36,270 nucleotides of DNA from Rubrivivax sp. (GTDB lineage: Bacteria; Pseudomonadota; Gammaproteobacteria; Burkholderiales; Burkholderiaceae_C): assembly GCA_021298085.1 (NCBI GenBank), contig JAJTDE010000052.1, positions 1-36,270 of the forward strand, given 5' to 3'. Positions 1-36,270 of this stretch are shown here, piece after piece. The position numbers and the translations under genes were made by a program. The notes under the pieces are model-generated. The model did not search any database, was not told the origin of the DNA, and worked only from the letters and a program-made list of their open reading frames with translations. Numbering within the stretch: the stretch's first letter is position 1; each line of letters opens with the position of its first letter.

Positions 1-330
1 GGGGTGGGGGTGGTGCTGATCCTGGTGCTGGTGGTGGCCCTGAAGCCGGCGCCCGTGGCGCAGCCTGCCGCTGCAAAGGCGGCTGAGCCCGTCAGCTTTG
101 CCCAGGTGCAGGCCGTCATCGAACAACGCTGCCTGATGTGCCACAACGCGCAGGTGCAGCAGAAGAATGTGGCGCTGCACACACCGGCCCTGCTCAAGCA
201 GCATGCGCTGTCGGTGCACCAGCAGGTGGCCGTGCTGCGGCTGATGCCCATGAACAACGCCACCCAGATCACCGAAGACGAACGCCAGCTGGTCGCTCGC
301 TGGTTCCTGCAGGGTGCTCCGGTGCCCTGA
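1..330 (+). CDS. puuD: C-terminal part of PuuD-type urate hydroxylase (cytochrome c domain), 5' end outside window
   Basis: This is the 3' end of a gene that enters from the left edge; the reading frame is open from base 1. It begins with a hydrophobic stretch (Val/Leu-rich, bases 1-45), probably the last membrane helix. A single c-type heme motif CLMCH follows (bases 130-144), and the end contains LMPMNNATQITEDER, where the Met may be the distal heme ligand. This order, a last helix then a short cytochrome c domain ending in a NAT..T..ER..L..W..QGA pattern, is what I know from the tail of membrane-bound PuuD urate hydroxylases, which oxidise urate to 5-hydroxyisourate. The family call rests only on this tail; another membrane protein with a fused cytochrome c domain is possible. 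No downstream purine gene is seen. Confidence 0.7.
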   Translation, partial: GVGVVLILVLVVALKPAPVAQPAAAKAAEPVSFAQVQAVIEQRCLMCHNAQVQQKNVALHTPALLKQHALSVHQQVAVLRLMPMNNATQITEDERQLVARWFLQGAPVP

Positions 331-419
331 GGCCGGGTCTGCCTGACACACGTTCACCCCTGCACCCTCGACACACCCGCGCGCGCCGCCCCATGCCCCT
401 GGCACGATGGAGAACAACG

Positions 420-2078
420 ATGAACCTCACCCACTTCGGCGGGCCGCTGGCCCGTTGCTGGGCAGCGGCCAGGGCCGGTACCCGCGCATCGCTGACGCTG
501 TTGGCCGTGCTGGCCTCAGCAGCATTGCCCGCGGCCGTCTCGGCGCAGACGCTGCGCTGGGCCACCCAGGGCGACGCCCTGACGATGGACCCGCAGTCGC
601 AGAACGAAGGCCTCAACAACAGCCTCAACGGCCAGGTCTATGAGCGGCTGACCCGCTACGACCGCCAGCTCAACCTGGCGCCGTCGCTGGCCACCGAATG
701 GCAGCAGACCGGGCCGCTGACCTGGCGCTTCAAGCTGCGCCAGGGGGTGAAGTTTCATGACGGCACACCCTTCACGGCCGACGACGTGGTGTTCTCCGTC
801 AACCGCGCCAAGAGCCCGGTGTCTACCTTCAGCGTCTACGCCAACGCCGTAGGCACACCCGTGGCCATCGACCCGCTGACCGTGGAATTCCGCCTCGACA
901 AGGTCAACCCGATCTTCCTGCAGCACCTGGATTCGGTCTACATCATGAGCCGCAGCTGGTCGGAGAAGCACAAGGTCACGCGGCCGCTGGATTTCAAGAA
1001 CAAGGAAGAAAGCCACGCCAGCTTCCACGCCAATGGCACCGGGCCCTACGTGCTTGCCACGCGCCAGCCCGGCATCAAGACCACCTTCAAGCGCAACCCG
1101 GCCTGGTGGGGTTGGAATGGCGGCAGGGCCGACGCCACGGGCAATGTGCAGGAGATTGTCTACACGCCCATCAGCAACGACGCCACGCGGCTGGCCGCAC
1201 TGATCTCCGGCGAGATCGACTTTGTGCTGGACCCGGCACCCCGCGACATCCCGCGCCTGCGCAGCATCAGCGGGGTGAAGGTGATCACCGGCCCTGAGAA
1301 CCGCATCATCTTCATCGGCATGGACCAGCAGCGCGACGAGCTGATCTACGGCAGCATGAAGGACAAGAACCCGTTCAAGGATGTGCGCGTGCGCCGCGCC
1401 CTGTACCACGCGGTGGACATCGAGACCCTGCGCACCAAGCTGATGAACGGCCTGAGTGTGCCCACCGGGGGCTACACCCCGTCGCCCAAGGGTGCCTACG
1501 ACGACCCCGAACTCGAGTCCCGCCTGCCCTTTGACCTGGCCGCCGCGCGCCGCCTGATGACCGAGGCCGGGTATGCCGAGGGCTTCGAGGTGACGCTCGA
1601 CTGCCCGAACAACCGCTACGTGAACGACGAGGAAATCTGCCTGGCGCTGGCGGCGATGTGGGCCCAGATCAAGGTGAAGATCAAGGTCAATGGCATGCCC
1701 CGCAGCACCTACTTCCCGAAGATGGAGAAGTGGGACACCTCGATGTACATGCTGGGCTGGGGCGGCGCCGTGACCGACGCCGAGACCACCCTCACACCGG
1801 TGATGCGCAACCCCGGCAGCAAGGGCGAAGGGCTCTACAACTATGGCCGTTCGCGCAACGACAACTTTGACAAGCTGGCCGCTGCCAGCAGTGTCGAGCC
1901 CGACGCCAGGAAGCGCGAGGCCATCGTCAAGCAGGCGCTGCGCGAGTGGCGCAACAGCGTGCACAGCCTCCCGCTGCACCGCCAGATGATCCCCTGGGCG
2001 GCGCGCCAGAACATCGAGGTGGTGCACCGCGCCGACAACTGGCTGGAAGTGCCCTGGGTACAGGTGGGTGCCAAATGA
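420..2078 (+). CDS. ABC transporter substrate-binding protein, family 5 (peptide type), copy 1
   Basis: Periplasmic solute-binding protein of the DppA/OppA family (SBP_bac_5), 552 residues, which is normal length. The start ATG at 420 follows a GGAGA at 409-413. Residues 1-42 form a long Sec signal peptide with an AxA cleavage site before QTLRWATQGD. Family features include the DGTPFTADDVVFS segment near residues 114-126 and GTGPY. The segment CPNNRYVNDEEIC (395-407) is shared almost exactly with the second binding protein at 4214-5791, so the two are paralogs. The stop overlaps the ATG of the amidohydrolase (ATGA), which suggests translational coupling. The substrate is unknown; a short peptide or modified amino acid fits best. 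No own permease lies beside it, so it probably feeds the permeases at 5947-7872. Confidence 0.93.
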   Translation: MNLTHFGGPLARCWAAARAGTRASLTLLAVLASAALPAAVSAQTLRWATQGDALTMDPQSQNEGLNNSLNGQVYERLTRYDRQLNLAPSLATEWQQTGPLTWRFKLRQGVKFHDGTPFTADDVVFSVNRAKSPVSTFSVYANAVGTPVAIDPLTVEFRLDKVNPIFLQHLDSVYIMSRSWSEKHKVTRPLDFKNKEESHASFHANGTGPYVLATRQPGIKTTFKRNPAWWGWNGGRADATGNVQEIVYTPISNDATRLAALISGEIDFVLDPAPRDIPRLRSISGVKVITGPENRIIFIGMDQQRDELIYGSMKDKNPFKDVRVRRALYHAVDIETLRTKLMNGLSVPTGGYTPSPKGAYDDPELESRLPFDLAAARRLMTEAGYAEGFEVTLDCPNNRYVNDEEICLALAAMWAQIKVKIKVNGMPRSTYFPKMEKWDTSMYMLGWGGAVTDAETTLTPVMRNPGSKGEGLYNYGRSRNDNFDKLAAASSVEPDARKREAIVKQALREWRNSVHSLPLHRQMIPWAARQNIEVVHRADNWLEVPWVQVGAK

Positions 2079-3313
2079 GTACACGAACCTTCATCACCCA
2101 TTGCCGCCCGTTTGACAGCCTGCGCGGCACGCTGGGCCCCGAGTCGACCCTGGTGGTCGAGGGTGAGCGCATCGTCGAGCTCACCGACGAACCGCGTGAA
2201 CCGGCACCCGGCGACACGGTCATCGATGCCGGCGGCCGCGTGGCCACGCCAGGCCTGATCGACGCCCACGTGCACGTGATGGCGGTGGCGCATGATTTCT
2301 GGCGCCTGGCCGCACAGCCGCCGTCGTTGATCACCGCGATGACGCGGCCCATCCTGGAAGGCATGCTGCAGCGCGGTTTCACCACCGTACGCGACGCCGC
2401 GGGTGCCGACTTCGGCTTGCAGGAGGCCGTCCGCCGAGGGCTGTTTGCTGGCCCGCGCCTGTACATCTCGGCGCACCCGCTGACGCAGACCGGCGGCCAC
2501 GCCGACATCCGGCCGCAGGGTGTGCGCGAGATGGTCTGCACCTGTGCCGGCCTGGGTCTTGTCGGGGCCATCGCCGACGGCGACGCCGAGGTACGCCGCG
2601 CCGTGCGCGAGCAGGTGCGCAACGGGGCCAACCAGATCAAGATCATGGCCGGCGGCGGTGTCTCCAGCCCCACTGACCCCATCGACGGCACGCAGTATTC
2701 GATGGCCGAACTGGCCGCCATCTGCGAGGAAGCCGACGCCGCCAACACCTACGTGATGGCCCACGCCTATTCGCCGCGCGCCATCACCCGGGCCGTGCGC
2801 AGCGGGGTGCGCAGCATCGAGCACGGCAACCTGCTGGACGAAGACAGCGCCGAGGCCATGGCCGACGAAGGCGCTTTCCTGGTGCCCACACTCGTCACCT
2901 ACGCGGCCCTGGCCGAGGAAGGGGCGCAGCTCGGGTGGTCGGCCGCGATGCTCGACAAGCTGGAGCATGTGCGCCACCAGGGCGTCAGGGCGATCCAGCT
3001 GGCCAAGGCCGAAGGCGTGCCGGTGGCCTTCGGCACCGACCTGCTGGGCCACATGCACCGCCGACAGCTCGACGAGTTTGCGCTGCGCCTGCCGGCCCAA
3101 AGCCCAGCGGAGATTCTGCAGAGCGCGACTTCGGTGGCGGCCCGCCTGCTGCGGGCCGAAGGGCAGATCGGTGTGCTGGCGGCCGGCGCGATGGCCGATG
3201 TATTGCTGGTCGACGGCGACCCCACGCGCGAGATCAGCATGTGGCAGCAACCCGATGACGGCATTCGGCTGCTGATGCAGGGCGGGCGCGTGGTGCGCAA
3301 CGCCTTGGCCTGA
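2075..3313 (+). CDS. Metal-dependent amidohydrolase (Xaa-Pro/Xaa-Arg dipeptidase-like)
   Basis: A 412-residue cytoplasmic amidohydrolase-superfamily enzyme without signal peptide. Its ATG lies inside the stop of the preceding binding protein (ATGA at 2075-2078). Visible metal-site residues are HVH (H65, H67), a Lys in QIKIMAGGG (K189) that would be carboxylated to bridge two zinc ions, H230 in VMAHAYS, H250 in SIEHGN, and D322 in AFGTDLLG. The PTDPIDGTQYSMAEL segment and this residue pattern resemble the imidazolonepropionase-like/prolidase group, members of which are known as dipeptidases acting on Xaa-Pro or Xaa-Arg/Lys. Coupling to a peptide-type binding protein suggests that it cleaves the imported compound. 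The exact substrate is an inference; N-acyl amino acid or lactam hydrolysis is also possible. Confidence 0.88.
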   Translation: MSTRTFITHCRPFDSLRGTLGPESTLVVEGERIVELTDEPREPAPGDTVIDAGGRVATPGLIDAHVHVMAVAHDFWRLAAQPPSLITAMTRPILEGMLQRGFTTVRDAAGADFGLQEAVRRGLFAGPRLYISAHPLTQTGGHADIRPQGVREMVCTCAGLGLVGAIADGDAEVRRAVREQVRNGANQIKIMAGGGVSSPTDPIDGTQYSMAELAAICEEADAANTYVMAHAYSPRAITRAVRSGVRSIEHGNLLDEDSAEAMADEGAFLVPTLVTYAALAEEGAQLGWSAAMLDKLEHVRHQGVRAIQLAKAEGVPVAFGTDLLGHMHRRQLDEFALRLPAQSPAEILQSATSVAARLLRAEGQIGVLAAGAMADVLLVDGDPTREISMWQQPDDGIRLLMQGGRVVRNALA

Positions 3314-3365
3314 CGGCGGCGCGCGCTGCCAGAACGCGGCTTCAGGGCGCTGGGCCGGGGTTCGC

Positions 3366-4217
3366 TCAGCCGTCGCCAGCGGACAGGACCGCCCAGACCG
3401 TGGCCACGCCCGCGGCCACGAGGTCACCGACCATCAGGCCGCTCACCGGCGCTGGAGGCTTCAAACCGCGCGATTGCCGCTCCCGTTCGGCCCGGCTGCG
3501 TTCCCGTTCGATGGCCACCAGGCTGTCGGCCAGGGCCTCGGCCGACGCACTCGGGATGGACGTGCCGGCCGTCGGCGCTGCGGGTGGCGAGGCCGCTGCA
3601 CCCGAACGCCCTTCCCGGTAGGCCTGCAACGCATGGCGCACGGCGTCCGGGTCCAGCAGTGAGAAGGCGGTGCGGCAGTAGGGGCAGCTGTCGTTCTGGC
3701 GGATGTCCACCGGCGCACCGCAGCCGCTGCAGTAGATGGCAGCCATCTTCTGTGCCAGGGCTTTCACTTCACCGGAACTGAGCTGGCGGACAAAGCCCTT
3801 TTCGACCATGAAGGACGAAAACAGGCTGAAGCGGCCGTGCCGCTGGCCGCAGCGGTGGGTGATGTAGCGGCCGCTGCGCACCACGTCAAAGCCCTGGGCC
3901 AGTGGCTGGGTGCAGCGGGGACAACCCAGTCGCTGCCCGACGGGCTGTCGCTCGTCGCTGCGGTGTTGGTGCAGCAGGCCAAAGAGTTGCACCACGCCGT
4001 CGCCTGTCAGGCGAAGGTTCTCGCCGTGGTCCAGCCACAGGCCCTGGCAGGTGAAGCAGATGTCCAGCTCCACCGGGGCATCCCGCCCGGGCAGGCGATG
4101 GCTCTCCATGGGCCGGCGGCACGACGGGCAGTCTGACACCGTGGGTATCCGATGGGCGCTGGGCTGGCCGAGGGGCTGACGCAGGTGGCAGGCCGCCACC
4201 CGCGTCGCCGCGTTCAC
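3366..4217 (-). CDS. Zinc-ribbon protein with C-terminal membrane helix
   Basis: Up to 283 residues, function unknown. It contains three Cys-rich knuckles: CPSC...CFTC (C30, C33, C54, C57; zf-TFIIB-like with the GLWLDHGE signature), CPRC...C (C99, C102, C123), and CSGC...CPYC (C163, C166, C178, C181). An Ala/Pro linker and a charged Arg/Glu-rich stretch follow, then a hydrophobic C-terminal segment (VGDLVAAGVATVWAVL) that may anchor it in the membrane. The GTG start at 4217 overlaps the stop of the upstream binding protein (GTGA), indicating coupling. A second GTG at 4139 (V-SDCPSC) would remove 26 residues and fit family starts better; neither has a good ribosome site. A role for it in transport has no support beyond its position. 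Confidence 0.8.
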   Translation of the reverse strand: MNAATRVAACHLRQPLGQPSAHRIPTVSDCPSCRRPMESHRLPGRDAPVELDICFTCQGLWLDHGENLRLTGDGVVQLFGLLHQHRSDERQPVGQRLGCPRCTQPLAQGFDVVRSGRYITHRCGQRHGRFSLFSSFMVEKGFVRQLSSGEVKALAQKMAAIYCSGCGAPVDIRQNDSCPYCRTAFSLLDPDAVRHALQAYREGRSGAAASPPAAPTAGTSIPSASAEALADSLVAIERERSRAERERQSRGLKPPAPVSGLMVGDLVAAGVATVWAVLSAGDG

Positions 4218-5791
4218 TTCACGGTCGTGAAGCGCACTTCAGGACGGTCGTCCGAGCGGTGGATGGTCGTCACACCGGCCTTCATCGCCCAGGGGCGCAT
4301 CTGGTGGTGCAGCGGGATCACCAGGGCCTCGTCGCGGGTGCGGATGAGGGCTTCACGGATCATCGCGTTGCGCTTGGGCACGTCGGTCTCGGTCTTCATG
4401 GCGTCGACCAGCTTGTCCAGGGCGGGGTCGCTGACGCGGCTGAAGTTGAAGTTGCCGTCGGCGCCTGCGGTGCGGGTGCGCACCAGCGACTGCAGCGAAT
4501 ACTGCGCGTCGTAGGTGGCCACGCCCCAGCCCAGCAGGTAGATGGAGGTGTCGAAGTTCTGGACCTTCTGGATGAAGGTGGCCATGTTCTCGGCCGCCAA
4601 CTGGGCCTTCACGCCGATGCGCGCCCACATCGCCACGACGTTCTGGCAGATCTCCTCGTCGTTGACGTAGCGGTTGTTCGGGCAGTTCAGGCGCACTTCA
4701 AAGCCGTCGGGGTAGCCGGCGTCGGCCAGCAGCTTCTTGGCGGCGTCGACATTGACCGCTGCGGGCTTGTCCAGGGCCTCGTCGTGGCCGTTGACGCCCG
4801 GAGCCACCAGCAGCGCGGCCGGGATCGACAGGCCACGCATGGTGTTGCGCTGGATGGCGGCACGGTCGATGGCCAGGCTCAGCGCCTGGCGTACCCGCTT
4901 GTCGGCAAACGGGTTCTTGCCCTTGATGTTGCTGTGCTTGAGCTCCGGGCTGCCCATGTCGGGTGCCAGGTAGATGGTGCGCACTTCGGGGCCGTCGAGC
5001 ACCTTCAGCTTGGTGTCGCTGCGCAGGCGGTTGACGTCCTGGGTGGGCAGGTCGGTCAGCAGGTCGACGTCTCCCGACAGCAGGGCAGCCACGCGGGTCG
5101 GGTCGCTCTTGATCGGGGTGTAGACCACTTCCTTGACGTTGCTGGTGTGCTTGTCCCACCAGTCAGGGTTCTGCGTCATTGTCACGCGCTGCTCGGGCGT
5201 CCAGCCCGTGATCTTGTAGGGGCCGGTGCCCATCACGTTGCGCGAGGCGAAGTTCTCTTCCTTGTTCTTGTAGTCCTGCGTGTTGGCCGTCTTGTTCTTG
5301 TCTGCCCAGGCCTTGCTCATGATGAAGAAGTTCACCGTGTTGCGCAGCAGGATGGGGTTGGGGCCCTGGAGGATGAAATCCACCGTGTGGTTGTCGACCT
5401 TCTTCACGTCGGTAACGCCGGCCACGTAGATACCCATGGTGCCCTGCGGCTGCTTGATGCGGCCATAAGAGAAGACCACATCGTCGGCCGTCAGCAGCGA
5501 ACCGTCATGGAACTTGACGTTCTTGCGCAGTTCGAAGCGCACCTGCGTGGGGGAGATGTAGGTCCACTTGGTGGCCAGTGCGGGTTCCACCTCGTACTTG
5601 GCGTTGTAGCGCACCAGGCCTTCATAGGCGTGCTGCAGGATGGCGTTGGTGGTGGCGTGGTTCTGCGAATGCGGGTCCAGCGTCAGGATGTCGTTCTGGG
5701 CGGCCCAACGCAGGGTTTGCGCGTGCGCCGGTGCAGCCACGACGGCGGCGGCGGCCAGGGTGGCCGCCAGGCACAGTGCCTTGAAGTTCAT
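4214..5791 (-). CDS. ABC transporter substrate-binding protein, family 5 (peptide type), copy 2
   Basis: A 525-residue periplasmic binding protein of the DppA/OppA family. The ATG at 5791 is chosen because GGAG lies about 8-11 bases upstream and a clean signal peptide follows (residues 1-24, ending AHA before QTLRWAAQ). It shares with copy 1 the mature N-terminus (QTLRWA.Q.D), the KNKEE..AS segment, GTGPY and CPNNRYVNDEEIC (370-382), so the pair arose by duplication. It is read divergently from the permease operon across a 155-base gap and is followed by the coupled zinc-ribbon gene. Two binding proteins with one permease/ATPase set probably widen the range of substrates. Which substrate each takes cannot be seen. 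Confidence 0.93.
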   Translation of the reverse strand: MNFKALCLAATLAAAAVVAAPAHAQTLRWAAQNDILTLDPHSQNHATTNAILQHAYEGLVRYNAKYEVEPALATKWTYISPTQVRFELRKNVKFHDGSLLTADDVVFSYGRIKQPQGTMGIYVAGVTDVKKVDNHTVDFILQGPNPILLRNTVNFFIMSKAWADKNKTANTQDYKNKEENFASRNVMGTGPYKITGWTPEQRVTMTQNPDWWDKHTSNVKEVVYTPIKSDPTRVAALLSGDVDLLTDLPTQDVNRLRSDTKLKVLDGPEVRTIYLAPDMGSPELKHSNIKGKNPFADKRVRQALSLAIDRAAIQRNTMRGLSIPAALLVAPGVNGHDEALDKPAAVNVDAAKKLLADAGYPDGFEVRLNCPNNRYVNDEEICQNVVAMWARIGVKAQLAAENMATFIQKVQNFDTSIYLLGWGVATYDAQYSLQSLVRTRTAGADGNFNFSRVSDPALDKLVDAMKTETDVPKRNAMIREALIRTRDEALVIPLHHQMRPWAMKAGVTTIHRSDDRPEVRFTTVK

Positions 5792-5835
5792 GGTGAAGTC
5801 ACTCCACGAGGGGTAAACAGGAACCCCGGATGCTA

Positions 5836-5853
5836 GGGGCATTGAGGTGCCCC
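5836..5853. promoter_or_regulatory. Dyad in divergent promoter region (GGGGCA-N6-TGCCCC)
   Basis: A perfect 6-bp inverted repeat with a 6-base centre in the 155-base gap between the divergent binding-protein and permease genes. It lies 45 bases from the binding-protein ATG. It could be an operator or a leader hairpin for the minus-strand gene. No regulator gene lies adjacent, so this is a position-based suggestion. Confidence 0.35.
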
Positions 5854-5871
5854 CTTCGCGTCAGGGTGCTA

Positions 5872-5884
5872 CGGGGAATCCCCG
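5872..5884. promoter_or_regulatory. Near-perfect palindrome CGGGGAATCCCCG
   Basis: A 13-base palindrome with a single central base, located 63 bases upstream of the first permease start. Together with the dyad at 5836-5853 it marks the shared control region of the transporter. Compact symmetry of this type suits a dimeric repressor or activator. Chance occurrence in GC-rich DNA cannot be excluded. Confidence 0.4.
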
Positions 5885-5946
5885 AGTTCTTGCCGGCGGC
5901 ACGTGGGCTTGGTGGCACGCAGAATGCATGGGCTTCTTCCTACACC

Positions 5947-6930
5947 ATGCTTGCCTTCATCCTTCGTCGTTTGGCCCAGGCCCTGGCCGTGATGCTCACG
6001 GTGGCCTTCATCGCCTTCATGCTGTTCCAGTATGTGGGCGACCCTGTCACCAACCTGCTCGGGCAGGACGCCACCGTTGAGCAGCGCGAGCAGCTGCGCA
6101 AGGACCTGGGGCTGGACCAACCCTTCTTCGTGCAGTTTGCGGCCTTTGTCGGCAACGCGGTGCAGGGCGAGTTTGGCATGAGCATCCGCCAGGGGCGCAA
6201 GGTGTCGTCGCTGATCCTCGAGCGGCTGCCGGCCACGCTGGAGCTGGCGCTGGTGGCCGGGCTGATTGCGCTGTTGGTGGGCATCCCGCTGGGTGTCTAT
6301 GCGGCGCTGCGCCGCGGCCGGCTGGGCGCGCAGGTCGTGATGGGCGCGTCGCTGCTGGGGGTGTCTCTGCCCACCTTTCTGATCGGCATCTTCCTGATCC
6401 TGATCTTTGCCGTGTGGCTGCATTGGTTGCCCAGCTTTGGCCGAGGCGACACCATCAACCTGGGCAGCTGGAGCACCGGGCTGCTCACCGCCGACGGATG
6501 GCAGCACCTGCTGCTGCCCGCCATCACGCTGAGCGTCTACCAGCTGGCGCTGATCATGCGCCTGGTGCGCGCCGAGATGCTGGAGGTGCTGCGCACCGAC
6601 TTCATCAAGTTTGCCCGGGCCCGTGGCCTGAGCGACCGCGCCGTCTACTTCGGTCACGCGTTGAAGAATACGCTGGTGCCCGTGATGACGATCACCGGCC
6701 TGCAGCTGGGCAGCTTGATCGCCTTTGCCATCATCACCGAGACAGTGTTCCAGTGGCCCGGCATGGGCTTCCTGTTCATCCAGGCGGTGCAGTTTGCCGA
6801 CATCCCCGTGATGGCGGCCTACCTCTGCCTGATCTCCCTGATCTTTGTGGTCATCAACCTGGTGGTCGATTTGCTGTACTTTGCGGTGGACCCTCGGCTG
6901 CGTGTCGAACGCTCGGCAGGAGGGCACTGA
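5947..6930 (+). CDS. ABC transporter permease, DppB/OppB family
   Basis: A 327-residue inner-membrane permease. The ATG at 5947 starts MLAFILRRLAQ, the standard N-terminus of DppB-like proteins (first helix residues 9-28). The next helices fall near 98-120, 131-158, 190-206, 245-268 and 295-318. The EAA loop that docks with the ATPase lies at 209-246 (AEMLEVLRTDFIKFARARGL). With the next three genes it forms the transport core; the gap to the next ATG is three bases. There is no strong ribosome site upstream of 5947, but longer starts would add a non-homologous arginine-rich stretch. Confidence 0.94.
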   Translation: MLAFILRRLAQALAVMLTVAFIAFMLFQYVGDPVTNLLGQDATVEQREQLRKDLGLDQPFFVQFAAFVGNAVQGEFGMSIRQGRKVSSLILERLPATLELALVAGLIALLVGIPLGVYAALRRGRLGAQVVMGASLLGVSLPTFLIGIFLILIFAVWLHWLPSFGRGDTINLGSWSTGLLTADGWQHLLLPAITLSVYQLALIMRLVRAEMLEVLRTDFIKFARARGLSDRAVYFGHALKNTLVPVMTITGLQLGSLIAFAIITETVFQWPGMGFLFIQAVQFADIPVMAAYLCLISLIFVVINLVVDLLYFAVDPRLRVERSAGGH

Positions 6931-6933
6931 ACC

Positions 6934-7872
6934 ATGGCCACCGTGGCTTCTTCGGCCGATACCGGCAGCGCGCTGCAGCGCTTTTTCGCCGGCGATGTCT
7001 GGTACAGCTTCAAGCGCTCGCCGGTGGCGATCTTCTCGTCGCTGCTGGTGCTGCTGTGCCTGGTGGGCGCGCTGGGCGCGCCCTGGCTGGCCCCGCACAA
7101 CCCCTTTGACCTGGCCACGCTGAACCTGAGCGATGCCCGCTTGCCGCCGGCCTGGGTCGAGGGCGGGCAGTGGCGCTATGTGCTGGGCACCGACGACCAG
7201 GGCCGCGACATCCTTTCGGCATTGATGTACGGCGCCCGCATCTCGCTGTTTGTGGGCATGGCCGCGGTGGCGCTGTCGGTGCTGCTGGGGGTGGGGCTGG
7301 GCCTGCTGTCGGGTTTTGTCGGCGGCAAGACCGATGCCTTCATCATGCGCGTGTGCGACGTGATGCTCAGCTTCCCGGCCATCCTGGTGGCGCTGCTGAT
7401 CGACGGTGTTGGGCGTGCGATGTTCCCTGACGCGCACGAGACCCTGGCCTTTGCCGTGCTGATCCTGGCCATCGCGCTGACGGGCTGGGTCAAGTACGCG
7501 CGCACGGTGCGCGGCAGCACCATGGTGGAGCGCCAGAAGGAATATGTGCAGGCCGCGCGCGTCATCGGGGTGAGCAACACCCGCATCATGTGGCGCCATG
7601 TGCTGCCCAATGTGCTGGGGCCGGTGCTGGTGCTGGCCACCATTGACGTCGCGCAGGCCGTCATCATCGAGGCCACGCTGTCGTTCCTGGGGGTGGGTGT
7701 GCCGCCCACCAGCCCGAGCCTGGGCACCCTGATCCGCGTCGGCAACGATTTCCTCTTCAGCGGGGAGTGGTGGATCACCGTCTTCCCGGGGGCCGTGCTG
7801 ATGATCATCGCCTTGAGCGTCAACCTGTTGGGTGATTGGCTGCGCGATGCGCTCAATCCCCGGCTGCAGTGA
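6934..7872 (+). CDS. ABC transporter permease, DppC/OppC family
   Basis: A 312-residue inner-membrane permease and partner of the preceding gene. The N-terminal helix (residues 31-50) is followed by the family motif LGTDDQGRD (84-92), further helices from about 100, and the EAA loop at 202-232 (KEYVQAARVIGVSNTRIM). The late segment SFLGVGVPPTSPSLG is typical of DppC. The ribosome site GGAGG lies in the last codons of the upstream gene (around 6919-6924). A tight four-gene operon order (B, C, D, F) is conserved across this transporter family. Confidence 0.95.
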   Translation: MATVASSADTGSALQRFFAGDVWYSFKRSPVAIFSSLLVLLCLVGALGAPWLAPHNPFDLATLNLSDARLPPAWVEGGQWRYVLGTDDQGRDILSALMYGARISLFVGMAAVALSVLLGVGLGLLSGFVGGKTDAFIMRVCDVMLSFPAILVALLIDGVGRAMFPDAHETLAFAVLILAIALTGWVKYARTVRGSTMVERQKEYVQAARVIGVSNTRIMWRHVLPNVLGPVLVLATIDVAQAVIIEATLSFLGVGVPPTSPSLGTLIRVGNDFLFSGEWWITVFPGAVLMIIALSVNLLGDWLRDALNPRLQ

Positions 7873-7885
7873 GGGCGTGGCCACC

Positions 7886-8875
7886 ATGAGCACCCCCTTG
7901 CTGCAAGTCAAGAACCTGCGTGTGGAGTTCCCCACGCGCCACGGCACGCTGCTGGCGCTGGACGACATCAGCTTCGACATCGCGCCCGGCGAGATCCTGG
8001 GTGTGGTGGGCGAATCGGGCGCGGGCAAGAGCCTTACCGGCGCGGCCATCATCGGCCTTCTGGAACCCCCGGGCCGCGTGGCCTCGGGCGAGATCCTCTA
8101 CGACGGCCGCCGCATCGACAACCTCGGCCCGGACGACATGCGCAAGATCCGCGGCCGCCACATCGGCGCCGTCTTCCAGGACCCGCTGACCAGCCTGAAC
8201 CCTTTGTATTCCGTCGGCCGCCAGCTGACCGAAACCATCCAGACCCACCTGGACCTGAACGACGCGCAGGCCCGCGAGCGGGCCATCGACCTCCTGCGCC
8301 AGACCGGCATTCCGGCGCCCGAAGCGCGCATCGACCAATACCCCCACCAGTTTTCCGGCGGCATGCGCCAACGGGTGGTGATTGCGCTGGCGCTGGCCGC
8401 GCAGCCTCGGCTGATCGTCGCCGACGAGCCCACCACGGCGCTGGATGTGTCCATCCAGGCGCAGATCATTGCGCTGCTCAAGCGTCTGGCGCGTGAGCAG
8501 GGGGCCAGCGTGATGCTGGTCACCCACGACATGGGTGTGATCGCCGAAACCTGTGATCGCGTGGCCGTGATGTATGCCGGGCGCATCGTCGAGATCGGCC
8601 CGGTGGCTTCGGTCATTCACCGCCCGGCCCACCCGTATTCCCGCGGCCTGATGGGCAGCATCCCGTCGATGGACGAAGACCGTGAACGCCTGTTGCAGAT
8701 CGATGGTGCGATGCCGCGCCTGAATGCCATTCCCCGTGGCTGTGCCTTCAATCCGCGCTGCCCGCAGGTGGTGCCACGCTGCCGCGAGCAGCGGCCCGAC
8801 CTGATGCCGGCCGGTGCCACCCAGGCCGCGTGCTGGCTGGTGCCCGGGGCACCCACGGCAGGGGAGGGTGCATGA
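7886..8875 (+). CDS. ABC transporter ATP-binding protein, DppD/OppD family
   Basis: A 329-residue cytoplasmic ATPase. It shows Walker A GESGAGKS (42-49), Q-loop VFQDP (96-100), signature FSGGM (156-160), Walker B LIVADEP (176-182) and switch histidine H214. The C-terminal oligopeptide-transporter extension contains GCAFNPRCPQ and two later cysteines, a pattern that in some DppD proteins binds a 4Fe-4S cluster. The ATG at 7886 is chosen because the family's MSTPLLQVKNL N-terminus begins there, 13 bases after the permease stop. Its stop overlaps the next ATG (ATGA). Confidence 0.95.
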   Translation: MSTPLLQVKNLRVEFPTRHGTLLALDDISFDIAPGEILGVVGESGAGKSLTGAAIIGLLEPPGRVASGEILYDGRRIDNLGPDDMRKIRGRHIGAVFQDPLTSLNPLYSVGRQLTETIQTHLDLNDAQARERAIDLLRQTGIPAPEARIDQYPHQFSGGMRQRVVIALALAAQPRLIVADEPTTALDVSIQAQIIALLKRLAREQGASVMLVTHDMGVIAETCDRVAVMYAGRIVEIGPVASVIHRPAHPYSRGLMGSIPSMDEDRERLLQIDGAMPRLNAIPRGCAFNPRCPQVVPRCREQRPDLMPAGATQAACWLVPGAPTAGEGA

Positions 8876-9915
8876 GCGGCGATCGTTCCTCCGCGCCGGG
8901 CTACCCCGCAATGCCCGGCCCGCTCGTGGCCGTGGACGGGCTGAGCAAGGTCTTTGACGTTTCGGCCCCGTGGCTGAACCGGGTGCTGGAAGGCAAGCCG
9001 CGCCAGCGTGTGCACGCGGTGGACGGGGTCAGCTTCAGCATCCAGCGGGGGCAGACGCTGGCCCTGGTGGGTGAATCGGGCTGCGGCAAGAGCACGGTGG
9101 CACGGTTGCTGGTGGGGCTGTATGCACCCACGGCAGGCACGCTGCAGTTTGATGGCCAGGACACCCGCGCGGTGCTGGCCGGCCCGAACGCGGCTGCGCT
9201 GCGCCGCCGCATGCAGATGATCTTCCAGGACCCCTATGCCAGCCTGAACCCGCGCTGGCGCGTGCGGGACATCGTGGCCGAGCCGCTGCACGAGCACAAG
9301 CTGCTGGTGGGTGACGACGATGGGCAGGCCAAGGTGGGCCAGTTGCTGCAGTCCGTCGGCTTGGCGGCAGCCGATGCGGCGAAGTTTCCGCACCAGTTTT
9401 CGGGCGGCCAACGCCAGCGCATCAGCATCGCACGCGCGCTGGCCACCCAGCCGGAATTCCTGGTCTGCGACGAGCCGACATCGGCACTGGACGTCTCCGT
9501 GCAGGCCCAGGTGCTCAACATCATGAAGGACCTGCAACGCGAGCGCGGCCTGACCTATCTCTTCATCAGCCACAACCTGGCGGTGGTGCGCCACGTGGCC
9601 GACGAGGTGGGGGTGATGTACCTGGGCCGCCTGGTGGAGGTGTCGCCCAAGAAGACGCTGTTCAGCGCGCCGCGCCACCCCTACACCCGCATGCTGCTGG
9701 ACGCGATTCCCGACATCCAGATGAGCGGCCGTGCCCGAACCCCGGTGCAGGGCGAGGTGCCCAACCCCCTGAACCCGCCCACGGGCTGTGCCTTTCACCC
9801 GCGCTGCCCGCATGCCAATGCCCGTTGCAGTGCCGAGCGGCCTGTGCTGGTCAAGCGTGACGGCGTGCGGGTGGCCTGCCATGCCGTGGAGGAAGGGCGC
9901 ATCCCGGCGCCGTGA
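8872..9915 (+). CDS. ABC transporter ATP-binding protein, DppF/OppF family
   Basis: A 347-residue cytoplasmic ATPase, the second subunit of the heterodimer. Walker A is GESGCGKS (67-74), Q-loop IFQDP (117-121), signature FSGGQ (176-180), Walker B with D200 and E201, and switch H234. The C-terminal extension carries GCAFHPRCPH and further cysteines as in the partner. The ATGA overlap at 8872-8875 indicates translational coupling and equal subunit supply. It is the last gene of the operon; a small hairpin follows directly after its stop. Confidence 0.95.
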   Translation: MSGDRSSAPGYPAMPGPLVAVDGLSKVFDVSAPWLNRVLEGKPRQRVHAVDGVSFSIQRGQTLALVGESGCGKSTVARLLVGLYAPTAGTLQFDGQDTRAVLAGPNAAALRRRMQMIFQDPYASLNPRWRVRDIVAEPLHEHKLLVGDDDGQAKVGQLLQSVGLAAADAAKFPHQFSGGQRQRISIARALATQPEFLVCDEPTSALDVSVQAQVLNIMKDLQRERGLTYLFISHNLAVVRHVADEVGVMYLGRLVEVSPKKTLFSAPRHPYTRMLLDAIPDIQMSGRARTPVQGEVPNPLNPPTGCAFHPRCPHANARCSAERPVLVKRDGVRVACHAVEEGRIPAP

Positions 9916-9917
9916 CA

Positions 9918-9933
9918 GCGCCATTTGTGGCGC
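9918..9933 (+). terminator. Short hairpin after the transporter operon
   Basis: GCGCCA-TTTG-TGGCGC, a perfect 6-bp stem with a 4-base loop, begins three bases after the stop of the last ATPase gene. No T-run follows, so it is at best a weak or Rho-assisted terminator or an mRNA-end stabiliser. Confidence 0.4.
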
Positions 9934-10033
9934 CCTGGTAACAGTTGCTGACGATTTGGCCGCCGTGACCCCGCAGCATCGGGGTCTCTGGCGGGCGCGC
10001 TGCGGGTTTTGCGGCCGCAAACGCGTGCAAGAT

Positions 10034-10050
10034 GTCACGATTCTTGTGAC
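10034..10050. promoter_or_regulatory. Dyad GTCAC-N7-GTGAC upstream of the G8-domain gene
   Basis: An inverted repeat 56 bases before the chosen start of the large lipoprotein gene, inside a 190-base gap. Its arms suggest an operator, but no regulator gene is adjacent. I see no convincing -35/-10 pair around it. Apart from this dyad and the hairpin at 9918-9933 the gap holds nothing I recognise. Confidence 0.3.
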
Positions 10051-10105
10051 GCCGACCGCCAAGGCCCGCGCAATACGCGCCCGAGGGCCCGGTCGCCCCC
10101 GCACC

Positions 10106-13100
10106 ATGACGGTCTTTTCCTGGGCCACGCGGCTTCAATGTGCCGCGCGGCTGTCTGTCCTTTTTGTGTGGCTGAGCGCGGTCGGCCTGGGCCTGGCTTC
10201 CTGTGGCGGCGGCGACAGCGACGCGCCCGAGGCCGCGTCTGCGGCGGCAACCTCCGCCCCCCTGAACGCCCACGACACCCATGGTCATCCGCAGAGCAAG
10301 CCGCTGAATGGCGCGCTGAATGGCATCTTGGTCGACGCCGCCGAAGAGGCGTTGGGCGAACTCTGCCGCGGCGACGAGACCGAAGGAGCCGATGGCGCCT
10401 TGGTGGCGGTGCAGGCCGCCTCGACCGCCCGCAAGGCGTCCACGCCAGCCATTGCCACCGGCCTGACGGCACCGGCCAGCGTGTGCTTCTTCGAGAATAC
10501 CCAGTACACCGGCCGCAGCACCTGCGCCAGCATCGGTGCCGGCGACATACCCGTCGCGTTGGACAACCGCATCTCGTCGGTGCAGGTGCCGCCGGGACTG
10601 CGCCTGGAGCTGTTTGACCAGGCCGCCCAGTCGGGTGCCAGCGCGGTGCTGACGGCCAACGCCCCCAACCTGGGCACGCTGGCCTTCAATGACCGGACCA
10701 GTGCCTTTCGCATCACGGCCACCGTCACCCCACCACCCGTGGCTGACACCTTCTACTGGTCTAACCCGGCCACCTGGGGTGGCAGCAAGCCGGTGGCCGG
10801 CGCCGCCGTGCACGTCCCGGCCGGCATGAAGCTGGTGCTGGACGAGTCCACGCCGTCGCTGGGGGTGCTGACCATCGAGGGTGAGCTGTCGGTCAGGCCC
10901 GGGGCCAAGGTGGACCTGATCACGGCGGCGATCGTGGTGCGCGGCTCGACGGGTGTGCTGCGGGCTGGTGCCGAAGGTCAACGCTTCACCGGCAAGCTGG
11001 CCATCACGCTGACGGACACCTACCGTGCCGGTGATGTGACGGGCCTGCGCATGGGGACGCGCGGCATCATCGTGTATGACGGTGGCAAGCTGCTGCTGTT
11101 CGGGTCGCCCCCGGCCTTGTCCTGGACGCGCCTGGCGGCCCATGCGCCGGCGCAGGCGAAATCGCTGAGCCTGAGCCAGGTTACCGGGTGGGCTGCCGGC
11201 CAGAAGGTCGCGATTGCGCCCACCGAGTGGTACCCGGTGTTTCCGTGGGCCCTTCAGGCCCAGCATGACGCGTCGGTGGGCACCGAGCTGCGCACGCTGT
11301 CCGGCGTCAGGGTCCAGACGGCCAACCTGACCACGGCGCTCTCGCAGTTCAAGTGGGGCAGCCTGCAGTACATGACCGACAACGGGCTCAGCCTCAGCCC
11401 GGGCCCCTTCAACGCGCCGCACCCCGATGCCGCCCGTGTGATCGACGAGCGGGCCGAGGTAGGCAACCTGACACGCAACATCGTCGTCCAGGGCCTGAAT
11501 GACCTGCGCTGGAAGCAGGATGGCTTTGGGGCGCACATCATGGTGATGGACCTGGCCTCACGGGTGCAGCTGGACGGCGTTGAGCTGCGCCAGATGGGCC
11601 AGGCGGGCATCGAAGGGCGCTACCCGCTGCATTGGCACATGCTGTCCTACGGGCCGTCTGGCCAGCTGCTGGGCGATGCGGTGGGCCACTTTGTGCGCAA
11701 CAGCAGCATCTGGAACTCGCGCCAGCGCTGCATCGTGATCCACGGCACCAACGGCGTCACCGTGAGCAACAACGTGTGTTACGACATCAAGGGCCATGGC
11801 ATCTTTCTGGAAGATGGCGTCGAGCGGCGCAATGTCATCGAGGGCAACCTGGTGCTGCGGGTGCGTTCACCGCAAAGCGCCCACCTGATCACGCGCCACG
11901 AGGAGGGCGGTGCCGCGAGCGGGTGTGGCGGCGGAGCCGCAGGCTTCTGGTTGACCAACCCCGACAACACGGTCCGCCACAACGCCGTGGCCGACGCGCA
12001 GGGCAATGGTTTCTGGTTGTCCTACCCGGCCACCCCCAAGAAGCAAAACGCGCACGTGCCGATCCGCCCTGTCAACCTGCCGCACGCCCCCTTCGAGCAC
12101 AACACCGCCAGGGCCAATGGTTTTTATGGTGTCGCCCTGGAATGCGCGATGGTGGACGATGCCGGGAATACCGGCTTGATCCAGTATGCGCCGACCGTTG
12201 ACGGATCGCCCTTCGACTTCAGCAATGGCCAGCGTTTCACCCTGCGTGGCATCACGATGGCCAAGAACATGATGGGTGGCTACCTGAACCGTGCCACCTA
12301 CCCGGACTACCGGCAGTTTGTGCTGGCTGGCAACCTGCAGCGCTCGATCACGGGTGTGGTGCTCCAGGGCAGCACGAAACATGCCCTCGTGGTGGCCAAC
12401 AGCCTGAACCAGCAGCAGCCTCCGCCCGCGTGCTGCCTGGAGCCCCAACTGGCAATTGCCTCCTACCACTCGCAGATGGACATCAGCGAGAACACCTTCA
12501 GCGGCTTTGCCAACCGCGGTTATGCCCGCACCAGCAACGGCTGGGACCTTTCCTCGGGCACCTTCGGCACCGATGACTACTACGTCAAGCCCGTGGAGAA
12601 GGGCTTCGCGCGCAACGTCAACAACCGATTGATCGGTTCCGACCCGGGCTGGCGCGCGCTGCCGCCCCACATGCAGCCCAACTACACCGTGGCCAGCCGC
12701 AACAGCTGGACCTTGGCCGGTGCCCTCTGGGACCCCTACGGCCATGTCGCGGGCGCCAACCGCTGGTGGGTGCTGGATTCGCCCTTTCTGAGCGATGCCA
12801 GCTGCCAGCCCGTGCCGTCCAGTGTGCCGGCCGGCACGGTGGCCAACGGCCTGAGCTGTGCCGGGCCGTACTACGGGGTCGTCGATTTCTGGCTGAACCG
12901 CGATGGCCCCCATGCCACCGACCGCTTCGGCCTGTTGGAGAAGCTGGTGGTCAAGCGCTACACACCCAGCGGCCAGTGGGTGGCTGACTGGGTGGTGGAG
13001 CAGGGTTACGACAGCCGTTTCCTGGGCCACATGCGCCACTTTGCAGCGCTCAAGCAGGCCCGGTATGAGCTCACGTTGCCGCAGTACCCGCAGGCGGCGA

Positions 13101-13456
13101 CGGTCAAGCAGGCGCCACGCTGGCTGCAGTTCCATGTCGAGAACCTGCTGAACAGCGGCGACGAACTGTTGCTGGCCGTGCCCTTTGACGGCACACGCAC
13201 ACCCACGCGGGTGATGGCGTCCACCAACCCCGATTTCGCCCGCCTGTCACCGCCGGGCCAGGACTCGCGGCTGCTGACGCCGGTGGCGTCGCTGGCCGCG
13301 TTGTCTCAAGGCCCGGGGCACCAGTACTGGCAGGACAGCGCCCGCCAGCGCATCTGGCTGAAGCTGGTGCCCCTGGGCCTGGAAGCCCCGTTTGCCGGCG
13401 CTGAGGCGCTGAGCGACACGGCGCTCTACCGGCGTTATGCGGTGCGCATCGAGTGA
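10106..13456 (+). CDS. Large lipoprotein: beta/gamma-crystallin-like domain + G8 domain + parallel beta-helix
   Basis: About 1116 residues. The N-terminus is a lipoprotein signal (Arg-containing head, hydrophobic core, LASC with lipidated C33 followed by GGGDSD), so it is probably attached to the outer membrane. Residues 124-205 look like a beta/gamma-crystallin repeat pair (VCFFENTQYTGRSTC, later LELFDQ..QSGAS). From about 217 a G8 domain starts (YWSNPATWGG, then AAVHVPAGMKLVLDES). A long beta-helix follows (about 450-850), with the YPLHWHM motif at 506-512 matching the YPxHxH motif of CEMIP/TMEM2-like proteins, and NNVCYDIKGHGIFLEDG. Animal relatives bind or degrade hyaluronan; a glycan-binding or -cleaving role here is inferred. 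The start at 10106 fits the signal peptide, although no clear ribosome site is present. Confidence 0.85.
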   Translation: MTVFSWATRLQCAARLSVLFVWLSAVGLGLASCGGGDSDAPEAASAAATSAPLNAHDTHGHPQSKPLNGALNGILVDAAEEALGELCRGDETEGADGALVAVQAASTARKASTPAIATGLTAPASVCFFENTQYTGRSTCASIGAGDIPVALDNRISSVQVPPGLRLELFDQAAQSGASAVLTANAPNLGTLAFNDRTSAFRITATVTPPPVADTFYWSNPATWGGSKPVAGAAVHVPAGMKLVLDESTPSLGVLTIEGELSVRPGAKVDLITAAIVVRGSTGVLRAGAEGQRFTGKLAITLTDTYRAGDVTGLRMGTRGIIVYDGGKLLLFGSPPALSWTRLAAHAPAQAKSLSLSQVTGWAAGQKVAIAPTEWYPVFPWALQAQHDASVGTELRTLSGVRVQTANLTTALSQFKWGSLQYMTDNGLSLSPGPFNAPHPDAARVIDERAEVGNLTRNIVVQGLNDLRWKQDGFGAHIMVMDLASRVQLDGVELRQMGQAGIEGRYPLHWHMLSYGPSGQLLGDAVGHFVRNSSIWNSRQRCIVIHGTNGVTVSNNVCYDIKGHGIFLEDGVERRNVIEGNLVLRVRSPQSAHLITRHEEGGAASGCGGGAAGFWLTNPDNTVRHNAVADAQGNGFWLSYPATPKKQNAHVPIRPVNLPHAPFEHNTARANGFYGVALECAMVDDAGNTGLIQYAPTVDGSPFDFSNGQRFTLRGITMAKNMMGGYLNRATYPDYRQFVLAGNLQRSITGVVLQGSTKHALVVANSLNQQQPPPACCLEPQLAIASYHSQMDISENTFSGFANRGYARTSNGWDLSSGTFGTDDYYVKPVEKGFARNVNNRLIGSDPGWRALPPHMQPNYTVASRNSWTLAGALWDPYGHVAGANRWWVLDSPFLSDASCQPVPSSVPAGTVANGLSCAGPYYGVVDFWLNRDGPHATDRFGLLEKLVVKRYTPSGQWVADWVVEQGYDSRFLGHMRHFAALKQARYELTLPQYPQAATVKQAPRWLQFHVENLLNSGDELLLAVPFDGTRTPTRVMASTNPDFARLSPPGQDSRLLTPVASLAALSQGPGHQYWQDSARQRIWLKLVPLGLEAPFAGAEALSDTALYRRYAVRIE

Positions 13457-13486
13457 GCGGTCAGACCTGGCCGAGGCTGGACACGA

Positions 13487-13843
13487 TCAGGCCAGCTTGA
13501 CCGCCGTGCCGCTGACGGCAACCATCATCATGCCGTTGGTCTCGCCCAGCACTTCATAGTCGAAGTCGATGCCGACCACGCCGTTGGCACCCAGTTCTCT
13601 GGCGGCCTCGATCAGGTCTTCCATGGCCGCATCTCGCGCACCTGACAGCGCCCGCTCATAACCCCCGGCGCGGCCGCCGACGACGTCGCGAACCGACGAG
13701 AACATGTCCCGGAAGATGTTGGCGCCGATGATGGCTTCACCATGCACCACGCCCAGCCAGGCCGTCACCCGCAGGCCCTGGCTTTCGTTGGGCAGCACGG
13801 TGGAGAGGTGGAAGTTGGCATCCTGCTTCGAAAACCAGCCCAT
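13487..13843 (-). CDS. YbjQ/UPF0145 family protein
   Basis: A 118-residue cytoplasmic protein of the YbjQ (UPF0145) family, sometimes described as a putative heavy-metal-binding domain; its function is not established. Family marks are the GEAIIGANIFRDMF segment, the RDVVGGRAGGYE segment, ELGANGVVGIDFDYE and the final VSGTAVKL. The ATG at 13843 has AGGAG nine bases upstream, which settles the start. It converges on the G8-domain gene with 30 bases between stops and is divergent from the oxidoreductase at 14014. A few extra N-terminal residues (MGWFSKQD) precede the usual domain. Confidence 0.9.
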   Translation of the reverse strand: MGWFSKQDANFHLSTVLPNESQGLRVTAWLGVVHGEAIIGANIFRDMFSSVRDVVGGRAGGYERALSGARDAAMEDLIEAARELGANGVVGIDFDYEVLGETNGMMMVAVSGTAVKLA

Positions 13844-14013
13844 GTGGTGTGACTCCTGAATGCGGTCTGAACGGGTAACCGCTCCAGCATTGTGGATGCG
13901 TGTCAGGACAACGGTGGATACACGCCGTCACAATGTCGGGAACAGGGCATGGGAAATCAGCAGCGTCGGGCGACGCGGCGTCGGGTGCCCGAGCGTTGAG
14001 GAGCGTCGTCGAC

Positions 14014-15282
14014 ATGGTGCACCGCCGTCAGCCGCCCAAGGCCTTTGACCTGGTGGTCCTGGGGGCCACGGGCTTTACCGGTCGCCTGGTGGCGGAATAC
14101 CTGCAGTCGCTGGTGCCCGCGGCGGCCGGGCTGCGTTGGGCCCTGGCTGGCCGAGACCCGCAACGGCTTCAGGCCGTGCAGCAGTCGCTGGGCCTGCCCG
14201 CGTCCGTGGCCCTGCTGCAGGCTGATGCGGCCGATGCCACGTCGATGGCGGCACTGGCCGCGCAGGCCCGCGTGGTGCTGAGCACGGCCGGCCCCTATCA
14301 GCGGGTGGGTGGCCCGCTGGTGCTGGCCTGTGCCGAGGCCGGTACCGACTACGTGGACCTCTGCGGCGAACCCCTGTGGATGGCGCAGATGATTCCGCAG
14401 CTGCAGGCGCCGGCGGCCGCCAGCGGCGCGCGCATCGTCTTTTCCTGCGGGTTTGATTCCGTTCCCTTTGACCTGGGCGTGGTCTACCTGCAGCATGAGA
14501 TGCAGCAGCGGCTGGGTGCGCCGGCACGGGAGGTGCGAGCCCGCGTGCAGGTCCTCAAGGGGACCCTGTCCGGCGGCACGGCGGCCAGCGCCTTGGCCAC
14601 CTTTGAACGCATCGGCCAGGACCCCGCTCTTGAGCGCCTGATGGCCGACCCCTTTGCCCTGACGCCAGGCTTTGCCGGACCGCCCCAGGCAGACGCACCC
14701 CAGGCCAGTTACGACGACTGGCTGCAGGCCTGGACCTGCCCGTTTGTGATGGCCGCCATCAACACCAAGAACGTCCACCGCACCCATGCCCTGCGCGGGC
14801 ACCCCTGGGGCCGTGACTTCCGATATTCCGAGCGCCAGGGCTGTGGTGAGGGCCCAAGTGGCCGACGTCGGGCCGTGGCCCGTGCGCGACAGTTGTCGCT
14901 GGCCAACCTGATGCTGGGCTTCGGCCCCACGCGTGAACTGCTGCGCCGGCTGGCGCTGCCCAAGCCGGGCAGCGGGCCCAATGCGACGCAGCGCGCGCAG
15001 GGCTGCTACGAGATCCTGATCACCGGGGCCACGGCCAACGGGCAGCGCGTGAGTGTGCGCGTCAGCGGTGACCGCGACCCGGGGTATGGCTCAACCAGCC
15101 GGATCGTCAGCGAGGCGGCCCTGTGCCTGCTCAGCGATGTGACGCACAGCGCCACGCCGGGCGGTGTGTGGACGGCCGGCGCCGCCATGGGCCTGGCGCT
15201 GCAGCGCCGGCTGGTGGCCCGGGCCGGGTTGCGCTTCGAAGTGCTGGACGACATTACCGCCGCACCGGCCACCGCCGGCTGA
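14014..15282 (+). CDS. Trans-acting enoyl reductase/saccharopine dehydrogenase-like oxidoreductase
   Basis: A 422-residue cytoplasmic oxidoreductase. The Rossmann-type nucleotide motif LGATGFTGRLVAEYL starts at residue 16 (glycines at 17, 20, 23). VLSTAGPYQRVGGPLVLACAEAGTDYVDLCGE and CGFDSVPFDLG segments are typical of the family that includes mycobacterial trans-acting enoyl reductases and eukaryotic saccharopine-dehydrogenase-like proteins. Substrate in this organism is unknown; a lipid acyl chain is possible. The ATG at 14014 is preferred because GAGGAG lies at 13998-14003; upstream starts at 13900 or 13933 would add a low-complexity Ser/Gly stretch. It has no operon partner. The gap at 13844-14013 holds the divergent promoters; none can be placed exactly. 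Confidence 0.88.
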   Translation: MVHRRQPPKAFDLVVLGATGFTGRLVAEYLQSLVPAAAGLRWALAGRDPQRLQAVQQSLGLPASVALLQADAADATSMAALAAQARVVLSTAGPYQRVGGPLVLACAEAGTDYVDLCGEPLWMAQMIPQLQAPAAASGARIVFSCGFDSVPFDLGVVYLQHEMQQRLGAPAREVRARVQVLKGTLSGGTAASALATFERIGQDPALERLMADPFALTPGFAGPPQADAPQASYDDWLQAWTCPFVMAAINTKNVHRTHALRGHPWGRDFRYSERQGCGEGPSGRRRAVARARQLSLANLMLGFGPTRELLRRLALPKPGSGPNATQRAQGCYEILITGATANGQRVSVRVSGDRDPGYGSTSRIVSEAALCLLSDVTHSATPGGVWTAGAAMGLALQRRLVARAGLRFEVLDDITAAPATAG

Positions 15283-15298
15283 GCGCATCGGCTGTGGT

Positions 15299-16279
15299 TC
15301 AGGGCCTGACGGCGCCCCGCACGTTCACGTACAGCGCGTACAGCGAGTGGCTGGCGGCCATGAACAGCCGGTTGTGGTGGGTTCCGCCAAAACACAGGTT
15401 GGCGCAGCGCTCGGGCAGGTGAATGTGGGCCAACTCGCGGCCTTCGGCGCTGTAGACCCGCACGCCGTCCAGCGCGTCCAGGTCGGCGCCGGCGGCGCCT
15501 GAGCTGCCAAAGCCGCACCAGACGTTGCCCTGGGCATCCACCGCGATGCCGTCATAGGCGCCAGGCCCCTGGGCGTCGGCAAACAGCCGGCGGTTGAGCA
15601 GGCGCGGGCCGTCGACGTCATACAGCCAAATGCGCCGGTGGGGCAGGTGGCGGCTTTCCACCACGTACAGCTGCTGCTCGTCCGGGGTGAAGGCCAGGCC
15701 GTTGGGCCCTTGGAGGTCGTCCAGCACCTGCGTCAGGCTTCCGCCGTCGGCGTCCATCCGGTAGACGCCATGCGGCAGTTCGGGTGTGGCGGGTTCACCT
15801 TCCCACCAGCCGGCAATCCCGAAGGGCGGGTCAGTGAACCAGATGCTGCCGTCGGCCTGGCGGCACACGATGTCGTTGGGTGAATTCAGGCGCTTGCCGT
15901 CGAAGTGGCTGGCCAGCACCCGGCTGCGTCCGTCGGTCTCGGTGCGGGTGACCTGCCGTGTGCCGTGTTCACAGACGAGCAGCCGCCCGGCGGTGTCGCG
16001 GGCCAGGCCGTTGGCGTGGTTCGACGGTTGGCGAAAGACGCTGACATGGCCGTCGTTGGCGTCCCAGCGCATCAGCCGGTTGTTGGGGATGTCGGAGAAC
16101 AGCAGGCAGCGGGCGTCACCGAACCACTGCGGGCCCTCGGCCCAATAGAAGCCGGTGGCCAGCTGCTCCACCGTGCCCGACAGCAGCCGCAGGGCCAGAA
16201 AGCGCTCGTCCAGCACCTCGATGCGCGGGTCGGGCAGGCGCGCGTTGGGCGCAAAGGGGATGTGGGTGCCGTCGATCAT
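15299..16279 (-). CDS. SMP-30/gluconolactonase/LRE family lactonase-like protein
   Basis: A 326-residue six-bladed beta-propeller protein of the SMP-30/gluconolactonase family, which hydrolyses sugar lactones with a divalent metal. Expected ligand positions are present: E48 in WAEGPQW, N135 in LNSPNDIV, N193 in GPNGLAF, and the Asp in AYDGIAVD. There is no signal peptide, so it acts in the cytoplasm. ATG 16279 is preferred over the upstream ATG at 16381, since family members begin shortly before the RIEVLDERF segment and the longer form would run into the divergent gene. Sugar-acid context (glycerate kinase nearby) is suggestive only. Confidence 0.88.
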   Translation of the reverse strand: MIDGTHIPFAPNARLPDPRIEVLDERFLALRLLSGTVEQLATGFYWAEGPQWFGDARCLLFSDIPNNRLMRWDANDGHVSVFRQPSNHANGLARDTAGRLLVCEHGTRQVTRTETDGRSRVLASHFDGKRLNSPNDIVCRQADGSIWFTDPPFGIAGWWEGEPATPELPHGVYRMDADGGSLTQVLDDLQGPNGLAFTPDEQQLYVVESRHLPHRRIWLYDVDGPRLLNRRLFADAQGPGAYDGIAVDAQGNVWCGFGSSGAAGADLDALDGVRVYSAEGRELAHIHLPERCANLCFGGTHHNRLFMAASHSLYALYVNVRGAVRP

Positions 16280-16363
16280 GGTGCGGGCGGGCCGGGGCCG
16301 CGTGAAGCCAATGGGTTTGACCCACTGTACGCCGCGGCTCGGGTGCGCAACGGAGAATGCGAC

Positions 16364-17662
16364 ATGCGCGGGCAATTTCACGGTAGGGGTTACTCAACGG
16401 GACGCGGCCGGCGGTTCTTCCGCCAGGTGGTGGTTTGTGCCTGGCTGGCCGGCGGGCTGGCGCCGGGCTTGGCCCTGGGTCAGGCGCACCCGGTGACATC
16501 CTCTGTGGCCGCAGTGCTGGGCGCCGCCGCCACCGCCGTCGCAGCGGCCGCGCCGGCCGCACCCGCGGCGTCGCCGGCCTCAGGGGCCCGTGCCCTGCCG
16601 GCTGGCCTCGCCCCGGCCGACATGCGCCCCCTGGCCGAACCCGCGCGCATGGTGTTCGGCCGCCTGCGCGCCGCAGACCTCGGCCTGGTGATCAACACCC
16701 GCGACCCGTATTCCGTGGCGGTGGGCGCGCACTATGCGCAGCGCCGTGGCCTGACGGACAGCCAGATCCTGCGGGTGGACCTGCCGCCGCAGACCACCCT
16801 CAGCCCCGAGCAGTTCGAGGCCTTGCGCCAGGCGATCGACCGGCACTTCGGGTTCCGCGCCCAGGCCCTGGCCTTGGCCTGGGTGGCACCCTATGCCGTG
16901 CAGTGCAATTCACTGGTGGGGGCCCTGGCGCTGGGATTTGACGCCGCCTTGTGCAGCAACACCTGCCAGGCCTCGAGGCCCAGCCCCTACGCCAACAGCA
17001 CCAGCACACGGCCCTACAGCGAATTGCGGGTCAGGCCAGCCATGCACCTGGCCGCGCGCGACGTGGACGAGGCCAAGGCGCTGATCGAGCGTGGCGTAGC
17101 CGCTGACGGCAGCCAGGCAGCGGGTGATGCCGCCGGCAGCGATGCCGCACCCCCTGAGGCCTCGCGCCGGCCGCTGGCGGTGTTTGTGCGCACGGCCGAC
17201 AAGCCCCGTGCGGTGCGCACCCGCCTCTACCCCAGCGCCACGCTGACCGAATGGCGCGGCCTGCAGCTGCAGCAGGTGCAGGGCTTGGCCCAGATGCCCC
17301 AGCAGCGCCTGATGCTGGTGAGTGTGGGGGCGGCCTGGCTGCCGGGCATTCCTGAGAGCGGCTGGCTGCCCGGCGCCCTGGCCGACCACCTGACGTCCTT
17401 CGGCGGAGACCTGCTCGGGCAGCACGGGCAGGCCACCGCGCTGCGCTGGATCAGCGCCGGCGCCACGGCCAGCCACGGGGCGGTGAGTGAACCCTGCAAC
17501 CACCTGCAGAAGTTTCCGCACCCGCAGTGGCTGATGGCGCACTATGTGCAGGGCGCCACCGCCATCGAGGCCTACTGGAAGAGCGTGATGTGGCCGCAGC
17601 AGAGTGTCTTTGTCGGCGAGCCGCTGGCCGCGCCCTTTGCCCCGGCGCCGGTGGCAAGATAG
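16364..17662 (+). CDS. TIGR03790-family secreted protein
   Basis: A 432-residue protein of unknown function resembling the TIGR03790 family. It has a signal peptide (Arg-rich head, helix about 20-38, ALG-Q) and then an Ala/Pro-rich low-complexity linker to about residue 80. The family core starts with DLGLVINTRDPYSVAVGAHYA. The C-terminus holds GATASHGAVSEPCNHLQKFP (H371, C378) and EAYWKSVMWPQQSVFVGEPLA. The His and Cys spaced seven residues apart recall caspase/gingipain-fold peptidases, but catalysis is not established. The ATG at 16364 has CGGAGA at 16351-16356. It is divergent from the SMP-30 gene with 84 bases between starts. Confidence 0.82.
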   Translation: MRGQFHGRGYSTGRGRRFFRQVVVCAWLAGGLAPGLALGQAHPVTSSVAAVLGAAATAVAAAAPAAPAASPASGARALPAGLAPADMRPLAEPARMVFGRLRAADLGLVINTRDPYSVAVGAHYAQRRGLTDSQILRVDLPPQTTLSPEQFEALRQAIDRHFGFRAQALALAWVAPYAVQCNSLVGALALGFDAALCSNTCQASRPSPYANSTSTRPYSELRVRPAMHLAARDVDEAKALIERGVAADGSQAAGDAAGSDAAPPEASRRPLAVFVRTADKPRAVRTRLYPSATLTEWRGLQLQQVQGLAQMPQQRLMLVSVGAAWLPGIPESGWLPGALADHLTSFGGDLLGQHGQATALRWISAGATASHGAVSEPCNHLQKFPHPQWLMAHYVQGATAIEAYWKSVMWPQQSVFVGEPLAAPFAPAPVAR

Positions 17663-17687
17663 GCCCGCCTGCCGACACCGAGCCACC

Positions 17688-19001
<1,314 letters not shown>

Positions 19002-19017
19002 GCGGGTCTGACGCACC

Positions 19018-19308
19018 ATGCGCCTTCGCCCCAACCGCAGCCTACTGGACGCCGTGGTGCTGCGGCAGCGGCGCGACGCTGACGGGCTGGGTGCGCAGCT
19101 GCAGCTGGAGGTGCTGCGCTGCGAGGCGATGCCGCCGGCGCAGGATTTCATCGGCGCCGCGCCGGGCGACACCCTCGAGGTCTACAGCGCGGTGCCTGAG
19201 GCCCAACTGCCTGGCCAGCACCTGCGCCTGGAGGCTGAGGTGCTGGGCGGCCCGCAGGGTGAACGCATCGTGGTGGTACGCAGCCAGCCCTTGCCGCCCG
19301 TGGCCTGA
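19018..19308 (+). CDS. Small hypothetical protein
   Basis: A 96-residue protein I do not recognise. It is compact and acidic, with no signal peptide, no Cys motif beyond a single Cys and no membrane segment. Alternating hydrophobic residues (LQLEVLRCE, HLRLEAEVLGG, GERIVVVRSQ) suggest a small beta-rich fold. It starts 17 bases after the glycerate kinase stop, so it is probably co-transcribed. Codon use is the same as its neighbours, which supports real coding. Its stop faces the LysR gene. Confidence 0.65.
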   Translation: MRLRPNRSLLDAVVLRQRRDADGLGAQLQLEVLRCEAMPPAQDFIGAAPGDTLEVYSAVPEAQLPGQHLRLEAEVLGGPQGERIVVVRSQPLPPVA

Positions 19309-19356
19309 GGCGTCCGGCGTTACCCGACGGCGCAGTCCGTGGACCGGGCAGCGTAT

Positions 19357-20304
19357 TCAACGGGCTGCCTGCACGAACTTCCTGCTCAGCGCGGCTTCCA
19401 CCGCGTCCACAAACACCCGCACGCGGGCCGCATGCTGGTGGCGCGGCGGGTAGACCGCATAGATGTCGGCATCGGGCGTGGCCCACTGCGGCAGCACCTG
19501 CACCAGCTTGCCGCTGTGCAGCCAGCGCTCGACGTCCCATTCGGCCCGCATCAGGATGCCATGCCCTTCGAGCGCCCATCGGACGGCAATCTCACCGTCG
19601 TTGGTGGTCAGCGGGCCGCGGGTCTTGACGCTGACGCTTCGGCGCACCTTGCCCGTGGCGCCCCCGCCCCCGCCGCCGCTGCTCAGGCGCCACAGCCCAT
19701 AGGCGTCTTCGCCCTGCCGGATGCCGATGCAGGCGTGTGAGGCGAGGTCCTGTGGCGACTTCGGGGTGCCGTGGCGTGCCAGGTAGGACGGTGCGGCGCA
19801 CAGCAGCCGCCGGTTGGGGGCGATGAAGCGGGCCACGACACGCCCGTCGGCCGGTGCGCCAAAGCGGATACAGACATCGAAGCTGTCGTCACTGATGGGC
19901 GGCGGGTTGACCGACAGCTGCAGCTGCACCTCCACCTGCGGGTGCCGCCGCACGAAAGGCGAAATGAGCGGGGCGATGTGGCTGCGGCCAAAACCCAGCG
20001 TGGCGTTGATGCGCAGCAAGCCCGCCGGCACAGCCTTGGTCGCGCCGAGCCGGTGTTCCAGCTCATCGATCTGCGCCAGGATGGCGCGCGCCTGCTGCAG
20101 GTACAGCTCGCCTTCGGGTGTCAGGCCCATGCGGCGTGTGCTGCGCGTGACCAGGATGAGGCCCAGGCGGCGTTCCATCTGCGCCAGGTGCTTGCTGACG
20201 GCAGCCGTGCTGATGCCCAGTTCCCGGGCGGCCGCGCTCAGGCTGGCGGCACCGGCCAGCACCGAGAAGAAGCTCAGGTCAGCGGCGTGGATGGCGCTGG
20301 GCAT
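19357..20304 (-). CDS. LysR-family regulator (DmlR-like), divergent from the dehydrogenase
   Basis: A 315-residue LysR-type regulator. The N-terminal winged helix-turn-helix (about residues 5-62: SLSAAARELGISTAAVSKHL) is followed by an effector domain that starts LLRINATLGFGRSHIAPLI. This resembles DmlR, which activates D-malate dehydrogenase. The ATG at 20304 is chosen over GTG 20307 because AAGGA then sits five bases away. It is divergent from the dehydrogenase gene at 20455, the usual LysR arrangement, so it probably controls that gene in response to tartrate, malate or a related acid. An unusual run of six glycines lies in the effector domain (WRLSSGGGGGGATG). Confidence 0.9.
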   Translation of the reverse strand: MPSAIHAADLSFFSVLAGAASLSAAARELGISTAAVSKHLAQMERRLGLILVTRSTRRMGLTPEGELYLQQARAILAQIDELEHRLGATKAVPAGLLRINATLGFGRSHIAPLISPFVRRHPQVEVQLQLSVNPPPISDDSFDVCIRFGAPADGRVVARFIAPNRRLLCAAPSYLARHGTPKSPQDLASHACIGIRQGEDAYGLWRLSSGGGGGGATGKVRRSVSVKTRGPLTTNDGEIAVRWALEGHGILMRAEWDVERWLHSGKLVQVLPQWATPDADIYAVYPPRHQHAARVRVFVDAVEAALSRKFVQAAR

Positions 20305-20326
20305 CACGGTCCTTTCGGCTGTTCAC

Positions 20327-20347
20327 GGCGCATTCATGGCGCATTCA
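20327..20347. promoter_or_regulatory. Direct repeat GGCGCATTCA in the LysR/dehydrogenase intergenic region
   Basis: Two identical 10-base copies at 20327-20336 and 20338-20347, an 11-base period matching one turn of the helix. They sit just upstream of the regulator start, within the 150-base divergent region. A further GTTCA occurs on each side (20321-20325 and 20354-20358). This may be the binding site of the adjacent LysR protein, although LysR sites are more often dyads. Confidence 0.4.
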
Positions 20348-20454
20348 CTGTTGAGTTCAGGTTAACACTGGCTTGAAAACGCTGGTGATCCGTCACGCAC
20401 GCCGACGCCTACAGTCCTTGTCATTGCATGAACGGCGAAGCGCCCTACCCACCG

Positions 20455-21558
20455 ATGAAAACCTATTCGATTGCAACCATCCCTGGCGACGGCATTGGCA
20501 AGGAAGTCATCCCGGCTGGCCAGCGTGTGCTGCAGACACTGGCCGACGCCTCAGAGCGATTCCGCCTCGTCTTCGAGGACTTCGGCTGGGGCGGCGACCA
20601 CTACCGCCAGCACGGCCTGATGATGCCCGCCGACGGCCTCGACCAGCTGCGCAGCAAGGACGCCATCCTCTTCGGCAGCGCCGGTGACCCGCACATTCCT
20701 GACCACATCACCTTGTGGGGCCTGCGTCTGAAGATCTGTCAGGGCTTTGACCAATATGCCAACGTCAGGCCCACCCGTATCCTGCCCGGCATCGATGCAC
20801 CCCTCAAACGCTGCACCCCCGCCGACCTCGATTGGGTCATCGTGCGGGAAAACTCCGAAGGTGAATATGCCGGCGTTGGCGGGCGTGTGCACCAGGGCCT
20901 GCCGCTGGAGGCCGCCACCGATGTCTCCGTCATGACACGCACCGGCGTGGAACGCATCATGCGCTACGCCTTTCGCCTGGCGCAGTCGCGCCCGCGCAAG
21001 CGCCTGACGGTGGTCACCAAGAGCAATGCGCAACGCCACGCGATGGTGATGTGGGATGAGATCGCTGCGCAGGTGGCCACCGAGTTCCCCGATGTGCACT
21101 GGGACAAGGAACTGGTGGACGCCGCCACCGCCCGCATGGTCAACCGCCCGGCCTCGCTGGACACCCTGGTGGCCACCAACCTGCACGCCGACATCCTCAG
21201 CGACCTGGCCGCCGCACTCGCCGGCAGCCTGGGCATCGCCCCCACCGGCAACATCGACCCGGAACGCCGTTTCCCCAGCATGTTCGAGCCCATCCACGGC
21301 TCGGCCTTCGACATCATGGGCCTGGGCCTGGCCAACCCGGTGGGCACCTTCTGGTCCTGCGTGATGCTGCTGGAACACCTGGGCGAAGCCGACGCCGCCC
21401 AGACCCTGATGCAGGCCATCGAACACACCACCGCCGACACGCGCCTGCACACGCGGGACCTCGGCGGCACCGCGACCACGGCCGAGGTCACCGACGCCGT
21501 CTGTGCCCGGGTGCGCGCCATGGCGCCCGCGCGCAGCCCCAAGCCCGTGCCGCACTGA
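20455..21558 (+). CDS. dmlA: Tartrate dehydrogenase/D-malate dehydrogenase (decarboxylating)
   Basis: A 367-residue cytoplasmic enzyme of the isocitrate/isopropylmalate dehydrogenase superfamily, TtuC/DmlA branch. It uses NAD and a divalent metal to oxidise tartrate or decarboxylate D-malate. The sequence shows IATIPGDGIGKEV at the start, DWVIVRENSEGEYAGVGG, the catalytic-lysine region VTKSNAQRHAMVMWDE, the metal-binding ATNLHADILSDLAAAL and the FEPIHGSAFDIMG nucleotide segment. The GEYAGVGG variant and SNAQ instead of ANVL separate it from LeuB. The ATG at 20455 starts the homologous part; 20428 is an alternative. Neither has a clear ribosome site. Confidence 0.92.
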   Translation: MKTYSIATIPGDGIGKEVIPAGQRVLQTLADASERFRLVFEDFGWGGDHYRQHGLMMPADGLDQLRSKDAILFGSAGDPHIPDHITLWGLRLKICQGFDQYANVRPTRILPGIDAPLKRCTPADLDWVIVRENSEGEYAGVGGRVHQGLPLEAATDVSVMTRTGVERIMRYAFRLAQSRPRKRLTVVTKSNAQRHAMVMWDEIAAQVATEFPDVHWDKELVDAATARMVNRPASLDTLVATNLHADILSDLAAALAGSLGIAPTGNIDPERRFPSMFEPIHGSAFDIMGLGLANPVGTFWSCVMLLEHLGEADAAQTLMQAIEHTTADTRLHTRDLGGTATTAEVTDAVCARVRAMAPARSPKPVPH

Positions 21559-21608
21559 CGGCCGGCCGCCATGCCCGACCGCGAGGTCTTCACACAAGGA
21601 GCACACCC

Positions 21609-22622
21609 ATGACACCCTTTGCACCGACACGCGCCGGCTGGCGCACCCTGCGCCATGGGAGCAGCCGGCTGCTCCTGGCCTTCACGGCCGGCTGGATGCT
21701 GGCGGGCGCCGCCCAGGCCCAGGCCCAGGCACCGGCCTGCCCCGACAAGAGCCTGAACTATTGGCAGGCCTTCCCGCCCGGTGGCGAAAGCGACCTCTCC
21801 GCGCGCCACCAGCAGGTGGTGCTGAAGAAGCGCTGCCCAGGCATCGACACGGTCATCCAGTACAAGGCCGGCGCCGGTGGCGCGCTGATGTGGACCACGA
21901 TGAACACGCTGGCCGCCGACGGTGTGAACATCGTCGGCATCAACCTGCCGCACATCGTGCTGCAGCCGATGGAGGGCAACGTCCAGTACAAGACCGACGA
22001 CGTCACGCCGGTGTTCTGGTTCCATTACACGCCCGATGCCCTGGTGGTGCCCGAGCAGAGCCCTCTCAAGAGCTGGGCCGACTTTGTCAAGGCCGCCAAG
22101 GACAAGCCCGGCATGCTCAACTTGGGCGGCTCGGGCCTGAACTCGGCCAACCACGCGGCCCACCAGCGCATGAACGCGGCCTTCGGCGTGAAGACCAACT
22201 ACGTGCCCTTCAAGGGCACGGGCGACATGACCATGGCGGTGCTCGGCGCGCATGTGGACGGCGCCATGAGCTACACGGCCTTTGCGATCAACAACAAGAG
22301 CAAGGTGCGTGCGCTGGCGGTCGCCATGGACAAGCGCCACCCGCTGCTGCCCGATGTGCCCACCTTCAAGGAGCTCGGCGTCAACTGGGTGGACGGCGCC
22401 TTCCGCGGCATTGGGGTTCCCAAGGGCACGCCGCCCGAGCAGCGCAAGCGCCTGGCAGACCTCTGGGCGGCGCTGAACGCCGACCCGGAAATGCGCGAGC
22501 TGGCAGCCAAGAGCGGCTTCGAGCTGGTCAACGTGGGTGTTGAGCAGATGGACGCCTTCATGCGCGAGAAGCGGGCCGTCTACACCGAGGTGGGCAAGCA
22601 GATGGGCCTGGGCACCAAGTAG
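21609..22622 (+). CDS. TctC/Bug-family tripartite tricarboxylate transporter binding protein
   Basis: A 337-residue periplasmic binding protein of the Bug/TctC family. A long signal peptide (about 1-41, ending AQAQA before PACPDK) precedes the mature domain. Family pattern: FPPGGESDLSARH, YKAGAGGALMWTT, LVVPEQSPLKSWADFV, LGGSGLNSANHAA and VPFKGTGDM. AAGGAG at 21596-21601 fixes the start. It follows the dehydrogenase with 50 bases between, probably in one transcript, which suggests that it binds tartrate, malate or another hydroxy acid. No TctA/TctB membrane subunits are in the window, so it must use a transporter encoded elsewhere or act as a sensor-type binding protein. Confidence 0.92.
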   Translation: MTPFAPTRAGWRTLRHGSSRLLLAFTAGWMLAGAAQAQAQAPACPDKSLNYWQAFPPGGESDLSARHQQVVLKKRCPGIDTVIQYKAGAGGALMWTTMNTLAADGVNIVGINLPHIVLQPMEGNVQYKTDDVTPVFWFHYTPDALVVPEQSPLKSWADFVKAAKDKPGMLNLGGSGLNSANHAAHQRMNAAFGVKTNYVPFKGTGDMTMAVLGAHVDGAMSYTAFAINNKSKVRALAVAMDKRHPLLPDVPTFKELGVNWVDGAFRGIGVPKGTPPEQRKRLADLWAALNADPEMRELAAKSGFELVNVGVEQMDAFMREKRAVYTEVGKQMGLGTK

Positions 22623-22757
22623 GGCGGCGCACGCCGGCCGGGCGCCCCGTGCCTATGCGCGCAGGCTCTGAGGACATGCGGCTTTGGTGGTTGGCTGCAC
22701 GTCCTGGCCGACGTAGAGTGCGCGGTTCCGTGTCCGACAGCGGGCCTGCCGTTAGCC

Positions 22758-23726
22758 ATGAACTTTCAACAACTGCGTTCCGTGCGCGAGGCGGTGCGCC
22801 AGGGTTTCAACCTCACGGCCGTCGCCGATGCCTTGCACACCTCGCAGCCCGGGGTGAGCCGGCAGATCCGCGAGCTCGAGGAAGAACTGGGCATCGAACT
22901 GTTTGTGCGGGCGGGCAAGCGCCTGACCGGGCTGACGCCGCCCGGCCAGGCCCTGCTGCCCATCATCGAACGCATGCTGGGCGAGGCGGCCAACCTCAAG
23001 CGTGCCGGTGAGGACTTTGCGCGCCAGGACAGTGGCGTCCTGACGGTGGCGGCCAGCCACTCCCAGGCGCGTTATGCCTTGCCCCACGTGGTGCGTGACT
23101 TCCGGGCCAAGCACCCCCGGGTGAACCTGCGCATCCACCAGGGCTCGCCCACCCAGGTGGCGCAGATGCTGCTCAAGGGTGAGGCCGACCTGGGCGTGGC
23201 CACCGAAGCGCTGGCGCTGTACCCGGAGCTGGTGGCGCTGCCCTGCTACCAGTGGACCCACGTGGTGCTGGTGACCCCGGGCCACCCACTGGCCGAGGAT
23301 GCCGACCGTGGCGAGCCCTTGAGCCTGCAGCGCCTGGCCGAGTTTGGCCTGATCACCTACGACGAAGGCTATACCGGCCGCAGCCACATCGACGACGCGT
23401 TTGGCCGTGCCCAGATCCAGCCCAGCATCGTCCTGGAAGCCATGGACGCCGACGTCATCAAGACCTATGTCGAGCTGGGCATGGGTGTGGGCATCGTGGC
23501 CGCGATTGCGGTGGACGAGCAGCGCGACACGGGTCTGCTGGTGCTGGAGGCCCGCCACCTGTTTGCCCCCAACACCACGCGGGTGGCCATCCCGCGCGCA
23601 GCCTACCTGCGGCGTTACGCATTCGATTTCATCGAGACCTTTGTGCCCACGCTGACCCGCAGCGTGGTGGAGCAGGCCCTGGCCGCCAGTCCTGACGCAG
23701 CGCCACCGGTCAGCTTCGAGATCTAG
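22758..23726 (+). CDS. cysB: CysB-type LysR regulator
   Basis: A 322-residue LysR-type regulator that closely resembles CysB, the activator of sulfate assimilation genes in response to N-acetylserine or sulfur limitation. The helix-turn-helix lies at about 18-45 (LTAVADALHTSQPGVSRQIRELEEELG). The ligand-domain marks are ASHSQARYALPHVV, HQGSPTQVAQMLLKGEADLG, LITYDEGYTGRSHID and DADVIKTYVELGMGVGI. The alternative paralog name is Cbl. No sulfur genes are adjacent in the window. The 135-base gap before it (22623-22757) shows no recognisable element, and the start lacks a strong ribosome site. Confidence 0.93.
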   Translation: MNFQQLRSVREAVRQGFNLTAVADALHTSQPGVSRQIRELEEELGIELFVRAGKRLTGLTPPGQALLPIIERMLGEAANLKRAGEDFARQDSGVLTVAASHSQARYALPHVVRDFRAKHPRVNLRIHQGSPTQVAQMLLKGEADLGVATEALALYPELVALPCYQWTHVVLVTPGHPLAEDADRGEPLSLQRLAEFGLITYDEGYTGRSHIDDAFGRAQIQPSIVLEAMDADVIKTYVELGMGVGIVAAIAVDEQRDTGLLVLEARHLFAPNTTRVAIPRAAYLRRYAFDFIETFVPTLTRSVVEQALAASPDAAPPVSFEI

Positions 23727-23746
23727 GCGTCTGCCGCGCAGACGCC
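23726..23746 (+). terminator. Hairpin after the CysB gene
   Basis: GGCGTCTG and CAGACGCC form a perfect 8-bp stem with a 5-base loop that begins at the last base of the stop codon. It separates the regulator gene from the polysaccharide cluster. No long T-run follows (CTTGAGCC), so it is a GC-rich terminator of moderate certainty. Confidence 0.55.
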
Positions 23747-23818
23747 CTTGAGCCTGCCCGGGCGCAGACCGCCGCTTTTCCGGCGATCAGCCCGCCGCCG
23801 CCGCGCCACAGTGTCGGG

Positions 23819-25135
23819 ATGTCCACCGTCCTGGCCCCGCCACCGGCACGTGCCTCACGCGTGCCGCCGGCAGCGCCTGGGCCACAGGCCCCGCTGCTGG
23901 CCGCCAACGCGGTCGAGCTCACCATCCTGATGCCGTGCCTCAACGAGGCCCGCACCCTGGGCGCGTGCATCGAGGAGGCCCAGGGCTTCCTGCGCCGCAG
24001 CGGGGTGGCCGGTGAGGTGCTGATCGCTGACAACGGCTCGACCGACGGCTCACAGGCCCTGGCGCAATCGCTGGGTGCACGGGTCATCCATGTCCGGGAG
24101 CGTGGCTATGGCGCTGCCTTGCGGGCCGGGATTGACGCTGCCGCCGGGGATTTCGTTGTCATGGGCGACTCCGACCAGAGCTACAGCTTCGCGCGCCTCG
24201 AGCCGTTTGTGCAGGCGCTGCGCGAGGGGCATGAGCTGGTGGTGGGCAACCGCTTCCGCGGCGGCATTGACCCGGGTGCGATGCCGCTGCTTCACCGCTA
24301 CGTAGGCAACCCGGTGCTGAGCTTCCTGGGCAGGCGCTTCTTCGGCGGTCCGCTGCGCGATTTCCACTGCGGCCTGCGCGGCTTTTCGCGGGCATCGATC
24401 CAGCGCCTGAACCTGGTCACGACCGGCATGGAGTTCGCCAGCGAGATGATCGTGAAGGCGCTGCAGGCGCAGCTGCGCATCTGCGAGGTCCCCACCACGC
24501 TGGCCAAGGATGGCCGCGGCCGCCCACCGCACCTGAATACCTGGCGTGATGGGTGGCGTCACCTGCGGTTCCTGCTGCTGTACTCGCCACGTTGGCTGTT
24601 CCTGTACCCGGGCGCGCTGCTGACGCTGCTGGGCCTGCTGCAGCTGGTGGTGGCGCAGGCGTCGACGCCCGGCGCCGGCTGGTGGCCCGTGGGCATCCAC
24701 ACCCAGCTCTTTGCGGCCGCCGCCACCGTGATGGGCTACCAGACCATGCTCTTTGCGGCGGCCGCGGTCATTGCCCGCGCCGGTGCCGGCCTGGACGTAC
24801 CCCATGCGATGGAACGCCGCGCCTTGGCGCTGGCTCGCGGCCTGGCGCTGCCCGTCCTGGGCGCTGCCGGTACCGCGGTCGGTTTGCTGCTGTGCCTTGG
24901 CCTCACGCTCAGCTGGGGGCGCAGCGGCTTTGGCGCACTCGACCCGGAGATGGCCATGCGGCAGATCATTCCCGGCGTGGCCTTGCTGCTGGTGGGCACA
25001 CAGTCGCTGCTGGCCTCGGTCTTCCTGGCAGCCATGCAGAGTGCCTTTGATTCCCTGCGCCCCGGCGCGGGCGCGGCCACGCCCGCCGCATGGGCGCAAG
25101 GGACACACGCAGCGCCGGTGGGCCGCACACCATGA
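23819..25135 (+). CDS. Membrane-anchored family-2 glycosyltransferase (dolichyl/undecaprenyl-phosphate sugar synthase-like)
   Basis: A 438-residue inner-membrane enzyme. The cytoplasmic GT-A domain has TILMPCLNEA (about 35-44), IADNGSTDGS (69-78), ERGYGAALRAGI, the DSD metal motif (117-119) and GNRFRGG. The segment FHCGLRGFSR is typical of polyprenyl-phosphate hexose synthases. Four predicted helices follow from about residue 250 (YSPRWLFLYPG onwards). It probably transfers a sugar to a lipid phosphate carrier for surface polysaccharide. The 30-residue Pro/Ala-rich N-terminus is unusual; the start is weak and a later one is possible. Its stop overlaps the next ATG (ATGA at 25132-25135). It opens the cluster. 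Confidence 0.88.
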   Translation: MSTVLAPPPARASRVPPAAPGPQAPLLAANAVELTILMPCLNEARTLGACIEEAQGFLRRSGVAGEVLIADNGSTDGSQALAQSLGARVIHVRERGYGAALRAGIDAAAGDFVVMGDSDQSYSFARLEPFVQALREGHELVVGNRFRGGIDPGAMPLLHRYVGNPVLSFLGRRFFGGPLRDFHCGLRGFSRASIQRLNLVTTGMEFASEMIVKALQAQLRICEVPTTLAKDGRGRPPHLNTWRDGWRHLRFLLLYSPRWLFLYPGALLTLLGLLQLVVAQASTPGAGWWPVGIHTQLFAAAATVMGYQTMLFAAAAVIARAGAGLDVPHAMERRALALARGLALPVLGAAGTAVGLLLCLGLTLSWGRSGFGALDPEMAMRQIIPGVALLLVGTQSLLASVFLAAMQSAFDSLRPGAGAATPAAWAQGTHAAPVGRTP

Positions 25136-25896
25136 TGAGACCCGCACTGCTGGTTGAACTGCTGCTGCTGACGCTCCTGGCGGCCCTGGGTGCATCCGCG
25201 CTGGCGTGGCAAGTCGGTCAGTGGGGCTGGAACTGGGACGCGATCAACCACCACATCTACCTCGGCTTGGCGGCCGAGCAGGCGCGTTGGTCGCTGGACG
25301 TGCTGGCTGCGGGCACGCAGGTCTACCAGTACCCCTACCTCTACTGGCCGGTGTACAAGATCGCGCAGATGAGCGGCTCCGGTCTGGCCGCCGCCATCGC
25401 CTGGTCAGCCGCGCAGGCCGCCCTCCTGCTGCCCCCGGTGTGGCTGATGGCACACCGCCTGATCGACAGCGGTGCGATGGCTCCTTGGGAAGCCGCGCTG
25501 CTGCGTTTGGCGGCCTGCCTGCTGGCCTTCCTCAACGGCATCCTGCTCCATGGCCTGGGTATGACCTCCAACGACCTGCTGGCGGCCCTGCCCTTGGTGT
25601 GGGCGGTGGCGCTGCACGCAGGCCGCAGCTCGTCTGAGCGGACGGCCATGCTGTGTGCGGCGCTGTGGGGCGTGAGCACGGCCTTCAAGTGGTCCAACGG
25701 GCTGATGCTGCCTGTCCTGCTGTTCTGGTGGTGGCAGGCCGAGCGGCCGCACCTGCCCTGGCGCCGCGGCCTGGCCCTGGCGGCCGGCGCCGTGTTGGGC
25801 TTCGGGTTGGCTTACCTGCCATGGGGTCTGCAGCTGTGGGAGGTGCGCGGCAACCCGTTCTATCCGTACTTCCGCGGCATCTTTCCGGGCCATTGA
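25132..25896 (+). CDS. N-terminal half of a polytopic membrane protein (interrupted by in-frame stop)
   Basis: 254 residues, almost all membrane: a first helix at about 6-26, then WNWDAINHHIYLGLA, YQYPYLYWPVYKIA and five or six more hydrophobic segments. It ends NPFYPYFRGIFPGH at a TGA (25894-25896). After that stop the frame stays open through one Thr codon into the Met of the next entry, so both pieces are in one frame. The break falls in the extracytoplasmic loop after GNPFYPYF, which in related GT-C-like membrane proteins leads straight into an RF.PDS..D.LL.P segment such as the one that opens the next piece. It looks like a nonsense mutation (TGG or CGA to TGA) in a protein of about 641 residues. 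The type is probably a polysaccharide-related membrane glycosyltransferase or polymerase, but I do not recognise the family name. Confidence 0.75.
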   Translation: MMRPALLVELLLLTLLAALGASALAWQVGQWGWNWDAINHHIYLGLAAEQARWSLDVLAAGTQVYQYPYLYWPVYKIAQMSGSGLAAAIAWSAAQAALLLPPVWLMAHRLIDSGAMAPWEAALLRLAACLLAFLNGILLHGLGMTSNDLLAALPLVWAVALHAGRSSSERTAMLCAALWGVSTAFKWSNGLMLPVLLFWWWQAERPHLPWRRGLALAAGAVLGFGLAYLPWGLQLWEVRGNPFYPYFRGIFPGH

Positions 25897-25899
25897 ACC

Positions 25900-27060
25900 A
25901 TGTTGCGCTTCAAGCCCGATTCCTGGGTCGATGGCCTTCTGCGCCCCTTGCTGCTGGCCGATCCGTCCAAGGGCATCTATTTCGAAGATAGCGCCCCGGA
26001 TGCGCGCTTCCTGGCCTTGGTGGTCGTGCTTCTGGTCGCCTTCACCATCGGGCGCGGCCGGGCCCTGGCCTCACCACGGCAACGACAGGCGCTGTGGATG
26101 CTGGCGGTGGTGTTTTATGTCTGGACCCTGTCCATCGGCAACGGGCGCTACTTCATCGTGGGCCTGCTGATGGTGGGTCCGCTGCTGGTGATGGCCTGGC
26201 AGTGGCTGCCCGGCAGCCGGACGCTTCGAGGGCTGCTGTTGCTGGGGTTTGTCGGCTTGCAGTGGCAAACGGTCCAGTCGATGTACCGGCCGGGAAGCTG
26301 GCTGCTGGCGGGCTGGCGCAGCGGCCCGTCGGTGGTGCTGGAGGATACGCCGCTGCAGCGGGCGCCGGCGGTCTTCTTGACCCTGTCGAGCAACGGCTAC
26401 GGCGCGCTGGTGCCGCGCTTCCATGCCCAGTCCAGATGGGTCAACCTGGGGCATCAGATGGTCATCGGCCCCGGTCAACCCGAGTACAAGGATGTGCGGG
26501 CGCTGCTGACGGCACCGCTGCCAAAGTACCTTGTCGCACCGGCTGACCTTCCAAAGGGCAGTCAGGTGGCGCAACCGTCGGAGGGCTTGCGCCAACGGTT
26601 GAACCAGGATCTCCATCACCATCAACTTGCCCTTGCCGACGAGCTCTGCAGCATGGTGCGCAGCAACTTGCTGTCCAAGAGCCTGACCGACAGTGACCGA
26701 GCGCCGTCCGCACGTGCCTTCTGGATCTGCCCTTTGCGCGCCGAGTCCTCGCCGGTGCCCCCCACCACAAAACCTGATGAGGCGACGCTCGCCGCCTTCA
26801 GCAGTGTGGAAGCCTATTGCCCACGGTTTTTCCCCAGCGGCCAAGGCATCACGCGTCGTGACGAAGGCCAGTGGTTGCGCTACTACCCCTCGACCGACTT
26901 CCATGCCTACCTGGACGACACCGGTTATGTCAGCTACAAGTATTTCCTGAGCTATTCGGCCGTCACGATCGGTACCGCCGAGGATGTGCGGGCCGGGCGC
27001 CTGCAGCTGGATTGCGCGCGCCCGAGAGGCCGCTACCGCCCGCCCTGGGTCACGGACTGA
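25900..27060 (+). CDS. C-terminal half of the interrupted polytopic membrane protein
   Basis: 386 residues beginning MLRFKPDSWVDGLLRPL. Three membrane segments fall at about 37-50, 65-90 and 95-125, then a large probably periplasmic domain (about 130-386) with SSNGYGALVPRF and WLRYYPSTDFHAYLDDTGY segments and several Cys. It has no signal peptide or start region of its own. The ATG at 25900 lacks a ribosome site and lies three bases after the upstream TGA, so expression would need reinitiation or readthrough. This supports a single gene broken by a stop; two natural subunits are the less likely reading. The ATGA-type coupling in the upstream neighbour shows that the first half keeps its own normal start. 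Confidence 0.72.
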   Translation: MLRFKPDSWVDGLLRPLLLADPSKGIYFEDSAPDARFLALVVVLLVAFTIGRGRALASPRQRQALWMLAVVFYVWTLSIGNGRYFIVGLLMVGPLLVMAWQWLPGSRTLRGLLLLGFVGLQWQTVQSMYRPGSWLLAGWRSGPSVVLEDTPLQRAPAVFLTLSSNGYGALVPRFHAQSRWVNLGHQMVIGPGQPEYKDVRALLTAPLPKYLVAPADLPKGSQVAQPSEGLRQRLNQDLHHHQLALADELCSMVRSNLLSKSLTDSDRAPSARAFWICPLRAESSPVPPTTKPDEATLAAFSSVEAYCPRFFPSGQGITRRDEGQWLRYYPSTDFHAYLDDTGYVSYKYFLSYSAVTIGTAEDVRAGRLQLDCARPRGRYRPPWVTD

Positions 27061-27063
27061 ACG

Positions 27064-27943
27064 ATGCAGGCCCACATCCATCCGCCACGCGTGGTCGTGC
27101 TGATGTCCACGTACCAAGGCGCTCCCTATGTGGCGGAGCAGCTGCGCTCCATCCTTGACCAGCTGCCGCCCTCAGGGCGTGTGCTGGTGCGTGACGACGG
27201 CTCGCGTGACGGCACGGCGGCCATCGTCGACGGCCTGGCTGACTTGCGGGTGCATGTGCAGCGTGGTGCCAACCTGGGCTTCGCCCACAGCTTCCTGACT
27301 TTGCTGTCGCAGGCCCCTGCAGCCCCTGGGCGCCGTTCCGGCCCTCTACGGCAGCGCGCAGATGCTGGTGGATGCTCAGTTGCAGCCGCTTCGGGCCACA
27401 CCACCGTGGCCAGGCCTGCCCTCGTTTGCCGGCGCCCTGTTGGAAAACATGATCACCGGCTGCACCGCGGCACTGAACCGTCCGGCCCTTCGGTTGGTGC
27501 AACGGGCGGGTGTCCCCCCGAGGGTGCGGTTTCATGACTGGTGGCTGTACCTGGTCGTCAGCGCCTTCGGACGGGTGGTGATCGATGATCGGCCCACGCT
27601 GCTGTACCGGCAGCACGGCCGCAACCTGATCGGCCATGGCGCGGGGTGGTTGGGCCGCCAGCGGCAAATTGTCCGATTTCTGCTGCGCAACGACTGGGTG
27701 GGCATCCTCTTGGCCCAGGTGGCCGAGCTGATGCGCTGCTATGGCGCAGAACTGGCACCACAGCACCGGCGCCTGGTGGAGGCGCACTTCCGGCAGACAG
27801 AGGGCCGCTGGTCCCCCGCGTGGCCCTTGGTGTTCAGTCTGCGCCGCTGGCATCACTCGGTGTTGGGAGAGGTGGCTTTGCGCCTCTTGCTGGCGCTGCA
27901 CCGTCTTCGGCTGTGGCCCTTGCCGGGCCGCCGCCTGCAGTGA
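27064..27943 (+). pseudogene. Broken family-2 glycosyltransferase (internal deletion and frameshift)
   Basis: The first frame, from ATG 27064, encodes the GT2 N-terminus: VVVLMSTYQGAPYVAEQLRSI, LVRDDGSRDGT and NLGFAHSFLTLLSQAP. After about 27315 it turns into Arg/Gly-rich nonsense and stops at 27537. The continuation is in the +1-shifted frame, readable from about 27317 (LQPLGAVPALYGSAQMLVDAQLQPL) to the TGA at 27941-27943, with HDWWLYLVVSAFG and TLLYRQHGRNLIG as in rhamnosyl-type GT2 enzymes. Between the halves the usual central stretch with DQDDVW, the metal-binding motif of these enzymes, is absent. A deletion of about 30-40 codons (3n+2 bases) explains both. The product would be inactive. 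Assembly error is the alternative. Confidence 0.82.
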
Positions 27944-27984
27944 CAGGCGTGGTCGGGCTTGTCATGGCGCGTGCTGCGATTGGA

Positions 27985-28014
27985 GAAAGCGCCGAAAGAG
28001 CGCTGAAAGAGCGG
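27985..28014 (+). repeat. Three tandem GAAAG(C/A)GC units
   Basis: Copies start at 27985, 27994 and 28005 (GAAAGCGCC, GAAAGAGCGCT, GAAAGAGCGG), upstream of the aminotransferase gene in a 183-base gap of lower GC content. A hairpin GGCGTC-N5-GACGCC follows at 28033-28049. A GTATAT at 28015-28020 could be part of a -10 box, so this gap may hold an internal promoter of the cluster. Confidence 0.4.
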
Positions 28015-28126
28015 CGTATATGTGCGCTTTAAGGCGTCTGTGCGACGCCCAGAATGGTTCCACGTCAGGGACTCGGACGCTTGCCGTCGGCTGGCCCGAG
28101 GCCTGGCATATGCGCCTTTGTCACCC

Positions 28127-29275
28127 ATGAAACGAGACCCCCTGGAAGCCACGCAGGTGGCAGGTTTGCGCACGCTCTACGTGACGCAGCCCGACTTGCC
28201 GCCTCTGGAGGACTTCGTCGCCAGCCTGAAAGAGGTGTGGGACAACCGCATCCTGACCAATGGCGGGCCTTTCCACCAGCGCTTCGAACAGGCCTTGGCA
28301 GAGACGCTCGGTGTGGAGCACCTGGCGCTGTTTGCCAATGGCACGCTGGCGCTCGTGACGGCGCTTCAGGCGCTGCGTGTGACGGGTGAGGTCATCACCA
28401 CACCGTACTCGTTTGTGGCCACTGCCCACTCCTTGTTGTGGAATGGCATCAAGCCGGTGTTTGTCGATATCGACCCGGTCACGCTCAACATGGATCCGGC
28501 CCGTATCGAGGCGGCCATCACCCCTCAGACGACGGCCATCCTGCCGGTCCATGTCTATGGCAGGCCGTGTGATGTCCGGGCCATCCAGCAGATTGCGGAT
28601 CACTACAACTTGCGGGTGATCTATGACGGCGCCCACGCATTTGGTGTCAACACCGCCCATGACGGGCAGAGCGTGATGCGACACGGTGATGTCTCGATGA
28701 TGAGCTTTCATGCGACGAAGGTCTTCAACACCTTCGAAGGCGGTGCACTCGTGTGCCAGGACGCCAAGACCAAACGCCGCATCGACCACCTGAAGAATTT
28801 CGGATTTGTCGACGAAGTCACCGTGGTTGCCCCTGGCATCAACGGCAAGATGAACGAGTTCACGGCCGCGATGGGATTGCTCCAGCTGTCACGCATCGAG
28901 ACGGTGCTGGCCAAGCGCAGAGCCATTGCCGCGCGTTACCGCGAAGGTTTGGCCGGCGTGGACGGCATTCGAATGGTCTTCGATCGGGACGATGCGAGCA
29001 CGAATTACGGCTATTTTCCGATTCTGATCGGGCCGGAGTACCCGATGGACCGCGATGCGCTGTATTGGAAGCTGCGGGCCGCCGACATCTATGGGCGGCG
29101 CTACTTCTTTCCGCTGATCTCGGATTTCCCGATGTACCGCGGGATGCCATCCGCAGCGCACGCCAACCTGCCTTCTGCCGTGGAGGCTTCCAAGCGCGTC
29201 TTGTGTCTGCCGATCTACCCAGATCTGTCCCCCGACGATCAGGCCCGTGTGATCGACGCCATCCGGAGCCATTGA
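28127..29275 (+). CDS. DegT/DnrJ/EryC1-family sugar aminotransferase (VioA-like)
   Basis: A 382-residue PLP enzyme that probably aminates a dTDP-4-keto-6-deoxyhexose. Marks are ILTNGGPFHQRFE, FANGTLALVTALQAL, GEVITTPYSFVATAHSLLWNGIKPVFVDI, D167 in IYDGAHAFG (cofactor pyridine contact) and the Schiff-base K198 in SFHATKVFNTFEGGAL, then GINGKMNEF. These resemble VioA (dTDP-4-amino-4,6-dideoxyglucose synthesis) more than WecE or ArnB. The start ATG 28127 places the family N-terminus (RTLYVTQPDLPPLE) properly; an ATG-less extension upstream is not homologous. The next gene, one base after the stop, is an acetyltransferase, which fits formation of an N-acetylated amino sugar. No rmlA/rmlB is in the window. 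Confidence 0.9.
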   Translation: MKRDPLEATQVAGLRTLYVTQPDLPPLEDFVASLKEVWDNRILTNGGPFHQRFEQALAETLGVEHLALFANGTLALVTALQALRVTGEVITTPYSFVATAHSLLWNGIKPVFVDIDPVTLNMDPARIEAAITPQTTAILPVHVYGRPCDVRAIQQIADHYNLRVIYDGAHAFGVNTAHDGQSVMRHGDVSMMSFHATKVFNTFEGGALVCQDAKTKRRIDHLKNFGFVDEVTVVAPGINGKMNEFTAAMGLLQLSRIETVLAKRRAIAARYREGLAGVDGIRMVFDRDDASTNYGYFPILIGPEYPMDRDALYWKLRAADIYGRRYFFPLISDFPMYRGMPSAAHANLPSAVEASKRVLCLPIYPDLSPDDQARVIDAIRSH

Positions 29276-29276
29276 C

Positions 29277-29846
29277 ATGGCGATGCTCGGCAGGGACGCC
29301 CTGCAGGCTTTGGGGTTTGCCGCGTTGGGCCGCGACGTGCAGGTCTCGGACCGCGCATCGTTCCACGGTGCGCAGCGGATCGCACTGGGTGATCGCACGC
29401 GCATCGACGACTTCTGTCTGCTGTCGGCAGGCGACGGCGGCATCGAGATCGGCGCACATGTGCATGTGGCGGCCTACACCTCGCTGATCGGCGCAGGTCG
29501 CATCCGCGTGGCCGACTTCGCCAACCTGTCTTCCCGCGTGTCGGTTTACTCCAGCAGCGACGATTATTCGGGCCGCACGATGACCAACCCGACGGTTCCG
29601 GACGCGTTCAAGGACGTGACATCCGCGCCAGTGTTCATCGGTCGTCACGCCATCATCGGTTGTGGCGCGGTGGTGTTGCCAGGGGTTCGCCTGGAGGACG
29701 GTGTGGCCGTCGGTGCGTTGAGCCTCGTGAACCTCGATTGCGAGGCCTTCGGCGTGTACGCCGGGGTACCGGCTCGGCGCATCAAGGATCGTTCGCGCGA
29801 GCTGTTGCAGCTGGAGCGGCGCTTTCTGCGTACCTGCCCAGGTTGA
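29277..29846 (+). CDS. Hexapeptide-repeat acetyltransferase
   Basis: A 189-residue left-handed beta-helix acyltransferase. Hexapeptide turns run through the protein (IALGDRTRIDDFCLL, IEIGAHVHVAAYTSLIGAG, VFIGRHAIIGCGAVVLPGV, VAVGALSLV) and it ends in YAGVPARRIKDRS. The segment SSRVSVYSSSDDYSG is characteristic of a subgroup found beside VioA-like aminotransferases. It probably N-acetylates the 4-amino sugar made by that neighbour, using acetyl-CoA; O-acetylation of a glycan is possible. It starts one base after the preceding stop. A second in-frame ATG lies two codons later (29283). The stop may overlap a TTG start of the flippase. Confidence 0.88.
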   Translation: MAMLGRDALQALGFAALGRDVQVSDRASFHGAQRIALGDRTRIDDFCLLSAGDGGIEIGAHVHVAAYTSLIGAGRIRVADFANLSSRVSVYSSSDDYSGRTMTNPTVPDAFKDVTSAPVFIGRHAIIGCGAVVLPGVRLEDGVAVGALSLVNLDCEAFGVYAGVPARRIKDRSRELLQLERRFLRTCPG

Positions 29847-29851
29847 CCACG

Positions 29852-31354
29852 GTGTCCGTCACCACCAGCGCGCTTGCCACCACCGCCAGCCGGCTCTACG
29901 TGGCCGTTCTGGGGCTGATTGCGATGCCGTGGTACGCGCGACTTCTGGGCGAGGAGGCCTACGGTCTGGTCGCGCTGTTCTTGTTGCTCCAGGCCTGGTT
30001 TCAGATCTTCGATCTGGGTTTCACCGCAGCACTGACGCGTGAGGCTGCGCGACAGCGGGCGGGCGCGCTCAGCGCCAGGGCGCTGTGGGGCTTGGTGGTC
30101 TCTCTGGAGGCCCTGGTCTGGGGCTTGGGGGTCGCGGCCGCTGGCGTGTTGTGGTGGCTGGCCGATCCTTTGGCGCGTCACTGGCTGCAGTTGGAAGGCC
30201 TTTCGCCCGAGTCGGCGGCGTTCGCCATCCGGCTGATGGTGGTGTGCACGTTGTTGCGCCTGGGCACTGAGCTTTACCGCGGCCTGCTGGCGGGATCTGA
30301 GCGTCTGGTGTGGCTGGCGGGCAGCGCCGCTGCATTTGGCAGCTTGAGGTTGCTGGGCGTGCTGCCCTTCCTGGTGTGGGCCGGCCCGTCGCCCATGGCC
30401 TTTTTTGTGTACCACCTGGCCGTGGCGCTGCTGGAGGTGTCTGTTTTGCGCGCCCAGGCGATGCGTCGGCTGCCCGCTGTGCCTGGGTGGAAGCCGACAC
30501 CGGCCTGGGAGCCGGTTCAGCGGGTGCTGGGGCTGTCGCTGGCCATGTCGCTGGCCACGCTGGTGTGGGCGCTCTCCTCGCAGGTCGACAAGCTGGTGCT
30601 GTCGGGGCTCTTGAGCTTGAAGGACTTTGGCGGTTTCAGTCTGGCCACCACCGCCGCAGCGGCGGTGCTGCTCGCCACCGGTGCGCTGGGCGACAGCCTG
30701 GTGCCTCGTCTGACGGCCTTGATGGCCGCCGGTTCCGCGGACGATCTGCGTCGCCTGTACCGCCAGGCGACGCAGATCGGTGGCGTGCTGGCCTGGTCGG
30801 TGGCGGCCTGGCTGGCCTTTCACGCAGAGAGCGTCCTGTGGGTCTGGACAGGACAGTCTGACTGGGCCGAGCAGTGGGCGCCTGTGGTCGTGATGTATGC
30901 GCTGGGCAACGCGGCACTGGCGCTCAGCGCCTTCCCCTTTTACCTGCAGCTGGCCCACGGCCAGCTGCGCCTGCACGTGATCGGCACCGGCTGCATGGCG
31001 ATCCTGCTGGTGCCTGTGGTGTGGTGGGCGGCCGATGCCTGGGGAGCACCCGGTGCAAGCGCCGCATGGCTGGGGGCCAATTTGATGTACCTGCTGTTGT
31101 GGACCCCGCTGTCGCACCGTCGATTTGCGCCGGGCCTGCACCGCAGCTGGTTGCTGGACGATGTGTTGCCCCCCGCCCTGTTGGCCCTGACGGTGGGGTG
31201 GGGCACGTCCGCCGTGGCATTGCCTCAGCACCGGGGTGGCGCTGCAGCCTTGTTGTTGCTCACGATGGCCTTGATCGTGCTGGCCAGTGCGGCAGGCTCC
31301 ACGTCCCTCCGTCAGCAGGGCATGCAGCACCTGGCGCGCTGGCGACCCACCTGA
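29852..31354 (+). CDS. Wzx-like oligosaccharide flippase
   Basis: About 500 residues, with roughly 12-14 hydrophobic segments spread over the full length, of the MOP/polysaccharide-transport (Wzx) superfamily. It would move lipid-linked repeat units across the inner membrane. The N-terminus LATTASRLYVAVLGLIAMPWYARLLGEEAYGLVALF and the SSQVDKLVLSGLLSLKDFGGFSLA segment are typical. The start is GTG 29852 or TTG 29843, whose last bases overlap the acetyltransferase stop (TTGA); no good ribosome site decides. It fits a Wzx/Wzy-type pathway, but no intact polymerase gene is seen here. The broken membrane protein at 25132-27060 is a candidate for that role. Confidence 0.88.
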   Translation: MSVTTSALATTASRLYVAVLGLIAMPWYARLLGEEAYGLVALFLLLQAWFQIFDLGFTAALTREAARQRAGALSARALWGLVVSLEALVWGLGVAAAGVLWWLADPLARHWLQLEGLSPESAAFAIRLMVVCTLLRLGTELYRGLLAGSERLVWLAGSAAAFGSLRLLGVLPFLVWAGPSPMAFFVYHLAVALLEVSVLRAQAMRRLPAVPGWKPTPAWEPVQRVLGLSLAMSLATLVWALSSQVDKLVLSGLLSLKDFGGFSLATTAAAAVLLATGALGDSLVPRLTALMAAGSADDLRRLYRQATQIGGVLAWSVAAWLAFHAESVLWVWTGQSDWAEQWAPVVVMYALGNAALALSAFPFYLQLAHGQLRLHVIGTGCMAILLVPVVWWAADAWGAPGASAAWLGANLMYLLLWTPLSHRRFAPGLHRSWLLDDVLPPALLALTVGWGTSAVALPQHRGGAAALLLLTMALIVLASAAGSTSLRQQGMQHLARWRPT

Positions 31355-31392
31355 TGCCCGCCGGCCAACTGGACCCTTGACCGAAGCCCCTG

Positions 31393-32214
31393 ATGAAGCC
31401 GATGTTGAACCTCCCTCGGGCCGCCACCACTGCGTTGCGGCTGCTGCGCAAGGCGTGGTGGCGTGTGCCGGCGGCCAACCCTGTTGGCGCCAGGCACCGG
31501 TGTGTCATGTGCGGACATCGTATCAGCCGATTTCTGCCGTATCGAGACGGGTCCGGTGCGTTGCCGGCCGTCTTGCAGGCACAAGATGTGATCGGCAGCG
31601 ATGTGGACAACTTCCAATGTCCGGTCTGCGGCTGCCATGACCGCGAGCGGCATCTGCTGCAATACCTCGTGGCCAGCGGCATGCTGGCCGCGATGGGTGG
31701 CATGCGGGTGCTGCACTTTGCACCGGAGCGTCATCTCGGACGACGCCTCGCGTCTGTTGGCTTGTCGCGTTATGTGCTGGCCGATCTCCATCCGCGCAGC
31801 CGCGGCGTGCGGCGTCTGGACCTGACGGCCATCGACCTGCCCGACGCACAGTTTGATCTGGTCATTGCCAATCATGTGCTGGAGCACGTGGCGGACGACC
31901 AGCGCGCGCTCAGCGAGATCCACCGTGTCTTGCGGCCAGGCGGTTCGGCGATTCTGCAGACGCCCTACGCCGCGCGGCTGGGGCGCACCGTCGAAGACCC
32001 GTCCATCATCACCGACGAGGCGCGCCTGCAGGCATATGGTCAGGAAGACCACTGCCGTCTTTACGGTATGGACTTGGTGCATCGGGTAGTTGCGGCGGGC
32101 TTTGTCAGTCGGGTCGCGACCCATGCCGAACTGCTGCCACACATCGATGCTGCCATGACCGGGGTGAACCCGCGGGAACCCTTCCTGCGGTTTGGCAAGC
32201 CGCTGCAGCCATGA
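31393..32214 (+). CDS. SAM-dependent methyltransferase with N-terminal Cys knuckles
   Basis: A 273-residue class I methyltransferase. The N-terminal part has two Cys pairs, C37/C40 (CVMC) and C76/C79 (CPVC), likely one zinc site. The SAM fold follows: motif I VLHFAPERHLGRRL (106 onwards), then LDLTAIDLPDAQFDLVIANHVLEHVADDQRAL and HRVLRPGG. The FAPE form of motif I is the variant used in polysaccharide-cluster methyltransferases. It may methylate a sugar or a glycan end. It lies 38 bases after the flippase gene, and its stop overlaps the next ATG (ATGA). Confidence 0.87.
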   Translation: MKPMLNLPRAATTALRLLRKAWWRVPAANPVGARHRCVMCGHRISRFLPYRDGSGALPAVLQAQDVIGSDVDNFQCPVCGCHDRERHLLQYLVASGMLAAMGGMRVLHFAPERHLGRRLASVGLSRYVLADLHPRSRGVRRLDLTAIDLPDAQFDLVIANHVLEHVADDQRALSEIHRVLRPGGSAILQTPYAARLGRTVEDPSIITDEARLQAYGQEDHCRLYGMDLVHRVVAAGFVSRVATHAELLPHIDAAMTGVNPREPFLRFGKPLQP

Positions 32215-33173
32215 ACCCCCCGTTCCGCGCTGCCCACGGGCCGGGTGAGCCCCCGGCTCTGTGCCCGTCGAGGCCGGACGACACCGTCCACACCGTGGCC
32301 GAGCAGGCACTGGCCCCGACGGAGCCGCCGATGGTCAGCATCTTGTGTCTGACCTATCACCATGAGGCCTTTGTGGCCCAAGCGCTGGAAGGCTTTCTGG
32401 CGCAAGAGACGACTTTCCCGTTCGAGGTGGTGCTGGCCGACGACGCCAGCGGTGACGGCACCCTGGCCGTCGTCGAAGGCTTCAGGGCTCGTTTCGGTGC
32501 TCGTCTGCGTGTGTTGACCACGCCTGTCAACCTCGGTGTAACGCGCAACTTTCGCCGCGCCTTGCAGGCCTGCCGCGGGCGCTACGTAGCCTTTTGTGAA
32601 GGCGACGATTACTGGAATGGCCATGACAAGCTCCAGGCGCAGGTGGACTTCTTGGAGCACAACCCGGGTTTTGTAATGTGCTTCCACGATGCCATGGTCA
32701 TCGACAGCTTTGGCCATGAGCAGGGCATCCAGCTGACCGGGCGCTTGAGGCGGGATGCCAGTGCATCGGAGTTGATGGCCACCCGGCCGATATCGACGCT
32801 GACGGTTTGCTTCCGCCATGTGCTCAAGGACGTGCCGGCCGAACTCGACCATGCCCCTGCGCTCGACTTGTGCCTGTGGTCATTGCTGGGGCAACACGGC
32901 GGTGGCAAGTACATGGGTTCGATCCAGCCGGCGAGCTACCGCGTGCACGGTGGTGGTGTGTTCTCGACCCAGACGACGCGCAACAAGTGCCTGATGTCGG
33001 CTCAGTCCTTGCTGTGCCTGGCGCGCATCTGGGCTCGCCAGGGTCGTGCCGATCTCAGCGACATGCTGCTGTTGAAGGCCGCCATCATGGCTTGTTCGCG
33101 TCTGGGCACTGCCGCATTCGGTTGGCCATCGGTGGCGATGTTGGCTCAGATGCTGATGCGACTGTGGCGATAG
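32211..33173 (+). CDS. Family-2 glycosyltransferase
   Basis: A cytoplasmic or membrane-associated GT2 enzyme, 320 residues. GT-A marks are VSILCLTYHHEAFV (42-55), LADDASGDGT (75-84, D77/D78 for the nucleotide sugar), and EGDDYW (130-135, the metal-binding DxD equivalent), then KLQAQVDFL. The ATG at 32211 overlaps the preceding stop. Its first 40 residues are Pro-rich and lack GT2 similarity, so an internal ATG at 32331 is a plausible alternative start. It is the last gene of the cluster. Donor and acceptor sugars are unknown. The 121-base region after it (33174-33294) contains only a possible hairpin. Confidence 0.88.
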   Translation: MNPPFRAAHGPGEPPALCPSRPDDTVHTVAEQALAPTEPPMVSILCLTYHHEAFVAQALEGFLAQETTFPFEVVLADDASGDGTLAVVEGFRARFGARLRVLTTPVNLGVTRNFRRALQACRGRYVAFCEGDDYWNGHDKLQAQVDFLEHNPGFVMCFHDAMVIDSFGHEQGIQLTGRLRRDASASELMATRPISTLTVCFRHVLKDVPAELDHAPALDLCLWSLLGQHGGGKYMGSIQPASYRVHGGGVFSTQTTRNKCLMSAQSLLCLARIWARQGRADLSDMLLLKAAIMACSRLGTAAFGWPSVAMLAQMLMRLWR

Positions 33174-33288
33174 CCCAGGGGCTTCTGACACGCCAAGGGC
33201 AAAGCGGAGCAGCCCCTATTGCGCATCCCGCTGGGTGTCGGGCCCGACCGTGATTACCTGGATGATGGTGACCGGCAGGGTTCCTGCG

Positions 33289-33302
33289 CCCGCTTCAGCG
33301 GG
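33289..33302 (-). terminator. Short hairpin overlapping the stop of the RdhA-like gene
   Basis: CCCGC-TTCA-GCGGG, a 5-bp stem with a tetraloop, covers the TGA stop (33295-33297 on the minus strand) between the converging glycosyltransferase and RdhA-like genes. No T-run is visible on either strand. It may end transcription weakly in both directions. Confidence 0.3.
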
Positions 33303-35487
33303 AAGCTCGCTGGCGTCGGCGCCGCCGCGCCTGTGCCGGTGTTTCCGCGGCCGCATAGGCGGCCACGCCAGCGCTGCGGTCGATGGGCACCGCTTGCGTG
33401 ATCGGCGTACTGCCGCTGGGCTGCAATGCGGGCGGGTAGAAGGCCAGCTTCTGGGTGGGCGCCAGTTTGCGCGCGCGCTCTAGATCGAGGTCACGCTCGT
33501 TCACGCCGGCACCGGGCGCAACCGCCACGCCGTCGACCATCTCCAGGTCAAACCACCAGCGCTTGACCGGGTTGCGTTCACCACCGCCGGTGCGGTCATC
33601 GTGTTCGATGAGCGCGCGGCGTGCCGCCGGCACCTCGATGGACAACCACAGCAGGCGGTCTGATTCGACCAGGTCCTCGCGGTTGTAGGGGCAGGTCTTC
33701 ATGCAGCGTCCGCAGGCCGAGCCCTTCATGTTGGTCAGGCGGTAGCGCCCGCATTTCTCGACATCGGGCTTCCAGATCTCGTAGCCGTTGAACATCACCT
33801 TGGGGCCGAAGGGGATGGCGTTGCAGGGGCATTCCCGCGCGCACTTCAGGCACATCTGGCAGGTGGCCTGAAGACCGAAGTTGATGGGCTTGTCGGGCAC
33901 CAGCGGCAGGCTGGTGGTGAAGACGACCGATTTCGACCGGGGCCCGAGGAAGGGGTTCAGCACCAGCTCGCCGATGCGTGAGAGTTCGCCCAGCCCGGCC
34001 ATCAGCACCGCGGGCAGGTGCAGCAGCTCGGAATGCGCGTTGGAATGCACGCGGGCCGAAAAGCCCAGGCGCCGCACGTGGGCGGCCATCACACCCGCGA
34101 TCAGCGCGCCGCGCAGGTAGGCGCGCATCGACTGCGCGCCGGATATCCAGTCGTCGCCCGAGGCACCTTCCATGGTTTCGAAGCCCTGGTCGATCAGCAT
34201 CACCACCGCCCAGCGGTGGTAGGGCGTGATGGCCTGTGCCGGGCTGCTGCCGTCACCCAGGTCGTGTGAGTAGTACATCCAGGCCTCGGCCTCGCAGATG
34301 CCCACCAGGTCAGCGCCCAGGTAGTGGGCCAGGGCCTTGATGGACAGCGTGTTGTGCAGCGGGTCGTCGAGGTGGCTGGCCAGGGACTGGGCCAGCGGTG
34401 TCGGCGGCAAAGGCTCGCGGGTGCCTTGCAGGGGCACCAGCGCACGGATCAGCGGCACCATGCCTTGCGCCAGCGGGTGCTTCACGGCAAAGCGCGTGCG
34501 CTCGTGCTGCGCCTTGGGGCCCATGTCACCGGCCAGTGCGCGGGTGAACAGGTCGGCGCGCTTGGGCACACGTTGAATCTCGTCGCGCAAGACCAGGGTG
34601 GTGGGCTCGTCCACCCGCGGGACACGCTCCATCGGGTAGTGGCCCTGGTGCAGCGGCCGCTGCGCGTCTTCGGCGTCGGCAAAGCCGGGCCGTGTGCCGC
34701 CTTCGCCCAGGTAGGCGGCGCTGTCCGGCCAGGCCAGGGAGGCGGCGGGCGCGATCGGGCGGTCTGCGGCCAGCGGGTAATCGGTGGTCACGGCGCCAAG
34801 CCGAAAGCCGCGGCCGGTGAAGGGCATGCTCAATCGGCCGTCGCGCACGGCGGCAACGCCGGCGCGCTGCGCCAGCAGGCTGAGGTCGAGCCCGGCGGTG
34901 ACAGCATCGGCCAGGCCCGTGGGCGGCGGGCTGGCCACATGCCCGCGGGCTGGCCAGCCCAGCGCGCGCACATAACCCGCCAACACAGCGGCCACCTCGG
35001 CGCAGCGCAGATCGGTGCGTGCCACCTGGCTGCCCTGCAGCCAGCGTGCGCCGCTCTCATCGGCATGCGGCTCGCGGCTGAACTCCACCAGGAAGACCAG
35101 CGCCCAGCGGTGGCCACCGGCTTCACCGGGCAGCAGCTCGCACACGCCGGCCAGGGAGGCGTCCATGAAGTAGGCCGAGGCCTTGAGGTTGTCGCTGCGG
35201 GCCTGCAGGTCAGCGGGCACCGGTGCATGTGCCGCGGCCACCGGGCCGTCCATCAGCCCTTGGAGAAGCGCCAGGTATTCCGGTGTGGCGTGGGCCAGGC
35301 CGTCCAGGCAAGGGCTGGCGGTGTCGGTGGGCTGTGGTGCAGGGTGTGCGGTGGCACTGAGCGGCGGCGCGTCGCCGCGGGGCAGGCGCTCGGTGGGCAG
35401 CGGGCCCCGGTGGACCGGGCGCAGGCGGTGTGAAGTCAGGCGGCTCATGATGGGGGTGGCGGTGCGCTGCCATTCTGCGCGGTTCAT
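33295..35487 (-). CDS. Reductive-dehalogenase-like double 4Fe-4S protein, cytoplasmic
   Basis: A 730-residue protein. The C-terminal part carries two ferredoxin-type clusters: CxxCxxCxxxCP (C543, C546, C549, C553) and C579 with CGRCMKTCP (C592, C595, C599). Before these, [21 protein letters not shown] and [15 protein letters not shown] match the cobalamin-module end of reductive dehalogenases (RdhA). The N-terminal half repeats the layout in degenerate form ([11 protein letters not shown] against [23 protein letters not shown] against [11 protein letters not shown]), as known in the soluble NpRdhA type. No Tat signal, no RdhB anchor and no fused flavin/ferredoxin reductase is present. Halogen removal is not proven; epoxyqueuosine reductase QueG-like chemistry is related. 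The start may be 35448 instead. Confidence 0.82.
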
Positions 35488-35537
35488 GGGGCCATGGCGA
35501 TCACCCAGAATCCACCCGTGACATCCAGGAGATCCCC

Positions 35538-36270
<733 letters not shown>

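Follow-up and report, generated by a model that had tools for sequence, protein, structure and literature searches.

A gene pair in the 36,270-nt stretch of Rubrivivax sp. DNA analyzed here (hereafter the window) most probably descends from a single-chain GT-C glycosyltransferase gene that underwent one ancient fission in the Burkholderiales. On this reading, both members of the pair are functional and coupled in translation, and their products would assemble into one enzyme. Both genes lie on the forward strand in a common phase. The first (half 1, 25132..25896, with 25135 as a possible alternative start) ends in TGA at 25894-25896, followed by the spacer ACC and the ATG of the second (half 2, 25900..27060), giving the junction TGA-ACC-ATG at 25894..25902, also on the forward strand. 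An earlier note on this DNA had described two same-phase frames parted by TGA-ACC, in agreement with the ORF list and the sequence; the terminal residues that it gave are corrected here, the first protein ending in NPFYPYFRGIFPGH and the second beginning with MLRFKPDSW. The in-frame TGA is real and is most likely the normal end of the half-1 gene, the next gene starting three bases on.

Half-2 queries were run on six overlapping genome samples and one contig scan. With the window genome counted in each sample, matches were present in 7 of 61 related genomes, 10 of 81 genomes at the genus level, 18 of 399 at the family level, 8 of 399 at the order level, 4 of 369 at the class level and 5 of 398 at the phylum level; the contig scan yielded four loci, two of them already known from the genome samples. 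An orphan half 1 would escape detection in these searches, which used half-2 queries only. Merging by place left 44 distinct loci, of which 18 are split and 26 are fused. The fused loci are more distant and carry both halves in one reading frame; the four genomes from other orders that gave a match (G872, G1205, G1224 and G1499) are all of this kind. The split loci belong to genera g1, g46, g48, g121, g123, g127 and g179 (families f1 and f39) and to Ramlibacter monticola. Apart from the window and a further copy on contig C66 of its genome, the split is kept in 16 loci with half-2 identities down to about 28-43%, and split junctions recur in independent assemblies, including the single-contig genomes G208 (4.08 Mb) and G158 (4.51 Mb). 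The halves are adjacent in the 17 split loci that show both. No half-2 relatives were found among plasmid records or among viral contigs.

Profile comparison indicates that the pair is one family cut in two. Half 1 matches columns 5-251 of the fused family (E 1.2e-44) and half 2 matches columns 262-651 (E 9.7e-56), the two matches being adjacent and nonoverlapping, so that the two genes together correspond to one chain of their relatives, an arrangement kept across the clade. In unrooted trees of each half, covering 19 of the 26 fused rows, a single branch parts split from fused sequences with a bootstrap of 100; within the half-1 tree the fused group is placed next to one lone split row, a position that is poorly supported (62), the split/fused parting still being at 100. 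A tree built from half 2 only (44 rows), with three fused sequences of other orders as the root, recovered the split rows as one clade (100/99), with a treekit warning of long branches (L074 and L075) and of long branches meeting. The simplest history suggested by these sequences is one fission without reversal among the sampled loci, and the pair has the look of an ancient division into two functional genes, not of a mutated gene or a sequencing artifact. The earlier note had read the two frames as one protein, which stands in the evolutionary sense, given the 26 distant fused loci, but its account of the cause of the break finds no support, since the 17 clade-mates of the window pair are also encoded as two genes.

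All 18 split loci are cut at the same loop, with junctions that vary in detail. The stop codon is TGA in 14 and TAG in 4, and half 2 starts with ATG in 13, GTG in 4 and TTG in 1. Stop-to-start spacing is +3 in seven loci, -4 in four and +2 in two, with -1, +8, +13, +18 and +24 found in one locus each; stop and start overlap in five loci. Nine junctions are in frame and nine are out of frame, one of the latter (G006, from a single assembly) adjoining a G run, with eight more loci out of frame elsewhere. In 17 of the 18 split loci a conserved R-F is preceded, at a distance of one or two codons, by a start codon, versus 1 of the 19 fused loci tested (of 26). With stops, phase and spacing this variable at one cut site, a newly arisen nonsense mutation, selenocysteine, conserved readthrough and a local error are all disfavored. 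The junction between half 2 and the next gene (TGA-ACG-ATG, 27058..27066, forward strand) serves as an internal control: its geometry and phase are identical to those of the half 1/half 2 junction, yet it joins half 2 to an unrelated GT2 gene, and phase and spacing alone are therefore no pointer to one protein.

Fifteen of the 18 spacings, including that of the window, fall within -8 to +10 nt, which Huber et al. use as a predictor of termination-reinitiation coupling and in which they describe an enrichment for subunits of complexes (PMC10666635). The -4 and -1 overlaps or very short gaps in most loci resemble the termination-reinitiation pairs described there, from which the present pair differs in that the commonest spacing is +3 (7/18) and that both genes derive from one ancestral chain. 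The remaining three spacings (+13, +18 and +24) are long for reinitiation and count against a two-chain reading. The ribosome sites vary as well. In the window, the duplex of the half-2 start with the anti-Shine-Dalgarno sequence has an energy of -2.5 kcal/mol, compared with a median of -2.4 at random positions inside half 2, and the statement in the earlier note that the second piece lacks a ribosome site is borne out for this locus. It does not extend to the split loci as a group, in which the median is -4.95 kcal/mol and 8 of 18 starts, the window's not among them, lie beyond the random 10th percentile (-5.8 kcal/mol). Some split members thus have a usable half-2 site, and others would depend on coupling. 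The finding named beforehand as telling against a single broken gene, namely relatives that encode the halves as separate genes with ribosome sites of their own, was obtained in part: near relatives do have two separate genes, with their own sites only in some.

Selenocysteine and programmed readthrough were rejected as accounts of the junction on the grounds that half of the junctions are out of frame and the stops are mixed. Readthrough of the in-frame stop giving some full-length chain, whether in addition to the separate halves or in their place, is quite improbable; it would fit the nine in-frame junctions, seven of which have a gap of exactly 3 nt, but would leave unaccounted for the nine out-of-frame junctions, the four TAG stops against 14 TGA, the five stop/start overlaps and the identical geometry of the following junction in the window, which joins unrelated genes. 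The in-frame share, in rows that are related to one another, is slightly above the one-third expected by chance, which leaves room for some readthrough. A different objection is that the two proteins act apart, or that half 2 has another role, rather than forming one enzyme. The association of the halves is a prediction from sequence and the spacing reaches +24 nt in one locus, but the adjacency of the halves in 17 loci and the match of both, over their full lengths, to one fused family make separate action unlikely, if somewhat less so than readthrough.

A recent nonsense mutation leaving a pseudogene in the window strain has a similarly small probability, a shade below that of readthrough. 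Its appeal is that distant relatives are single ORFs and that the neighboring GT2 gene (27064..27943, forward strand), which lies outside the split pair, looks disrupted: it is 80 nt shorter than the C66 copy, has an altered frame and is read as ORFs 27064-27537 and 27362-27943. It is this gene beside the pair that does look damaged, rather than the split pair itself. The same genome, a draft of 5.06 Mb in 349 contigs, carries the paralogous split copy on the 4.5-kb contig C66, which ends inside half 1, keeping about its last 84 nt (89% identity over 84 nt), and contains a complete half 2 (80% DNA identity over 1181 nt). Half 2 is under purifying selection between the two copies (dN 0.149, dS 0.601), and the persistence of the split in this paralog and in the 16 more divergent loci also speaks against a pseudogene. 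The dN/dS estimate is usable for the window-C66 pair only; the other pairs are saturated and were set aside (half 1: median 0.41, maximum 0.80, 83 usable of 136 pairs; half 2: median 0.50, maximum 1.14, 120 usable of 153 pairs). A stop created by a sequencing or assembly error could be entertained for a draft genome of so many contigs, but it is by far the least credible account, given that TGA-ACC-ATG occurs again in the 80%-identical C66 copy and that splits are found in independent assemblies, two of them single contigs. The nonsense mutation, readthrough or sequencing error proposed in the earlier note is therefore unlikely, 17 other loci of the clade having two genes with differing stops, phases and overlaps.

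The preferred reading, of two coupled genes forming one enzyme, draws its enzyme class from the fold of a fused relative, which places the family among the GT-C glycosyltransferases, with the window halves included by profile homology. The AlphaFold model of this relative (L010; pLDDT 85.3, pTM 0.87, from a 12-row alignment) had eight Foldseek matches in the PDB at E<=0.001, all of them GT-C enzymes: ALG9 (4.9e-7), ArnT (1.7e-5 and 1.3e-4), PglB, an archaeal oligosaccharyltransferase, Pmt4 and two EmbA chains, with low TM-scores of about 0.2-0.5. Half 2 modeled alone reached a middling pLDDT of 68.7 and had no match among PDB folds at E<=0.001 (best E 0.21). Against PDB sequences, the half-2 profile had no match at E<=0.001 (best 0.028) and the half-1 profile none up to E 1. 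Neither Pfam nor NCBIfam contained a family for the window halves, and NCBIfam contained none for the halves of another split locus (L024); Pfam matches elsewhere were weak, with GT87 at 2.1e-6 in 1 of 13 half-1 rows and, among 12 fused rows, PMT_2 in two (best 2.2e-5) and GT87 in one (0.0014, under the cut-off). The aligned rows comprised 13 of 17 for half 1, 14 of 18 for half 2 and 12 of 26 fused. An aspartate in a WD motif is invariant in all 13 half-1 and all 12 fused rows and is predicted to sit in the first external loop, at the tip of JM1. Four cysteines are invariant in all 14 half-2 rows, a pattern that a periplasmic cap would permit. Both the fold of the fused relative and the invariant aspartate in the first external loop are shared with class A GT-C enzymes (ArnT, PglB, AftB and ALG9).

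The predicted topology has seven membrane helices on the half-1 side of the break and four on the half-2 side, the latter followed by a periplasmic domain. The numbering TM1-7/TM8-11 is a reading of the L010 helix list and loop charges, and a plain hydropathy scan of the window halves gave only four and two strong segments, respectively. The break would lie in the external loop after predicted TM7, between the conserved and variable modules of GT-C enzymes, and the cut falls within a low-confidence stretch at about residues 250-280 of the L010 model. Acidic residues at least equal basic ones in the N-terminal tails of all 18 half-2 proteins, and the half-1 tail follows a helix with basic residues ahead of it in most rows; these tail charges weakly fit a periplasmic location of both cut ends. 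With this topology, the N-terminal tail of half 2 must cross the membrane without half 1 attached, a point against the two-chain reading. Gpi14 has been described with TM1-7 as the conserved and TM8-12 as the variable module (PMC12653191), and the conserved TM1-7 module, variable module and periplasmic domain predicted for the present family match the descriptions of AftB and Gpi14 (PMC12041299, PMC12653191). The enzymes are single chains as described in those two papers, in contrast to the two genes cut at the TM7-TM8 loop here. In ArnT this loop is described as partly disordered, and for its counterpart in TMTC proteins a critical role in both catalysis and the binding of the donor has been argued (PMC7801869).

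The gene immediately upstream of the pair (23819..25135, forward strand) encodes a GT2 glycosyltransferase (Pfam Glycos_transf_2, 1.3e-25) that is, judged by similarity, a probable polyprenyl-phosphate-sugar synthase that would make the donor. Among proteins of solved structure it comes closest to dolichol monophosphate mannose synthase (9e-10) and ArnC (2.8e-8), and it matches NCBIfam AglJ at 2e-37, below that model's cut-off. A homologous GT2 adjoins the split pair in all 17 testable loci (C66 is excluded, ending inside half 1), upstream in 14 and downstream in three (L025, L038 and L039); it is nearby in 12 of 22 fused loci, mostly with 1.5-kb flanks. Periplasmic glycosylation systems are described as having at their core a donor synthase together with a GT-C enzyme (PMC11127046), and the present loci have that pairing, with the synthase role assigned by similarity. 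The rest of the polysaccharide cluster (28022..33173, forward strand) includes, by Pfam, a DegT aminotransferase, a hexapeptide transferase, a flippase-like protein, a methyltransferase and a GT2; the flippase-like protein (29729-31354) is encoded by a MOP-type flippase gene. With its GT-C enzyme next to a probable polyprenyl-phosphate-sugar synthase among polysaccharide genes, the locus recalls the three-component systems described in PMC11127046 (GtrA/GtrB/Gtr; Citrobacter ORF12-15). It differs from them in that the GT-C is split, the cluster has a MOP-type flippase, and a genome-wide search covering the GtrA family (PF04138) found no match.

Taken as two coupled genes, half 1 would supply the conserved catalytic module (predicted TM1-7 and the aspartate of the first external loop) and half 2 the variable module (predicted TM8-11 and the periplasmic cap), with the break replacing about 10 residues of the TM7-TM8 external loop. 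The ribosome would terminate half 1 and reinitiate 3 nt on, keeping the chains in step; the two chains would then assemble into one enzyme, take a sugar from a polyprenyl-phosphate donor putatively made by the adjacent GT2, and attach it, at the periplasmic face of the membrane, to a surface glycan. A bolder version, which we regard as doubtful, is an obligate two-subunit GT-C in which the modules are permanently separate, the break lies in the loop with which GT-C enzymes help to bind the lipid-linked donor, and reinitiation at a translocon-docked ribosome places the second chain beside the first; in that case variable modules may become exchangeable as a result of the split.

Naturally split membrane proteins are already known as a kind. 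The split Doa10 is likewise a polytopic membrane protein in two fragments, cut in a loop and retained across a clade, although it belongs to eukaryotes, its parts are separated by an intervening sequence of 508 bp and their assembly has been demonstrated (PMC3464245), whereas here the genes touch or nearly touch and assembly is a prediction. No report of a naturally split GT-C enzyme was found among the matches listed from the open-access literature. Such pairs can be mistaken in annotation for genes broken by a nonsense mutation. The split pair offers a natural test of the role of the TM7-TM8 loop and of the insertion of an N-out membrane fragment when its gene is coupled to that of its partner. 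An old fission would mean that the TM7-TM8 connecting loop need not be continuous, and GT-C enzymes, described as a conserved and a variable module in one chain, would be shown by a natural fission near the module boundary to have modules that can be separate proteins.

The second GT2 gene of the window (27064-27943), which lies just 3' of the split glycosyltransferase pair, looks disrupted when its sequence is set against the 321-aa copy encoded on C66, another contig of the same genome. An 80-nt stretch with an acidic ADQDD region is absent from the window gene, and its reading frame is altered relative to the C66 copy. The disruption may reflect either a pseudogene or a misassembly, and we favor neither over the other.

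C66 carries a second polysaccharide locus, differing from that of the window and including the same split pair. There the downstream GT2 gene is intact, and past it lie methyltransferase-like and flippase-like ORFs on the opposite strand. The L062 locus of a relative (genome G158) has the upstream GT2 gene (23819-25135 in the window) and the split pair in common with the window, and it also keeps the window's gene order through the row of DegT, hexapeptide, flippase-region, methyltransferase, and further GT2 genes (28022-33173 in the window); the second GT2 gene (27064-27943 in the window) is missing from it. Elsewhere, the window encodes a 1222-aa protein (9788-13456) with G8 and CEMIP-type beta-helix domains, known from animal proteins that handle hyaluronan.

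A stop-NNN-ATG arrangement recurs at the end of the second half of the pair in the window (27058-27066), on C66, and in L016, a split-pair locus of a relative, as if this junction were the house style of these operons.
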